This document shows, one piece after another, positions 1 to 64,000 of a DNA stretch of 64,000 nt (position 1 is the first letter of the stretch; each line of letters begins with the position of its first letter). Origin of the DNA: Paramicrobacterium humi. GTDB lineage: Bacteria; Actinomycetota; Actinomycetes; Actinomycetales; Microbacteriaceae. The position numbers were made by a program, and so were the translations under genes. The notes beneath the pieces were generated by a model. That model ran no database searches and was not told the origin of the DNA. It saw nothing but the letters and a program-made list of their open reading frames with translations. The stretch covers positions 2,790,001 through 2,854,000 of the forward strand of contig NZ_FNRY01000001.1 in the NCBI RefSeq assembly GCF_900105715.1. The letters are read 5' to 3'.

Positions 1-134
1 ACCGGATCGCAACGCACGGTCTCGTCATGACGGCCGAGCGCACTCGCGGCCGCCGGGGCGAGATCAGCACAATCATCGTCGAACGCGACCCCGAGCACGA
101 CACGGACGAGCCCGGCACAGAGGAGCACTCATGA
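1..134 (+). CDS. 3' end of a CorC/HlyC-type (hemolysin family) transporter-associated protein, partial
   Basis: The frame open from the left edge (first complete codon at 3) runs to a TGA at 132-134 and gives 43 residues. The stretch THGLVMTAERTRGRRGEI followed by STIIVERD looks like the last strands of the CorC_HlyC transporter-associated domain, which ends in a G(R)R-x-x-I-x-T-(I/V)-V pattern, followed by an acidic tail. In Actinobacteria such a gene commonly lies directly before era. Its stop overlaps the era start by 4 nt (ATGA), so the two are probably translationally coupled. Only the tail is visible, so the family call rests on a short match plus context. Confidence 0.7.
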   Translation, partial: RIATHGLVMTAERTRGRRGEISTIIVERDPEHDTDEPGTEEHS

Positions 135-1030
135 CCACGCCAGCGCAGTTCCACGCCGGATTCGTCTCGTTCGTCGGCCGACCCAACGTGGGCAAGTCGA
201 CCCTCATGAACGCCCTGGTCGGCGAGAAGGTGGCGATAACGAGCGCGAAGCCGCAGACCACGCGGCGCGCGATTCGGGGGATCGTGACGACGGAGGACGG
301 CCAGCTCATCGTCGTCGACACGCCGGGCATCCACCGGCCGCGCACACTGCTTGGGGAGCGCCTCAACGATCTCGTCCAGTCCGTTCTCAGCGACGTCGAC
401 GTGATCGGACTGTGCATTCCCGCAAACGAGAAGATCGGCCCCGGCGACCGCTTCATCAACGACCAGCTCGATGACTACCCGCGGGCGAAGAAGGTGGCGA
501 TCGTGACGAAGATCGACACGGTGCCGAAGGCCGCCGTCGGCGACCAGCTGTTCGCGATCTCGACGCTGCGGGAGTGGGATGCCGTGATCCCGATCTCGTC
601 CGTCGAATCGATCCAGCTCGATGTTCTCACGCGCGAGCTCATCGCCCTCATGCCCGAGTCACCGCAGCTGTATCCCGACGAGACGGTCACGGACGAGAGC
701 ATCGAGGACCGCGTCGCGGAATACATCCGGGAGGCTGCGCTCGAGGGCGTTCGAGACGAGCTGCCGCACTCGCTCGCCGTGACGATCGACGATATGAGCA
801 CGCGTGAAGACAAGGACATCGTCGACATCTACGCCAACCTCTTCGTCGAGCGGGACAGCCAGAAGGCCATCATCATCGGCAAGCAGGGGTCGAGGCTGCG
901 CGACGTCGGAGCGCGGGCGCGCGAGCAGATCGAACCGCTCGTCGGCTCGAAGGTCTTCCTCTCGCTGCGCGTGAAGGTGGCGAAGGACTGGCAGCGCGAC
1001 CCCAAGCAGCTCGGCCGCCTCGGCTTCTGA
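131..1030 (+). CDS. era: GTPase Era, ribosome assembly
   Basis: A 299-residue Ras-like GTPase that binds the 3' end of 16S rRNA during 30S maturation. The G1 loop GRPNVGKS lies at 16-23, the switch/G3 motif DTPG at 63-66 and the G4 motif TKID at 126-129. The C-terminal KH domain carries the IIGKQGSRLRDVG loop near residues 247-259 and the KVFLSLRVKVAKDW strand typical of Era. Length is normal for the family. The ATG at 131 overlaps the stop of the upstream CorC-like gene, a usual actinobacterial arrangement, and recO lies a few genes downstream as often seen. Confidence 0.97.
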   Translation: MTTPAQFHAGFVSFVGRPNVGKSTLMNALVGEKVAITSAKPQTTRRAIRGIVTTEDGQLIVVDTPGIHRPRTLLGERLNDLVQSVLSDVDVIGLCIPANEKIGPGDRFINDQLDDYPRAKKVAIVTKIDTVPKAAVGDQLFAISTLREWDAVIPISSVESIQLDVLTRELIALMPESPQLYPDETVTDESIEDRVAEYIREAALEGVRDELPHSLAVTIDDMSTREDKDIVDIYANLFVERDSQKAIIIGKQGSRLRDVGARAREQIEPLVGSKVFLSLRVKVAKDWQRDPKQLGRLGF

Positions 1031-1125
1031 GCCGCGTGCGACCCGAGGATGATTCCGGGCCGCGCGAGGATGATCCTGCGCCGCTCACGGCGGTTCGGCG
1101 GCGCGCCGGCGCTAGCGTGGATGCC

Positions 1126-2304
1126 ATGATCCGCAACCTCACGCCTCGGCAGCACGCCGTCGACGGCGTGCTCGGCACTCTGCTCGTGGTGCTGTGCCTG
1201 CCGTTCACCGCGAACGGCGCGTGGATCCAGCCGTGGATTCTCGCCGGCATGGGGTCGATAATCGTGCTCCGCCGCGTGTCCCCGGCGCTCGCGCTCACGA
1301 TGGCGTGGGTGTTCTCGCTCGTGCAGATGGGATTCGGCCTGCCGCCGAACCTGTACAACGTGGCCATTCTCGCCGTGGTCTACACGACCGCCCGGTACGG
1401 CGAACGCTGGGTGCGCTGGTACGGGCTCGGCTCTGCGATCGCCGGCGGAATCGTCGCGTCGGCGTACATGGTGTTCGTGATGCTGGCCGGACCGCCCGTG
1501 AGCGTCGCGGACATCACGATCCTGACGTTCTCCACGGTCGCGGGTTCCGTCGCGGGCATCGTCGTTCTCGGTCTGTCCTGGACGCTCGGACAGCTCATGC
1601 GCACCGCCGCTGCCGCCCGCATCGCCGGGTACGAGCGCTATCAGGCGCAACTGCAGCAGCGTCGTGCGGAGAGCGCGACAATCGTCGAGCAGGAACGCAA
1701 TCGCATCGCGCGCGACATGCACGACGTCGTCGCGCACTCCCTCGCCGTTGTGATCGCGCAGGCCGACGGGGCGCGCTACGTGCACAAGGGCGACGCGGAC
1801 GCCCTCGGCGGCACCCTCGAGACGGTCTCGGAGACCGCCCGGCAGGCCCTCGGCGACGTGCGCCTGCTGCTGAGCGAGCTTCGCCACGAGCAGGACAGCG
1901 GCCCCCAGCCGACACTCGGCGACGTTCCCGACCTCGTCTCCCGCATGCGCTCGGCGGGACTCACTGTCGCCTACACCGAGATCGGCACGGCCCGCCCGGT
2001 TCCGGCCGGACGGCAGATCGCCGTGTACCGGATTCTGCAGGAGGCGCTCACGAACGCCCTCCACCACGGCGACCGCAGCGCTCCCGTCGATGTCGTGCTG
2101 CGCTGGAGCGACCCGTCGGTCGAGCTCGTCGTCGAGAACGCCGTGCCCGAGCAGGTCGAGGGGCCGCCCGCCGTCGGCGTCTCGAGAGGACACGGCCTCC
2201 CCGGCATGCGCGAACGAGCCACCCTGGCCGGCGGTACACTCGCGATCGACGCCCCGCGTCCCGGCCGGTTCCGCATCCACGCGACCGTGCCCGTCGCCGG
2301 GTGA
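1126..2304 (+). CDS. NarL/DesK-type sensor histidine kinase
   Basis: A 392-residue membrane histidine kinase. The first ~150 residues hold about five hydrophobic segments (for example LGTLLVVLCLPF and AGGIVASAYMVFVMLAG). The HisKA_3 box EQERNRIARDMHDVVAHSLAVV contains the phosphorylated His, and a HATPase_c domain follows (LQEALTNALHHG as N box, HGLPGMRERATLAGG as G box). An in-frame GTG at 1036 would add 30 charged residues, but TAGCGT at 1113-1118 lies exactly 7 nt before ATG 1126, which suggests a leaderless mRNA starting there. The response regulator follows after 14 nt with its own ribosome site, so the pair is an operon. The stimulus is unknown. Confidence 0.9.
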   Translation: MIRNLTPRQHAVDGVLGTLLVVLCLPFTANGAWIQPWILAGMGSIIVLRRVSPALALTMAWVFSLVQMGFGLPPNLYNVAILAVVYTTARYGERWVRWYGLGSAIAGGIVASAYMVFVMLAGPPVSVADITILTFSTVAGSVAGIVVLGLSWTLGQLMRTAAAARIAGYERYQAQLQQRRAESATIVEQERNRIARDMHDVVAHSLAVVIAQADGARYVHKGDADALGGTLETVSETARQALGDVRLLLSELRHEQDSGPQPTLGDVPDLVSRMRSAGLTVAYTEIGTARPVPAGRQIAVYRILQEALTNALHHGDRSAPVDVVLRWSDPSVELVVENAVPEQVEGPPAVGVSRGHGLPGMRERATLAGGTLAIDAPRPGRFRIHATVPVAG

Positions 2305-2318
2305 GAGGAGAACACCGC

Positions 2319-2987
2319 ATGGCCGAGCCCATCGCCGTCGCGCTCGTCGACGATCAGTCGCTGTTCCGCGCCGGCATCCGCATGCTCATCGACTCGCAAG
2401 CCGACTTGAGCTTCGCGGGTGAGGCCGAGAACGGCCATGCGGCGATCGAGCTCGCCCGCCGCGCGCGCCCCGACGTAATCCTCATGGACGTGCGCATGCC
2501 CGAGCTCGACGGGATCGAGGCGACGGCCCGGATCCTGGGGGAATCGGATGCCGCGGGGCGGACGCCGCCGCGCATCATCGTGCTCACGACCTTCGAGCTC
2601 GACGAGGGAGCCGCGCGCGCCCTGCGCATCGGTGCGAGCGGCTTCCTGCTCAAGGACTCGCAGCCCGAGTTCCTGCTCGCGGCCATCCGCAGCGTGCACG
2701 CGGGCAGCGCCGTCATCGCGCCCGGCGCGACGAAGTCCCTCATCGCCCACATGACGGCGCCCGCGCCGGCTCCGCGCGTGCCCGAGGAGTTCGGCTCGCT
2801 CACGGATCGCGAGAAGCAGATCTTCGCCCTTGCGGCATCCGGCCTGAGCAATTCCGAGATCGCGGGCAAGGAGTACCTCAGCGAAGCGACGGTCAAGACG
2901 CACGTCAGCCGGGTGCTGTCGAAACTCGGCGTGCGCGACCGCGTGCAGCTCGTGATCTACGCCTACGAGCACGGCATCGTCCGCTGA
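2319..2987 (+). CDS. LuxR/NarL-family response regulator
   Basis: A 222-residue cytoplasmic DNA-binding regulator, partner of the kinase directly upstream. The receiver domain has the acidic pair D11-D12, phosphoacceptor D57 in VILMDVRMPELDG, T90/T91 and K112 in GFLLKDS. The C-terminal GerE/LuxR helix-turn-helix runs from about 157 to 222 (LTDREKQIFALAASGLSNSE, then TVKTHVSRVLSKLGVRDR). ATG 2319 is preceded by GAGAGGAG at 2303-2310, overlapping the kinase stop. Target genes cannot be read from the sequence. Confidence 0.93.
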   Translation: MAEPIAVALVDDQSLFRAGIRMLIDSQADLSFAGEAENGHAAIELARRARPDVILMDVRMPELDGIEATARILGESDAAGRTPPRIIVLTTFELDEGAARALRIGASGFLLKDSQPEFLLAAIRSVHAGSAVIAPGATKSLIAHMTAPAPAPRVPEEFGSLTDREKQIFALAASGLSNSEIAGKEYLSEATVKTHVSRVLSKLGVRDRVQLVIYAYEHGIVR

Positions 2988-3006
2988 CCCTTCCCTCACC
3001 GCGTGC

Positions 3007-3018
3007 TAATCTGGATTC
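3007..3018 (+). promoter_or_regulatory. candidate extended -10 promoter of the leu leader
   Basis: TGC followed by TAATCT (3004-3012) forms an extended -10. A start point about 7 nt downstream would fall on the GTG at 3019, making the leader peptide leaderless. Based on spacing only. Confidence 0.55.
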
Positions 3019-3063
3019 GTGCTATTCGGTGCGCTTCTCCTTAGCTGCCGCGACGAGGCTTAG
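3019..3063 (+). CDS. leuL: leu operon leader peptide (14 residues)
   Basis: A 14-codon frame GTG to TAG encodes VLFGALLLSCRDEA, with four Leu codons, three of them consecutive (CTT CTC CTT at 3034-3042). It lies 64 nt before leuA, overlaps a strong inverted repeat, and has a -10-like TAATCT positioned for a leaderless transcript. Leucine-codon leader peptides that attenuate leuA are described in Actinobacteria. That this is translated and senses leucyl-tRNA is inferred from architecture. Confidence 0.8.
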   Translation: MLFGALLLSCRDEA

Positions 3064-3102
3064 TCTCAGCCTTTCTCGTCGCGGAGTTTGCCGCTGGCTT
3101 TT
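3048..3102 (+). promoter_or_regulatory. leuA attenuator: two competing hairpins
   Basis: A perfect 10-bp inverted repeat CCGCGACGAG (3048-3057) and CTCGTCGCGG (3075-3084) brackets the leader-peptide stop codon. The last four bases of its right arm (GCGG, 3081-3084) can instead pair with CCGC at 3091-3094 to give a small hairpin followed by TGGC and TTTT (3095-3102). The first could act as antiterminator and the second as terminator, chosen by ribosome position on the Leu codons. The second stem is short, so translational attenuation is an alternative. Confidence 0.6.
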
Positions 3103-3106
3103 CTGA

Positions 3107-4894
<1,788 letters not shown>

Positions 4895-4899
4895 GCCTT

Positions 4900-4941
4900 C
4901 TGCGCGAGCGCCGTCCGGGAAGCCGGGCGGCGCTCGCGCAG
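4900..4941 (+). terminator. hairpin terminator after leuA
   Basis: A 19-bp stem (4900-4918 with 4923-4941, one G-U pair) with a 4-nt loop begins 6 nt after the leuA stop. It lacks a T tract, as is common for actinobacterial terminators. Confidence 0.7.
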
Positions 4942-4983
4942 TGTCGCGCGCCGAGCATTCAGCCTCACGCGCGATAATCAGGT

Positions 4984-5724
4984 GTGCCGGTTTATCGAGA
5001 TGAGGGCGTCGTCCTCCGAACCCATAAGTTGGGGGAGGCGGACCGCATCGTGACGCTGCTCACACGCAGGCACGGCAAGGTCCGCGCGGTTGCGAAGGGA
5101 ATCCGGCGCACGAGCTCGCGCTTCGGCTCCCGGCTTGAGCCGTTCATGGTCGCCGATCTTCAGCTGTACGAGGGCCGCAGCCTCGACACGATCACCCAGG
5201 CCGAGACGCTCGGCGCGTATGGGTCGCGCATTGTCGCCGACTACGACAGCTACACCGCCGCGAATGTGATGGTCGAGACCGCCGACAAGCTCACCGACGC
5301 CGAGGCGAGCCTGCAGCAGTACTTGCTGCTGCTCGGGGCGCTCCGTTCCCTGTCACGGGGAGAGCATAGTCCCGCCGCGACCCTCGACTCGTACCTGCTG
5401 CGCGCTCTGTCGCTCGCGGGCTGGGCGCCGAGCTTCCACGACTGCGCCCGCTGTCAGGCGCCGGGGCCGCACGGCTCGCTCGTCGTGCAGCTCGGCGGCG
5501 TCGTGTGCGCCGAGTGCGCGCCGCCGGGCAGCGCGAAGCTGGATGCCGAGACGATCGGCCTGCTCGGCTCCCTGCTCGCGGGGGAATGGGACGTGGTGGA
5601 TGCTGCGCCGGCCGCCGTGCGTCACCGCGCGAGCGGCGTCGTCTCCGCGTACGCGCAATGGCATTTGGAGCGCGGGCTGCGCTCGCTCATGCACGTCAGT
5701 TCGACGACCGAGAGGATTTCGTGA
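4984..5724 (+). CDS. recO: DNA repair protein RecO
   Basis: A 246-residue recombination mediator of the RecFOR pathway that helps load RecA on gapped DNA. The N-terminal OB fold begins [33 protein letters not shown]-terminal zinc-ribbon-like part has cysteines in [11 protein letters not shown] and [10 protein letters not shown]. The GTG start is supported by GATAAT at 4973-4978, five nt upstream, suggesting a leaderless message. The stop overlaps the GTG of uppS by 3 nt, so recO and uppS are coupled. Confidence 0.95.
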
Positions 5725-6527
5725 GTCCGAAGCCGTTCACGCACAAGGATGCCGAGCCCTTCCGTCCCGTGGATTGGACGGGGATCTACCCGCCGCGGAT
5801 TCCCGCGAAGGCCGTTCCCCAGCACGTCGCCCTCGTCATGGACGGCAACGGGCGCTGGGCGAACCAGCGCGGACTCCCGCGCATCGAAGGCCACAAGGCC
5901 GGCGAGGCCGCGCTTCTCGACGTCGTCGCGGGAGCCCTGCAGATGGGCATCCGGCACTTGAGCGTGTACGCGTTCTCGACCGAGAACTGGGCACGCTCGC
6001 CCGAGGAGGTCCGCTTCCTCATGGGCTTCAACCGCGACGTGCTGCATCGCCGCCGGGACCAGCTCAACGAGTGGGGAGTGCGCATCCGCTGGGCCGGCCG
6101 CCGCCCTCGCCTCTGGTCGTCGGTCATCAAAGAGCTCCAGTTCGCGGAGCGGCTCACCGCCGGCAACTCCGCGCTGACCCTCACGATGTGCGTGAACTAC
6201 GGCGGCCGCACCGAGATCGCCGACGCCGTGCGTTCGATCGCCGCCGACGTCGCCGCGGGCAGGCTCAAGCCGAGCGGCATCACCGAGCGCACGATAGCCT
6301 CCCGGCTGTACGTGCCCGAGGTGCCGGCCGTCGACCTCTTCGTACGCAGCTCCGGTGAGCAGCGCACGAGCAACTTCATGCTCTGGCAGGCGGCCTACGC
6401 CGAGATGGTCTTCCTCGACACGCTGTGGCCCGACTTCACGAGGGAGCAGCTGTGGCAGGCCGTGCAGAGCTACGCGTCGCGGGACCGCCGTTTCGGCGGG
6501 GCGATCGACAAGCCGTCTGCCCGCTGA
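5721..6527 (+). CDS. uppS: cis-prenyltransferase (undecaprenyl/decaprenyl diphosphate synthase, UppS type)
   Basis: A 268-residue cytoplasmic enzyme that elongates allylic diphosphates with isopentenyl diphosphate to make the lipid carrier for wall synthesis. The signature [12 protein letters not shown] (catalytic D41), the [11 protein letters not shown] motif and the C-terminal [19 protein letters not shown] motif are all present. The usual DLLIRTSGEQR reads [11 protein letters not shown] here, a mild variant. The start GTG 5721 overlaps the recO stop. The exact chain length cannot be told from sequence alone. Confidence 0.95.
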
Positions 6528-6564
6528 CGGGAATGTCGCGGCATCCGATGTCGTTGTCGCAAAT

Positions 6565-7242
6565 ATGACTGAACCCATCACCGTCGACATCTGGTCGGAC
6601 ATCGCGTGCCCTTGGTGCTACATCGGCAAGCGCCGCTTCGAAGCCGGTCGTGCCGCCTTCGCGGAGGACCCGAGCGCACCCGAGGTCACTGTCCGCTACC
6701 ACAGCTTCGAGCTCGCTCCCGACACTCCCGTGGACTTCGACGGCAGCGAGGAGGACTTCCTCGTCGCTCACAAGCAGCTTCCGGCCGACCGTGTGAAACA
6801 GATGCTCGCGCAGGTGACAGACATCGCCGCGACCGTCGGCCTGACGTACGACTACGACCGGCTTCAGCACACGAACACGGTGAAGGCGCACGAGCTGCTG
6901 CACTTCGCCGCCGACAAGGGCCGTCAGCTCGAGATGCTCGAGAGGCTCATGAGCGCCTACTTCACGGAAGGGCGGCACGTCGGCCGGATCGACGACCTCG
7001 CCGAACTCGCCGCGGAGGCGGGCCTCGACCGTGACGAGGCTGCTCAGGCGCTGCGCGAGGAGCGCTACCTCGACGCGGTGCGTGCCGACCAGCAGCAGGC
7101 TGCGGCCTACGGCATCAACGGCGTGCCCTTCTTCGTCATCGACGGCGCCTATGGCGTCTCCGGAGCGCAAGAGGCCGCGACGTTCGCCGACGTGCTGCGC
7201 CAGGTCGCCGAGAACAGGGAGGCCAGCAGTGTCGACGCCTGA
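6565..7242 (+). CDS. DsbA-family oxidoreductase, FrnE-like
   Basis: A 225-residue thioredoxin-fold protein of the DsbA/FrnE (2-hydroxychromene isomerase-like) type with no signal peptide, so cytoplasmic. The active-site CPWC lies at about residues 20-23 in WSDIACPWCYIGKRRFE, and the cis-Pro loop is GVPFFVIDG near residue 195. ATG 6565 is chosen because the protein begins there with the family's MTEPITVDIWSD pattern. A 38-codon gene with a CxxxxC pair starts inside its last codons. The natural substrate is unknown. Confidence 0.9.
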   Translation: MTEPITVDIWSDIACPWCYIGKRRFEAGRAAFAEDPSAPEVTVRYHSFELAPDTPVDFDGSEEDFLVAHKQLPADRVKQMLAQVTDIAATVGLTYDYDRLQHTNTVKAHELLHFAADKGRQLEMLERLMSAYFTEGRHVGRIDDLAELAAEAGLDRDEAAQALREERYLDAVRADQQQAAAYGINGVPFFVIDGAYGVSGAQEAATFADVLRQVAENREASSVDA

Positions 7243-7345
7243 GTCCGGCGCACCCGCGCCGTTCACGATGCTCGGCAGCAGCGACGCGATCGTCTGCGAC
7301 GGCGACTCGTGCGAGATGCCGCCGCCCGCTACTCCGGATCGCTGA
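7229..7345 (+). CDS. small CxxxxC protein behind the DsbA-like gene
   Basis: A 38-residue frame starting at GTG 7229, with a good ribosome site GGGAGG at 7217-7222, overlapping the end of the FrnE-like gene by 14 nt. The product ends VCDGDSCEMPPPATPDR, with a Cys pair at 23 and 28 in an acidic loop. Its 3' end overlaps the convergent YbaK-like gene by 17 nt. The coupling suggests a role with the thiol oxidoreductase, such as a substrate, metal ligand or regulator. No family is recognised with certainty, and translation is unproven. Confidence 0.5.
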   Translation: MSTPESGAPAPFTMLGSSDAIVCDGDSCEMPPPATPDR

Positions 7346-7796
7346 TGTCCGCGATCGTCGCATCGACCGCCGACAGGTAGGGCGCGGCGTCGACGCGTGC
7401 GCTGTGCTCGTGGTCGCCCGCGCCGATGGCCACGCTGCCGGAGATCGTCGCGTCGGCGACGACCGGCAGGGCGGTTTCGCTGCCGAGCACGGTGATCGTG
7501 CCGCGTTCGTACCCCGTCACCGCCTTCGCCGTGTCGGCGTCAGGGAGGGAGAGCTTGTTCACGGCGAGCAGCCTGCGCAGCTTCGCCCAGGAGATCTTGC
7601 GGCCGCCGGGGATGAGCGCGAACACGAACGAGCCGTCGTGCCGCTTCACGACGAGCGTCTTCACGATCCGCGCGGGCGTGATGCCGAGCAGCTCGGCGGC
7701 TTCCTCGAGACTGCGAGCCCGCCCGCGCGAGACAATCTCAACCCGGATGCCGCGGTCGGCGGCATCCGCGCGGAATCTCTCGATGCCTGTGGACAT
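7329..7796 (-). CDS. YbaK/EbsC-family aminoacyl-tRNA deacylase
   Basis: A 155-residue YbaK/ProX-type protein that probably hydrolyses mischarged tRNA such as Cys-tRNA-Pro or Ala-tRNA-Pro. It carries the expected RARSLEEAAELLGI helix, the IVKTLVVKRHDGSFVFALIPGGRKISWAKL core with conserved Lys, and the C-terminal VTGYERGTITVLG segment resembling GYxxGxxxP of the family. The start ATG at 7796 has GGAAGG upstream. Longer in-frame starts exist but add residues that overlap the promoter region shared with the divergent dus gene. The preferred tRNA cannot be assigned. Confidence 0.88.
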   Translation of the reverse strand: MSTGIERFRADAADRGIRVEIVSRGRARSLEEAAELLGITPARIVKTLVVKRHDGSFVFALIPGGRKISWAKLRRLLAVNKLSLPDADTAKAVTGYERGTITVLGSETALPVVADATISGSVAIGAGDHEHSARVDAAPYLSAVDATIADISDPE

Positions 7797-7837
7797 GTCT
7801 GCTGAACCTTCCGCAATCTGGGAGAATCGAAGGTGAA

Positions 7838-8992
7838 ATGAACTCAACCTCAACGATATCCCGGCCGCTCACGATCGGTCCCATGGTGCTTGACGTGCCC
7901 GTCGTTCTCGCGCCCATGGCCGGAATCACCAACACCGCGTTCCGCCGACTGTGCCGCGAGTTCGGCGCCGGCCTTTACGTGTGCGAGATGATCACCTCGC
8001 GCGCGCTCGTCGAGCGCACCCCCGAGACGATGCGGCTCATCTCGCACCACGAGACGGAGACGCCGCGCAGCGTGCAGCTGTACGGCGTCGATCCCGCGAC
8101 AGTGAGGGAGGCTGTGACGATGATCGCGGCAGAGAACCTCGCCGATCACATCGACCTCAACTTCGGCTGCCCCGTGCCCAAGGTCACGCGCAAGGGCGGG
8201 GGCGCGGCTCTGCCCTGGAAGCGCGACCTGTTCCGCGACATCGTCGAATCGGCTGTCGGCGCGGCCGGCCCGATTCCGGTCACCGTCAAGATGCGCAAGG
8301 GCATCGATCCGAGCCATCTCACCTACCTCGAGTCCGCGAGGGCCGCACAGGGCGCGGGCGTCGCAAGCATCGCGCTGCACGCCCGAACCGCTTCGGAGTA
8401 CTACTCCGGCCACTCCGACTGGGACGCGATCGCAACGTTGAAGGATGCTGTCTCCGACGTGCCCGTGCTGGGCAACGGCGACATCTGGTCGGCCGAGGAC
8501 GGTCTCGAGATGATGCGGCAGACCGGCTGCGACGGCGTCGTCGTCGGGCGCGGCTGCCTCGGCCGGCCCTGGCTGTTCGGCGATCTCGCCGCCGCATTCC
8601 GCGGAGAGTCCACGCGCTTCCGCCCGACGCTCGGACAGGTCATGCAGACCTTCCGCCGACACGCCGAGCTGCTGGCCGAGTTCTTCGAGTCCGAGGAGCG
8701 CGGCTGCCGCGACATCCGCAAGCACGTCGCGTGGTACTTCAAGGGCTACCCCGTCGGCAGCGATCTGCGCGTGCGTCTTGCGACGGTGGAATCCCTCGAG
8801 CAGCTCGACGAGCTGCTGGCGACCCTCGACCCCTCGGAGCCGTACCCGGGCGCAGACGCGGAGGGGCCGCGGGGCCGCGCCGGACATCCGAAGCGCACCG
8901 TGCTGCCAGACGGCTGGCTCGATTCCCACACGATTGCGGGCAGCCACGCGAAGGACTTGCACGAGGCGGAGCTGAACACCAGTGGCGGTTGA
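7838..8992 (+). CDS. dusB: tRNA-dihydrouridine synthase
   Basis: A 384-residue FMN-dependent TIM-barrel enzyme that reduces uridines in tRNA D-loops. The family motifs LAPMAGITNTAFRRL, the catalytic Cys C111 in LNFGCPVPKVTRKGGGAAL and TVKMRKG are present, as is the phosphate loop GNGDIWS. The C-terminal helical tRNA-binding domain includes RKHVAWYFKGYP. ATG 7838 has a short GAAGGTG site. The stop overlaps the dgt start by 11 nt, indicating an operon of dus, dgt and perhaps dnaG. Confidence 0.95.
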   Translation: MNSTSTISRPLTIGPMVLDVPVVLAPMAGITNTAFRRLCREFGAGLYVCEMITSRALVERTPETMRLISHHETETPRSVQLYGVDPATVREAVTMIAAENLADHIDLNFGCPVPKVTRKGGGAALPWKRDLFRDIVESAVGAAGPIPVTVKMRKGIDPSHLTYLESARAAQGAGVASIALHARTASEYYSGHSDWDAIATLKDAVSDVPVLGNGDIWSAEDGLEMMRQTGCDGVVVGRGCLGRPWLFGDLAAAFRGESTRFRPTLGQVMQTFRRHAELLAEFFESEERGCRDIRKHVAWYFKGYPVGSDLRVRLATVESLEQLDELLATLDPSEPYPGADAEGPRGRAGHPKRTVLPDGWLDSHTIAGSHAKDLHEAELNTSGG

Positions 8993-10232
8993 CGTCTACA
9001 ACGCGCACGACCAGGAGCGCTGGCTTCCCGAGACCCACGCCTCACGGCGCAGCGACTTCGCGCGGGACCGGGCGCGACTCCTGCACTCGAGCGCGCTTCG
9101 CCGGCTCGCCGCCAAGACGCAGGTTCTGAGCCCCACCTCCGGCGTGGACTTCGCGCGCAACCGGCTCACGCACTCGCTCGAGGTCGCGCAGGTCGGCCGT
9201 GAGCTCGCGGCGAGCCTCGGCCTCGCCCCCGACGTCGTCGACACCGCCTGCCTCGCGCACGACATCGGGCACCCGCCGTTCGGGCACAACGGGGAGAAGG
9301 CGCTCAACGACTGGGCGCTCGAGATCGGCGGCTTCGAAGGGAACGCGCAGACCCTTCGCGTGCTCACGCGGCTCGAGCCGAAAGTTTTCGCCGACGATGG
9401 CACCCCGTACGGGCTGAACCTCACGCGCGCGAGTCTCGACGCGAGCTGCAAGTACCCGTGGCCGGCAAGCCATGCGGTCGCGGATCCGAGTGGCCGCGCC
9501 AAGTACGGCTTCTTCGACGATGACACGGCGGCGTTCAGATGGCTCCGTGCGGGGGCGCCGGAGGGACAGCGCTGCATCGAAGCCGAAGTCATGGACCTCT
9601 CCGACGACATCGCGTACTCCGTGCACGACTTCGAAGACGCGATAGTGAGCGAATACATCGACCCCGCGTTCCTCAACGCTCGCGCCGGTCACGACTCGCT
9701 GCTCAGAGCCGTTCAGGTGTGGGCGGGCGGCGAGTTCACCGTCGACGATCTCGGCCAAGCGTTCGAGCGCCTCGCGCGTCACCGCGCCTGGCCGCGCGTC
9801 TGGACGGCGTCCCGGCGCGACCTCGCTCAGCTCAAGAACTTCACGAGCTCGATGATCGGCCATTTCGCGCGCACCGCGACGGCCGCGACGCAAGAGGCGT
9901 ACCCGCAGCGCAGCCTCATCCGATTCGGCGCTCACGTCGAGGTCCCGCATGCGATCGCGTCCGAGATCGCCGTGCTCAAGGGAATCGTCGCGGCCTTCGT
10001 GATGTCGAGCGACGCCCGACAGCCGATCTACCGGCAGCAGCGTGAGATCCTCACTTCCCTCGCCGACCGGCTCTACGCCTCCGACGGCGAGCTGCTCGAC
10101 GTCGGCTTCGCGGCGGACTGGCGCAGCGCTCCCGACGACGCGGCCCGTCAACGCGTCGTCGTCGACCAGATCGCGAGCCTGACCGACCAGGGAGCCGTCG
10201 CGCTCTACGAGAATCGCTCCGTCGCCGTCTGA
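8982..10232 (+). CDS. dgt: deoxyguanosinetriphosphate triphosphohydrolase-like protein
   Basis: A 416-residue HD-domain enzyme that removes triphosphate from dNTPs. The metal ligands are visible as H64 in NRLTHSLEVAQ, H93-D94 in CLAHDIGHPPFGHNGE and an Asp in MDLSDDIAYSVHDFEDA. This is the usual actinobacterial Dgt-like size. It starts at GTG 8982 inside the end of dus and lies 72 nt before dnaG, linking nucleotide-pool control with primer synthesis. Confidence 0.95.
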   Translation: MAVDVYNAHDQERWLPETHASRRSDFARDRARLLHSSALRRLAAKTQVLSPTSGVDFARNRLTHSLEVAQVGRELAASLGLAPDVVDTACLAHDIGHPPFGHNGEKALNDWALEIGGFEGNAQTLRVLTRLEPKVFADDGTPYGLNLTRASLDASCKYPWPASHAVADPSGRAKYGFFDDDTAAFRWLRAGAPEGQRCIEAEVMDLSDDIAYSVHDFEDAIVSEYIDPAFLNARAGHDSLLRAVQVWAGGEFTVDDLGQAFERLARHRAWPRVWTASRRDLAQLKNFTSSMIGHFARTATAATQEAYPQRSLIRFGAHVEVPHAIASEIAVLKGIVAAFVMSSDARQPIYRQQREILTSLADRLYASDGELLDVGFAADWRSAPDDAARQRVVVDQIASLTDQGAVALYENRSVAV

Positions 10233-10237
10233 GCAGG

Positions 10238-10264
10238 TTATCCACAAGCCTCGCATCATCCACA
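10238..10264 (+). promoter_or_regulatory. possible DnaA-box pair before dnaG
   Basis: TTATCCACA at 10238-10246 matches the DnaA consensus exactly, and TCATCCACA at 10256-10264 has one mismatch. The two are in the same orientation in the 72-nt gap between dgt and dnaG. Function is inferred only from the match. Confidence 0.35.
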
Positions 10265-10292
10265 GCAAAGGCCTCCCGGCGCCGCGCCCGAC

Positions 10293-10298
10293 TAGGAT
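10293..10298 (+). promoter_or_regulatory. -10 hexamer TAGGAT of dnaG (leaderless spacing)
   Basis: TAGGAT ends 6 nt before the dnaG ATG, so the transcript probably begins at or next to the start codon. No ribosome site is present. Confidence 0.5.
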
Positions 10299-10304
10299 AG
10301 GGCC

Positions 10305-12149
10305 ATGGCCGGCCGCATTCGACAGGGAGACATCGAAGAGGTCAAGTCGCGCACGAACATCGCCGACATCGTCGGCGAATACGTGACTCTGAAGTCCGCG
10401 GGGATCGGCTCGATGAAGGGGCTGTGCCCTTTCCACGACGAGCGCACCCCGAGCTTCCATGTGCGGCCGCAGGTGGGGTTCTACCACTGCTTCGGCTGCG
10501 GCGAGTCCGGAGACGTCATCTCCTTCCTGCAGAAGATGGATCACGTCAGCTTCGCCGAAGCGATCGAGCGGCTCGCGCAGCGCATCGGCTTCGAGCTGCA
10601 CTACGAAGACGGCTCGGGCCCCGGCGTTGATCACGGTCGGCGAGCACGGCTGCTCGCGGCCAACAAGGCGGCGGAGGAGTACTTCCAGAAGCAGCTGCTG
10701 TCCCCGGGCGCCGACATCGGTCGCCGGTTCCTCGGCGAACGCGGTTTCGACCCGCAGGCCGCGCAGCGCTTCGGCGTCGGCTTCGCCCCGAAGAGCTGGG
10801 ACGGCCTCTTCAAGCACCTCAGTGGCCTCGGCTACAGCCGCGATGAGCTCGTGACCGCCGGACTGCTCTCGCAAGGCGATCGCGGCGTGTACGACCGTTT
10901 TCGCGGACGCCTGATCTGGCCCATCCGCGACGTCACGGGGCAAACCGTCGGGTTCGGTGCGCGGCGCCTGCTCGACGACGACAAGGGCCCCAAGTACCTC
11001 AACACCCCGGAGACGCCCGTCTACCACAAGGCGCAAGTGCTGTACGGCCTCGATCTGGCGAAGCGGGACATCTCGCGCGGCCACCAGGTCGTCGTCGTCG
11101 AGGGCTACACCGACGTCATGGCCTGTCACCTCGCCGGCATCACCACGGCCGTCGCCACGTGCGGAACGTCCTTCGGCGTCGACCACATCAAGGTCATCCG
11201 GCGCATCATGGGCGATGATTCACGCAACGGCGAGGTCGTCTTCACGTTCGACCCCGACGCGGCCGGCCAGAAGGCGGCGCTGCGGGCGTTCACCGAGGAG
11301 AAGCGCTTCGCCGCGCAGACGTACGTGGCCGTCGCTCCCGCCGGGCTCGACCCGTGCGATCTGAGGCTCAAGCGAGGGGATGCCGCCGTCCGGCGCCTGC
11401 TCGAGACGAAGGAGCCGATGTTCGAGTTCGTGATCAAGCAGACGCTCTCGAACTTCAACCTCGACACCGTCGAGGGGCGCGTCGGCGCCCTCAGGGCTGC
11501 GGCTCCCATCGTCGCCGACATCAGGGACGCGTCGCTCCGTCCCGGCTACACGCGCGTTCTCGCGCGGCAGCTCGGTGTCGACCTCGCCGACGTGCAGCGC
11601 GCTGTTCGCCACGCCGTTGGCGGTCGTCCGGAGCAGCCGCATCAGGCGGCATCCGCAGCGCCGGTCCCCGAACGTCCGGTCGGCATCGCGGACCTGCCGC
11701 GCGACCCGTCGACGCGGCTCGAAAAGGACGCGCTCATGGCGATACTGCAGCACCCGGGGACGATCGGCGCGGAGCTCATCGGCGCCGCCGTGCATGCCGC
11801 GTTCACCAACCACTCCCTCTCGGTCGTCCGCGACGCGATCGCTTCGCAAATGGACGCTCTCGGCTCGCCCGAGTGGTTCGCACGACTCGGTGAGGACACT
11901 CCGGAGCCCTATCGCGACCTGCTGCACCAGCTCGCTGTCGCGCCATTGCCGGAGCGCGGCGAGGCGGAGCTCGCACTGTATGTCACCGACATCACCGTGT
12001 CCCTCATCGGCCGGGACATGCTGCGCCGCAAAGCGGAGCTCCTCGGCGCGCTTCAGCGGCACGATCCCTCCGACGTCGAGGGCTCGCGCAGCATCCAGCG
12101 CCAGCTCGTGCAGCTCGAGTCCGAGCGACGTCGACTTCGCGCGGGCTGA
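10305..12149 (+). CDS. dnaG: DNA primase
   Basis: A 614-residue primase that makes RNA primers at the fork. The N-terminal CHC2 zinc finger uses C41, H44, C62 and C65 (CPFHDERTPSFH, HCFGCGESGD). The RNA-polymerase core includes ERGFDPQAAQRFGVGFAP. The Toprim motifs are VVVEGYTDVMA and FTFDPDAAGQKAALRAF. A C-terminal helicase-interaction domain follows a linker rich in Pro, Ala and Gln (about residues 445-470). Length and order are those of bacterial DnaG. Confidence 0.97.
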   Translation: MAGRIRQGDIEEVKSRTNIADIVGEYVTLKSAGIGSMKGLCPFHDERTPSFHVRPQVGFYHCFGCGESGDVISFLQKMDHVSFAEAIERLAQRIGFELHYEDGSGPGVDHGRRARLLAANKAAEEYFQKQLLSPGADIGRRFLGERGFDPQAAQRFGVGFAPKSWDGLFKHLSGLGYSRDELVTAGLLSQGDRGVYDRFRGRLIWPIRDVTGQTVGFGARRLLDDDKGPKYLNTPETPVYHKAQVLYGLDLAKRDISRGHQVVVVEGYTDVMACHLAGITTAVATCGTSFGVDHIKVIRRIMGDDSRNGEVVFTFDPDAAGQKAALRAFTEEKRFAAQTYVAVAPAGLDPCDLRLKRGDAAVRRLLETKEPMFEFVIKQTLSNFNLDTVEGRVGALRAAAPIVADIRDASLRPGYTRVLARQLGVDLADVQRAVRHAVGGRPEQPHQAASAAPVPERPVGIADLPRDPSTRLEKDALMAILQHPGTIGAELIGAAVHAAFTNHSLSVVRDAIASQMDALGSPEWFARLGEDTPEPYRDLLHQLAVAPLPERGEAELALYVTDITVSLIGRDMLRRKAELLGALQRHDPSDVEGSRSIQRQLVQLESERRRLRAG

Positions 12150-12184
12150 CGCCCTGGCCCCCGTCATGGGGCAAGATGGAATCC

Positions 12185-13015
12185 ATGAAGTCTGAGCCTG
12201 ACGATGCGCCGGTGCTGTCGGCATTGGACCTCAGCGTGACCTACCCCGCTCACGGCGCGAGCCCGGCACATCGCGCGCTCGACGGCGTCACGCTCACTGT
12301 CGGGCGCGGTGAGATCATCGGCGTCATTGGCGAAGCGGGGTCCGGCAAGTCCACGCTCGCCCGCGTGCTGTCCACCGAGTTCAAGTCCGGCCGCGTCCTG
12401 CAGCTGCGTCCGGAGATCACCGGGGGAAACGCCATCGCCCTCGGCACGCGCCTGCGCGGGCGCGTCGGAAAGCGCCGCCTCGCCGAGCTACAGTTCCGCA
12501 TCGCCTACCTGCCTCAGGATGCCGCCATGCAACTGCCCGCCGAGCTGACAGTCGCCGAGAGCGTGGCCATGCCGATCCTCGAACGCGACCCCAAGTTCGA
12601 CCGCCGCACGCTTGAACAGCATGTTGCGTCGCTGCTCGATGCCGTTCACCTGCCTTTCACCGTCATGGGCGCGTACCCGTTCGAACTCTCGAGCGGACAG
12701 CGGCAGCGCGTCGCGATCGCGCGCGCCCTCGTGCTCGGCCCGACGGTGCTCATCGCCGACGAGCCAACGACGGGCATCGACGTGCCGACCCGGGTCGCGC
12801 TGCACGAGCTGCTGCGCAACCTCCGCGATGAGCGCGGACTCGCCGCGGTGCTCATCAGCCATGACTTTGCGATGCTCCGCCACGTCACCTCCCGCGTGGC
12901 GGCGCTGCACCGTGGAGCGCTTGTCGGTTTCGATGACATCGACACGCTGTTGAGCAATCGGGATCATCCCTACCTCGCCGCGCTCCGTGAGAACGAACCC
13001 GGCGGCACCGCCTGA
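12185..13015 (+). CDS. ABC transporter ATP-binding protein (Opp/Dpp-type), orphan
   Basis: A 276-residue nucleotide-binding subunit. Walker A is GEAGSGKST at 49-57, the signature LSSGQRQRVAIARAL and Walker B VLIADEPTTGID follow, and the switch His is in LISHDF. The overall pattern resembles the peptide/nickel (OppD/DppD) branch. No permease or substrate-binding gene is adjacent: dnaG precedes it and a tRNA follows. CAAGAT at 12172-12177 lies 7 nt before ATG 12185, favouring that start over the in-frame ATG at 12176. The cargo and partner are unknown. Confidence 0.85.
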   Translation: MKSEPDDAPVLSALDLSVTYPAHGASPAHRALDGVTLTVGRGEIIGVIGEAGSGKSTLARVLSTEFKSGRVLQLRPEITGGNAIALGTRLRGRVGKRRLAELQFRIAYLPQDAAMQLPAELTVAESVAMPILERDPKFDRRTLEQHVASLLDAVHLPFTVMGAYPFELSSGQRQRVAIARALVLGPTVLIADEPTTGIDVPTRVALHELLRNLRDERGLAAVLISHDFAMLRHVTSRVAALHRGALVGFDDIDTLLSNRDHPYLAALRENEPGGTA

Positions 13016-13044
13016 CGGCGAAACGCCCGAGCGAACGCCCCGAT

Positions 13045-13073
13045 TTGCAGTAGCCGCGGCCTCGTCTGATAAA
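13045..13073 (+). promoter_or_regulatory. promoter of tRNA-Asn
   Basis: TTGCAG (13045-13050) and GATAAA (13068-13073) are 17 bp apart, the ideal housekeeping sigma-factor spacing. The transcription start would be near 13080, about 17 nt before the tRNA. Confidence 0.6.
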
Positions 13074-13096
13074 GTAACTACGCTGTTCCACAGTGA

Positions 13097-13169
13097 TCCT
13101 CGATAGCTCAATTGGCAGAGCAGCCGGCTGTTAACCGGCAGGTTGTTGGTTCGAGTCCAACTCGAGGAG
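13097..13169 (+). tRNA. tRNA-Asn (GTT anticodon)
   Basis: A complete cloverleaf of 73 nt. The acceptor stem pairs TCCTCGA with TCGAGGA, the D-arm stem is GCTC/GAGC, the anticodon stem GCCGG/CCGGC carries the loop CTGTTAA with anticodon GTT at 13130-13132, and the T-arm is GTTGG-TTCGAGT-CCAAC. The discriminator is G. The CCA end is not encoded. A rho-independent terminator follows. Confidence 0.97.
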
Positions 13170-13173
13170 CGCG

Positions 13174-13203
13174 AAGGCCCGGATTCCGATCCGGGCCTTT
13201 TTC
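13174..13203 (+). terminator. rho-independent terminator after tRNA-Asn
   Basis: AAGGCCCGGAT (13174-13184) pairs perfectly with ATCCGGGCCTT (13189-13199) around a TCCG loop, followed by a T run to 13202. On the opposite strand it may also end def transcripts. Confidence 0.9.
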
Positions 13204-13216
13204 GTCCGTGCGGGGA

Positions 13217-13783
13217 TCAGCCTTCGAGGTGCTCCTCGCCGGGCAGCCAGCTGTTGCCCGGCACGCCCCAGCCGCGCTTCCGGATGATGCGCAGAAGCAC
13301 GCGGTCGTAAGCCGAATCGACTCTGTCGATGTAGAGCGTGCCGTCCAGGTGGTCGAACTCGTGCTGAAGAATCCGCGCGCGCCAGCCTTCGGCGCGGATC
13401 TCGACGGGCTTGCCGTCGAGATCGACGCCGCGCGCGACCGCCCGCTCACCACGCCGCAGCGGGAAACGCTCACCCGGGAAGGACAGGCAGCCTTCGGATT
13501 CCTCGTTCTCGTCCGGCACCCCGGCGGGCGGGGGAGTGATGAACAGCTCGGGATTGATGATGACTCCGCGCCACGGCGAGCCATCATCGTCTCTGTAGCT
13601 GTAGACGAAGACGCGCTTTCCCACGCCGACCTGCGGGGCGGCGAGTCCCACTCCGGGCGCGTGATCCATCGTCTCGAACATGTCCTCGACAAGCGTTCGA
13701 AGAGCGTCATCGAACTCTGTGACGGGCTGGGCGGGTTCGTGCAGGACCGGGTCGCCTTGAATGCGAATCGGAAGTATGGCCAT
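13217..13783 (-). CDS. def: peptide deformylase
   Basis: A 188-residue metalloenzyme that removes the formyl group from nascent proteins. The three motifs are intact: GVGLAAPQVG, EGCLSFPG (metal Cys) and QHEFDHLDG (two metal His plus catalytic Glu). On the minus strand TAGGGT (13795-13790) ends 6 nt before the ATG, so the message is probably leaderless. Its promoter is back to back with that of the DMT gene within 42 nt. Confidence 0.96.
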   Translation of the reverse strand: MAILPIRIQGDPVLHEPAQPVTEFDDALRTLVEDMFETMDHAPGVGLAAPQVGVGKRVFVYSYRDDDGSPWRGVIINPELFITPPPAGVPDENEESEGCLSFPGERFPLRRGERAVARGVDLDGKPVEIRAEGWRARILQHEFDHLDGTLYIDRVDSAYDRVLLRIIRKRGWGVPGNSWLPGEEHLEG

Positions 13784-13825
13784 GCGTTAACCCTATCCAG
13801 GGGTGCTCGCCTGTAGTCTCGGATC

Positions 13826-14752
13826 GTGATGTTCCCGCTCGACGACCTGTCTGGCCTGACCGATCAGTTCACGCAGGATCCGGCGCGGCTGATCGGCATT
13901 CCGTTCGCGCTCGTCGGTGCCGTGCTGATGTCTCTCGGCGCCCAGTTTCAGCACCGCGGCGTCGTTAAAGTCGAGCAGAACAGCGGGCGCAATGCGAGCA
14001 GCGGACTGAACGTCGCGCAGCTCAAGGCGCTGCTCTCGCGGCCCTCCTGGGTGATCGGCACGATCATGCTCGCCCTCGCGATCGTCTTCCAGCTTTCGGC
14101 GCTCAACTTCTCACCGCTCATCCTCGTGCAGCCCCTCGGGGCGATCGCGCTCGTGATCACGTCGATCCTCAATGCGCGAATCGCGAACATCACGCTCAAC
14201 CGGAAGTCGATAATCGCGATCGGCGCGTGCGTCGGAGGCATAGCGCTGTTCGTGACAACGGCGGCCATCGTCGGAATCGACCGTCCCGTCAGCACGAGCG
14301 CCCTCATCACGATCCTCATCGCCATGGCCGGCGTGCTCATCGCGTTCGCGACGGCCTTCCTCCTCGCCCGAACGAAGGCGCGTGCGATCTTCTACATCAT
14401 CGCCGCGGGCGCGATCTACGGCTTCGTCGCGACGCTCGCGAAAGTCATCATCAGTCGCATCCAGCACGGCAACGTGGACTGGCTCACGATCGTGTGCGCG
14501 GTCGCACTGATCGCCGGGACCGTGCTCGGCGCGTACTTCGTGCAGAACGCGTACGCCTCGGGCCCGCCGGACCTCGTGATCGCCGGCCTCACCGTCATCG
14601 ACCCGATGGTCGCGGTCTGCATCGGCATCGTTGTGCTGCAGGAAGCCGCGGGCGCGCCGCTCTGGGCTGTTCTCGCGTTCGTCGCAGCCGGGCTCATCTC
14701 CGTGTGGGGCGTGTTCCAGCTCGCGCGACACCACCCGCAAGCCAAGGTGTGA
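13826..14752 (+). CDS. DMT-type (EamA/NIPA-like) membrane transporter
   Basis: A 308-residue integral membrane protein with about nine hydrophobic helices (for example LIGIPFALVGAVLMSLGAQF, SIIAIGACVGGIALFVTTAAIV and PLWAVLAFVAAGLISVWGVF). The motif PLILVQPLGAIALVITSILNARI resembles the conserved core of DMT/NIPA-like carriers. The GTG start is favoured by TAGTCT at 13814-13819, 6 nt upstream. The substrate is unknown; a Mg2+ or small-metabolite role would be a guess. It is a single gene between divergent def and the glycosyltransferase. Confidence 0.8.
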   Translation: MMFPLDDLSGLTDQFTQDPARLIGIPFALVGAVLMSLGAQFQHRGVVKVEQNSGRNASSGLNVAQLKALLSRPSWVIGTIMLALAIVFQLSALNFSPLILVQPLGAIALVITSILNARIANITLNRKSIIAIGACVGGIALFVTTAAIVGIDRPVSTSALITILIAMAGVLIAFATAFLLARTKARAIFYIIAAGAIYGFVATLAKVIISRIQHGNVDWLTIVCAVALIAGTVLGAYFVQNAYASGPPDLVIAGLTVIDPMVAVCIGIVVLQEAAGAPLWAVLAFVAAGLISVWGVFQLARHHPQAKV

Positions 14753-14801
14753 GCATTTCGAGACACGAAGCGTCAGAGCCGTCCAGCACGGTCACGGCCA
14801 T

Positions 14802-14807
14802 TACAAT
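14802..14807 (+). promoter_or_regulatory. -10 element TACAAT upstream of the GT4 gene
   Basis: A near-consensus -10. Transcription would start near 14814, leaving an ~80-nt 5' UTR that carries GGAGGAAG before the TTG start at 14894. Confidence 0.45.
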
Positions 14808-14893
14808 TGGGGAGTCCGCGCCGAGACTCTGCGCGCGGACGCCACAAGACCACGCGAGAACCCGCGGGGCCGAGCCGGAGGAAGACCGCCCAC

Positions 14894-16144
14894 TTGTCTG
14901 AGCCAGAGAAGAACGACGCGACACTACCGGCACCGAAGCCGCTCAAGGTGCTGATCGCCGCCGACACCTTCGCGCCCGACGTGAACGGCGCCGCCCGCTT
15001 CGCGGAGCGGCTCGCCGCAGGGCTCGTCGAGCGCGGGCACGAAGTGCACGTTGTCGCCCCCGCAGCCTCCCGTCGACACGGAACCTGGACGGAGACCCAC
15101 GAGGGCGAGCGCATGACCGTGCACCGCCTCTACAGCTGGCGCTGGTACCCGCACGACTGGCTGCGTTTCGCACTGCCATGGCGTTCGCGCCGAAACGCCG
15201 CCCGCATCCTTGACCGGGTGAAGCCGGACGTCGTGCACTCGCAGTCGTTCCTCGTGGTGGGGCGCGGAATGACCATCGAGGCCGCCAAGCGCGGCATCCG
15301 CGTCATCGCCACCAACCACCTCATGCCGGAGAACATGCTCGAGTTCTCGCTCCTGCCGAAGTTCGTGCAGCACATCGCGGTCGGCCTCATGTGGAAGGAC
15401 GCGAAGCAGATCCTCAGCATGGCGAGCGCCGTCACGACGCCGACACGCCGCGCGGCCGATTTCCTCGAGAAGGCGACCGGACGCAGCGATGTGCACGCGA
15501 TCTCGTGCGGCATCGACGCGTCCATGTACACGCCGGACTTCTCGCCGCGCACCGAGAACCGGATAATCTTCGTCGGGCGCATCACGGGCGAGAAGCAGAT
15601 CGACGTCTTGATCCGAGCATTCGCCCAGATCGACTCGTCGCTCGACGCGCGTCTTGAGATCATCGGCGGCGGCGACCAGAAGCGCAATCTCGAGCACCTC
15701 GCGGAGCAGCTCGGGCTCGCCGACCGAGTCACGTTCACCGGGTACGTCACCGACGAGCAGCTGCGCGCCGCCTACGCGCGCGCGACAGTGCTCGCCATGC
15801 CGTCGATCGCGGAACTGCAGAGCATCGTCACGATGGAGGCGATGGCCTCCGCCCTTCCCGTAGTCGCCGCGAACGCCATGGCGCTGCCGCACCTCGTGCA
15901 CGACGGCGCGAACGGCTACTTGTTCACCCCCGGCGACGAGAACGAACTCGCCGCACGACTCACCGACGTGCTCACCGCCGACGCGGAGTCGCTGAGGGCC
16001 ATGAAGCAGGCGTCCCTCGACCTCATCAGGCCCCACGACATCCAGAACACGCTCTCGACCTTCGAGAGCCTGTATCGTGGTGAGGCGGTGACTGATCCGG
16101 TCACCGACGTGTCGTCGCGTCAAGACGGCACTCTGGGGCGTTAG
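14894..16144 (+). CDS. family 4 glycosyltransferase (GT-B fold)
   Basis: A 416-residue retaining-type glycosyltransferase. The N-terminal Rossmann domain starts VLIAADTFAPDVNGAARFAERLAAGLVERGHEVHVVAP, and the C-terminal nucleotide-sugar domain holds FVGRITGEKQIDVLIRAF and the E-x7-E region in ELQSIVTMEAMASALPVVAANAMALPHL. The pattern resembles mannosyl- or glucosyltransferases making glycolipids. TTG 14894 is preferred because GGAGGAAG lies at 14877-14884. The last ten bases lie inside the downstream tRNA gene, so stop codon and acceptor stem share sequence. The acceptor is unknown. Confidence 0.87.
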   Translation: MSEPEKNDATLPAPKPLKVLIAADTFAPDVNGAARFAERLAAGLVERGHEVHVVAPAASRRHGTWTETHEGERMTVHRLYSWRWYPHDWLRFALPWRSRRNAARILDRVKPDVVHSQSFLVVGRGMTIEAAKRGIRVIATNHLMPENMLEFSLLPKFVQHIAVGLMWKDAKQILSMASAVTTPTRRAADFLEKATGRSDVHAISCGIDASMYTPDFSPRTENRIIFVGRITGEKQIDVLIRAFAQIDSSLDARLEIIGGGDQKRNLEHLAEQLGLADRVTFTGYVTDEQLRAAYARATVLAMPSIAELQSIVTMEAMASALPVVAANAMALPHLVHDGANGYLFTPGDENELAARLTDVLTADAESLRAMKQASLDLIRPHDIQNTLSTFESLYRGEAVTDPVTDVSSRQDGTLGR

Positions 16145-16208
16145 CTCAGCTGGTTAGAGCAGCGGACTCATAATCCGTCGGTCGCGGGTTCAAGCCCCGC
16201 ACGCCCCA
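16135..16208 (+). tRNA. tRNA with CAT anticodon (tRNA-Met, or more likely lysidine-type tRNA-Ile2)
   Basis: A complete 74-nt cloverleaf: acceptor GGGGCGT/ACGCCCC, D-arm GCTC/GAGC, anticodon stem GCGGA/TCCGT with loop CTCATAA (CAT at 16169-16171), T-arm GCGGG/CCCGC, discriminator A. It is not an initiator, since the 1-72 pair is G-C and the anticodon stem lacks the three G-C pairs. The anticodon arm, with a G-U pair at 27-43, and the variable loop resemble E. coli ileX, a lysidine-modified Ile tRNA, more than elongator Met. The gene begins inside the last codons of the glycosyltransferase. Confidence 0.9.
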
Positions 16209-16217
16209 CGCACGAAC

Positions 16218-16253
16218 ACCCCGTCGGGAGCCCAGCGCTCCCGACGGGGTTCC
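16218..16253 (+). terminator. terminator after the CAT tRNA
   Basis: A perfect 14-bp stem ACCCCGTCGGGAGC (16218-16231) with GCTCCCGACGGGGT (16237-16250) and a 5-nt loop, followed only by TCCT. Confidence 0.8.
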
Positions 16254-16367
16254 TGTCTGCAGCTCCTGCTGGAGTGTCGCGTCGTTCAGGCGGAGTTCGC
16301 GCTCTTCTCGACGGCGGAGGAGCAAAGCCACAGCACACGCAAAGGAAGCCCGCATAGTCTCAGTCGC

Positions 16368-17849
16368 GTGTCATTAGCACCAGCGCGACTTCCTCGGGGG
16401 CGACAGTTCGCACTGACCTGGGGGATTCCGGATGATTTCGGCGGCATGACGGCCGCCATGCTGCACCGCTCGCGCGCCTTCGTGACCGAAGCGGGCGCCG
16501 ACGTCACGGTGCTCACGCTCGACGATCGGCCCGACTACGCGGTGCTCGAGGACCGGTTGCGCGCCGACGGCACCATCGTCGACGGCATTCGCATTCTCAA
16601 TCTGTGGGACTGGCTCAGTGAAGCCCACGTCCGCCACGCCGCGCGGCACGTTCCCGCCGCTACGGCGCTCGAGGACGACGAGTCCGACGCGGTGCGCACA
16701 CACGACGGCGTCACGCGCAGCCGGACGCGCACGAGCGACGGCCGCACGGTCGCGGTCGATCGCTTCCGCCCGGACGGCTCCCTTCTGCTGACCGACCGTC
16801 AGGAGAACGGGGACCGGCACCTGGTGCTGTACGGCCGAGACGGCGAGCCGGTGCGTTTCTGGAAGAGCACGTGGGCGCTGTATCGCTACTGGCTCGACCA
16901 GCTCACCGCCAGCCGTCGCAGCTTCCTCGTCGTCGACTCGAAGACCGCCGCTCGCTTCGTGCACAGCTATCGGCGTGAGCACGTGGTCACGCTGCACGTG
17001 CTGCACGGCTCGCATCGCCGTCGCGGCTCCGCGCAGTCGGTGAGCGACTCGCGACGGGAGACGTTCGAGCATGCGGGCGACTATGACGCGATCGTGACCC
17101 TCACCCGGCGTCAGGCCGACGACTATCTCGCGGACGGCGCATCACCGAAAGCGCTCTTCGTGGTCCCCAACGGCCGGGCGGAGCGCGAGACGACTTCGAA
17201 GACGGCGCACGTGAGAGGACGCGGCGTCATGCTCGCCTCCCTCACGAAGCGAAAGCGCATCACGCACGCTATCGACGCCCTTGCGCTCGTCCGCCGCGGC
17301 GGCGCCGATGTGACGCTCGACCTTTTCGGGGAGGGACCCGAGCACGAGGCCCTCGCACAACGCATCGTCGATCGTGAGCTGACGGATACCGTCCGGCTCC
17401 GCGGCTTCGAGCGGGACGCGGACGTGCACTTCGCCGACGCGGACTTCACGCTGCTCACCTCGACCTCGGAGGGCCTTCCGCTCGTACTCGCCGAGAGCAT
17501 GGCGGCCGGCTGCATCCCGATCGCGTACGACATCTGCTACGGGCCCGCCGACATCATCCAGAACGGGCGCAACGGGTTCCTCGTGCCCGAGGGCGACATC
17601 GAGCAGCTCGCGGAACGCATCACTCAACTGCAGCGCATGCCGCCGCGCGCTGTGAGCGAGTTGCGCCGCCGGGCTCGCGCCACGGCGCGCCGCTTCGGCG
17701 ATGCCGCCGTGACGCGTCGCTGGGGACGCGCGATGGAGCTCGCCCTCGAAGGCAAGCGCGAGAGCGACGCCGGCGAGTCCGCCATGCTGCGGCTGCGCCA
17801 TCGGGCCGGCCGGTTCAAGCGTCGCGTGCAGCGCGTGCTCGGCGCTTGA
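16368..17849 (+). CDS. TagE/Gtf1-like glycosyltransferase (GT4-type C domain)
   Basis: A 493-residue protein. Residues 1-250 form a long variable N-terminal domain with GIPDDFGGMTAAMLHRS and many charged strands. The C-terminal GT-B domain has LFGEGPEHEALA, LLTSTSEGLPLVLAESMAAGCIPIAYDICYGPADII and NGRNGFLVPEGD, the pattern of poly(glycerol-phosphate) glucosyltransferases. The tail is very basic (HRAGRFKRRVQRVLGA). The GTG start follows TAGTCT at 16355-16360 with 7 nt between. It is convergent with the acyltransferase, one base apart. Decoration of a wall polymer is plausible but unproven. Confidence 0.8.
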   Translation: MSLAPARLPRGRQFALTWGIPDDFGGMTAAMLHRSRAFVTEAGADVTVLTLDDRPDYAVLEDRLRADGTIVDGIRILNLWDWLSEAHVRHAARHVPAATALEDDESDAVRTHDGVTRSRTRTSDGRTVAVDRFRPDGSLLLTDRQENGDRHLVLYGRDGEPVRFWKSTWALYRYWLDQLTASRRSFLVVDSKTAARFVHSYRREHVVTLHVLHGSHRRRGSAQSVSDSRRETFEHAGDYDAIVTLTRRQADDYLADGASPKALFVVPNGRAERETTSKTAHVRGRGVMLASLTKRKRITHAIDALALVRRGGADVTLDLFGEGPEHEALAQRIVDRELTDTVRLRGFERDADVHFADADFTLLTSTSEGLPLVLAESMAAGCIPIAYDICYGPADIIQNGRNGFLVPEGDIEQLAERITQLQRMPPRAVSELRRRARATARRFGDAAVTRRWGRAMELALEGKRESDAGESAMLRLRHRAGRFKRRVQRVLGA

Positions 17850-17850
17850 G

Positions 17851-18972
17851 TCAGCCGGCGAGAGCCCGGCGGCGCGTTGTTGTCCGTTCGGCGACCCAGA
17901 TGCCGACACGGCGGCTCGCCCGCTGCGTCGGCGCCTCGACCCAGCGGTAGAACCCGGCCGCTACCGCCACGCTGAGCGGGACTCCGACGAGTCCGACTGC
18001 CCACCAGTACTCGGCGCCGAAGAGGTAGCCGAGCGTGCCGAGGATCGGGGCGTGCACGAGGTACAGGCTGAATGACACCTTGCCGAGCCACTGCACCGGG
18101 CGGCGCTCCAGCCGCTCCCGAAGTGCGGGCCAGGCAATGGCGATGACGATGATGAGCGCCGCTCCGATGCCGGCGAGACCCCACAGGATGCTGTTGGCGA
18201 GCGTTCCCGGTTCGAACACGGGCCGTGCGAGCCAGCTGCCCACCATGAGCAGACACGCGAGCGCTGCCGTCGCCGCCCACAGCCGGGGGCGCGCTCGGCG
18301 CGCAGCCCATGTCGTGAGTCGCTCGAGGTGTACGGCGATGAGCGTTCCGAACATGAACACGGGCAGATAGACGAGGGCGTCGATCTCGATGACCCGGCCG
18401 AGAACGGTCAGGAAGCCGCACGCGACGGCGAGAATGACGGCGTGTTTGCGCAGCAGCACCGCGAGGCCCACGAACGCGGGCAGGCACAGCGAGAAGATCA
18501 CTTCCCATCGCAGTGACCAGAGCACGTTGTTGATGTCATACGAGATCCGGAACAGGGAGGCTTCGCTGAAGAATCCCGCCGGGGTGACCGTGTGTGCCTG
18601 AGCGTTCTGCAGCCACGAGCCGTCCGGAGCTGTGGCGGGGTCGCGCGCGAACAGGAAGATCAACGCCGTCGCGAAGAGCAAGGAGGCGATCACCGGAAGG
18701 TACAGGCGAAGAACACGGTGCGGATAGTAGCCGCGCCACGAGAAAGAATCCTTGAGAGCAGGGAGTGCGACGACGAGTCCGGAGAGGACGAAGAACACGA
18801 GCACCGACTCCGTGCCGACCAGGAGGAGTTTCACGGGGCTCTGCGTGAGCCACGCCCAGCCAACCGGATCGATGTAGGGCCGGCACACCAGGCTGACGTG
18901 GTAGACCATCACGACGAGCGAGGCGACGCCTCTCACGCCGTCGAGACTGTGGATTCTCCCCCTGCTCGCCAT
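17851..18972 (-). CDS. acyltransferase family 3 membrane protein
   Basis: A 373-residue polytopic protein with about ten transmembrane helices. The N-terminus RIHSLDGVRGVASLVVMVYHVS carries the conserved RxxDGxRGxA and His of the Acyl_transf_3 (OafA/NodX-like) family, which O-acylates glycans at the outer membrane face. Conserved segments FFVLSGLVVALP and VSFSLYLVHAPI are present. The ATG at 18972 has TAGCGT on the same strand 7 nt upstream (18985-18980), so I prefer it to the GTG three codons earlier. The gene tail to tail with it is a glycosyltransferase, suggesting envelope glycan work. Confidence 0.88.
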   Translation of the reverse strand: MASRGRIHSLDGVRGVASLVVMVYHVSLVCRPYIDPVGWAWLTQSPVKLLLVGTESVLVFFVLSGLVVALPALKDSFSWRGYYPHRVLRLYLPVIASLLFATALIFLFARDPATAPDGSWLQNAQAHTVTPAGFFSEASLFRISYDINNVLWSLRWEVIFSLCLPAFVGLAVLLRKHAVILAVACGFLTVLGRVIEIDALVYLPVFMFGTLIAVHLERLTTWAARRARPRLWAATAALACLLMVGSWLARPVFEPGTLANSILWGLAGIGAALIIVIAIAWPALRERLERRPVQWLGKVSFSLYLVHAPILGTLGYLFGAEYWWAVGLVGVPLSVAVAAGFYRWVEAPTQRASRRVGIWVAERTTTRRRALAG

Positions 18973-19040
18973 TGTTCCCACGCTACGAGGGCGCTCTGGG
19001 CGTCACCTGCATAGCGCCTGTGGTCGCAGTCAGGATGCCG

Positions 19041-19592
19041 TCAGAGGACAAGCGCGGGACGGCCCCGCCGCGGTCGGCGACGCGAGAAGCCCGCTGCGGG
19101 GGAGTTCCCGGAGAAGGTCTGCTCGGCGGCATCCAGCCAGGCCACGGCCGCACGCGCCGATTCTGCGACCGCTCGAGCGCTCATCGCGGCCTGCGGACCC
19201 TCACTTTCCCTCGGCGAGCCGGCGCGGCCGAGCCAGAGGCGCCGATAGTCGGCGACGAGCGCGCGCCACGGCGCGCCAGGAACAGAGGAGCACACGAGCA
19301 CCTGGTCGAGCATCTCCGTCCAGTCGAGAGCGTCGATCCCTGACGGCGCGCTCAGCCACGCCTGCGCTTCCTCGCGGCCCCCGTCGGTGAGCGTGTAGAG
19401 CGGCAGATTGTCGTCGGTGACACCGGCGGAGATGATGTGGCCGGCCTTCTGAAGGCGGTCGAGCGTGCCGTACACCTGCCCGACGTTGATTCCGGTGCGA
19501 TGCGGTGCGCGTGCGACAAGCTCGTCGCGAAGCTGCAGGCCGTACGCCGGGCCGAGCGTGAGCAGAGCCAGCAGGCTGTGCTTTACCGTCAT
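19041..19592 (-). CDS. PadR-family transcriptional regulator
   Basis: A 183-residue regulator with the PadR winged helix at residues 1-85 (MTVKHSLLALLTLGPAYGLQLRDELVAR, VYGTLDRLQKAGHI, YTLTDGGREEAQAWL), followed by a Vir-type C-terminal helical part and a basic tail. AAGGAGGGG precedes the ATG, and TATACT at 19626-19621 is a good -10. It lies upstream of the acyltransferase on the same strand with a 68-nt gap, so it may control that gene or itself. The ligand is unknown. Confidence 0.9.
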   Translation of the reverse strand: MTVKHSLLALLTLGPAYGLQLRDELVARAPHRTGINVGQVYGTLDRLQKAGHIISAGVTDDNLPLYTLTDGGREEAQAWLSAPSGIDALDWTEMLDQVLVCSSVPGAPWRALVADYRRLWLGRAGSPRESEGPQAAMSARAVAESARAAVAWLDAAEQTFSGNSPAAGFSRRRPRRGRPALVL

Positions 19593-19687
19593 TCCCCTCC
19601 TTCCGCGTGGCCTGAGACCGAGTATAGGAGCCGCACGGCGAGTTCCGGTGGTGGCCGCGCGGGCCGCGAATCTGCGCCGCGCGCCTG

Positions 19688-19717
19688 TTGTTATGTGCTC
19701 GTGATCTGGGGCATAAT
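19688..19717 (+). promoter_or_regulatory. promoter of the DUF3145 gene
   Basis: TTGTTA (19688-19693) and CATAAT (19712-19717) are 18 bp apart. The start near 19724 would give a ~95-nt leader ending in AAGGAG just before the gene. Confidence 0.5.
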
Positions 19718-19818
19718 GTGTGCAGGACCCCGGTCCCGGACAACTTCATACGCGGTGTTGCCGCTCTCGCATCCATCGGTCGTAGGGGAAGACGTACCAA
19801 TGGAGACAAGGAGAGAAG

Positions 19819-20322
19819 ATGACGACACCAGCTGCACGGGGAGTGATTTACATTCACTCTTCTCCGCGCGCGCTGTGCCCCCACGTCGAGTGGGCGGCGG
19901 GGCGCGCTATCGGTCGCGCCGTCAACTTCGATTGGGCGGACCAGCCGGTTCTGCCCGGCTCACAGCGTGCTGAGTTCTTCTGGGAAGGACGTCAGGGCAT
20001 GGGCGCTGCCATTGCGTCGGCGCTGCGCGGGTGGGAGCACTTGCGGTACGAAGTGACGGAGGATGCGACGCCCGGGTCGGACGGCGGACGCTGGATGCAC
20101 ACGCCCGATCTCGGCGTCTTCTATGCGCAGACGGACTCAGCCGGAAACATGGTGGTCTCCGAGGAGCGCATCCGCTACGCCGTGGAGATCGCTGCCGGCT
20201 CAGCCGCTGACCTCACTGCGGAGCTCGGGCTTGCGCTCGGCCAGGCCTGGGACGACGAACTCGACGTCTTCCGCCACGCGAGCGACCACTCGCCGGTGGT
20301 GTGGCTGCACAAGGTGGGCTGA
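19819..20322 (+). CDS. DUF3145 family protein
   Basis: A 167-residue soluble protein of an actinobacteria-specific family, recognised by the start ARGVIYIHSSPRALCPHVEWAAGRA and the core WADQPVLPGSQRAEFFWEG. No catalytic motif is evident. AAGGAG sits 5-10 nt before the ATG. In Actinobacteria it commonly flanks the fab cluster, as here, where it is convergent with fabF. Function unknown. Confidence 0.88.
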   Translation: MTTPAARGVIYIHSSPRALCPHVEWAAGRAIGRAVNFDWADQPVLPGSQRAEFFWEGRQGMGAAIASALRGWEHLRYEVTEDATPGSDGGRWMHTPDLGVFYAQTDSAGNMVVSEERIRYAVEIAAGSAADLTAELGLALGQAWDDELDVFRHASDHSPVVWLHKVG

Positions 20323-20338
20323 CGCCCTTCTGGAACAG

Positions 20339-20371
20339 GAGAGCCGCGCGGTGAATCACCGCGCGGCTCTC
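20339..20371 (+). terminator. bidirectional terminator between DUF3145 and fabF
   Basis: GAGAGCCGCGCGG (20339-20351) and CCGCGCGGCTCTC (20359-20371) form a perfect 13-bp stem around TGAATCA. It sits between two convergent genes. Confidence 0.85.
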
Positions 20372-20387
20372 TGCTGCTGTGCCGGGA

Positions 20388-21623
20388 TCAGACGCTGCGG
20401 AACGCTGCGACCGCGTTGTGCCCGCCGAACCCGAACGAGTTCGAGACCACGAGTTGCGGGCCGTCACCGAGCGCCTGTGTCTCACCCGAGACCCTCAGCG
20501 GAATCTCCGGGTCCTGGGTAGTGAGGTTGATCGTCGGCGGCGCCTTGCGGTCCTGGATCGCGAGGATCGAGAAGACGGCCTCAAGAGCGCCAGTGCCGCC
20601 GAGCAGGTGCCCGGTCGAAGCCTTCGTGGCGGAGACGGGGATCTGCGTCACACGGTCTCCGAACACCTTCCGCAGCGCGGCGTACTCCGCGATGTCGCCC
20701 ACGGGAGTGCTCGTCGCGTGGGCGTTGATGTGGGTGACATCGTCCGGCGAGGCGCCGGCCTGCGCGAGCGCGAGGGTGACCGCACGGCTCGCGCCGCCGC
20801 CCTCCGGGTCGTTTGCGGTGATGTGATAGGAGTCAGCCGTGACGCCGGAGCCGGCGAGCTCGGCGTAGATGCGAGCACCGCGTGCGAGGGCATGCTCTTC
20901 GGTTTCGAGGACGAGGCTGGCTGCGCCCTCACCCATCACGAAGCCGTCTCGGTCGATGCTGTACGGCCTCGACGCGGTCTCCGGCGAATCGTTCCGCTTG
21001 GACAGGGCCTGCATCGAAGCGAACGACGCGACGGTGATGGGGTGGATGGCGGATTCGGTGCCGCCGGCGATGATCACATCGGCGAGGCCGAGCTGGAGGT
21101 GCTCGTACGCGTTCGCGATCGACTCGGTGCTCGATGCGCACGCGGACGCGACCGTGCGGGCGAACGCGCGAGCGTGGAAGTGCATCGACACGGCCGCGGA
21201 AGCGGCATTCGGCATGAGCATGGGCACGGTCATGGGCATGACTCGTCGGGGACCCTTGGCGCGGAGCGTGTCCCACGCGTCAAGCAGAGTCCAGACTCCG
21301 CCGATGCCCGTCGCGAAGTCCACTCCGAGGCGCTCCGGGTCCACGTCGGGCTCTCCGGCATCCGCCCACGCCTCCATCGCGGAGATGAGGGCGAACTGAG
21401 CCGACGGGTCGAGACGCTTCGCGACGGGACGCTCGAGCACCTCGGACGGGCGCACTTTCGCCTCAGCGGCGAACTTGACAGGCAGCTCAAGCTCTTCGAC
21501 CCACTCGTGCTCAAGCGTGTGCGAGCCTGATTCTCCCGCGAGAAGCGCGTTCCAGCTGTCACGGACATTTCCACCGAGCGGCGATGTTGCGCCCATCCCG
21601 GTGACGACGATCTTCTTGGTCAT
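20388..21623 (-). CDS. fabF: beta-ketoacyl-ACP synthase II
   Basis: A 411-residue thiolase-fold condensing enzyme that elongates acyl-ACP in type II fatty acid synthesis. The catalytic Cys C162 is in TVASACASSTES, and the two His are in NAHATSTPVGD and STGHLLGGTG. The start MTKKIVVTGMGATSPLGG at 21623 is preferred over an ATG 57 nt upstream whose product would begin with residues foreign to the family. It is the last gene of the fabD-fabH-acpP-fabF cluster. Confidence 0.96.
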   Translation of the reverse strand: MTKKIVVTGMGATSPLGGNVRDSWNALLAGESGSHTLEHEWVEELELPVKFAAEAKVRPSEVLERPVAKRLDPSAQFALISAMEAWADAGEPDVDPERLGVDFATGIGGVWTLLDAWDTLRAKGPRRVMPMTVPMLMPNAASAAVSMHFHARAFARTVASACASSTESIANAYEHLQLGLADVIIAGGTESAIHPITVASFASMQALSKRNDSPETASRPYSIDRDGFVMGEGAASLVLETEEHALARGARIYAELAGSGVTADSYHITANDPEGGGASRAVTLALAQAGASPDDVTHINAHATSTPVGDIAEYAALRKVFGDRVTQIPVSATKASTGHLLGGTGALEAVFSILAIQDRKAPPTINLTTQDPEIPLRVSGETQALGDGPQLVVSNSFGFGGHNAVAAFRSV

Positions 21624-21710
21624 TCCTTCGACTCTCTCAAGGTGTCGGGGCATAACTCGACATCCGAGCGGGCGCGCCATGGCGGCGGCCCGCTCCGGAG
21701 GTCGGGCGCG

Positions 21711-21959
21711 TCAGGCCTGGGCTTTGACGATGAAGTCGACGGCGTCGCGAACGGTCTTGAGGTTCTTTACCTCTTCGTCCGGGATCTTCACGTCGAACTT
21801 CTCCTCGGCGTTGACGACGATGGTCATCATCGAGATCGAGTCGATGTCAAGGTCGTCGGTGAACGACTTGTCGAGCTCGACGGTGTCAGCCGCGATGCCG
21901 GTCTCGTCGTTGACGAGCTCGGCCAGGCCAGCGAGGACTTCTTCGTTGGACAGTGCCAT
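21711..21959 (-). CDS. acpP: acyl carrier protein
   Basis: An 82-residue acidic four-helix protein with the phosphopantetheine site Ser41 in DDLDIDSISMM. It carries acyl intermediates between FabD, FabH and FabF. AAGGAG precedes the ATG at normal distance. It sits between fabH (65 nt upstream) and fabF (87 nt downstream), an operon-like order. Confidence 0.97.
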   Translation of the reverse strand: MALSNEEVLAGLAELVNDETGIAADTVELDKSFTDDLDIDSISMMTIVVNAEEKFDVKIPDEEVKNLKTVRDAVDFIVKAQA

Positions 21960-22024
21960 GGTGTTTCTCCTTGAGTGTGGGTTGACCGTTGAACAGTCTA
22001 GAGGGGAGGGCAGCGCCGCCGTGG

Positions 22025-23029
22025 TTAGGGCAGCACGATGATCTGCGCGCCGAACACCAGCCCGGCGCCGAATCCGATCTGCAGCGCGAGCCCGCCCGAC
22101 AGCTCCGGGTGCCCCTGCAGCAGACGGTGAGTCGCGAGCGGAATCGAGGCCGCCGAGGTGTTCCCCGTCGACTCGATGTCGCGCGCGATGAGGACGCTCG
22201 CCGGCAGTTTGAGCTGCTTCGCGAACTCGTCCACGATGCGCATGTTCGCCTGGTGGGGGATGAACGCGGCAAGGTCATCGACGGTGATTCCGGCGTTCTC
22301 GACCGCCGTTCGGGCGACTTTCGCCATCTCCCACACAGCCCAGCGGAAGACCGTCTGGCCCTCCTGACGCAGCGTCGGCCACGGCGATTCGCCGTCACGG
22401 AACTCCGTGAGCGTGTGGTTCATCGACACAGCGTCGGCTTTCGAGCCGTCGGAGCCCCACACGGTGGCGGAGATCCCCGGCGTGTCGCTCGGGCCGATCA
22501 CGGCGGCGCCGGCGCCGTCGCCGAGAAGGAAGGAGATCGAGCGGTCGGTCGGGTCGACGATGTCGGACAGCTTCTCGGCGCCGATCACGAGGGCATAGTG
22601 CGCTGCGCCAGCCCGGATGAGCGCGTCCGCTTGCGCCACCGCGTAGGTGTAGCCCGCGCACGCCGCGTTCACGTCGTACGCGGCCGCGGGGTTCGCGCCG
22701 ACGCGGTGGGCGACGACGGCCGCCATCGACGGCGTCTGCCGCACATTGCTGATGGTGGCGATGATCACGAGGTCGATCTGGGCCGGATCCACGCCGGAGA
22801 CGGTGATCGCCTCTTTGGCGGCATCCGTCGCCATGTCGATGGCCTGAACGCCCTTCGACGCTCGCGTGCGGGAGACGATGCCGGTGCGCTGCTGGATCCA
22901 CTCGTCGGAGGAGTTGATCGGTCCAACGAGGTCATCGTTCGGCACGGAGAGGTCGCCGCGCGACGCGCCGAACCCGAGGAACCGCGTGTAGGAGGGGCCC
23001 GTGGACTGGGTGAGCGTGGGTGTTGTCAT
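22025..23029 (-). CDS. fabH: beta-ketoacyl-ACP synthase III
   Basis: A 334-residue initiating condensing enzyme that joins an acyl-CoA primer to malonyl-ACP. The triad is visible: C124 in VNAACAGYTYAVA, His in AAFIPHQANMRIV and Asn in ESTGNTSAAS. In Actinobacteria FabH favours branched primers, fitting branched membrane lipids; that preference is family knowledge. It lies 13 nt after fabD. Confidence 0.96.
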   Translation of the reverse strand: MTTPTLTQSTGPSYTRFLGFGASRGDLSVPNDDLVGPINSSDEWIQQRTGIVSRTRASKGVQAIDMATDAAKEAITVSGVDPAQIDLVIIATISNVRQTPSMAAVVAHRVGANPAAAYDVNAACAGYTYAVAQADALIRAGAAHYALVIGAEKLSDIVDPTDRSISFLLGDGAGAAVIGPSDTPGISATVWGSDGSKADAVSMNHTLTEFRDGESPWPTLRQEGQTVFRWAVWEMAKVARTAVENAGITVDDLAAFIPHQANMRIVDEFAKQLKLPASVLIARDIESTGNTSAASIPLATHRLLQGHPELSGGLALQIGFGAGLVFGAQIIVLP

Positions 23030-23042
23030 GATTCCTTCGGGT

Positions 23043-23963
23043 TCAGGCTGCCGCGTCGATCATCTGCAGGGCTGCGGGAATGTCGTCGGGCGTGTTGACG
23101 GCGACCGTTGGCACTCCCTTGAGTCCGCGACGGGCGAGGCCGATGAGCGCGCCAGCGGGAGCGAGCTCGATGAGTCCCGTGACGCCGTTCTCGGCGAATG
23201 ATTGCATGCAAAGGTCCCAGCGCACGGGCGACGCCACCTGCTTCACGAGAAGATCGCGGAATCGCTCGCCGTCACTGACGACGGTGCCGTCGCTGTTCGT
23301 CCAGATGCGCAGCTTCGGGTCGCTCGCGGTGAACAAGGAGGCGGCAGCGGCGAGGAACTCCCGCGCGGGCTCCATGTACCGGGTGTGGAACGCACCCGCG
23401 ACCTTGAGCGGCATCACGCGCGCCTTCGCGGGCGGCTCGTCCGCGAGCCGAGCGAGCGCGTGGAGGTCGCCGGCGACCACGATCTGCCCGCCGCCGTTGT
23501 AGTTGGCGGGCTGGAGACCGAGCGACTCGGCGGCCGCGATGACCTCGTCGGGCTCGCCACCGAGAACGGCGCTCATTCCTGTCGGAGTGCTATTCGCCGC
23601 TTCCGCCATCGCGACCGCGCGCTGGCTGACGAAGTCCATCGCGTCGCCGACGTCGAGGATGCCGGCACCTGCGGCGGCCGTGATCTCGCCGACCGAGTGG
23701 CCTGCGATCCCGCCGACGCGGTCGAGGGCGCCGTGCTTGTCGAGCGCGCGGAGCGCGAGAAGTCCGGCGGCGACGATGAGCGGCTGCGCGATCGCGGTGT
23801 CCTTGATCGTCTCCGCGTCCGACGTCGTGCCGTGCGCGGCCAGATCGAGCCCGGCGGCATCGGAGTAGTCGGCGAGGAGCGCCTTGTTCTCATCGGAATC
23901 CAGCCACGGTGCGAGGAACCCGGGTTTCTGAGACCCCTGGCCGGGGCAGACGATGACTATCAC
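23043..23963 (-). CDS. fabD: malonyl-CoA:ACP transacylase
   Basis: A 306-residue acyltransferase loading malonyl groups on AcpP. The oxyanion motif CPGQGSQKPG starts the protein, and the nucleophile S90 is in AGHSVGEITAAAGAG. The GTG at 23963 lacks a clear ribosome site; CAGACT six nt upstream would fit leaderless expression. The 87-nt gap to the regulator upstream contains two similar AACAnACnA-type stretches that may be regulator sites. Confidence 0.95.
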   Translation of the reverse strand: MIVIVCPGQGSQKPGFLAPWLDSDENKALLADYSDAAGLDLAAHGTTSDAETIKDTAIAQPLIVAAGLLALRALDKHGALDRVGGIAGHSVGEITAAAGAGILDVGDAMDFVSQRAVAMAEAANSTPTGMSAVLGGEPDEVIAAAESLGLQPANYNGGGQIVVAGDLHALARLADEPPAKARVMPLKVAGAFHTRYMEPAREFLAAAASLFTASDPKLRIWTNSDGTVVSDGERFRDLLVKQVASPVRWDLCMQSFAENGVTGLIELAPAGALIGLARRGLKGVPTVAVNTPDDIPAALQMIDAAA

Positions 23964-23987
23964 CGTTCTAGTCTGCCTGCTCGGACC

Positions 23988-24037
23988 GTTCGTTGTCTGT
24001 TCAACGGCGACGAATAATCGCCAGATCGTTTGTTCGA
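23988..24037 (-). promoter_or_regulatory. direct-repeat region before fabD, candidate FasR operator
   Basis: On the minus strand TCGAACAAACGA (24037-24026) is followed by TTGAACAGACAACGA (24004-23990), two related stretches about 22 nt apart just upstream of fabD. FasR-type activators bind fabD promoters in Streptomyces; assigning the role here is inference. Confidence 0.3.
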
Positions 24038-24050
24038 GCCGCTCAAATCG

Positions 24051-25337
24051 TCACGGTGCGACGCGTCGCTTACGCGGCGGCTCGTGCTCCGCGATCGATC
24101 CGAGAATGAGAGCCGACTGCAGAATCAGTGCCTCACGCGCCCCCGTAGCGTCCCAGCCGATCACCTCGGAGACGCGCTTCAGCCGGTACCGCACGGTGTT
24201 CGGGTGAACGAACAGCTCCCGTGCCGTGGCCTCGAGGGAGCGGCCGTTGTCGAGATAGCACCACAAAGTCGTCGCGAGCTCCGTCGAATGGTCCTTCAAC
24301 GGTCGGTAGACGCGCTCGATGAGCGTGCGCCGGGCCAGCGGGTCGCCCGCGAGGGCGCGCTCGGGCAGCAGGTCGTCGGCGAGCACGGGTCGCGGAGCAT
24401 GACGCCAGGAGCGTGCCACCGCGAATCCGGCGAGGGCCGCTCGAGCGCTCTGGGAGGCGTCCACGAGAGTGGGAACGGCGTGACCGAGCACGAGGTGGCC
24501 GTCGCCGAAGCTCGGCTCGAGCTGGCTCGCGATCTCGAGGAATGACAGCGCCGGGGCGGTGCCGACGGCATCGTCGCCGTCGCCGTTCGGGCTCTCGGAT
24601 CGACCGATGACGAGAACGAGGCGGTTGCCCTGCACGCCGATGAGCACGTCGGCCTGCATGTGCCGTGCCGCGCGTCGCACGTGGTCGACGTCGAGCTGAG
24701 CCGGGGTCGTGCCGACGAGCACGGCGACCTCGCCATGACCGTGCCAGCCGAGTGCCGCGATGCGGCTCGGCAGCTCATCGTCCGTCTCGCCCGTGAGGAT
24801 CGAGTCGACGACAAGCGCCTCAAGACGCGCATCCCAGAGCCCGCGCGCCTCAGCGGCGCGCGCGTACACGTCTGCTGCGGCGAAGGCGATCTCGCGAGAG
24901 TACAGCAGGATGGCCTCGCGCAAATGGTTGTCACGGCCGGCGACCCGTTCTTCGACGACCTCGACCGTCACGCGAATGAGCTGGAGCGTCTGCTGCAGAC
25001 TCACCGAGCGCAGCAGCTCCCGGGGTGCGGCGCCGAAGACGTCTGCGGCGATCCACGGCGTGGATCGGGGATCGTCGAACCACGAGATGAACGATGAGAT
25101 GCCGGCCTGGGCGACGAGGCCGACCGCGCTCCGGCGGCCCGGCGGCATGTCGGCATACCAGGGCAGCGTGTCCTCGAGCCGTTTGATCGTCACGGTGGCG
25201 AGTTCGCCGGAAATCCGGCGCAGCCAGGCGAGCGTCTCCTGCTTGCTGTTCTTTGCCGCGCTCAGGGTCGGTCCTCGCTCTCGCTCCGGGTGGGCTGCCC
25301 GCCGAGGGTGACGCGGGCAAGGGATTAGCCTAGTCAT
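24051..25337 (-). CDS. fasR: PucR/CdaR-family regulator of fatty acid synthesis, FasR-like
   Basis: A 404-428-residue regulator. The C-terminal PucR helix-turn-helix is clear (YLDNGRSLEATARELFVHPNTVRYRLKRVSEVIGWD), preceded by a GGDEF-like/CdaR middle region and an N-terminal part with ETLAWLRRISGELATVTIKRLEDTLPWYADMPPGRRSAVGLVAQAGISSF, strongly like the Streptomyces FasR that activates fabDHPF. Position directly before fabD agrees. The start is uncertain. The ATG at 25337 adds ~24 residues rich in Pro, Arg and His that look untranslated, and homologs would begin near a CTG at 25265 (LSAAKNSKQ). Confidence 0.9.
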   Translation of the reverse strand: MTRLIPCPRHPRRAAHPERERGPTLSAAKNSKQETLAWLRRISGELATVTIKRLEDTLPWYADMPPGRRSAVGLVAQAGISSFISWFDDPRSTPWIAADVFGAAPRELLRSVSLQQTLQLIRVTVEVVEERVAGRDNHLREAILLYSREIAFAAADVYARAAEARGLWDARLEALVVDSILTGETDDELPSRIAALGWHGHGEVAVLVGTTPAQLDVDHVRRAARHMQADVLIGVQGNRLVLVIGRSESPNGDGDDAVGTAPALSFLEIASQLEPSFGDGHLVLGHAVPTLVDASQSARAALAGFAVARSWRHAPRPVLADDLLPERALAGDPLARRTLIERVYRPLKDHSTELATTLWCYLDNGRSLEATARELFVHPNTVRYRLKRVSEVIGWDATGAREALILQSALILGSIAEHEPPRKRRVAP

Positions 25338-25390
25338 ACAACATACGGCATCGAGAGTGCACGATGTCACACAAGTGCGGGGGAGCGGTC

Positions 25391-25858
25391 ATGATCCAGC
25401 CAGGAGAGCGGGCGCCGGACTTCACGCTCGTCGACCAGCACGGTCGCGAGGTCGCCTCCGCGCGCCTGCGCGGCAGTCGCGTCGCCCTCGTGTTCTTTCC
25501 GCTCGCGTTCTCGGGCGTCTGCGGCGACGAGCTCGCCGAACTCGCCGCCAACACGGCCATGTTCGACGAGGCGCAGACGCAGCTCGTCGGCGTGACCGTC
25601 GACTCGGTTTTCGCCCTCCGGGCATGGTCGGATGCCGCAGGGGCGACGTTCCCGCTCGCCTCCGACTTCTGGCCGCACGGTCACGTTGCCCGCCGCTTCG
25701 GCGCTTTCGACGAGCGAACAGGACGCGCGGATCGCGCCACGATCATGATCGATGAGGGCGGCATCGTGCGCGCGTCCTTCCGGGCGCCCCCGCACCGTCC
25801 GCGATCGCTCGCGCAGTACACCGAGGCGCTCGCAGCCCTCCCGCATGCGGCATCCTGA
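25391..25858 (+). CDS. AhpE-type one-Cys peroxiredoxin
   Basis: A 155-residue thioredoxin-fold peroxidase. The peroxidatic C44 is in FFPLAFSGVCGDEL, the form typical of AhpE/Bcp-like actinobacterial enzymes, and it is the only Cys from this start, so the resolving thiol must come from another molecule. ATG 25391 follows GGGGGAG at 25379-25385. An ATG at 25364 would add nine residues and overlaps the promoter region of the divergent FasR-like gene. Confidence 0.92.
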   Translation: MIQPGERAPDFTLVDQHGREVASARLRGSRVALVFFPLAFSGVCGDELAELAANTAMFDEAQTQLVGVTVDSVFALRAWSDAAGATFPLASDFWPHGHVARRFGAFDERTGRADRATIMIDEGGIVRASFRAPPHRPRSLAQYTEALAALPHAAS

Positions 25859-25907
25859 CCATCGGCGGCCGCTGTCACCGCTATCATTGACACGTCGCGT
25901 GCGACAG

Positions 25908-25980
25908 GGGCCTTTAGCTCAGTTGGTAGAGCGCCACGTTTACACCGTGGATGTCGTCGGTTCGAGCCCGGCAGGGCCCA
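25908..25980 (+). tRNA. tRNA-Val (TAC anticodon)
   Basis: A 73-nt cloverleaf: acceptor GGGCCTT/AGGGCCC (one T-G pair), D-arm GCTC/GAGC, anticodon stem CCACG/CGTGG with loop TTTACAC (TAC at 25941-25943), T-arm with GGTTCGAGCC, discriminator A. CCA is not encoded. TATCAT at 25882-25887 may be its -10. Confidence 0.96.
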
Positions 25981-26058
25981 CTTCAGGCGCATGCGGCGAA
26001 TCCGAGCAGTGCACGATCGCGACGTTCGCCGGCCCCACAGCCGGATACGATGATCAGG

Positions 26059-26787
26059 ATGGGGCGACAACGGGCTTCGAGAGACATTGCTCTCCGCTAT
26101 GACGACGGCTTCCGGGGCGGCATCGCGATAGCGGCGGGACTGCCCGTCATCCTCATTCCCTTCGTCGCGGTCACGCTTCAAGCGGTCGACTTCAATCCTG
26201 TTCTCATCGTCGCCGGAACGTGCGCAGCGCTCTCGTGCTCCTTTCTCGTCTACGTGGTCTGGACGCACGTGGTCTTCACAAGCGACGACACGGGAGCGCT
26301 CGCGCACGTGGGAGCCGTGCAGTTTCACCGCCGGGCGAGCACCTTAACGCGTCTTCTCGGCTTCGGCAGCGCCGAGAGCTGGGCGATATCGGCCGCGGGC
26401 GCAGCGCTTGCCGTGGCTCTCGCCGCCGCCGTGTTCGGCGCTCGAGAAGGCGGCGTGCTGCTCGCCCTTCTTGTTCTGCTCACGGGAGCGGCCGCGTGGG
26501 CGAGCGTCGCGTACGCCTTCGCTCTTCGCTACTTCCGGCAGCACATGGCGGGTGAGCGGTTCCGGTTCGACATCGAGGAAGCACCGCGCTTCACGGACTT
26601 CCTCTCGCTGGCGATAATGATCTCCGCGGCCGGCACGATCTCGCCAGCCGCTCCTCGGAGCCGGGCGGGGCTCAGCACCGTGCGCACGCACACGGTGATC
26701 GCCTTCGTCTTCAACGCGCTCGTCGTCGCGATGACCGTCTCGCTCATCGTAGGGCTCATCTCCACGAACGCGGGGGCCGCGCTCTGA
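26059..26787 (+). CDS. DUF1345 family membrane protein
   Basis: A 242-residue protein with about six transmembrane helices (GGIAIAAGLPVILIPFVAVTL, SWAISAAGAALAVALAAAVF, TVIAFVFNALVVAMTVSLIVGLI and others). The patterns WTHVVFTSDDTGA, AYAFALRYFRQH, RFTDFLSLAIMI and the C-terminal T.VRTHTVIAFVFNALVVA match DUF1345. TACGAT at 26046-26051 ends 7 nt before ATG 26059, which I chose over an ATG at 26050 that overlaps it. Function unknown. Confidence 0.78.
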   Translation: MGRQRASRDIALRYDDGFRGGIAIAAGLPVILIPFVAVTLQAVDFNPVLIVAGTCAALSCSFLVYVVWTHVVFTSDDTGALAHVGAVQFHRRASTLTRLLGFGSAESWAISAAGAALAVALAAAVFGAREGGVLLALLVLLTGAAAWASVAYAFALRYFRQHMAGERFRFDIEEAPRFTDFLSLAIMISAAGTISPAAPRSRAGLSTVRTHTVIAFVFNALVVAMTVSLIVGLISTNAGAAL

Positions 26788-26846
26788 GCGGAGCGACGAT
26801 CTACCATGGGAGCAACACCCCGCTCAACGTCAGACGGGAGCCGCCA

Positions 26847-27353
26847 ATGGTCCAGGTGCGCGTGCTCGGAGTCGCCCTCGACGCTGCCCAGCAGCACATC
26901 GTGCTGCTGAAGCCGATCTTCGACGGCGTCGCGCAGGACCGGGTGCTGCCCATCTGGATCGGCAGTCAGGAGGCCACCTCGATCCTCATCGCGCTCTCGA
27001 ACGGGCACGTACCCCGTCCGCTCACCCACGACCTCATGAAGACGGTCATCGAGCGTCTTGACGCGAGCGTCGAACGCGTCGAGGTCACTCGCATCGTCGA
27101 GGGGACCTTCTACGCCGAGATCACTCTCGCGGGAGCGCTGGAGAGCGCGGTCGTGGATGCGCGACCCTCGGATGCCATCGCTCTCGCCGTGCGCACTGAC
27201 GCGCCGCTCTTCGTCGCCGAGAGCGTGCTCGAGGAGGCGGGGATTCCCGCCTCGCTCGTCGACGCGGGAGACGACGAGGCCGAGGACGAGCGGAAGCTCG
27301 ACGAGTTCAAGTCGTTCCTCAAGGACGTCAATCCCGAGGACTTCCAAGGGTGA
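26847..27353 (+). CDS. bifunctional nuclease domain protein (DUF151)
   Basis: A 168-residue BFN-domain protein, recognised by VRVLGVALDAAQQHIVLLK, LPIWIGSQEATSILIAL, RPLTHDLMKTVIERL and DARPSDAIALAVRTDAPLFVAESVLEEAG. Plant and bacterial relatives cleave DNA and RNA, though cellular roles are poorly defined. The tail is acidic. TACCAT at 26802-26807 is a possible -10, and the HIT gene begins 4 nt inside its stop. Confidence 0.9.
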   Translation: MVQVRVLGVALDAAQQHIVLLKPIFDGVAQDRVLPIWIGSQEATSILIALSNGHVPRPLTHDLMKTVIERLDASVERVEVTRIVEGTFYAEITLAGALESAVVDARPSDAIALAVRTDAPLFVAESVLEEAGIPASLVDAGDDEAEDERKLDEFKSFLKDVNPEDFQG

Positions 27354-27859
27354 CGCCGCGCCGACTCGACCCTGATGCGAACAGTGCCTCGGACGGCGTC
27401 GGCCGGGAAGCCCGTTCGGACTGCGCGTTCTGCCGCATCGTTGCGGAGGAAGAGTCGGCCGAGATCGTTCTCGCGAATGAGGCGGTCGTCGGCTTCCTCG
27501 ACCGCCGCCCGGTGTTCAAGGGGCACGTGCTTCTCGTGCCGCGCGAGCACGTGGAGACCCTGCCCGAACTGCCGGACCGGCTCATCGATCCGCTGTTCGG
27601 CGCCGCGCGTCTCCTGGCGGCTGCACTGCCGGCGGCCTATCAGGCGCAAGGAACCTTCGTCGCGATGAACAACGTCGTGAGCCAGTCCGTCAAGCACCTG
27701 CACATCCACGTGGTGCCCCGAACGAAGGGTGACGGTTTACGCGGCTTCTTCTGGCCGCGGACGACGTATGCGCCGGGGGAGATGCGCGAGTACGCCGACC
27801 GGCTCCGCAGCCTGCTCGCCGACGAGAGCGCCGGGCGCGACGACGCACCCGTCGCGTAG
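27350..27859 (+). CDS. HIT family hydrolase
   Basis: A 169-residue nucleotide-binding hydrolase. The HIT triad HLHIHVVPR and the upstream SDCAFCRIVAEEESAEIVL metal-binding-like start are typical of Hit/HinT proteins that cleave AMP-linked substrates. The GTG start overlaps the DUF151 stop, so the two are coupled. The C-terminus past RRGFFWPRT-like strands (GFFWPRTTYAPGEM) fits the actinobacterial subgroup. Confidence 0.92.
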   Translation: MTPRRLDPDANSASDGVGREARSDCAFCRIVAEEESAEIVLANEAVVGFLDRRPVFKGHVLLVPREHVETLPELPDRLIDPLFGAARLLAAALPAAYQAQGTFVAMNNVVSQSVKHLHIHVVPRTKGDGLRGFFWPRTTYAPGEMREYADRLRSLLADESAGRDDAPVA

Positions 27860-27868
27860 GCTGTCAGC

Positions 27869-28708
27869 GTGGCTCAGCTCGCAGACATCCTCCGCACGAC
27901 AGAAGAGCTCTGGCCCCGCTCAGGCGCTGAAGAGTGGGATGCCGTCGGACTCGTCGTCGGAGCGCCCGAGGACGAGGTGGCGCGCGTGCTTCTCGCTGTC
28001 GACGCCGTACAGGCCACGGCCGCTGAGGCCGTCGATTCCGCAGCGCAGCTGCTGATCGCGCATCACCCGCTGCTCATGCGCGGCGTCACGAGCGTCGCCG
28101 CAGACCGGTACAAGGGTGCCGTCGTCACGCGACTCATCCGCGGCGGATGCGCCCTGCTCGCCGCCCACACGAACGCCGACGTCGTCGACGAGGGCACGTC
28201 GGCGGCGCTCGCGAACGCGCTCGGACTGACCGACGTGGAACCGATAGCCGAGGCCCGCAACGGCATCGGCGGGATCGGCCGCACGGGCGTGCTTGCGTCA
28301 CCGATCCCGCTGCGGAAGCTCGCCGAACGCGTCGCCGCCGTCGTGCCTGCAACCGCCGTCGGCGTGCGCGTCGCGGGAGACGCCGATGCGCTGATTCGCA
28401 CCGTCGCGGTGTGCGGAGGGGCGGGGGACTCGCTCCTGGCGCATCCGCGCGTGGCGGCATCCGATGTCTACATCACGAGCGACCTGCGGCATCACCCGGC
28501 GTCCGAAGCACGCGAGCAGGCGCTGCTCTCGGGCGGCCCCGCCCTCATCGACGTCTCGCACTGGGCGTCCGAATCGCTCTGGCTCGAGCGGGCGGCCGCG
28601 CAGCTGCGCGAGCGACATCCCGACCTCGACGTCGTCGTGAGCAGCATCCGCACAGACCCCTGGGACTTCCTCGTCACCACTGACGCACAGCCGAAAGAGA
28701 AACAGTGA
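27869..28708 (+). CDS. Nif3-like dinuclear metal center protein
   Basis: A 279-residue Nif3/YbgI-type protein, often labelled GTP cyclohydrolase I type 2 homolog. Metal ligands are in LLIAHHPLLMRG, AAHTNADVV, TSDLRHHPAS and DVSHWASESLWLE. It lacks the long central PII-like insert of larger relatives. The GTG start is 6 nt after TAGGCT (27857-27862), suggesting leaderless transcription independent of the HIT gene. Its stop overlaps the next gene by 4 nt. Confidence 0.9.
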   Translation: MAQLADILRTTEELWPRSGAEEWDAVGLVVGAPEDEVARVLLAVDAVQATAAEAVDSAAQLLIAHHPLLMRGVTSVAADRYKGAVVTRLIRGGCALLAAHTNADVVDEGTSAALANALGLTDVEPIAEARNGIGGIGRTGVLASPIPLRKLAERVAAVVPATAVGVRVAGDADALIRTVAVCGGAGDSLLAHPRVAASDVYITSDLRHHPASEAREQALLSGGPALIDVSHWASESLWLERAAAQLRERHPDLDVVVSSIRTDPWDFLVTTDAQPKEKQ

Positions 28709-29442
28709 AAGCACCACACGCTGAGCAGAAGAAGCTGCTCGACCTGCAGGCGGCCGACAGCGGCCTCGACCGGCTCATCCACCGTGAGAAGAACCTGCCC
28801 GAGAACGCGTCCCTCGCCGAGGTCACGGCAGCACGCGATGCCCTCACGCGTCGCCTCGCGGCCGAAGTCGGGCAGCTCGAGGACGCGCAGACCGAGCTGC
28901 GCCGACTGGAATCGGATGCCGAGACCGTCGCGACGCGCATGCAGCGTGACGAGCAGCGCCTCCAGCAGACCTCGTCCGTCAAGGACGTGACGGCGCTCGA
29001 GTCGGAGATCCAGTCGCTGCGAAGCCGCACCTCGGCTCTCGAGGACCAGCAGCTCGAGGTCATGCAGCAGGTCGAGACGGCGCAGAGCGTCGTCGACGAG
29101 ACGCGTCGGGAGGATGCCGCTCTCGCCGAGCAGCTCGACACGCTCACCGCGGCCCGTACGCGCGCGCTCGACGAGATCGCCGGCCAGCGAGGCACCTTCA
29201 CGGGACAGCGGGCCTCGATCGCGGAGGCGCTGGATGCCGCGCTCGTGCAGCTCTACGAGCGTCAGCGGCAGAAGACCGGCATCGGCGCCGCCCTGTTTCG
29301 CGCCGGAACCTGCGGCGGCTGCACCATGAGTCTCACGGGGCAGGATCTCGCGAACGTGCGGGCCGCGGAGATCGACGATGTCGTGCAGTGCCCCGAGTGC
29401 GGCTGCATCGTCGTGCGCACCGAGGAGTCAGGTCTCTGGTAG
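28705..29442 (+). CDS. coiled-coil C4-type zinc ribbon protein (zf-RING_7)
   Basis: A 245-residue protein. Residues 10-180 are a long heptad-rich coiled coil (many L, E, Q, R), and the C-terminus is a zinc ribbon with CGGC and CPECGC. This architecture is conserved in Actinobacteria next to Nif3-like genes and is of unknown function, possibly nucleic-acid binding. The GTG start overlaps the Nif3 stop. Confidence 0.92.
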   Translation: MKAPHAEQKKLLDLQAADSGLDRLIHREKNLPENASLAEVTAARDALTRRLAAEVGQLEDAQTELRRLESDAETVATRMQRDEQRLQQTSSVKDVTALESEIQSLRSRTSALEDQQLEVMQQVETAQSVVDETRREDAALAEQLDTLTAARTRALDEIAGQRGTFTGQRASIAEALDAALVQLYERQRQKTGIGAALFRAGTCGGCTMSLTGQDLANVRAAEIDDVVQCPECGCIVVRTEESGLW

Positions 29443-29452
29443 CCGGTCACGC

Positions 29453-29458
29453 TACGAT
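29453..29458 (+). promoter_or_regulatory. -10 element TACGAT of rnpB
   Basis: TACGAT ends 6 nt before the predicted 5' end of RNase P RNA at 29465, where the P1 helix begins. Confidence 0.6.
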
Positions 29459-29464
29459 GGGAGC

Positions 29465-29834
29465 GTGAACGGGCCGGCAAGACGGCCGCGTCGCCGGAAA
29501 CGGCGCCGAGGAACGTCCGGGCTCCGCAGAGCAGGGCGGTGGGTAACACCCACCCGGGGCAACCCGCGAGACAGTGCAACAGAGAGCAGACCGCCCCGAC
29601 GCTTCGGCGTCGGGGTAAGGGTGAAAGGGTGGTGTAAGAGACCACCAGCGGCCGAGGTGACTCGGCCGGCTCGGTAAACCTCGCCCGGAGCAAGGTCAGA
29701 CAGAGGACTATGGGGCTGCTCGTCCCGTCCTCGGGTAGACCGCTAGAGGGCCGTGGCAACACGTCCCCGAGAGAGATGGCCGTCCAGGACGCTCGCGTCC
29801 GAACAGAACCCGGCGTATCAGCCGACCCGTTCAC
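29465..29834 (+). ncRNA. rnpB: RNase P RNA, bacterial type A
   Basis: The catalytic RNA that matures tRNA 5' ends. Ends are set by a perfect 9-bp P1 helix, GTGAACGGG (29465-29473) with CCCGTTCAC (29826-29834). Universal elements are present: GAGGAACGTCCGGGCTCC near 29508 (actinobacterial C variant of GAGGAAAGTCC), ACAGAGAGCAGA near 29579, GGGTGAAAGGGTGGTGTAAG near 29620, GGAGCAAGGTCAGACAG near 29690 and ACAGAACCCGGCGTAT near 29802. The 3' end overlaps the convergent ppgK coding end by 17 nt. Confidence 0.96.
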
Positions 29835-30606
29835 CTGCCGTGCCGTGCAGGCCGGCCGCGCGACACGCCGCGCCGAGAATGCCGGCGTTGTTGCGCAGCT
29901 TCGCCGGCACGATGCGCGCGTCAAGATCGAGAAGCGGCAGGAACTCCTCGTAGTGTTTCGAGACGCCGCCGCCGACGACGATGAGGTCGGGGGAGAGGTA
30001 CTTCTCGCACGCCCGGTAGTACTTCTGCAGTCGCTTGGCCCACTTCTTCCACGACAGGTCCTCCCGCTCGCGCGCCGCGTTCGAGGCCCGCGTCTCGGCA
30101 TCATGGCCGTCGATCTCAAGATGCCCGAGTTCGACGTTCGGAACGAGGACGCCGTCGCAGATGATGGCTGTGCCGATGCCGGTCCCCAGAGTCGTGACGA
30201 GCGTGACGCCCGCGACGTCCTTCGCCGCGCCGTACATGTACTCCGCGAGCCCGGCCGCGTCGGCGTCGTTGAGGAAGCTGATGTCTCGACCCAGCGCCTT
30301 CTCGAACAGCTTCTCGGCCTCGAGGCCGATCCAGTCGTCGGAGACGTTCGCAGCGGTCATCGTCACGCCGTGCTTGACCACCGCCGGGAAAGCGACCCCG
30401 ATGGGCGTGTGCTCGTCGCCCGCATTCGGCAGCTTGCGCACGAGTTCCGCTACCGCCGCGATTACATCGTCCGGTCTCGCGCCCTCCGGAGTGGCGATCT
30501 TGATGCGGTCGCTCGTCAACTCTCCGGTGCCGACGTCAACCGTCGCACCCTTGATTCCCGTGCCTCCGATATCGACGCCGATCGCGACGCCCGTGTCGTT
30601 GCTCAT
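29818..30606 (-). CDS. ppgK: polyphosphate glucokinase
   Basis: A 262-residue ROK-family kinase that phosphorylates glucose with polyphosphate or ATP, typical of Actinobacteria. The N-terminal AIGVDIGGTGIKGATVDV loop, FLNDADAAGLAEYMYG, VTTLGTGIGTAI and SPDLIVVGGGVSKHYEEF motifs fit PpgK. TATCGT (30619-30614) ends 7 nt before the ATG, so it is probably leaderless. The last ~15 residues after GILGAACRAAGL are a family-unlike tail, partly encoded by sequence that also forms the 3' end of RNase P RNA. Confidence 0.95.
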   Translation of the reverse strand: MSNDTGVAIGVDIGGTGIKGATVDVGTGELTSDRIKIATPEGARPDDVIAAVAELVRKLPNAGDEHTPIGVAFPAVVKHGVTMTAANVSDDWIGLEAEKLFEKALGRDISFLNDADAAGLAEYMYGAAKDVAGVTLVTTLGTGIGTAIICDGVLVPNVELGHLEIDGHDAETRASNAAREREDLSWKKWAKRLQKYYRACEKYLSPDLIVVGGGVSKHYEEFLPLLDLDARIVPAKLRNNAGILGAACRAAGLHGTAGERVG

Positions 30607-30631
30607 GGCCTCAACGATACCGACCCTGCTG

Positions 30632-31498
30632 TCACGGCAGGGTGAGGATCTCGGCGCCGCGCTCGGTGACGACGAGCGTGTGCTCGAACTGCGCCGTGAT
30701 GGACTTGTCTTGCGTCGTCACGGTCCAGTCGTCGTTCCACATCTCCCAGGCGATGCCGCCGAGCGTGAGCATGGGCTCGATCGTGAACACCATGCCCGGC
30801 TCCATCACGCGGTCGAACCGCGGCGCCGAATCGTAGTGCGGGATGATCAATCCCGAGTGGAACGCAGCACCGACGCCGTGACCCGTGAAGTCGCGGACCA
30901 CGCCGTACCCGAAGCGTTTGGCGTACGACTCGATTGCGCGCCCGATCACGTTGACCTCCCGTCCCGGCGCGACGGCCTTGATCCCGCGCCGCAGCGCCTC
31001 CTCCGTGCGCTCGACGAGAAGCCGCACCTCGTCGGCGACGTTGCCGACGAGGAAGGTTCGGTTGCTGTCGCCGTGCACGCCGCCCGTGAACGCGGTGACG
31101 TCGATGTTCACGATGTCGCCGTCCTCGAGCACGGTGTCGTCGGGAATCCCGTGGCAGATGACCTCGTTCACGGAGCTGCACAGCGACTTCGGATATCCCC
31201 GGTAGCCGAGCGTCGACGGGTACGCGTTCTGCGACACGATGAACTCGTGGGCGATCGCGTCGAGCTGCTCGGTGGTCACGCCGGGTCTCACGTGCTCGCC
31301 GACGAGCGCAATCGCCTGCGCGGCGACGCGCCCGGCGATCCGGATCCGCTCAATCTCCTCGGGTGAATACACGTCGTTACCCGCATACGGGGACGGCTGC
31401 GACTTGCCGACATACTCGGGCCGGGCGATCTCGGCGGGCACGGTTCGCTGGGGGCTGACACGTCCGGCAATGAGGTGTCCGGCGGAATCCTTGGGCAT
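30632..31498 (-). CDS. map: methionine aminopeptidase type I
   Basis: A 288-residue dimetal peptidase removing N-terminal Met. Metal ligands and neighbours are seen in [62 protein letters not shown] and [12 protein letters not shown]. The ~40-residue N-terminal extension is usual for actinobacterial MAP with a proline-rich start. TACCCT (31511-31506) lies 7 nt before the ATG at 31498, so I start here, not at the upstream ATG. Confidence 0.95.
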
Positions 31499-31532
31499 AG
31501 ACTCAAGGGTAGTTGAGTGCGAAGGGGCAGCA

Positions 31533-31718
31533 ATGACAGAGGATCCGTCGACCCAGTATTGGTACAACCTCAAAACCGGCCAGGTCGAGCATGGTTATCA
31601 GTCACCGTCCGTCGACCGCGCCGGCCCGTTCAACACCGCCGAAGAGGCCGCCCACGCACTCGAGCGGCTGAGAGAGAACAGCCGCAAGTGGGCGGAGGAA
31701 GACGCCGCCGAAGACTGA
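31533..31718 (+). CDS. small SPOR-like protein
   Basis: A 61-residue acidic protein, [25 protein letters not shown] at the start and [32 protein letters not shown] at the end. The aromatic [11 protein letters not shown] and [11 protein letters not shown] patterns resemble short SPOR domain proteins often annotated between map and glnA2 in Actinobacteria. AAGGGG at 31523-31528 supports ATG 31533. It is divergent from map and 77 nt before glnA2. Function unknown. Confidence 0.8.
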
Positions 31719-31795
31719 GACAGGACCTGCAGCACGAACGAACACAGAACCACTAGCCTTGGATCTGTCAGGATCGACGGCGCAAAGGGGAGTGG

Positions 31796-33133
31796 ATGGA
31801 CAAGCAGCGGGACTTCGTTCTTCGCACCATCGAGGAGCGAGGCATCAAGTTCGTGCGCCTCTGGTTCACCGACGTCGTCGGCACTCTCAAGTCGGTCGCG
31901 ATCGCCCCGGCCGAGGTCGAGGGCGCGTTCGCGGAGGGCCTCGGCTTCGACGGCTCGGCGATCGAGGGGCTGACCCGCAGCTACGAGTCCGATCTTCTCG
32001 CCATTCCCGACCCCGCGACCTTCCAGGTCCTGCCGTGGCGCGGCGAGATCGACCCGACGGCACGCATGTTCTGCGACCTGACAACCCCCGATGGGCAGCC
32101 CGCGGTCGCCGATCCCCGTCACGTGCTCAAGCGCACGCTCGAGAAGGCCAAGGACCTCGGCTTCACGTTCTACACGCACCCCGAGGTCGAGTTCTACCTG
32201 ATGAAGTCCGCGAAGCTCGTCGAGGGCGGACCGCAGCCTGTCGATGACGCGGGCTATTTCGACAACGTGCCCGGAGGAACGGCGCACGACTTCCGCCGCC
32301 GCGCCGTGACGATGCTCGAAGACATCGGCATCTCCGTTGAGTACAGCCACCACGAAGGCGGCCCCGGCCAGAACGAGATCGACCTGCGCTACGCCGACGC
32401 GCTCAACACGGCCGACAACATCATGACGTTCCGCACTGTCGTGAAGGAGGTCGCGATCGAGCAGGGCGTGCACGCGACGTTCATGCCCAAGCCCATGGCC
32501 GGGCAGCCGGGATCCGGAATGCACACGCACATGTCGCTGTTCGAGGGCGACACGAACGCCTTCCACGAGCCGGGCTCGCAGTACCAGCTGTCGAAGGTCG
32601 GCCGGCAGTTCGTCGCGGGCCTGCTCACCCACGCGCAGGAGATCACCGCCGTCACGAACCAGTTCGTGAACTCCTACAAGCGCATCTGGGGCGGCGACGA
32701 GGCGCCGAGCTTTGTGACGTGGGGGCACAACAACCGGTCGGCTCTCATCCGCGTGCCGATGTACAAGCCCAACAAGGGCCAGAGCTCGCGCATCGAATAC
32801 CGCGGCCTCGACTCCGCCTGCAATCCGTACCTCGCGTTCTCCCTGCTGCTCGCCGCCGGTCTCAAGGGCATCGAAAAGGGCTACGAGCTTCCGCCCGAGG
32901 CCGAGAACAACGTGTGGAGCCTGTCCAACACCGAGCGCCGTGCTCTCGGCTACGCGCCCCTGCCGTCGAACCTCGACCACGCCATCCAGTACATGGAGGA
33001 GTCCGAGCTCGTCGCCGAGACGCTCGGCGAGCAGGTCTACGACTACTTCCTGCTCAACAAGCGGCAGGAGTGGCACGACTATCGCGCGCAAGTCACTCCG
33101 TACGAGCTGCAGACGAACCTCAGCTCGCTCTGA
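31796..33133 (+). CDS. glnA2: glutamine synthetase, GlnA2 type
   Basis: A 445-residue type I glutamine synthetase that joins ammonia to glutamate using ATP. Catalytic motifs DGSAIEG, YTHPEVEFYLM, GGPGQNEIDLRY, MPKPMAGQPGSGMHTHMSL, NSYKRIWGG and NRSALIRVP are present. It lacks the insert that makes the beta-type glnA1 longer. Position directly before glnE, with glnA1 beyond it, is the classic actinobacterial order. AAAGGGGAG precedes the ATG, and TAGCCT at 31754-31759 is a candidate -10. Its physiological role beside glnA1 is often minor or polyamine-related in relatives. Confidence 0.94.
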   Translation: MDKQRDFVLRTIEERGIKFVRLWFTDVVGTLKSVAIAPAEVEGAFAEGLGFDGSAIEGLTRSYESDLLAIPDPATFQVLPWRGEIDPTARMFCDLTTPDGQPAVADPRHVLKRTLEKAKDLGFTFYTHPEVEFYLMKSAKLVEGGPQPVDDAGYFDNVPGGTAHDFRRRAVTMLEDIGISVEYSHHEGGPGQNEIDLRYADALNTADNIMTFRTVVKEVAIEQGVHATFMPKPMAGQPGSGMHTHMSLFEGDTNAFHEPGSQYQLSKVGRQFVAGLLTHAQEITAVTNQFVNSYKRIWGGDEAPSFVTWGHNNRSALIRVPMYKPNKGQSSRIEYRGLDSACNPYLAFSLLLAAGLKGIEKGYELPPEAENNVWSLSNTERRALGYAPLPSNLDHAIQYMEESELVAETLGEQVYDYFLLNKRQEWHDYRAQVTPYELQTNLSSL

Positions 33134-33141
33134 GGCACGTC

Positions 33142-36100
33142 ATGCCACCTCGCGGTCAGTCTGAGCTCAGCGGCCTCGCTCGCGTCGGATTCGTCGCTCT
33201 CTCGCGCGCTCGAGAGGACCTGCAGCAGCTCGCCGAGGCGGTCGAATCGGATGCCGCGACGCTCGCGCCCGCGTTCGCCGGCGCTGCCGATCCCGACGCC
33301 GCGCTCCGGCACGCCATCGATCTCGAGCGGGCGCATCCCGGAGCGTTCGCATCGCGACTCGACGATCCGGTCTCTCGCGAACAGCTCGTCCGCGTTCTCG
33401 GGGCCTCGGCCGGACTGGCGGAGTTCCTCGTCCGGCACCCTGAGCATCTCGACGTGTTCGAGACTCCGGATGCCAGTCTGCCCAGCCTCGCTGAGATGCG
33501 CGCCGACTTCGCCGACTCGCTGCGCATCGACGCGCGCGGCTTCGCCGCGGAGTCGGGGGAGGAGGCCGAGTGCCTGCTGCGGGAACGATACCGTCGGCAG
33601 CTGCTGCGCATCGCGCGGTTCGACCTCGCGCAGCAGCATCCGACCGATGTCGTCGAGGCCGTCGCCGGCGCACTGGCCGATGCGGCCGCCGCAACCCTCG
33701 ACGCGGCGCTCGCGATCGCTCGCACCCAGATCTCGACGTCCGACTTCGGCAGCCCGCTGTTCGCGCGGGCCGATGTCGAGCGCACCCGCATCGCTGTGAT
33801 CGGGATGGGCAAGACGGGCGCGCGTGAACTGAACTACGTGAGCGACGTTGACGTCATCTACGTCGCCGAAGGCGACGGCGATCTCGCCGCGTCTCGCGCC
33901 ATCGACGTCGCGACGAAGCTCGCCGTCACGCTGCAGCGCGTCGTCGACGAGCCCGCAATCGAGCCTGCGCTGTGGGAAGTCGACCCGAACCTGCGCCCCG
34001 AGGGCAAGTCCGGTTCGCTCGTGCGCACGCTCGAGTCCCACGTGAGCTACTACGAGCGCTGGGCGAAGAGCTGGGAGTTCCAGGCGCTGCTCAAGGCGCG
34101 CCCGATCGCGGGCGACCTCGAGCTCGGCTCCCGGTACGTCGACGCGGTCGCCCCCATGGTGTGGGAGAGCTCGAGCCGCGACAACTTCGTCGAGTCCGTG
34201 CAGGCGATGCGGGAGCGCGTGACGGCGAACATCCCAGCGGACGAGGTGCACCACCAGATCAAGCTCGGGCCGGGCGGCCTGCGCGACGTCGAGTTCACGG
34301 TGCAGCTGCTGCAGCTCGTGCACGGGCAGGCCGATGAGACGGTGCGCGAGAGCGGAACGCTTCCCGCGCTTTCCGCTCTCGCGGAGGCCGGATACATCGG
34401 CCGTCAGGAGGCCGCCGAGTTCGCGGAGGCCTACCGGTTCCTGCGCGTGCTCGAGCACCGGCTCCAGCTGACCCGCCTGCGCCGCACCCACCTGATGCCG
34501 CGCGACGAGGAGGCGCTGCGCGTGCTCGCCCGGTCGAGTGCGCAGGCGAAGGATGCCGCGACGCTCGTGACCGCCTGGGAACGCACGAAGCACGACGTGC
34601 GCGACCTGCACGAGCGGCTGTTCTACCGCCCGCTGCTGAGCGCCGTCGCGGCGCTGCCCGAGGATGAGCTCGCGCTCAGCCCCGAGCAGGCGAAGGCACG
34701 CCTCGCCGCGATCGGATTCCGCGACACGCGCGGCGCCCTCGCCCATATCGCGGCGCTCACGACGGGAGTGTCCCGCCGAGCCGCGATCCAGCGTCACTTG
34801 CTCCCGGTCATGCTGCGCTGGTTCGCGGAGGGCGCAGACCCGGACTACGGGCTGCTCGCGTTCCGCCGCCTGAGCGACGCGCTCGGCTCGACACACTGGT
34901 TCCTGCGGATGCTGCGCGACTCGTCGATGGTCGCGGAACGACTCACCCGTGTTCTTTCCAGCTCGCGGTATGTGGGGGAGCTTCTGTCGGCGTTCCCCGA
35001 GTCCGCCGCCTGGCTCGAGGACGACGCCCAATTGCGCCCGGTCGACCCGGCGACGCTGCGCGAGGAGATGCAGGCGATCTTCGGGCGGCATGAGTCGCTT
35101 GAACGCGCCACGAAGGCCGTGCTGCGGGTGCGGCGACGCGAGATTCTGCGACTCGCTCTCGGCGCCGTCCTCGACATCGATGGCGTCGTCGAACTCGGCC
35201 ACGCTCTCACCGAGATCACGGAGGCCACGCTGCAGGGCGTGCTGCGGCAGATCCGCGCGACGGTCGAGGGCGGCGACCAGCTCGAGTTCGCCGTCATCGG
35301 GATGGGCCGCTTCGGCGGGTCCGAGCTCGGCTTCGGCTCCGACACCGATGTGATCTACGTCTTCCGTCCCACCGGTGAGGACAGCGCGTCGGCGCAGCGC
35401 ATCGCGCAGACGTACGCCTCCGAGCTGGCCAGACTCACCGAAGATCCCACGCTCCCTCTCGATCTCGACCTCGATCTTCGCCCCGAGGGCAAGAGCGGGC
35501 CGATGGTGCGCTCGCTCGAGTCGTACCGCACCTACTACGAGCGCTGGTCGCTCACGTGGGAGGCGCAGGCTCTGCTCCGCGCGCGCGGCGTGGCGGGCGA
35601 CGAGAACCTCATCGCCGATTTCACGGCCGTGGCTGACGCGATGCGGTACCCGGCGAACATCAGCGAGAACGACGTGCGGGAAGTGAAGCGCATCAAGGCG
35701 CGCGTCGAGAGCGAGCGCCTTCCGCGTGGCGCCGATCCGGCGCGACACGTGAAGCTCGGCCGCGGCTCGCTGAGCGATGTGGAATGGTTCGTCCAGCTGA
35801 TCCAGCTGCAGCACGCCGCGCAGATTCCCGACTTGCGCACGACCTCGACGCTCACGGCGCTCCAGGTCGCCGTGGAACACGGCCTCGTCGACGAGGCCGA
35901 CGCCGAGCAGCTGCACGACGCGTGGGTCTTCTCGTCGCGTGTGCGGTCGGCCATGACGCTCTGGCTCAATCGCACGCGCGACGTGCTGCCCGACGAGCGG
36001 CGCCAGCTTGAAGGCATCGCGCGCGTGCTCGAGTATCCGCCCGGCTCGGCCGCGCAGCTCGAAGAGGACTATTTCGCCGTGACGCGGCGGGCGCGTCGCG

Positions 36101-36156
36101 TGTTCGAGAACGAGTTCTACGGCCGGCAGGACCGGCTGCAGACACGCCCGTTCTGA
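33142..36156 (+). CDS. glnE: bifunctional glutamine synthetase adenylyltransferase/deadenylase
   Basis: A 1004-residue enzyme that attaches or removes AMP on glutamine synthetase. It has two nucleotidyltransferase halves, each followed by a helical GlnD-associated domain. The first core holds VIGMGKTGARELNYVSDVDVIYV and LRPEGKSGSLVRTLES, the second VIGMGRFGGSELGFGSDTDVIYVF and LRPEGKSGPMVRSLES. It starts 8 nt after glnA2, so the two are cotranscribed. Its likely substrate is glnA1, whose adenylylation Tyr is intact. Confidence 0.97.
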   Translation: MPPRGQSELSGLARVGFVALSRAREDLQQLAEAVESDAATLAPAFAGAADPDAALRHAIDLERAHPGAFASRLDDPVSREQLVRVLGASAGLAEFLVRHPEHLDVFETPDASLPSLAEMRADFADSLRIDARGFAAESGEEAECLLRERYRRQLLRIARFDLAQQHPTDVVEAVAGALADAAAATLDAALAIARTQISTSDFGSPLFARADVERTRIAVIGMGKTGARELNYVSDVDVIYVAEGDGDLAASRAIDVATKLAVTLQRVVDEPAIEPALWEVDPNLRPEGKSGSLVRTLESHVSYYERWAKSWEFQALLKARPIAGDLELGSRYVDAVAPMVWESSSRDNFVESVQAMRERVTANIPADEVHHQIKLGPGGLRDVEFTVQLLQLVHGQADETVRESGTLPALSALAEAGYIGRQEAAEFAEAYRFLRVLEHRLQLTRLRRTHLMPRDEEALRVLARSSAQAKDAATLVTAWERTKHDVRDLHERLFYRPLLSAVAALPEDELALSPEQAKARLAAIGFRDTRGALAHIAALTTGVSRRAAIQRHLLPVMLRWFAEGADPDYGLLAFRRLSDALGSTHWFLRMLRDSSMVAERLTRVLSSSRYVGELLSAFPESAAWLEDDAQLRPVDPATLREEMQAIFGRHESLERATKAVLRVRRREILRLALGAVLDIDGVVELGHALTEITEATLQGVLRQIRATVEGGDQLEFAVIGMGRFGGSELGFGSDTDVIYVFRPTGEDSASAQRIAQTYASELARLTEDPTLPLDLDLDLRPEGKSGPMVRSLESYRTYYERWSLTWEAQALLRARGVAGDENLIADFTAVADAMRYPANISENDVREVKRIKARVESERLPRGADPARHVKLGRGSLSDVEWFVQLIQLQHAAQIPDLRTTSTLTALQVAVEHGLVDEADAEQLHDAWVFSSRVRSAMTLWLNRTRDVLPDERRQLEGIARVLEYPPGSAAQLEEDYFAVTRRARRVFENEFYGRQDRLQTRPF

Positions 36157-36180
36157 GCGGCCCGGGCCTCCCGCAGAAAC

Positions 36181-36226
36181 GACGACGTCCGCCGTCGCAC
36201 CGTGCGGTGCTCGGGCGGACGTCGTC
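36181..36226 (+). terminator. bidirectional hairpin between glnE and glnA
   Basis: GACGACGTCCGCC (36181-36193) pairs perfectly with GGCGGACGTCGTC (36214-36226); the 20-nt loop holds a smaller hairpin GCACC/GGTGC. It lies between convergent genes. Confidence 0.85.
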
Positions 36227-36249
36227 CTGCGAGGCGGAAGTGCGACTGC

Positions 36250-37674
36250 TTACACCCCGTAGTAGAGCTCGAACTCGTACGGGTGAGGACGCAGAGCGAG
36301 CGGCTTCAGCTCGTGCTCGCGCTTGTAGTCGATCCACGTGTCGATGAGCTCACGGCTGAACACGCCGCCCTCGAGGAGGAAGTCGTGGTCGGCTTCGAGG
36401 GCGGCAAGCGCCTCACCGAGCGATGCCGGAACCTGGGGGATGTCCTTCGCCTCCTCGGGAGGAAGCTCGTAGAGGTCCTTGTCGACGGGCTCGTGCGGCT
36501 CGATGCGGTTCTTGATCCCGTCGATACCGGCCATGAGCTGAGCCGCGAAGCCCAGGTACGGGTTCCCGGAGGCGTCAGGCGCGCGGAACTCGATGCGCTT
36601 CGCCTTCGGGTTCGTTCCCGTGATCGGGATGCGGATGGAGGCGGAGCGGTTCCCGGCCGAGTAGACGAGGTTGACCGGGGCCTCGAACCCGGGAACGAGG
36701 CGGTGGTACGAGTTCACGGTCGGGTTCGTGAAGGCGAGCACGGCGGGCGCGTGCGCGAGCAGTCCGCCGATGTACCAGCGGGCGATGTCCGAGAGCCCGC
36801 CATAGCCGTTCTCGTCGTAGAACAGCGGCTCGCTGCCGTTCCACAGCGACTGGTGCGTGTGCATTCCGGAGCCGTTGTCGCCGTACAGCGGCTTCGGCAT
36901 GAACGTCGCCGTCTTGCCCCACTGGTGTGCCGTGTTCTTGACGATGTACTTGAACTTGAGGATGTCGTCGGCGGCGTGCACCATCGTGTCGAAGCGGTAG
37001 TTGATCTCGCCCTGCCCCGCGGTGCCGACCTCGTGGTGGCTGCGTTCGAGGATCAGCCCGACGTCGCTGAGCTTGAGGCAGATGTCGTCGCGCAGATCGG
37101 CGTGCTGGTCCACGGGGCTGACGGGGAAGTAGCCGCCCTTGAACGGCGTCTTGTTCGCGAGGTTCCCGCCTTCCTCTTCGCGACCGCTGTTCCAGGCGCC
37201 CTCACTCGAGTCCACGGAGTGGAACGAGAGGTGCTCCTTGTTCTCGTAGCGCACGTCGTCGAAGATGTAGAACTCGGCCTCGGGCGCGAAGAACGCGGTG
37301 TCGGCGATGCCGGTCGAGGCGAGGAACTTCTCGGCCTTCTTCGCGACCTGACGCGGGTCCTTCGCGTAGATCTCGCCCGTGCGCGGGTTGTAGATGTCGA
37401 AGATGAGAACGAGCGTGCGCTCGAGTCGGAACGGGTCGATGTACGCGGTGCTGACGTCAGGGATGAGCTGCATGTCCGATTCGTGGATGCTCGCGAAGCC
37501 GCGAATGGACGAGCCGTCGAACAGCTGCCCGTTGTTGAAGAAGTCCTCATCGACGGTCGACGCGGGGATGTTGAAGTGCTGCTGGACGCCGGGGAGATCC
37601 GTGAACCGGATGTCGACGAACTTGACGTCGGTCTCCGTGATGAATGTGAGAACTTCGGACGGGGAACTGAACAT
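36250..37674 (-). CDS. glnA: glutamine synthetase, type I beta (adenylylatable)
   Basis: The main 474-residue glutamine synthetase. Active-site motifs [58 protein letters not shown] and NRSASIRIP are present, plus the 25-residue insert of the beta class. The adenylylation tyrosine is in [13 protein letters not shown] near residue 400, matching a need for GlnE. The start MFSSPSEVL at 37674 gives the canonical length; an in-frame GTG at 37716 would add 14 residues. A four-part GlnR-like box lies 70 nt upstream, indicating nitrogen control. Confidence 0.97.
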
Positions 37675-37743
37675 GTGGGGTACTCCAGATGTCTTACTCT
37701 GAGTTAGCTGCACCATGCAACGTGATCACGATATGGATCCGCG

Positions 37744-37781
37744 GTTTCTCCTCGATATCACTCACGTTTCCAGGAGGTTAC
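37744..37781 (-). promoter_or_regulatory. GlnR-type binding site upstream of glnA
   Basis: On the minus strand the elements GTAAC, GAAAC, GATAT and GAAAC occur in that order, each separated by exactly six bases. This is the gTnAc-n6-GaAAc double-box layout bound by actinobacterial GlnR; three of the four blocks match closely. It lies 70 nt before glnA and 28 nt before the divergent RDD gene. Confidence 0.8.
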
Positions 37782-37796
37782 GCCGCGACCCGCAGC

Positions 37797-37802
37797 TAGA
37801 AT
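37797..37802 (+). promoter_or_regulatory. -10 element TAGAAT of the RDD gene (leaderless spacing)
   Basis: TAGAAT ends 6 nt before the GTG at 37809; the only other signal nearby is the divergent GlnR-like box. Confidence 0.5.
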
Positions 37803-37808
37803 GGCGGG

Positions 37809-38264
37809 GTGCCACCCTCCAACATACCCGGTCAGACTTTCGGCGACCTCGCGCCGAGCGAGTATCCGGGTGAACGGCTCGGTCTTCCGCGCTCCGGTGC
37901 CGGCAGCGTCGCGCGCTTCGGCCGGCGGCTGACCGGCCTCATCATCGATTGGGCGCTCGCGTCGCTCATCGTCGCGGGGCTCGCGCAGGTCGTCCCCGGG
38001 TGGCATGGCCTCACCGCGAATCCCATCTCGGTGCCGCTCGCTTTCGCGGTCCTCCAGGTGATCTTCATCACGACGATCGGCGGCAGCATCGGGCATCGCC
38101 TCCTCGGCATGCGCCTCGTGCCCCTCGCGGGCGGGTACATCGGCCTCTGGCGCCCCGTCGTCCGCACCGTGCTGCTCTGCCTCGTGGTGCCGATCATCGT
38201 GTGGGACTCCGACCAGCGCGGCTTCCACGACAAGATCGCCGGAACGGTCCTCGTCCGAGGCTGA
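37809..38264 (+). CDS. RDD family membrane protein
   Basis: A 151-residue protein with three hydrophobic helices (LIIDWALASLIVAGLAQVV, PLAFAVLQVIFITTIGG, VVRTVLLCLVVPIIVW). The RDD core is visible as RFGRRLTGLIIDW, GHRLLGMRLV and the final DQRGFHDKIAGTVLV. Such proteins are small membrane proteins of largely unknown role. In Actinobacteria it commonly lies next to glnA and DUF4191, as here. Confidence 0.92.
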   Translation: MPPSNIPGQTFGDLAPSEYPGERLGLPRSGAGSVARFGRRLTGLIIDWALASLIVAGLAQVVPGWHGLTANPISVPLAFAVLQVIFITTIGGSIGHRLLGMRLVPLAGGYIGLWRPVVRTVLLCLVVPIIVWDSDQRGFHDKIAGTVLVRG

Positions 38265-38370
38265 CAGCTGTTCCCCTCCGGAACGGATGCCGCTTGCGAC
38301 GCGGCGCTGAGCGTCCGCTACCGCGGCCGGGCCAGCGTGCGAGACACCCCGTTGACGGGTGGGGTGGCGG

Positions 38371-39081
38371 TCAGCGCGCGCGCTGCGGACGAACCTTGTA
38401 CGGGTCGACGCCCTTGGGAATCGGGAGCTGGTTGCCGAGGGAGCTCAGCCGGTTCACGACGGCGAGCACTTCGGGCTTTGTCAGAGCCTTCTTGACCCGC
38501 CGCAGTTCCTTGGGCAGGCGGTGCAGCGGCACGGAGTCCTCGTCGGGACCGACGTGGAACACCGTGATCGGCACGTTGGGGAGAACACGCTTGACCTTGC
38601 GCCGCTCGTCGTCGAGCATGCGGCGCGTTCGTGACGCGGGACCTTCGGCGACAAGTGCGACGCCCCCCTTGCCGACGGCGCGGTAGATCGCGTCCTGCGT
38701 GCGGCCGTTCGCGGTGATCGGCATTTCGCTGCCCGACCAGCCGCGGGGCAGCGAGCTCTTGAACACGGCGCCCACGGCGCCCGGCTGTCCGGCGATCTGG
38801 CCGTAGGCGGCGCGCTCGGCGCGACGGCCGAGGATGATCATCGCCGCAAGCACACCCGCGAGAAGTCCCGAGAGGATCCACATGATCATGAGGAAGACGT
38901 TGCCCGCCGCGAGCAAGATGGCGAGCACGACACCGAGGACGATACCGGCGACGAGCGCTCCGAGAATCCACCACTGGGCCTTGGAGTCGTAGCGGCGCGT
39001 CATCTGGAAGACCTGCCACATCTGCTTGATGCGACCGGGTTCCTTCGCCGCCTTTTTCGCGGATTTGTCCTTGCGTGCCAT
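38371..39081 (-). CDS. DUF4191 family membrane protein
   Basis: A 236-residue actinobacterial protein. After a basic N-terminus (MARKDKSAKKAAKEPGRIKQMWQVFQMTRRYD), two adjacent transmembrane helices lie at about 38-85, then a soluble domain with EMPITANGRTQDAIYRAVGKGGVALVAEGP. TATCCT (39094-39089) ends 7 nt before the ATG. It is a conserved neighbour of RDD and glnA in this phylum. Function unknown. Confidence 0.9.
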   Translation of the reverse strand: MARKDKSAKKAAKEPGRIKQMWQVFQMTRRYDSKAQWWILGALVAGIVLGVVLAILLAAGNVFLMIMWILSGLLAGVLAAMIILGRRAERAAYGQIAGQPGAVGAVFKSSLPRGWSGSEMPITANGRTQDAIYRAVGKGGVALVAEGPASRTRRMLDDERRKVKRVLPNVPITVFHVGPDEDSVPLHRLPKELRRVKKALTKPEVLAVVNRLSSLGNQLPIPKGVDPYKVRPQRAR

Positions 39082-39242
39082 GCCTACAAGGATACGTCAC
39101 GGCGCATGCCGCCGCGCACCGCGTGCGCCTGCAACGGGCGGCCTCGCGGCTCCGTTCGTCCACAGCGCAATGCCGAGGCGCGGTCGTCCACAACCCGGCG
39201 ACGACCACTCGAGATGCACGACCCCGAAACGACACTTGAGGC

Positions 39243-40610
39243 ATGCGACGAACCGCGAGAACGACCGCCGACGCCCAGGTCGGTCCGCCAGGGGAGGCAC
39301 CGGAGCGAGAGCTCTGCGGGTACCGGCTGCTCCGTCGCGTGCACCGCGGAGACCGCACGAACGCGTATCTTGCCGCCGGCTCAGATGACGCTCTCGTCGT
39401 CGTGCGCATCTTCCGAGATGGCGCGCACGCGGCAGCCGAGCTCCGCCTCGACGAGGAGGTGGAGTGTCCGCATGTCGCCTCCGTGCTCGACGTCGGCGCC
39501 ACGGCGCGCGACGAGGTCGTCCTCGTCGCCGAACGGCTCGGCGATCGGCTCTCGCAGATCCTCGAACGGGGCGGCCGGCTGGCGGCAGGCTCTCTCGTCT
39601 CGCTCCTCGCCCCTCTCGTCTCCGCGCTCGCGGCTCTGCACGCCGCCGGATACGCCCACGGCTCGGTGAACAGTGCCCACATCCGATTCGCCGCAGACGG
39701 CCGTCCCGTGCTGACAGGCGCCGATGGCGGTGTTCCGGGCACGAGCGCGACGCGAGCGGCGGATGTTCGCGCGTTCAGCGCCGTCGCTTCACAGGTCCTC
39801 GAGCGCACCGACCCGGAAACGAGGGTCCGCGGGGCGCGAGAGCTCATCGAGTGGCTCGCGGATGCGTGCGAGCGGACGGAGCCGTTCACCCCGGCCTTCT
39901 ACACAGACCTTGAATGCCGCATCTTCGCCTTGGCCGAGCCGCTTCCGTTCGCCCTCGCTGAGGCGGTGCCCGAGCAGACTCCGGAGGCTGCTCTGCGCGG
40001 CGGGAACGAGCTGCGGCGCCGGGAGGACCGCGCGGGAGTTCTCGAATCCGTTCTGGAAGGGGAGTTCGGCTTCTCCGTCGACGTGGTGCGTCAGGTTGCC
40101 GCGGCGCTTCTCACATGCGTGGCCCGCCTCGCACCACGGTGGCGCGTGCTCGGCGTGGGAGCGATCGTGTTCGCGATCGGGCTCACCGCGGCGCTCGTGC
40201 TGATTCCCGGCGGCGCTCAAGCGCAGCCCGAACCGAAAGGCGGCGAGGCTGTGCCATCGCACCCTACGACGGTCGCGGCGCCCCAGCTGGCCGCGCGCGA
40301 CGCCCTCGAGGCACTGTTGGAAGCGCGACGGGACTGCCGATCACGTGAGGACGCCGATTGCGTCGCCGCGCTCTACGAGGCGGGAGCATCAGCCGCGGAC
40401 GCGGAGAAGGCCGCGCTCACGGCGGGACGATCCGACCCGTATCCCGTGCTCTCGCTGCCGGCGACTGTGCGCGAGCTCGGCGAGCCCGACTCTCACGGCG
40501 AAGCCGTGATCATCACCGTCACGGCCACGGGCTCGGGAGACAACGCGGCCTCGGTGCTCCTGATGGAGACCGAGGCCGGTTGGCGGATTCGTGATGTGTT
40601 CGTCGGCTAG
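39243..40610 (+). CDS. membrane-anchored pseudokinase-like protein
   Basis: A 455-residue protein. Residues 25-230 show the outline of a Ser/Thr kinase fold: VVVRIF where the ATP lysine should be (R55), LAALHAAGYAHGSVNSAHI for the catalytic loop (S141 in place of Asp), VLTGADGG for DFG, and a retained helix-F-like ADVRAFSAV. All catalytic residues are replaced. One transmembrane helix (302-322) leads to an outer domain of ~130 residues with a Cys pair (RRDCRSREDADCVA) and an NTF2-like ending (ETEAGWRIRDVFVG). No named family is claimed. It may bind nucleotide without catalysis or act as a signalling scaffold. Confidence 0.75.
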   Translation: MRRTARTTADAQVGPPGEAPERELCGYRLLRRVHRGDRTNAYLAAGSDDALVVVRIFRDGAHAAAELRLDEEVECPHVASVLDVGATARDEVVLVAERLGDRLSQILERGGRLAAGSLVSLLAPLVSALAALHAAGYAHGSVNSAHIRFAADGRPVLTGADGGVPGTSATRAADVRAFSAVASQVLERTDPETRVRGARELIEWLADACERTEPFTPAFYTDLECRIFALAEPLPFALAEAVPEQTPEAALRGGNELRRREDRAGVLESVLEGEFGFSVDVVRQVAAALLTCVARLAPRWRVLGVGAIVFAIGLTAALVLIPGGAQAQPEPKGGEAVPSHPTTVAAPQLAARDALEALLEARRDCRSREDADCVAALYEAGASAADAEKAALTAGRSDPYPVLSLPATVRELGEPDSHGEAVIITVTATGSGDNAASVLLMETEAGWRIRDVFVG

Positions 40611-41992
40611 ATTCCGAGGGAGTCCTCGAAATCGCCCTGCTCCAGCCGATCCTTGACGGCGACGAGGAAGCGAGAAGCATCGGTGTTGTCGATGATCCGC
40701 TGGTCGTACGACAGCGACAGGTAGACCACCGAGCGAACGGCGATCGCATCTGCGCCGTCCGCATCGATGACGACAGCGCGCTTCGTGACAGCGCCCGTGC
40801 TGAGGGCCGCGGACTGCGGCAGGAACACGACGGGGGTGTCGAGCAGAGCGCCGCGGGAGCCGCTGTTCGCGAGCGTGAACGTCCCCCCGGACAGCTCGTC
40901 CGGCGTGAGCTTGTTCGATCGGGTGCGCTCGGCGAGGTCTCCGAGCGCCTTCGAGAGCCCCGCGATGTCGAACGAACCGGCGTCCTTGACGACGGGGCTC
41001 AGCAGACCGCGCTCGGTGTCCACCGCGATGCTGAGGTTCTCCTGCTCGGGGTAGACGATCTGGTCGCCGTCCACGATCGCGTTGATCACCGGGAACGCCT
41101 GAAGCGCCTCGGTCGCGGCCTTTGCGAAGAAGGGGACGTAGTCGAGCTCGGTGCCGGTCTTCTCCTGGAAGGCCGAGCCGCGGCGGGCGATGAGAGCCGC
41201 AACCTTCGTCACGTCGGCTTCGATCACAGTCGTGACCTGCGCCGTCGTCTGCATCGAGGTGACGGCCTGCTCGGCCGCGACCTTACGCAGGCGAGACATG
41301 GTCTCGCTCGTGCCGCGGAGCTTCGAGACTTCGAGCGGAGCCCGCTCGGCCGACTTCCCGGCGCGAGGCTGCGTCGCGGCGAGCACGTCCTCCTTGCGGA
41401 TGCGGCCTCCGACACCGGTTCCGGTCACGGTCGAGAGGTCGACTCCGTGCTGGTTCGCGAGGCGGCGAACCAGCGGCGTCACGTACCCGGCGTTCCCGGA
41501 GACGTCAACGGACGCCTCCGAACGCTCGGGCTCGCCCTGCGGCTGCGCGGGAGCCTCCGGCGCTGACGCCTTCTCCTCGGCCGGCGCCTGCTCGGCCTCC
41601 TGCGGCTGTTCTTCCGCCGCGGGAGACTCCTCCGCCGGAGCCTGCTCGGACTCGGTCTGCTGCTCCGGCTCCGGTTCTGCCTGCTGATCCGGAGCTTCCG
41701 CTTCCGCCGCGCTCGCCTCTTCGGCCGGGGCCTGCTCGCTTGAGCCGGCTCCGGAACCATCGCCGATACGCGCGAGTTCCGCGCCGACCTCAATGGTCTC
41801 GTCTTCCTGGACCAAGATCTCTTCGAGCACACCCGCTACCGGCGACGGGATCTCGGTGTCCACCTTGTCGGTCGACACCTCGAGTAGGGGCTCGTCGACC
41901 TCGACACGGTCACCGATGTTCTTCAGCCAGCGGGTGACGGTTCCCTCGGTGACACTCTCGCCAAGTGCCGGAAGGTTGACCGATTCGCTCAT
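40607..41992 (-). CDS. sucB: 2-oxoacid dehydrogenase E2 acyltransferase (SucB/DlaT type) with altered active site
   Basis: A 461-residue dihydrolipoamide acyltransferase. The lipoyl domain (residues 1-80) has K43 in EVSTDKVDTEIPSP. A linker of ~85 residues rich in Ala, Glu, Pro and Gln follows, then the E3-binding domain (VTPLVRRLANQHGVDLSTVTGTGVGGRIRKEDV) and the catalytic domain. The expected HxxxDG near the C-terminus reads Q431-R-I-I-D435-N436, so the catalytic His is Gln and the Gly is Asn. AAAGGAG precedes the ATG. It follows lpd in the same orientation, fitting an E3-E2 operon. Confidence 0.92.
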   Translation of the reverse strand: MSESVNLPALGESVTEGTVTRWLKNIGDRVEVDEPLLEVSTDKVDTEIPSPVAGVLEEILVQEDETIEVGAELARIGDGSGAGSSEQAPAEEASAAEAEAPDQQAEPEPEQQTESEQAPAEESPAAEEQPQEAEQAPAEEKASAPEAPAQPQGEPERSEASVDVSGNAGYVTPLVRRLANQHGVDLSTVTGTGVGGRIRKEDVLAATQPRAGKSAERAPLEVSKLRGTSETMSRLRKVAAEQAVTSMQTTAQVTTVIEADVTKVAALIARRGSAFQEKTGTELDYVPFFAKAATEALQAFPVINAIVDGDQIVYPEQENLSIAVDTERGLLSPVVKDAGSFDIAGLSKALGDLAERTRSNKLTPDELSGGTFTLANSGSRGALLDTPVVFLPQSAALSTGAVTKRAVVIDADGADAIAVRSVVYLSLSYDQRIIDNTDASRFLVAVKDRLEQGDFEDSLGI

Positions 41993-42040
41993 GAACTTGT
42001 CTCCTTTGAAAGCATTCTTCGTCTTAGCGTATCTGCGCGA

Positions 42041-43414
42041 TCAAAGAGCGTGCAGCGGCTTGCCCGCGAGCGCGAGGAAAGCTTCGCCGAGGGCTTCGTT
42101 CTGAGTGGGGTGGGCGTGGATGAGCGGAGCGACGTCCTCGGGGTACGCTTCCCAGTTCACGGCGAGCTGGCCTTCGGCGATCAGTTCGCCGACGCGCGCG
42201 CCGATCATGTGGACGCCGACGACGGGGCCGTCGTTGACGCGGACGACCTTGATGAGGCCGGCCGTGTCGATGATCTCGCTCTTGCCGTTGCCGGCGAGGT
42301 TGTACTCGTACGCCGTGATCTTGTCGTCGCCGTGCGCTTCCTTGGCCTTCGCCTCGCTGAGGCCGACCGAGGCGACCTCCGGGTCGCAGTAGGTCACCTT
42401 GGGGATGTTCGTGTCGGGAATGATGACCGGGTTCTTTCCGGCGATCTCCTCGGCGACGAAGATTCCCTGCTGGAATCCGCGGTGCGCGAGCTGCAGCCCG
42501 GGCACGATGTCGCCGACCGCGTAGACGCCCTTGACGTTCGTCTCGAGACGGTCGTTCGTGAGCACGAAGCCGCGGTCCATCTCCACGCCGACCTCGTCGT
42601 AGCCGAGGCCCTCGGTGACGGGTCCGCGGCCGACGGCGACGAGCAGCAGCTCGGCGTCGACGGTGTCGCCATTCTCGAGAGTGACGTGCACGCCGTCATC
42701 GTTCTGCTCGACGCTCTGGAAACGCACGCCGATCTTGTAGTCGATGCCGCGCTTGCGGAACTGGCGCTCGAGGAACTTGCTGATCGTCTCGTCCTCATTG
42801 GGAACGAGGTGGGGGAGCGCCTCGATGATCGTCACCTCGGCGCCGAAGGAGCGCCAGACGCTCGCGAACTCGACGCCGATGACGCCGCCGCCGAGCACGG
42901 CGACCTTCTTCGGCACGAAGTCGAGCTGCAGCGCCTGCTCGCTCGTGATCACGCGGCCGCCGATCTCGAGGCCGGGGAGCGAGCGGCTGTAGGAGCCGGT
43001 GGCGAGGATGACCTTCTTGCCGGTGATGGTCTGGTCGCCGACCTGCACCGTGGTGGGGGAGGTGAGCTTCCCCTCGCCCTCAATTGTCGTGATCTTGCGC
43101 GCCTTGATGAGGCCCTGGAGTCCCTTGTACTTCTTCGCGACGATGCCCTCGCGGTACTTGGTGACACCCTCGATGTCGACGCCGTCAAACGACGTCTTGA
43201 TGCCGAACTTGCCCGAGTCCCGCGAGTAGTCGGCGACCTCGGCGGCGTGCAGCAGAGCCTTCGTCGGGATGCAGCCGCGGTGGAGGCACGTGCCGCCGAC
43301 CTTGTCCTTCTCGATCAGTGCGACGGAGAAACCGAGCTCGGTCGCTCGCAGAGCTGCTGCATATCCGCCACTTCCGCCGCCGAGGACGACGATGTCAAAA
43401 TTCTGCTCCGACAC
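42041..43414 (-). CDS. lpdA: dihydrolipoyl dehydrogenase (E3)
   Basis: A 457-residue FAD enzyme that reoxidises lipoyl groups for 2-oxoacid dehydrogenases. FAD loop VVLGGGSGGYAAAL, redox pair C43/C48 in GGTCLHRGCIPTK, NAD loop VAVLGGGVIGVEFAS and the C-terminal catalytic HAHPTQNEALGE are all present. It starts 95 nt after pepA and is followed by sucB after 48 nt. Confidence 0.97.
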   Translation of the reverse strand: MSEQNFDIVVLGGGSGGYAAALRATELGFSVALIEKDKVGGTCLHRGCIPTKALLHAAEVADYSRDSGKFGIKTSFDGVDIEGVTKYREGIVAKKYKGLQGLIKARKITTIEGEGKLTSPTTVQVGDQTITGKKVILATGSYSRSLPGLEIGGRVITSEQALQLDFVPKKVAVLGGGVIGVEFASVWRSFGAEVTIIEALPHLVPNEDETISKFLERQFRKRGIDYKIGVRFQSVEQNDDGVHVTLENGDTVDAELLLVAVGRGPVTEGLGYDEVGVEMDRGFVLTNDRLETNVKGVYAVGDIVPGLQLAHRGFQQGIFVAEEIAGKNPVIIPDTNIPKVTYCDPEVASVGLSEAKAKEAHGDDKITAYEYNLAGNGKSEIIDTAGLIKVVRVNDGPVVGVHMIGARVGELIAEGQLAVNWEAYPEDVAPLIHAHPTQNEALGEAFLALAGKPLHAL

Positions 43415-43449
43415 TGAGCTTCTCCCTTTGCATGTGGGTTTTGCGGGTG

Positions 43450-43479
43450 AGCCGCACGCCCGTTTTTGGCGGGCGGCTT
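43450..43479 (-). other. hairpin between pepA and lpdA
   Basis: CGCCCG (43457-43462) and CGGGCG (43470-43475) flank a T-rich loop, with further partial pairing outside. It may be a weak terminator or attenuator between the two genes. Confidence 0.35.
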
Positions 43480-43509
43480 TCGGCTGTTTTTCGCGCCTCC
43501 TCGACCTTA

Positions 43510-44988
43510 CTACGCACGGCCGTACTGTTCGGCGAGCGACAGCAGCGTCCTTACGGCGACACCGGTGGCCCCCTTGCCTGTGAACCCGTAGCCGGCCTCG
43601 CCGTTGTCGCCGGGACCGGCGATGTCGAGGTGCACCCAGGGGATGCTCTCCGCCGAGTCCGGCCTCGTGCCGATGAACTCGTTGAGGAAGTGCCCGGCGA
43701 TGAGCATGCCGCCCTCGCGGTGCCCGATCTTCGCGTTCGCGATGTCGGCGACGTCGGAGTCGAGGACCGCGCGCAGTTCGGGGGCGAGCGGCATCCGCCA
43801 GAACGGCTCGCCCTGCGCGTCGGCGAGCGATACGACGGTGTCCGCGGTCTCGTCGTTCCCCATGACGCCCGTGTAGCGCTTGCCGAGCGCGATCGTCGCG
43901 GCGCCCGTCAATGTTGCGACGTCGAGGATCAGATCCGGCTGCTCGGCGCTGGCGGCGACGAGTCCGTCCGCCATCACGAGGCGCCCCTCGGCGTCGGTGT
44001 TCAGCACCTCGACGGTGCGCCCGCCGTGCATGGTCAGCACATCACCCGGGCGCGTGGCCGAGCCGGACGGCATGTTCTCGGCGATGCACAGCCACGCCGT
44101 GAGGCGGGTCGGGACGCCGAGGCGCGCCGCCCCGACGACGGCGGCGAGCACGGTCGCGGCGCCGAGCATGTCGTACTTCATTCCCACCATCGAGCCGGCG
44201 GGCTTGAGGGAGAGCCCGCCCGTGTCAAACGTGATTCCCTTGCCGACGAGCGAGATGTGCCGCGTGGCGCCCTCGGGGGAGTATTCGAGCTTCACGAGCC
44301 GCGGCGCGCGGACCGACCCGCGGCCGACGCCGAGGATGCCGCCGAATCCGTCGCGCTCAAGCGCGTTCTCATCCCACACCGTCGTCGTGACGGGAAGACC
44401 CTCGACGGCGGCGCGTGCGCGGTTCGCCATCTCTTCGGGGTACAGGAGCGAAGCCGACGTGTTGCCGAGGTCCCTGACCAGATGCACGGCCTCCGCGACG
44501 ACCTGCGCGCGCTCGGCGACGTCTCCTGCGGGCGCGGACGGAACGGCGACGGTGACGCTGCGCACCGGCTCGGGCACCGAGCTCACGCCCTTCTCCGCCG
44601 AGAACGCGTACCCCGCAAGCGCGGCCCCCTCCGCGACGGCGGCAGCGGCGGCGTCGTCCTCGAGCGGGAAGGCGAACACGACGCGCCCGGTTCCGGCGAG
44701 CTGACGCACAGCCGAGCCGGCGGCGTAACGCAGCGCCTCGACCGTTGCCGCATCTCCGATTCCGACGATCGCGACGACCGGTGCGGCAGAGCCGTTGCCC
44801 GGCACGCGCACGAGACGATCGGGCGCTCCCGAGGCGCCGATGCCTGCGAGAGCGTCGCCCAGCCATTCGAAGCCCGCGGCGGCATGCAGTCGCGGGCCGT
44901 CGCTCGTGGACACGGCGCCGACGATGACGACGTCCGCGTCGATGGTGAGCGGGTTCGCTGTGCTGAAGTCAAGGGTCTCTACACTCAT
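43510..44988 (-). CDS. pepA: leucyl aminopeptidase (M17)
   Basis: A 492-residue two-metal cytosolic aminopeptidase. The C-terminal catalytic half has GKGITFDTGGLSLKP, the diagnostic NTDAEGRLVMADGL and GHREGGMLIAGHFLNEFI. The N-terminal half is the variable M17_N domain. ATG 44988 is chosen because TAGCAT (45001-44996) lies 7 nt upstream; longer starts exist. It is divergent from the PAC2 gene, with back-to-back TAGCAT -10 elements. Confidence 0.95.
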   Translation of the reverse strand: MSVETLDFSTANPLTIDADVVIVGAVSTSDGPRLHAAAGFEWLGDALAGIGASGAPDRLVRVPGNGSAAPVVAIVGIGDAATVEALRYAAGSAVRQLAGTGRVVFAFPLEDDAAAAAVAEGAALAGYAFSAEKGVSSVPEPVRSVTVAVPSAPAGDVAERAQVVAEAVHLVRDLGNTSASLLYPEEMANRARAAVEGLPVTTTVWDENALERDGFGGILGVGRGSVRAPRLVKLEYSPEGATRHISLVGKGITFDTGGLSLKPAGSMVGMKYDMLGAATVLAAVVGAARLGVPTRLTAWLCIAENMPSGSATRPGDVLTMHGGRTVEVLNTDAEGRLVMADGLVAASAEQPDLILDVATLTGAATIALGKRYTGVMGNDETADTVVSLADAQGEPFWRMPLAPELRAVLDSDVADIANAKIGHREGGMLIAGHFLNEFIGTRPDSAESIPWVHLDIAGPGDNGEAGYGFTGKGATGVAVRTLLSLAEQYGRA

Positions 44989-45059
44989 GCCCGCCATGCT
45001 ACCGACGGCGTGTTCGCTACGGGCACAGGCGCTGCGCCATCGCGGCATCCGGCGGCCAA

Positions 45060-45065
45060 TAGCAT
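45060..45065 (+). promoter_or_regulatory. -10 element TAGCAT of the PAC2 gene (leaderless spacing)
   Basis: TAGCAT ends 6 nt before ATG 45072. The divergent pepA gene has an identical hexamer on the other strand at 45001-44996. Confidence 0.5.
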
Positions 45066-45071
45066 GGAGAC

Positions 45072-46010
45072 ATGCGCAATCGCGACGAGATCTACACCCT
45101 CACGGACATCGCCGACACGGTGCCCGAGGGGCTTCCCTTTGTCATCGGCCTCACGGGCTTCGCTGACGCGGGCGGAACGATCGCGCAAGTCACCGAGTAT
45201 CTGCGCGACAGCGTGCGTCACGAGCCTCTCGCGGTGTACGACAACGACGCGCTGCTCGACTATCGGGCGCGACGGCCGATCATCCAGTTCGACCAGGACC
45301 ACTTGAGCGACTACGAGCCCGCGCGGCTCGAGGTCTCGCTCGCGTCCGACGAGCTCGGCAAGCAGTTCCTTCTCATGACCGGCTACGAGCCCGACTTCCG
45401 CTGGGAGCAGTTCACGGCGACGATCGTCGACATCATCCGCCGCTTCCAGGTCGCTCACACCACCTGGGTTCACGCGATCCCGATGCCCGTCCCGCACACC
45501 CGGCCCATGGGCGCGACCGTGAGCGGAAACCGTGCGGAGCTCATCGAGTCCCTCTCGATCTGGCGTCCGCGCACGCAGGTTCCGGCGAACGTTCTGCACC
45601 TGCTCGAGTACCGGCTCGAGCAGCTGGATCTTCCCGTCACGGGGTTCGCCCTGCTCGTCCCGCACTACTTGACGGAGACGGAATATCCGGATGCCGCTCT
45701 CGTGGCGCTCGAGCTCTACAGCGCGGCCGCAGGTCTCGTGCTGCCGAGCGACGAGCTGCGCGAAGAGGGACGCGAGTTCATCGCCCGCGTCGACGAGCAG
45801 GTGGCTGAGAACCACGAGCTCGGCAAACTCGTCTCGGCACTCGAAGCACGCTACGACACCTACATGGAGGGCACGGAACAGCGTGCGCCGTTCGTCATGG
45901 AAGAGGGCGACATCCCTTCCGCTGACGACATCGCGGCAGAGCTCGAACGCTACCTCGCCGGACGACACAACGGCGATGACGAGCACGGAAACGGCTCGCA
46001 CCGCGACTGA
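45072..46010 (+). CDS. PAC2 family protein (proteasome assembly chaperone-like)
   Basis: A 312-residue protein of the PAC2/DUF75 superfamily common in Actinobacteria. Typical segments are PFVIGLTGFADAGGTIAQVTEYL, TWVHAIPMPVPHTRPMGATVSGN and LPVTGFALLVPHYLTETEYPDAA. The C-terminus has an acidic helix and a His/Asp-rich tail. The archaeal and eukaryotic relatives assist proteasome assembly; the bacterial role is unknown. Confidence 0.9.
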   Translation: MRNRDEIYTLTDIADTVPEGLPFVIGLTGFADAGGTIAQVTEYLRDSVRHEPLAVYDNDALLDYRARRPIIQFDQDHLSDYEPARLEVSLASDELGKQFLLMTGYEPDFRWEQFTATIVDIIRRFQVAHTTWVHAIPMPVPHTRPMGATVSGNRAELIESLSIWRPRTQVPANVLHLLEYRLEQLDLPVTGFALLVPHYLTETEYPDAALVALELYSAAAGLVLPSDELREEGREFIARVDEQVAENHELGKLVSALEARYDTYMEGTEQRAPFVMEEGDIPSADDIAAELERYLAGRHNGDDEHGNGSHRD

Positions 46011-46014
46011 GCGA

Positions 46015-46020
46015 TAGAGT
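46015..46020 (+). promoter_or_regulatory. -10 element TAGAGT of the MFS gene (leaderless spacing)
   Basis: TAGAGT overlaps the tail of the intergenic gap and ends 7 nt before GTG 46028, the only plausible start in this frame. Confidence 0.45.
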
Positions 46021-46027
46021 TGCGGGA

Positions 46028-47347
46028 GTGAACTCCCGCCGCTCCTGGATCGTCTTCATCATCGGCGTCGCCGCGTACGTGGTGGCGATCCTGCAGCGCA
46101 GCAGCCTCGGCGTGTCCGGCGTCGTCGCCGTCGAGCGGTTCGACATCACCGCCGCCGCACTCTCCTCCCTCGCCGTCGTGCAGCTCATCGTCTACGCCGC
46201 TATGCAGATCCCGATCGGCATGCTCATCGACCGGTGGGGGCCGCGGCGGCTGCTGATCATCGGACTCATCCTCATCAGCATCGGCCAGGGCGTGCTCTCG
46301 GTCGCTCCCGACCTCACCATCGCGGTTCTCGGCCGCGTCTTCGTCGGCGTGGGCGACGCGGGCATCTTCGTCTCCGTTCTGCGGCTCGTGAACTCCTGGT
46401 TCTCCGGCCGGGCCGTCCCTCAGCTGTCGCAGTGGACGGGCAACATCGGCCAGCTCGGACAAGTGCTCTCGGCCGTGCCGTTCGCGTGGGTGCTCAACCA
46501 CTTCGGCTGGGAGCCCGCCTACGTCGCCGCCGCAGCGCTCGGCGTGCTCATGCTGATCGGCGTGCTCATCTTCGTGTCCGACCGACCCCACGACGTGAAC
46601 GCGGAGCCGCTCACGGCGACGTGGGGCGAATCGCTCGACGTACTCATCGACGCCCTCAAGCGCCCCGGCACCCGGCTCGGATTCTGGGCGCACTTCATCA
46701 CCCAGTCGAGCGGGACCGTGTTCTCCCTGCTGTGGGGCTACCCGTTCATGGTCTACGCACTGCACATTCCCGAGTCGACGGCGGCCGCCTACCTGCTCAT
46801 CGTCGTCGCGGCCGGCGTCGTCGTCGGGCCCGTGCTCGGCGTGCTCACGGCGCGGTACCCGCTGCGGCGCAGCAACCTCGTGCTCGGCATCGTCTGCGTC
46901 ATGGCCATCGCATGGACGGCGCTGCTCGCCTGGCCCGGCACGCCGCCGACGTGGCTGCTCATCGTGCTGCTCGTCGCCATCGGCATCGGCGGCCCCGGCT
47001 CCCTCATCGGCTTCGACTTCGCTCGCACGTTCAACCGCAACCGGGCGCTGGGCTCCGCGAACGGCGTCGTCAACGTCGGCGGCTTCCTCGCGAGCTTCGT
47101 CATGATGTTCCTCATCGGCCTGATCCTCGACCTGCTCGGGCACTCCGCCGCCGACCCCGCCGCTGTCTACACGCTGTCCTCGTTCAAGATCGCGTTCCTC
47201 GTGCAGTACGTCGTCGTCGGCTTCGGCGTGGTCATGCTGTTCCTCGCGCGGCGCTCCACACGGACGCGGCTCGCCGAGGACGAGGGAATAGAAGTGGCCC
47301 CTCTGTGGGTTTCACTTGCCAGGTGGGTGCGCCGCTCGCGCGACTGA
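46028..47347 (+). CDS. MFS transporter
   Basis: A 439-residue carrier with twelve hydrophobic helices. The loop 2-3 signature GMLIDRWGPRRLLIIGLILISIGQGV marks the Major Facilitator Superfamily. No binding residues allow a substrate to be named; the anion/nitrate and sugar-phosphate-like branches are possible. A single gene 17 nt after PAC2 but with its own promoter-like element. Confidence 0.93.
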   Translation: MNSRRSWIVFIIGVAAYVVAILQRSSLGVSGVVAVERFDITAAALSSLAVVQLIVYAAMQIPIGMLIDRWGPRRLLIIGLILISIGQGVLSVAPDLTIAVLGRVFVGVGDAGIFVSVLRLVNSWFSGRAVPQLSQWTGNIGQLGQVLSAVPFAWVLNHFGWEPAYVAAAALGVLMLIGVLIFVSDRPHDVNAEPLTATWGESLDVLIDALKRPGTRLGFWAHFITQSSGTVFSLLWGYPFMVYALHIPESTAAAYLLIVVAAGVVVGPVLGVLTARYPLRRSNLVLGIVCVMAIAWTALLAWPGTPPTWLLIVLLVAIGIGGPGSLIGFDFARTFNRNRALGSANGVVNVGGFLASFVMMFLIGLILDLLGHSAADPAAVYTLSSFKIAFLVQYVVVGFGVVMLFLARRSTRTRLAEDEGIEVAPLWVSLARWVRRSRD

Positions 47348-47391
47348 ACGCGCGGCCGACAGGGGGTGTCAGGAGCTCGCGCAATCCATGA

Positions 47392-47397
47392 CATAAT
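47392..47397 (+). promoter_or_regulatory. candidate -10 element CATAAT upstream of rpoD
   Basis: CATAAT lies 157 nt before the rpoD ATG in a 206-nt gap. A separate TTGACA occurs at 47452-47457, but no convincing -10 stands 17 nt after it. The gap also repeats CGCGAGAGCGGC at 47431 and 47506. Confidence 0.35.
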
Positions 47398-47553
47398 GAT
47401 GCAGTGGACCCATTGTGTCCTCGGCATGATCGCGAGAGCGGCATCCGGGACTTGACATGGGTCTTAGTACTGTCCGAAAACGATCAGAGTCGGTTACACG
47501 AGCCGCGAGAGCGGCCGACATCGACGGCCAGCACGGACTGAAGGGGTGCTCGC

Positions 47554-48816
<1,263 letters not shown>

Positions 48817-48859
48817 GCCGCTCGCGACGAGCACCGAACGACGGAAGGCATACGACAGC

Positions 48860-49561
48860 ATGGCCGTAGAGGCGAATGAGGGAAAGTCGCTCGAGACGAC
48901 GATCGACGGCGTCGCATACCTGCGCATCCCGATAAAGACGAAGCTCGTCGGCCCCGATGACGACATCGTCGACGTCGTGACGACGTTCGCGCGCGATGTC
49001 GTCGAGGACGGCGACATCGTGTTCGTCACCGAGAAGATCGTGGCGATCACGCAGGGACGCGCATACCCGGTCTCCGAGATCCACCCGCGGAAGCTCGCGA
49101 CGTTCCTCTCGAAGTACGTGACGAAGACCTCGTACGGCATCGGCCTCGGCATGCCCGAGACCATGGAGATGGCGCTGCGCGAGTGCGGCACGCCCCGCAT
49201 AGTGTTCGCGGCCGCCGTGTCTGTCGTCTCGAAGCTGTTCGGGCGCTCCGGCGACTTCTACCGCATCGCGGGGGAGAAGGCTCGCGCTATCGACGGTCCC
49301 ACTCGGCACACGATTCCGCCCTACAACTCGCAGGTCGTGCTCGGTCCCGAACGCCCCGACGAGGTCGCCGCGCAGCTCAAGGCGGCCCTCGGCGGCAAGG
49401 CCGACGTCCTCATCGTGGACATCAACGACCTCGGCGGGAACATTCTCGGTACGACGCTCGGGCACGAGTCGGACGAGCGCATGGTGCGCGTCCTCAAGGA
49501 CAACCCGCTCGGGCAGCAGCACCAGAGCACGCCGATCGGCATCATCCGCCGCACCAACTAG
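48860..49561 (+). CDS. CofE-like ligase (coenzyme F420-0:L-glutamate ligase family)
   Basis: A 233-residue protein of the CofE fold, identified by YLRIPIKTKLVGPDDDIVDVV, GDIVFVTEKIVAITQGRAYPVSEIHPRKLA and the metal-binding LIVDINDLGGNILG. CofE adds gamma-linked glutamates to F420; this homolog stands without any other F420 gene in the window and may act on a different carboxylate. It lies 43 nt after rpoD, in front of an ATP-grasp gene and a racemase pair. The true substrate is unknown. Confidence 0.82.
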   Translation: MAVEANEGKSLETTIDGVAYLRIPIKTKLVGPDDDIVDVVTTFARDVVEDGDIVFVTEKIVAITQGRAYPVSEIHPRKLATFLSKYVTKTSYGIGLGMPETMEMALRECGTPRIVFAAAVSVVSKLFGRSGDFYRIAGEKARAIDGPTRHTIPPYNSQVVLGPERPDEVAAQLKAALGGKADVLIVDINDLGGNILGTTLGHESDERMVRVLKDNPLGQQHQSTPIGIIRRTN

Positions 49562-49571
49562 CTGCAACGAG

Positions 49572-49612
49572 AAAAGGCTCGGGTCGTCCGTGTGGACGGC
49601 CCGAGCCTTTCT
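49572..49612 (+). terminator. bidirectional terminator after the CofE-like gene
   Basis: AAAGGCTCGGG (49573-49583) pairs with CCCGAGCCTTT (49600-49610), with an inner GTCC/GGAC stem. The T run reads in both directions between convergent genes. Confidence 0.9.
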
Positions 49613-49623
49613 CAAGCGGGGGG

Positions 49624-50643
49624 TCAGAAGCCGATGATCTCCTGGAAGCGGGGCCGCGAGCCGGTGCGGATGCCCGTGACGCTCGGCTTGTTCTCGTACA
49701 CGCCGACCGCCCAGTTTCCCTCGACGAGGACCGGTCCGTCCTCGCCCATGACGATGTCCCATCCGACGTAGCGCACCTCGGGAACGACGCGTGCGACCTG
49801 GTCGATGAACGGGTGAACGGTCTCCATGAGCGGCAGCTGGAAGTCGGGGATCGACACACCGGATTCCGGGTGGGTGGCGTGCACGCTGCCGTGCGAGTCG
49901 TAGCCCCGGCCCATCGAGTGCCCGTTGAGGTCGAGCATCGTGTAGAAGCCGCCGAAGGTCTGCTGGTCGCTTGCTTGGCCGCGCCCGAACTTCTGCGCCA
50001 TCGACAGGATGTGCGTCGTCTCGCCGTCGAAGAACGTCGTCACGCGCGTCGTGTTCGCGGTGCCGGGGCAGACCTCGGCCAGCACGGGGTGCTGCTGGAT
50101 GTACTCCTCGATCAGGGTCTGGCCCTGCGCGAGAAGCCGGTCGCGGAAGGCTCCCCAGTCGGTGATCTCGCTCGCGATGTGGCGGTGCACGCCGTGCCCG
50201 GAGTTGCTGAACGGAACCTTGCCCATGACGGTGCCGGCGCTCTCGATGAACTCGCGCAGCTCGTCGACCGAGGCCGTTCGCACGTCGAGCCACCGGCGCT
50301 TGAGGAACGGGTCGAACACCTTGTTGAACTCGATCTTGTCCTGGAACGTTCCCCGGTGCTCCCTGGCGTCGTACTCCATGGCGATGTGGTTGGAGATGGA
50401 GTGCGTCATGAACGTCTCGCGCTCGGCGCGGGACAGGATCGCGAAGTCCCAGTCCACGTAGTCCTGGAATGCCGTGTTCCGGAAGACGGCCGACCACAGC
50501 ATGTCGACCACGACGACCGGAACCGGCTTGTGATGCTGGGCGGAAACTTCCTTCGCCCGTTCGATGACGGAGGCGGCGTCGAAACGGCGGACTCTGTTTC
50601 GCAGGTACTCGAGGCGAATCTTGAGGCGGTTGCCGTTCGGCAT
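49624..50643 (-). CDS. ATP-grasp protein, sugar-transfer-associated type
   Basis: A 339-residue protein with the ATP-grasp fold: EFNKVFDPFLKRRWLDVR in the N-domain, GKVPFSNSGHGVHRHIAS near the ATP loop, TLIEEYIQQHPVL with the conserved Glu, and DIVMGEDGPVLVEGNWAVGVYEN with the metal-binding Glu/Asn. This resembles the ATPgrasp_ST (hexapeptide-like, sugar-transfer) family that forms amide bonds. It is divergent from the alanine racemase-like pair, has a perfect TATAAT at 50690-50685, and GGAGAG before the ATG. The substrate is unknown. Confidence 0.8.
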   Translation of the reverse strand: MPNGNRLKIRLEYLRNRVRRFDAASVIERAKEVSAQHHKPVPVVVVDMLWSAVFRNTAFQDYVDWDFAILSRAERETFMTHSISNHIAMEYDAREHRGTFQDKIEFNKVFDPFLKRRWLDVRTASVDELREFIESAGTVMGKVPFSNSGHGVHRHIASEITDWGAFRDRLLAQGQTLIEEYIQQHPVLAEVCPGTANTTRVTTFFDGETTHILSMAQKFGRGQASDQQTFGGFYTMLDLNGHSMGRGYDSHGSVHATHPESGVSIPDFQLPLMETVHPFIDQVARVVPEVRYVGWDIVMGEDGPVLVEGNWAVGVYENKPSVTGIRTGSRPRFQEIIGF

Positions 50644-50684
50644 AGTCTTGGGCTCTCCGATCTAGGTCGTGGCGTAAGCACCCA

Positions 50685-50690
50685 ATTATA
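50685..50690 (-). promoter_or_regulatory. consensus TATAAT -10 of the ATP-grasp gene
   Basis: The only perfect TATAAT I noticed at a promoter position in the window. Transcription would start near 50678, ~35 nt before the gene. No good -35 was found. Confidence 0.6.
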
Positions 50691-50744
50691 CGGAGGACCT
50701 TCCTTGGCATGGTCTGTCAGCGACGGTGCGCCGGCCGGCCCGAT

Positions 50745-50750
50745 TAGACT
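50745..50750 (+). promoter_or_regulatory. -10 element TAGACT of the racemase pair
   Basis: TAGACT gives a start near 50757 and a 35-nt leader holding AGAGGAG before GTG 50792. It is 55 nt from the divergent ATP-grasp promoter. Confidence 0.45.
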
Positions 50751-50791
50751 TGATTCGACGTGCAGGCAGCCCAGCAGAGGAGTTCGGTCCG

Positions 50792-51328
50792 GTGACGACA
50801 GACAGCTCCGCCGCCGGCATCCGTCTTCTCCATCTCTCCGCCGCGCAGAACGAACGGCTGCGACGGGCGTGCGCGGGAGACGCTGAGGCCGCGGCCTCGT
50901 TCGACACCGAGCTCGTGCGCGAGCCGGTTCGGCTTCTCGTCGAGGTGATCTCGACAAAGTCCGTGCCCGCAGGCTCCGGCGTGTCGTACGGGCACACCTA
51001 CGTGACGACGACGGAGACCGTGCTCGCCCGCGTCGCGATCGGGTACGGGCATGGTCTTCCGCGGAAGGCCGGGAATCGCGCGTCCGTGACGTGGCGGGCG
51101 ACCGGGCAGATGCCGGTGCGGCTGCCGATCGTCGGCCGCGTCGCAATGGACGAGTTCGTCGTCGACGTCGGCTCGACGCCGGTCGCCGCCGGTGACCGGG
51201 TCGTCGTCTTCGGCGACGCCGCGAACGGCGAGATCCCGCTCGAGCAGTGGGCGGCCAGCATCGGTGAACCGCCGGTAGCCGTCGCCGCATGCTTCGACGC
51301 GCGCACTCGGCGGGTGATCAGCGCATGA
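50792..51328 (+). CDS. stand-alone alanine racemase C-terminal domain protein
   Basis: A 178-residue protein made of a ~45-residue helical start and an alanine racemase beta-domain. It keeps the residues this domain gives to the partner active site: Y85 in AIGYGHGLPR and M119-D120 in PIVGRVAMDEFVVDVG. It also has the loop GSGVSYGHTY. The TIM barrel and PLP lysine are absent. GTG 50792 has AGAGGAG upstream. The stop overlaps the ATG of the complete racemase-like gene by 4 nt, so the two products are made together and probably associate. It could alternatively be a relic, but coding quality and key residues are intact. Confidence 0.85.
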   Translation: MTTDSSAAGIRLLHLSAAQNERLRRACAGDAEAAASFDTELVREPVRLLVEVISTKSVPAGSGVSYGHTYVTTTETVLARVAIGYGHGLPRKAGNRASVTWRATGQMPVRLPIVGRVAMDEFVVDVGSTPVAAGDRVVVFGDAANGEIPLEQWAASIGEPPVAVAACFDARTRRVISA

Positions 51329-52395
51329 GCGAGTCCGCCGTGCTTCACGCCCGAGTCTCCCGCTCGGCGCTCGTCGACAACGCCCGTCTCGTCGCCGACC
51401 GAGTCAGCCCCGCCGCCCTCGCGGTCGTCGTGAAGGATGACGCCTACGCGCACGGACTCGAGGAAGTGGTGGGCACCCTCCGTGCCGCCGGCGTCGATCG
51501 CTTCGGCGCGCTCGATCTCGCGACGGCCCTGCGTGTGCGGCGCCTTGCCCCGGCGGAGATGATCTTCACGTGGGTGTTCGGCGAGAACGATGATCTGCGG
51601 GCGGCGATCGACGCCGAGCTCGACCTGGGCGTCTCGTACCCGGCGATCCTCGAGCGGGTGGCTGAGGCGGCCTCGGCGCTCGGCCGGCCCGCGCGCGTGC
51701 ACCTCAAGATCGATACAGGACTGCACCGTGCCGGCGTTCCGCCGCGCGAGTGGCCCGCCTTCGTCGAGCGTGCCGCGATTCTCGCCGGCCAGGGTCTCAT
51801 CGACGTGGTCGGCGTGTGGACGCACATTTCGGAGGCGTCATGGGATGCCGACTCGGCATCCATCCATCGCTTCCATGCGGCGATCGCCGCGCTCGAGGCG
51901 GCCGGGCTCACCCCCTCCGTCCGCCACCTCGCGGCAAGCGCGGCGTCCTTCGAGCGGGCGGATGCGCGATTCGACATGGTGCGCGTGGGCGCGTTCGTCT
52001 ACGGGATAGCCCCTGGTGACGGGATCGGTCCGGCGCAGCTCGGCCTGCGCCCGGCGCTCCGGCTCACGACGACCGTCTCATCCGTCGATAACCGGAACGG
52101 TGCGCGCGTCGCGATGATCCCCGTCGGCGGCGTTCACGGTCTCTACACGGACGCGGCGGGCGCCGTCGACGTGACCATCTCGGGCCGGCGCCACCGCGTA
52201 CGCGCGGTCGGCAGCACGCGGTCCGAGATCGACGTCACGGGCACAGGGATCGTCGCGGGGGATGAGGTCGTGCTCTTCGGCGACGGCAGCTCGGGCGAAG
52301 CTGTGCTTCAGGAGTGGGCGGACGCGATGGGCACGATCGGCGAAGAACTCGTCATCCGACTGGCCGCGCGTGCTGAGCACGCCTACGTCGATTGA
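51325..52395 (+). CDS. alr: alanine racemase-like PLP enzyme with degenerate C-terminal domain
   Basis: A 356-residue fold-III PLP protein. The barrel keeps K37 (VVVKDDAYAHG), R135 (DTGLHRAG), H167 (VWTHISEA) and R220 (FDMVRVGAFVYG). The usual Asn in HLANSAA is Ala204. In the C-domain the catalytic Tyr of GYADG is replaced (PVGGVHG, G269) and the MD pair reads S300-E301. The missing residues are present in the coupled upstream protein, so a mixed complex could form a full site. Substrate may differ from alanine. Confidence 0.85.
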   Translation: MSESAVLHARVSRSALVDNARLVADRVSPAALAVVVKDDAYAHGLEEVVGTLRAAGVDRFGALDLATALRVRRLAPAEMIFTWVFGENDDLRAAIDAELDLGVSYPAILERVAEAASALGRPARVHLKIDTGLHRAGVPPREWPAFVERAAILAGQGLIDVVGVWTHISEASWDADSASIHRFHAAIAALEAAGLTPSVRHLAASAASFERADARFDMVRVGAFVYGIAPGDGIGPAQLGLRPALRLTTTVSSVDNRNGARVAMIPVGGVHGLYTDAAGAVDVTISGRRHRVRAVGSTRSEIDVTGTGIVAGDEVVLFGDGSSGEAVLQEWADAMGTIGEELVIRLAARAEHAYVD

Positions 52396-52410
52396 GGTCT
52401 TAACGCAGAA

Positions 52411-52437
52411 ACGGGAGGTGCCGCGGCATCCTCCCGT
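52411..52437 (+). terminator. hairpin between alr and the DUF7455 gene
   Basis: ACGGGAGG pairs with CCTCCCGT, and the loop TGCCGCGGCA is itself self-complementary. Serves both convergent genes. Confidence 0.75.
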
Positions 52438-52450
52438 CCCCTGATCGGCG

Positions 52451-52675
52451 CTACGCGCGCGACTCCTCGAGCAGCCGAGCCGACTCGTCGTGCCAGCTCT
52501 GAGCGACGGCCTGAAGCTTCTCTTCGTACTTCTTGCCGTGGTGCGCGCAGAACAGCAGTTCGCCGTTGTTCACGACGGCGCGGATGTAGGCTTGCGCTCC
52601 GCAGCTGTCACAACGATCTGCTGCGGTCAGCTGGGGCTGAACGGCGTCGACGGTCTCGGTACCAATGTGCGACAT
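52451..52675 (-). CDS. DUF7455 small zinc-binding protein
   Basis: A 74-residue protein with the zinc-type motif RCDSCGAQAYIRAVV and FCAHHGKKYEEKL. It is a conserved neighbour of topoisomerase genes in Actinobacteria. AGGAGGAG precedes the ATG. It is likely a single-domain zinc protein; role unknown. Confidence 0.85.
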   Translation of the reverse strand: MSHIGTETVDAVQPQLTAADRCDSCGAQAYIRAVVNNGELLFCAHHGKKYEEKLQAVAQSWHDESARLLEESRA

Positions 52676-52733
52676 GAGCTCCTCCTGACCTCACGGAACG
52701 CCGATTACGTTCCTCTTGTCACCATGTAACCAC

Positions 52734-52764
52734 GCCGCACATGAATACCTTCCGTGTGCGGCGG
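52734..52764. repeat. inverted repeat between DUF7455 and parE
   Basis: CGCCGCACA (52734-52742) and TGTGCGGCG (52756-52764) form a perfect 9-bp stem with a 13-nt loop in the gap between divergent promoters. It could be an operator or an early hairpin. Confidence 0.45.
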
Positions 52765-52839
52765 CGATTTCGCTGTGCGCGTATGGCCAAGCAGCGCCGG
52801 TAGCGGGTGTCGATGAACGGATGCCGCTTCGCGCCGAAC

Positions 52840-52845
52840 TACTCT
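52840..52845 (+). promoter_or_regulatory. -10 element TACTCT of parE (leaderless spacing)
   Basis: TACTCT ends 6 nt before GTG 52852, which decides the start against an upstream in-frame ATG-like start at 52807. Confidence 0.5.
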
Positions 52846-52851
52846 GGATTT

Positions 52852-54948
<2,097 letters not shown>

Positions 54949-54956
54949 CGGAACCG

Positions 54957-55108
54957 CTGGTACCGCTCCTGCGCCACCGATGAGCTCGGCGTACCAGCCT
55001 TTGCCTGAGCTCGGTTAGACGCTCTTCTCGACGCAGCGAGTTGTCGGGTCGTCCTTCCAATACCCGTGGCCCGAAATCGGTTGCTAGGAGGCGCTCGCGT
55101 AGAGCGCC
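54957..55108. repeat. hairpins in the parE-parC gap
   Basis: GCTGGTAC (54957-54964) is inverted as GTACCAGC about 27 nt on, and GGCGCTC (55090-55096) pairs with GAGCGCC (55102-55108) around GCGTA. The 227-nt gap 54949-55175 has no convincing gene. The repeats probably end convergent transcripts. Confidence 0.45.
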
Positions 55109-55175
55109 ATCGCTTCCGGCTGCTGAGGGCATGCCCGAAGTCTGAGCGCGGATCCGCCCGGGCGCTCTCGCGTCT

Positions 55176-57638
55176 CTAGATGTGGCTTCCGATCGCCGCG
55201 ACCGCGCCGTCGAGCGGTTCGCCGGACGCGTCACGCTTCGCACCCGCGGCGGGGAGGACGCGCGGGGTCCCGTCGGCGTCCACGGCGAACGCGGGGGCGG
55301 GGCCGACCCAGGCCACAGACACTCCGTCCTCGCCCTTCAGCAGACGCTGGGCCCGAACGCCGCCGGTCGCCCGGCCCTTGACCGGGAAGTCCGCGAGATA
55401 CGAGACCTTGGCCGATCCTGGGTCGGTTCCGGCGAGCATCTGCTCGTTCGTCGCGACTGTCGCCACGACGTGTCGTGACTCCGCCCCGGCGGCCGCGACG
55501 CCGAAGAACACGACGCGCGAACCCGCGCCGAGCTTGATGCCGGCCATGCCTCCCGCCGTCCGGCCTTGAGGGCGAACCGAACCGGCGGAGAAACGCAGAA
55601 GCTGAGTGTCGGAGGCGACGAAGACGAGCTCGTCGGCGTCGTCAGCGACGGCCGCGCCGACGACCGTGTCGCCGTCCTTGAGGCTGATGACCTCGAAGTC
55701 CGGCTTGTTCGGCCACGCACCCATCTGCAGTCGCTTCACCGTACCCTGCGCGGTGCCGAGCGCGAGGCTGCGCTCCTCGGCGAGCGGGACGATGGCGAGA
55801 ACGCGCTCGGAGCGATCGGCGAGGCCGAGGTAGTCGCTCATCTTCACGCCGGCGCGGAGTTGAACACTCGACGCGGGCACCGACGGCAGGTCGACGGGAG
55901 TGAACCGGATCAGCCGGCCGCGACTCGTGAGCGCGCCGAGCTCGCTTCGCGTTGTCGTGTCGAGAACGGCTTTGATCGCGTCGTGCTTGCTGCGCCGGGT
56001 GGGATGGTTTATTGACTGATCGTCGATGAGATCCACGCGGACCGCTCGACCCGTCGCGCTCACGTAGACCCGGCAGGGCGAGTCCTGAATCTCCAGCACA
56101 GGCGCGCTCTTCTTGCCCTTGCCCGATTGCGCGATGCTCGGCTTCGCCTGCGTGAGCAGGGTGCGGCGGGGCGTGCCGAAGCGATCCGCGGCTTCCTCCA
56201 ACTCGAGCGAGACCTGCGCGCGCAGCTTCGCTTCCGACGACAGCAGGTCTTCGAGCTCGGCGATCTGCTTCTTCAGTTCGTCGCGCTCGGACTCCAGCTC
56301 GATGCGCGAGAACTTCGTCAGCCGGCGCAGCCGCAGCTCGAGAATGTACTCGGCCTGCACCTGGGACAGGTCGAACACGTCCATGAGGCGGGTGCGAGCC
56401 TGCTCCGAATCGTCGCTGGATCGGATGACGTCGATGACCTCGTCGATGTCGAGGATCGCGATGAGCAGTCCCTCGACGAGGTGCAGGCGCTCTTGCCGAC
56501 GAGCGAGCCGGAACCGGGACCGGCGGGTGACGACGCTGATCCTGTGGTCGACATAGACCTGCAGCAGCTCCTTCAGGCCCAAGGTGCGCGGCCCGCCGTC
56601 GACGAGGGCGACGTTGTTGATGCTGAAGGAGTCCTCGAGCGGCGTGAACCGGTAGAGCGTCTCGAGCACGGCCTCGGGGCTGAACCCCGTCTTGAGCCCG
56701 ATGACGAGCCGCAGCCCGTTCGCGCGGTCGGTGAGGTCGGTGACGTCGGAGATGCCGCTGAGCTTCTTCGACTGCACGCCGTCCTTGATCTTCTCGATCA
56801 CCTTCTCCGGTCCGACGCCGTAGGGCAGCTCGGTGACCACGAGTCCGGTCTTGCGGGCGGTGATGTTCTCGATTGACACGCGAGCGCGCGTCTTGAACGC
56901 ACCGCGGCCCGTCGCGTATGCGTCCTTGATGCCCTCGAGGCCGACGATCGTGCCGCCGGAGGGCAGGTCCGGACCTGGCACGAAGGCCATCAGGTCGTCG
57001 AGGGTCGCGTCGGGGTTGTCGATCAGGTGCCGTGCTGCACCGACGACCTCGATGAGGTTGTGCGGCGCCATGTTCGTCGCCATGCCGACGGCGATCCCGG
57101 AGGCACCGTTGACGAGCAGGTTGGGGAAGGCGGCGGGCAGCACGGCCGGCTGCTGGAACTGGTTGTCGTAGTTCGGCACGAAGTCGACGACGTCCTCGTC
57201 GAGGTCTTCTGCGAGGGCGAGGGCCGCCGCGTGCAGCCGCGCCTCGGTGTAGCGCGGTGCCGCGGGGCCGTCGTCGAGTGAGCCGAAGTTGCCGTGCCCG
57301 TCGACGAGCGGCAGTCGCATCGTCCAGCTCTGCGCGAGCCGCACGAGGGCGTCGTAGATGGCGCTGTCGCCGTGCGGGTGCAGCTTTCCCATCACCTCGC
57401 CGACGACGCGCGCCGACTTCACGTGCCCCTTGTCGGGGCGCAGGCCCATTTGCGCCATCTGGTAGATGATGCGGCGCTGAACCGGCTTGAGCCCGTCGCG
57501 AGCGTCGGGCAGCGCCCGCGAGTAGATGACGGAATACGCGTATTCGAGGAAGGATCCCTGCATCTCTGTCGAAACGTCGACGTCTTCGATGCGCTCGGCG
57601 ATCTGTTCGGGCGGCGTGGTGTCTTTCGAGCGGGCCAT
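55176..57638 (-). CDS. parC: type IIA topoisomerase subunit A (ParC)
   Basis: An 820-residue DNA-cleaving subunit. The catalytic Y130 is in [10 protein letters not shown]. The quinolone region [17 protein letters not shown] keeps S92 and D96. The central coiled coil ([25 protein letters not shown]) and the C-terminal beta-pinwheel (~residue 500 to end, with repeated D-x-x-V-x-x-G-type blades) follow. No GyrA-box is obvious, consistent with topoisomerase IV. Convergent with parE. Substrate preference (decatenation) is inferred. Confidence 0.93.
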
Positions 57639-57702
57639 TCGGTGTTTACGGGTGTCTCTCTGCGCAGGGGAAGGCGCGGCCGGTTATGGGAGACTGGCCA
57701 CG

Positions 57703-58830
57703 ATGACCTCCATGCTACCGACCGAGTCGGCGTCGGCCCGCAGCCTTGCCGGGCTTGTCCCGGAATTCCTCGGTGTGCTGCGCGGCGCACACGGCAGGCT
57801 CGGCCTCACGCCCGTCCGATCCGTCGTCCTCGTGGTCGTCGACGGTCTCGGCTCGGCGAACCTGGGGGAGCGCTCGGGTCATGCCCGCTTCCTCTCGGCA
57901 CGCACGGGTCGGTCCCTGCTCTCTCCGGTTCCGTCCACGACGGCCGCCTCCCTCCCCACGATCCTCACGGGCGCGCAACCGGGAACCCACGGCCTGGTCG
58001 GCTATTCGGTTCTCGATCCCGATCACGACCGCGTCGTCAACCAGCTCAAGGGCTGGGACGAGGGGATGACGCCCGCGACCTGGCAGCGCAGCGCCACGAT
58101 ATTCGAGAACGTGACGGATGCCGCCGGACGGGCCGTCGCAGTCGGACCCGACGCCTATGCCGGCTCGGGGTTCACGCGCGCCGTCCTCCGCGGCGCGGAG
58201 TACCAGAGCGCGGCGAGCATCGCCGACCGCGTCGAGGTTGCGTTGCGGATCGCGGGCGAGAAGCGGCCGGCGTTCGTGTACGTCTACATTCCGGAGCTCG
58301 ACAAGCTCGCGCACAGCCACGGCTGGCGCAGCGATCGCTGGCTTGCCGCTCTCGAAGAGGTCGACGCTCAGCTGGGCGTCCTGCATGAGCGGCTGCCGCA
58401 CGACGTCGGCGGCCTCCTGACGGCGGACCACGGCGTCATAGACGTGCCGCCCGAGCGGCACGTGCTCTTCCACGCCGGTTCACCGCTCATGGACGGCGTT
58501 CGCCACGTGGCCGGCGAGCCGCGCTTCCTGCAGCTGCACACGCGCGATGCCGCAGCCACCGCATCCGTCGCCGCCGCGTGGCGGGATGCGGAAGGTGATC
58601 GCGCGTGGGTGGCGACGCGCGAGGAGGCGATCGGCGCCGGCTGGTTCGGTGACGTCTCCGAGCGCGTCGCACCGCGCATCGGCGACGTCCTCGTCGCCGC
58701 TCGGGCGCCCGTCGCCTACTACCAGGATGCGCCAGCGACGCTCACGGCTCGTCGCATGATCGGGCAGCACGGCTCCCTCACCGACGAGGAGCGTCGGGTG
58801 CCGTTCGTGCGCCTCGGAGCGTGGGGCTGA
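57703..58830 (+). CDS. nucleotide pyrophosphatase/phosphodiesterase-like enzyme (alkaline phosphatase superfamily)
   Basis: A 375-residue enzyme. Metal and nucleophile motifs are VVLVVVDGLGSANL, the Thr site in VPSTTAASLPTILTGAQPGTHG, PELDKLAHSHG and LLTADHGVIDVP. No signal peptide, so cytoplasmic. ATG 57703 follows GAGACT at 57690-57695 with 7 nt between; longer starts enter the parC promoter region. It is convergent with sepH with no gap. In Actinobacteria this protein is a stable neighbour of sepH and parC; substrate unknown. Confidence 0.88.
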   Translation: MTSMLPTESASARSLAGLVPEFLGVLRGAHGRLGLTPVRSVVLVVVDGLGSANLGERSGHARFLSARTGRSLLSPVPSTTAASLPTILTGAQPGTHGLVGYSVLDPDHDRVVNQLKGWDEGMTPATWQRSATIFENVTDAAGRAVAVGPDAYAGSGFTRAVLRGAEYQSAASIADRVEVALRIAGEKRPAFVYVYIPELDKLAHSHGWRSDRWLAALEEVDAQLGVLHERLPHDVGGLLTADHGVIDVPPERHVLFHAGSPLMDGVRHVAGEPRFLQLHTRDAAATASVAAAWRDAEGDRAWVATREEAIGAGWFGDVSERVAPRIGDVLVAARAPVAYYQDAPATLTARRMIGQHGSLTDEERRVPFVRLGAWG

Positions 58831-59898
58831 TCAGTCGTCGTTGTCGGAGCGGGCGCCGAACACGATCTCATCCCACGAGGGCATGGACGCACGCTGACGC
58901 TTGTTCCGCCCCGCCGTTCGGCGCTGAGGTCGAGAGCTGCTTTCGTCACCGTCGCGGCCGAGGGACCCGAAGTCGAGGGGCGTGTCCGTCGACTCTGCCT
59001 CGGGGGACTCGATCGGCTCCGGGTCCGCGAGCGGCGGCTCCGGGGCCGCCTCACGCTGTCCCCGGCGCTTGCGCAGCGCCTCGAGCAGATCGGCTGTCTG
59101 GTTCGAGCTCTCGCTGCTCTCCGCCCTCTCGCCGCGGTTGATAGCGGCGCTCGAGGCCGCAGACGGGTGCCGAGGCGCGAGCACGGCGGGCTCGAGAAGC
59201 GCGATGGTCTTCGGATCGGCTTCGTCGGGGTCGCGGAAGCGGAAGGCGCCGCTGTCGAAGCGGGACTCGTCGTGGACGGCCGGCTCCCGCGGGGGAGCGG
59301 CATCCGCCTCGACCGCCCGCAGTCGGGGGATCATGCCGTGCGGCAGGTCGCCCTGCTTCGACAGCGTCACAGCCTCACGGTTCAGCGGTGCGAGCGTCCG
59401 CTTCTTCGGGTCGAAGCTCCAGCGGGCGTCGTGGTCGATCGTCTCCGCCGTGAACGACAGCTTCACGACCCAGCCGCCGCCCGGCTCCTTCCAGCTCGTC
59501 CACCGTTCACCGGTGGCTCGCAGTCCCTCGAGCCGGGCGGCGATGGCGACGCCGAACGTCGGCTCTTCGCCGTCGGGCACGTCGATCGTCGCGAGAACCG
59601 GCACGCTCAAGGCTGAGCCGACGATGTGCTCGCGCTCGGCCAGCACGGGGCCCTCGAACCGCTGCACGTACTCGATGCTCGCGCCCGTGACGGCGGCGAC
59701 CTCCTCCGCGGACATGCCCGAGCGGATGTGCGCCTGGATCTCCCGCGGACTGAGCCGCTTCTCGTCGTTGCGCGATTCGCGCGGCGGACGGAGGTACGAC
59801 AGCAGCACGTCGTTGATGGCGATGCGGAAGCGCTCACCGTGTTCGGTAGCCGCGACGAGGGCACCGTCCTCGACCCCGATGACCTTCAGATCTTGCAT
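58831..59898 (-). CDS. sepH: septation protein SepH
   Basis: A 355-residue DUF3071 protein. The N-terminal domain (1-165) starts MQDLKVIGVEDGALVAATEHGERFRIAIND and includes a helix-turn-helix-like SPREIQAHIRSGMSAEEVAAVTGASIEYVQRFE. The rest is disordered, Pro/Glu/Ser-rich, ending in a conserved basic then acidic motif (RASMPSWDEIVFG). In Streptomyces SepH stimulates FtsZ assembly. The start at 59898, with GGAAAGG upstream, is preferred to an ATG 45 nt earlier. Confidence 0.93.
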   Translation of the reverse strand: MQDLKVIGVEDGALVAATEHGERFRIAINDVLLSYLRPPRESRNDEKRLSPREIQAHIRSGMSAEEVAAVTGASIEYVQRFEGPVLAEREHIVGSALSVPVLATIDVPDGEEPTFGVAIAARLEGLRATGERWTSWKEPGGGWVVKLSFTAETIDHDARWSFDPKKRTLAPLNREAVTLSKQGDLPHGMIPRLRAVEADAAPPREPAVHDESRFDSGAFRFRDPDEADPKTIALLEPAVLAPRHPSAASSAAINRGERAESSESSNQTADLLEALRKRRGQREAAPEPPLADPEPIESPEAESTDTPLDFGSLGRDGDESSSRPQRRTAGRNKRQRASMPSWDEIVFGARSDNDD

Positions 59899-60101
59899 GA
59901 GCAAATGCCTTTCCGGCTCTTGGCTTCGTGTAGCTATCGTCACATGCGATTCCCGGTTTTCCGGGGAATATCGCGGGCGCGCCGCAAGTTCTCCTGAGCG
60001 CAGTCACACCAGCGAGCGGAAGCGGTTTGCTCTTTGGCCGTCGATGATGCAAACTGTGCCCGCCGATTTTGTTTGGCCATGAAAGCGAGAAGTGGAAAAG
60101 T

Positions 60102-60395
60102 ATGGCAACGGATTACGACGCTCCCCGAAAGTCCGAGGACGACTCAGAGTCCATCGAGGCCCTCAAGGAGCGTGTTCCCGACAAGATGTCGGGTGCCGTT
60201 GACGTCGAAGACGCCGACAACCCCGGAAGCTTTGATCTGCCCGGGGCAGACCTCTCAGACGTCGACCTCGACGTGGTCGTGCTCCCGCCCCAGGCGGATG
60301 AGTTCACGTGCGTGAGTTGCTTCCTCGTGAAGCACCGCTCACAGATCGACCACCAGAGCAAGCTCGGTCCCATCTGCCTGGAGTGCGCCTCCTAG
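60102..60395 (+). CDS. DUF4193 protein
   Basis: A 97-residue acidic protein with a C-terminal zinc-type motif (FTCVSCFLVKHRSQ and CLECAS). The N-terminus MATDYDAPRKSEDDSESIEALKERV is conserved in Actinobacteria, where the gene sits beside dut. The shorter start at 60102 matches homologs better than one 33 nt upstream. Function unknown. Confidence 0.88.
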   Translation: MATDYDAPRKSEDDSESIEALKERVPDKMSGAVDVEDADNPGSFDLPGADLSDVDLDVVVLPPQADEFTCVSCFLVKHRSQIDHQSKLGPICLECAS

Positions 60396-60860
60396 TCAGG
60401 ACTTGTCAACCCGAGAAGCCGGCCGTCGCGATTCGTTTATCGCGGCGGCCAGCTTTTTTGCGTGCCGCGACGACAGCAGCCAGTAGGGCGTCGGATCGTC
60501 GGGGTCGGTGAGCGGCACCCGCACGACGTCGGGGACCCCGCCGCGGATCAGCAGCCACGCGCGCGCGTCGAGCTCCGCGCCGCGGGCCGCGAACGCCTCG
60601 TGTCCCGAGAGCGCGACGGCCTCGCCGACGAACGAGACCGGAATGCGCGCTCGGCCCGCGCGCAGCTCGTCGTCGACGATCTCGATCGTGCGCGTTGACA
60701 GCACCCAGAGTCCGACGCAGCCCGCGTACAGTGCGACGCCGGTGATGACGCCGGCGAGCACGGAGATCGGTGCGAACACCATGAGCGACGCGGGGATGAC
60801 GAGAACGGATGCCACGAGCACCCACACCGCCGGCCAGACGCGTTCGTGATAAGTCGACAT
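60396..60860 (-). CDS. DUF3093 membrane protein
   Basis: A 154-residue protein with two N-terminal helices (VWVLVASVLVIPASLMVFAPI, GVITGVALYAGCVGLWVL), then a beta-rich domain with GRARIPVSFVGEAVALSGHEA and a PYWLLSSRHAKKLAAAI ending. It is an actinobacterial family found between DUF4193 and dut. Its stop abuts that of DUF4193. Function unknown. Confidence 0.88.
   Translation of the reverse strand: MSTYHERVWPAVWVLVASVLVIPASLMVFAPISVLAGVITGVALYAGCVGLWVLSTRTIEIVDDELRAGRARIPVSFVGEAVALSGHEAFAARGAELDARAWLLIRGGVPDVVRVPLTDPDDPTPYWLLSSRHAKKLAAAINESRRPASRVDKS
60421..60458 (+). terminator. rho-independent terminator of DUF4193, inside DUF3093
   Basis: GGCCGTCGCGA (60421-60431) pairs with TCGCGGCGGCC (60440-60450; one G-U pair), followed by AGC and TTTTTT. 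It ends plus-strand transcription 26 nt after the DUF4193 stop while lying within the 3' coding part of the convergent DUF3093 gene. Confidence 0.8.
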
Positions 60861-60886
60861 GTCCCTCTACATTCAGATTTCTGCAC

Positions 60887-60892
60887 TAACCT
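60887..60892 (+). promoter_or_regulatory. -10 element TAACCT of dut (leaderless spacing)
   Basis: TAACCT ends 6 nt before GTG 60899 in the 38-nt gap to the divergent DUF3093 gene. Confidence 0.5.
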
Positions 60893-60898
60893 CGATCT

Positions 60899-61357
60899 GT
60901 GACTGAAAGCGCAGACGTACTCATTATCGCGCCACAGCCTCCGAGCTACGCCCACCCGGGAGACGCCGGCGCTGATCTCCGATCGGCGGAGTCCCTGACT
61001 CTCGAGCCGGGTCAGCGGTCCCTCGTCGGGACGGGCGTGTCGATCGCGCTTCCCGAGGGATTCGCCGCGTTCGTGGTTCCGCGGAGCGGGCTTGCGGCCA
61101 AGCACGGCATCACCGTCGTCAACAGTCCCGGCACGATCGACGCAGGCTACCGCGGTGAGATCAAGGTGATCCTGCTCAACACCGACGCGAGCGAGCCGTA
61201 TCGCATCGAGGCCGGCGACCGCATCGCCCAGCTGATCGTGATGCCGGTCGCCCAGGCCACGTTCACGCCCGTCGATGTCCTTCCCGACAGCGTTCGCGGC
61301 GCGGGCGGCTTCGGCTCGACCGGCTACAACGCACCCAAGACAGGAGTCCAGTCATGA
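60899..61357 (+). CDS. dut: dUTP diphosphatase
   Basis: A 152-residue trimeric enzyme making dUMP and keeping uracil out of DNA. All five motifs are present: AHPGDAGADLRS, PRSGLAAKHGI, NSPGTIDAGYRGEI, GDRIAQLIV and RGAGGFGSTG. The GTG start is the first base range after the -10 spacing. The stop overlaps DUF3710 by 4 nt, so dut, DUF3710 and DUF3159 form an operon. Confidence 0.96.
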   Translation: MTESADVLIIAPQPPSYAHPGDAGADLRSAESLTLEPGQRSLVGTGVSIALPEGFAAFVVPRSGLAAKHGITVVNSPGTIDAGYRGEIKVILLNTDASEPYRIEAGDRIAQLIVMPVAQATFTPVDVLPDSVRGAGGFGSTGYNAPKTGVQS

Positions 61358-62049
61358 TCTTGCGCAGGAAGAAGAGCGACCCGGCTCTCGAGCACGACGA
61401 CCAGACGGATGCCGCCGTCGCGGACGACGACGCCGTCGACGAGACCGAGGCCGAGGCCGCGGAAGAGCCCGACCAGACGGAGAAGTCCGCGCCCGCCGAC
61501 CGCGAGCAGAACGGTCCCCTCGACGAGGCGGAGGCCAACCCCGTTCAGCCGTTCATCGACCTCGGGGGAGTGAAGGTCCTCCCGCGCGAGGGCCTCAACC
61601 TCCGCCTCGAAGTGGAGGAGTCCTCGAAGCGCATCGTCGCCGTCGGCCTTGACTATGCCGGCTCGACGCTCCAGGTGCAGCCTTTCGCGGCGCCGCGCAG
61701 CCGCGGCCTGTGGCACGAGACTCGCGAACAGATCCGCGAGCAGATCACGAAGCAGGGCGGCACCGTGGAAGAGGTCGAAGGTACCTTCGGTCCTGAGCTG
61801 CGCGCATCCGTGCCGATCGTGGCGAAGGACGGCGCCTCCGGAAGCCGGGCGGCTCGTTTCATCGGGGTCGACGGGCCGCGCTGGTTCCTGCGAGGCGTTG
61901 TCGCCGGAGCAGGAGCAGAAGGCGGCGACGCCGCCGAGAAGCTCGATGACCTGTTCCGCAGCATCGTCGTCGTGCGCGGCGGCCAGGCCATGCCGCCACG
62001 CGACCTGATCCCGCTCAAGATGCCGGTCCAGCCCGGCCAGCAGGCGTAG
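61354..62049 (+). CDS. DUF3710 protein
   Basis: A 231-residue protein. After ~60 acidic residues (Asp/Glu-rich, disordered), the conserved DUF3710 core has PFIDLGGVKVLPREGLNLRLEVEESSKRI and GPRWFLRGVVAG, then RPRDLIPLKMP-like PPRDLIPLKMP near the end. It is coupled to dut and DUF3159 by overlapping codons. Function unknown. Confidence 0.92.
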   Translation: MILRRKKSDPALEHDDQTDAAVADDDAVDETEAEAAEEPDQTEKSAPADREQNGPLDEAEANPVQPFIDLGGVKVLPREGLNLRLEVEESSKRIVAVGLDYAGSTLQVQPFAAPRSRGLWHETREQIREQITKQGGTVEEVEGTFGPELRASVPIVAKDGASGSRAARFIGVDGPRWFLRGVVAGAGAEGGDAAEKLDDLFRSIVVVRGGQAMPPRDLIPLKMPVQPGQQA

Positions 62050-62765
62050 TGTCGGGCGACGACGCGCACAAGGACGCGGTCGGCGACAGCGTGCGCCGCG
62101 CCGCCGCCTCCTCGAACCTCGCGAACCTCACCGCCGCTGACACCCTCACCGGCCGAGCGCTCCTCGCGGCGATGGGCGGCGTCCGCGGCATCCTCGAAGC
62201 CGTCTTGCCCGGCCTGCTGTTCCTCGTCGTGTTCACCGTCAGCCAGCAGCTCATCGCCGCCATCGTCGCGGCCGGCGTCGTCGGCGTCCTCTTCGCCGTC
62301 GTGCGCCTCGCGCAGCGGCAGAGCCTGACGCAAGCACTTGCCGGGCTCGTCGGCATCGCGCTGTCCGCCGGGCTCGCCCTGCTCAACGACAAGCCAGAGG
62401 ACTACTACGTTCTCGGATTCTGGACCAACGGCACGTACCTCGCCGCGCTCCTGATCTCGGTGCTCATCGGCTGGCCGCTCGTCGGCGTGGTCGTCGGGCT
62501 ACTCACGGGAGAGGGCGCGAACTGGCGCGGCCACCGCGCGCTTCGCCGCATCTACGGCGGCATCACGCTTGTCTGGGCTGCCATGTTCGCGGCACGGCTC
62601 GTCGTGCAGCTTCCGCTCTACTTCGCCGGGAACGTCGAAGCCCTCGGCGCGCTCCGACTGCTCATGGGCGTCCCGCTCTACGCGCCCGTCCTGGTCGCCA
62701 CGTGGCTCGTGGTGTCGGCGATCCGTCGACGCACCGGTCCGCGAGAGAACGCCGAGCCGGCCTGA
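62049..62765 (+). CDS. DUF3159 membrane protein
   Basis: A 238-residue protein with about six helices (FLVVFTVSQQLIAAIVAAGVVGVLFAVV, LISVLIGWPLVGVVVGLLTG and others). The family marks are the short N-terminal LANLTAADTLTGRALLAAMGGVRGILEAVLPGLLF and HRALRRIYGGITLVWAAMFAARLVVQLPLYF. It begins one base before the DUF3710 stop ends. In Actinobacteria DUF3159 usually follows DUF3710. Role unknown. Confidence 0.9.
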   Translation: MSGDDAHKDAVGDSVRRAAASSNLANLTAADTLTGRALLAAMGGVRGILEAVLPGLLFLVVFTVSQQLIAAIVAAGVVGVLFAVVRLAQRQSLTQALAGLVGIALSAGLALLNDKPEDYYVLGFWTNGTYLAALLISVLIGWPLVGVVVGLLTGEGANWRGHRALRRIYGGITLVWAAMFAARLVVQLPLYFAGNVEALGALRLLMGVPLYAPVLVATWLVVSAIRRRTGPRENAEPA

Positions 62766-62770
62766 TAGAC

Positions 62771-62792
62771 TTTATCTCGACATCAAGATAAA
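62771..62792. promoter_or_regulatory. near-perfect palindrome upstream of acnA, candidate operator
   Basis: TTTATCTCGA (62771-62780) and TCAAGATAAA (62783-62792) form a 10-2-10 palindrome with one mismatch, 113 nt before acnA. TAGACT at 62766-62771 touches its left edge and could be a -10, so binding would block transcription. Inferred operator; regulator unidentified. Confidence 0.6.
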
Positions 62793-62904
62793 TTCGCACG
62801 GTCGGCGTCGGGTTAGGCAGGCCTTGCTAGCTGAGAAATCACCCGGAAGCCAGAATTGACTGTGAACGAGCGTTGTACTGCCAGCGCCGATGAAGGAGAG
62901 GCAA

Positions 62905-64000
<1,096 letters not shown>

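Follow-up and report, generated by a model that had tools for sequence, protein, structure and literature searches.

A split pair of alanine-racemase-fold genes in Microbacteriaceae with complementary active-site residues, probably forming an obligate heteromer

Two overlapping genes of Paramicrobacterium humi encode proteins of the alanine racemase fold that have each lost the part of the active site retained by the other, and we think it very probable that the two products assemble into an obligate heteromer, with a single composite PLP site in each unit, and that the pair descended from coupled tandem racemases. A diamino acid is our best guess at the substrate. The genes, here called UP (upstream) and DN (downstream), lie in a window of 64,000 nucleotides (contig NZ_FNRY01000001.1, positions 2,790,001 to 2,854,000; all coordinates below are those of the window). 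A homodimeric enzyme would seem in this way to have become two mutually dependent proteins, one with the cofactor and one with the missing catalytic residue.

UP (50792 to 51328, forward strand; 178 amino acids) begins at a GTG preceded by AGAGGAG at 50776-50782, and DN (51325 to 52395, forward strand; 356 amino acids) follows it through an ATGA at 51325 to 51328, which holds the UP stop and the DN start and confirms the 4-nt overlap that a first-pass annotation of this DNA had given; the same -4 spacing is possible in most relatives scanned. Pfam detects Ala_racemase_C in UP (104.3 bits, with no other domain above cut-off) and Ala_racemase_N in DN (172.3 bits), where Ala_racemase_C scores just 39.2 bits, and both proteins fall below the curated cut-off of 168 bits for TIGR00492, the NCBIfam alanine racemase equivalog (UP 76.3, DN 145.6). 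The predicted structure of UP (pLDDT 81.0, pTM 0.77) has 5fac_A as its best VIA match (Z 17.9, rmsd 3.0 over 162 residues), and that of DN (pLDDT 92.4, pTM 0.89) matches 5faj_A with a TMq of 0.93; being single-chain models, they support the predicted folds only. UP had been described as a stand-alone C-domain without a barrel. The barrel is indeed gone, but the domain is not bare: in the model a short strand and helix (residues 11-27) precede it, and the structural alignments begin at the N-terminal residues of Alr chains, such that UP consists of a racemase C-domain together with the strand and helix that open the chain in alanine racemases. DN is a PLP barrel protein with a C-domain that lacks the trans-acting residues.

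The gene order at the locus is sigma factor, CofE-like, divergent ATP-grasp, UP, DN, gyrB-like, in which the sigma factor and gyrB are what we presume these genes to be from their translations. By Pfam and a neighbour survey, the ATP-grasp gene (49624 to 50643, reverse strand; PF14397) is context only; a strict partnership with the pair was rejected, since 51 of the 299 genomes of the family have a homologue, and 12 of the 30 loci L038-L067 have one inside the 1.5-kb flank. The GyrB-like gene (52807 to 54948, forward strand) is also context, and a homologue adjoins the pair in all 30 of those loci. The CofE-like (F420 ligase family) and ATP-grasp genes (48860-50643) adjoin the pair in several relatives, and one or other may encode an amide ligase that acts in the same pathway. 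A separate, complete alr lies elsewhere in the genome (C1:399076).

Residues such as Lys39 and Tyr265 are given in Geobacillus numbering. Passages of two structural papers place Lys39 and Tyr354 of the homodimers in one subunit and Tyr265', Tyr284', Arg290' and Arg309' in the other (PMC3485190, PMC3146814), and text from a further paper adds Met and Asp to the contribution of the other subunit (PMC4517790), in agreement with the earlier premise that known racemases draw the Lys and the Tyr from opposite subunits. In 1XFC numbering, part of PMC3485190 describes Tyr271' as the inner tyrosine of catalytic type and Tyr290' as one of the entryway. When UP is aligned with 1XFC, Y66 is matched with position 271 and Y85 with 290. 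Because of this alignment and the published residue spacings, Tyr265 is assigned to the SYG motif and Tyr284 to GYxxG; UP Y85 and DN G269 thus both stand at the Tyr284 position, and the catalytic tyrosine of UP is therefore Y66, not Y85. The tyrosine of GYADG was dropped as the catalytic residue once the published spacings had been set against the 1XFC alignment.

With these assignments, UP carries Y66 in SYG (50984 to 50992) as the equivalent of catalytic Tyr265', Y85 in GYGHG (51041 to 51055) as that of entryway Tyr284', R91 (51062 to 51064) as that of entryway Arg290', and GRVAMD (51134 to 51151) with the equivalents of Arg309', Met312' and Asp313', all on the forward strand, as are the motifs of DN. 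There, the PLP lysine K37 (Lys39), which the first-pass annotation had rightly placed in a barrel, is located with Y41 (Tyr43) in VVKDDAYAHG (51427 to 51456), and K128 (Lys129) and R135 (Arg136) in HLKIDTGLHR (51700 to 51729). From 52066 to 52140 the alignment shows a stretch ending in GGVHG, where other racemases have GYADG, from which the Tyr265 position and its loop (approximately 15 alignment columns) are absent, and in GTIGEEL (52330 to 52350) E340 replaces the alanine-specificity Tyr354. The first-pass annotation had already noticed that DN has lost the catalytic Tyr and the MD pair and that UP keeps Y85 and M119-D120, and these observations stand; however, it took G269 and Y85 for the catalytic site when they mark the entryway position, and it put the lost MD pair at S300-E301 when the correct site is S297-T298. 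Reassigned in this way, with Y66 as the probable catalytic residue and the whole loop gone from DN, the residues make a cleaner case for partition.

To see how far the pattern extends, 299 family genomes were searched with the DN sequence and a DN profile and 110 matching regions (30 + 80) were opened, which gave 77 split regions (78 pairs, since L200 has two), 25 intact tandems, seven single ordinary racemases and one DN at a contig end. The locus, split or tandem, is thus present in at least 102 of the 299 genomes, and the true number may exceed this, as the regions opened were those of the higher-scoring matches. With 12 further split pairs (L034-L036, L069-L072, L076, L150, L151, L153, L160) and the Curtobacterium tandem L068, the totals are 90 split and 26 tandem pairs, the tandem set being L068, L208-L211, L215, L216 and 19 more loci; L223, a DN at a contig end with its partner out of view, and duplicate loci were left out, and 22 ordinary racemases served as a comparison set. 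Among the first 40 of 80 named loci, the split form occurs in five Microbacterium (L069-L072, L076) and the tandem in Curtobacterium L068, the others being single racemases. At the level of the order, the DN profile (E <= 1e-100) matched 14 of 258 genomes, 13 of them in Microbacteriaceae; in the one match outside the family (G149) a C-domain resembling UP lies within a 491-aa frame. Microbacterium sufflavum SSW1-51 (G685) has two separate split pairs (L150 and L160). In L076, from the MAG Microbacterium sp. 69-10, UP is broken over two frames by an apparent frameshift or assembly error.

In all 90 DN proteins Lys39, Tyr43, Lys129, Arg136, His166, Ser204 and Arg219 are present, position 354 is Glu (52) or Asp (38) and never Tyr, and both Tyr265 (84 gaps, six other residues) and the SYG motif are missing. 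In all 90 UP proteins SYG, Tyr265, Arg290 and Met312 are present, together with Arg309 in 86, Tyr284 in 82 (Phe in eight) and Asp313 in 78 (Asn in 12), and Tyr354 is found in none. A Lys39 box was found in 0 of 90 UP frames; the one apparent mixed pair, L041, owes its Lys to residues 250-279 of a stop-to-stop frame of 493 residues, 5' of the gene. The box of DN in L076 reads VMKDDAYGHG, an earlier score of Arg being due to a frame that also held a piece of UP. In 26 of the 90 pairs DN still has Tyr at the Tyr284 position, and in 60 an Asp aligns with 313, the alignment being weak there. The ordinary racemases are canonical at every scored residue except position 204 (Thr 15, Ser 7), with Tyr354 in 22 of 22. 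The partition agrees with the same-subunit and other-subunit residue sets published in the passages cited above and, since it is the same in all 90 split pairs, it amounts to more than chance. The first-pass annotation had proposed that losses conserved across Microbacteriaceae pairs would be informative, and the complementary partition in 90 of 90 bears this out; the opposite case that it had named, a DN that keeps its Tyr while UP decays, was searched for and found in none of the 116 split and tandem pairs. Nor does any of the 116 have just one of Lys39 and Tyr265 lost, or a DN without Tyr265 beside a UP still bearing Lys39.

The 26 tandems consist of two complete racemases, each copy having both Lys39 and Tyr265 (26 of 26), and they differ at position 354, where copy 1 has Tyr (25) or Trp (1) and copy 2 has Asp (15) or Glu (11). 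A -4 spacing, giving the 4-nt overlap, is possible in every one of the 26 tandem pairs and in 77 of the 87 split pairs scanned, by a scan that picks the start nearest -4 and so favours that value. Within the tandem set, 11 pairs (L068, L211, L215, L216, L224, L226, L228, L242, L249, L250, L254) have lost the carbamylated Lys129 in both copies, with Asn313 in copy 1 and Glu354 in copy 2, and in the remaining 15 these positions are occupied by Lys, Asp and Asp, which looks like a linked change across two proteins before any split.

Several further states are found among the split pairs. UP is full length with a dead barrel in five loci, where Lys39 is replaced by Thr (L183) or Asp (L052, L065, L067, L181), and the sizes of UP run from full length through about 240 aa to the 178 aa of the window. 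Within one genus, two genomes out of five (G625 and G662) have UP and DN naturally fused in one frame (L054, 729 aa; L058, 766 aa), and the other three (G474, G533, G582; loci L046, L049, L180) have them unfused. On a tree of 116 rows from which catalytic columns had been removed, DN barrels and tandem copy 2 form one group (SH-aLRT 95). In a smaller C-domain tree 76 of the 77 rows of UP and tandem copy 1 form one group (SH-aLRT 90), the exception being the UP of L192, which falls on a long branch among ordinary racemases; in the larger C-domain tree UP and copy 1 are not resolved as one group. Both larger trees need two changes between split and intact states, and for a single origin of split DN the AU test is borderline (p 0.083; 0.0459 after removal of five long-branch rows). 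The DN and UP of L076 were left out of the smaller trees, and long-branch rows were left out of some trees and tests. That the pair descended from two complete racemase genes, arranged in tandem and coupled in translation, is the best explanation of these data.

We propose the following mechanism. A homodimeric racemase gene would have been duplicated into two coupled genes, and copy 2 would then have gained an acidic residue at 354, making the site formed by the copy 2 barrel and the C-domain of its partner the useful one. The other site would have decayed, UP losing its lysine and later its barrel, and DN its tyrosine loop, so that each copy lost the active-site half that its partner supplied and one site would be left per UP-DN unit. 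In this site, DN would provide the PLP lysine, Tyr43, Lys129, Arg136, His166, Ser204 and Arg219 and the acidic 354, and the UP C-domain, in place of the C-domain of a homodimer partner, would provide the second base Tyr265' with Tyr284', Arg290', Arg309' and Met312'. The order of these events, the assembly of UP with DN and the catalysis by the assembly are what we infer from the present-day states.

The idea of such a heteromer was already in the first-pass annotation, and although some of the residues named for it were wrong, sequence comparison now strongly supports it, because the losses are complementary without a mixed state, two natural fusions exist and intact tandem relatives share the same overlap. 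Counted against the heteromer are the lack of resolution of UP with copy 1 in the larger C-domain tree, the stray position of the L192 UP, the Phe at the UP Tyr284 site in eight of 90 pairs, the Asn at Asp313 in 12 and the Tyr at the DN Tyr284 site in 26, and in principle UP could pair with the ordinary Alr of the same genome. DN might alternatively work without UP, as a homodimer with another base or in decarboxylation, aldol cleavage or as a PLP carrier, with UP as a regulatory or chaperone subunit. DN does have a complete PLP site and a confident fold of its own, fold type III includes non-racemases too, and the Phe at UP 284 would also fit; however, UP keeps exactly the trans residues that DN has lost, with Tyr265, Arg290 and Met312 invariant, a pure regulator would have no need of Tyr265, and a DN without Tyr265 never stands beside a Lys39-bearing UP, for which reasons we regard this as improbable. 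That UP serves the ordinary Alr of the same cell, whose barrel could take the UP C-domain, is very improbable, for although the window genome does have such an alr, ordinary racemases possess their own Tyr265 (22 of 22) and need no donor, and it is DN that UP directly precedes with an overlap and to which it is fused in two genomes. We give still less credence to both genes being decaying, functionless duplicates. Conserved residues are lost from both proteins, UP has shrunk and in L076 is broken, as decay would have it, but the losses are complementary, the retained sets do not vary across the 90 pairs, overlap and position are conserved, and dN/dS is approximately 0.15-0.27 for each gene in two same-genus comparisons, a figure that is approximate as dS exceeds 1.

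A heteromer of UP and DN could be just a second alanine racemase, as the nearest solved relatives of both proteins are alanine racemases, but the genome already has an ordinary alr, and all 90 DN and all 26 tandem copy 2 proteins have Glu or Asp at position 354, where all 22 ordinary racemases have Tyr. The acidic residue in every DN thus argues against alanine; according to a section of PMC4517790, one enzyme racemised alanine less well when the residue at this site was charged, and a portion of PMC3485190 gives Thr or Ala as the residue of lysine-preferring racemases. We therefore think a second alanine racemase rather unlikely and, judging from position 354, that the substrate of the heteromer is probably not alanine. 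Our best guess at the product would be D-ornithine or D-lysine for type-B peptidoglycan. Split pairs are carried by M. sufflavum SSW1-51 (two pairs), M. oxydans and M. testaceum StLB037, and in passages of PMC10757982 D-ornithine is reported for study strains including M. sufflavum SSW1-51, M. oxydans is in a clade given as D-ornithine, and the clade of M. testaceum StLB037 is given as D-ornithine except for M. enclense. In Cryobacterium sp. Y11 two single complete racemases were found and no UP-like partner, although the genus is listed with DAB (type B2-gamma) in a table of PMC7033078, which counts against a role in Dab or in diamino acids generally. Taken as a whole, the account in which a homodimeric racemase of Microbacteriaceae became an obligate heteromer through two or more parallel rounds of complementary active-site loss from a coupled tandem, and in which this heteromer makes the D-ornithine (or D-lysine) of type-B2 peptidoglycan, is one that we put forward tentatively and with more doubt than belief.

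Two other racemase paralogues came to light in the survey. L173-L177 (L177 being partial), from Curtobacterium PhB115 and several Microbacterium, are a separate paralogue in which His replaces both Lys129 and Tyr354. L074, from Arthrobacter sp. fls2-241-R2A-200, is a single complete paralogue with Asp354, Lys290, Lys309 and Glu129, and its substrate may differ from alanine.

In a literature search from which subscription papers were mostly outside coverage, no split or heteromeric enzyme of the alanine racemase fold with its two bases on two gene products was found, which agrees, within that coverage, with the earlier remark that no racemase with this division had been described. Each part is a known fold; what is new, to our knowledge, is that two genes share the active site between them. 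The series of states, from intact tandem through full-length dead barrel, shrunken barrel and 178 aa to fusion, offers a natural test case for the passage from homomer to heteromer, and UP-DN may be a concrete, testable candidate for a type-B cell-wall D-diamino-acid enzyme.

Among known systems, the closest in fold are the homodimeric Alr/DadX enzymes (fold type III; 1XFC, 5FAC, 1VFH), which likewise build a two-base site from a Lys and the Tyr of another chain. In these, however, one gene supplies both halves and the dimer has two sites, whereas UP-DN has two genes, one proposed site per pair, Glu or Asp at 354 and one subunit cut down to the trans domain; DN shares the fold and the barrel with the PLP lysine, but not the same-chain Tyr265 and Tyr354. 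The lysine-preferring and broad-specificity racemases (Lyr/Bar), as described in excerpts of a paper cited above, have the same fold and an altered 354 site that makes room in the pocket for amino acids that are larger or basic, but they are homodimers with Thr or Ala at 354 and an Asn after the active-site Arg, features that DN lacks, having Glu or Asp at 354, R135-A136 in the window and a retained Lys129. The tandem racemase pairs of Microbacteriaceae share the gene order, the 4-nt overlap and the Asp or Glu at 354 of copy 2 with UP-DN, and differ in that both copies have Lys39 and Tyr265 and each could form a complete site. Serine palmitoyltransferase (LCB1/LCB2) offers a parallel from further afield, as a PLP enzyme that has become a heterodimer in which one paralogue is without the PLP lysine, although it is of fold type I and eukaryotic, and both of its subunits are full length.
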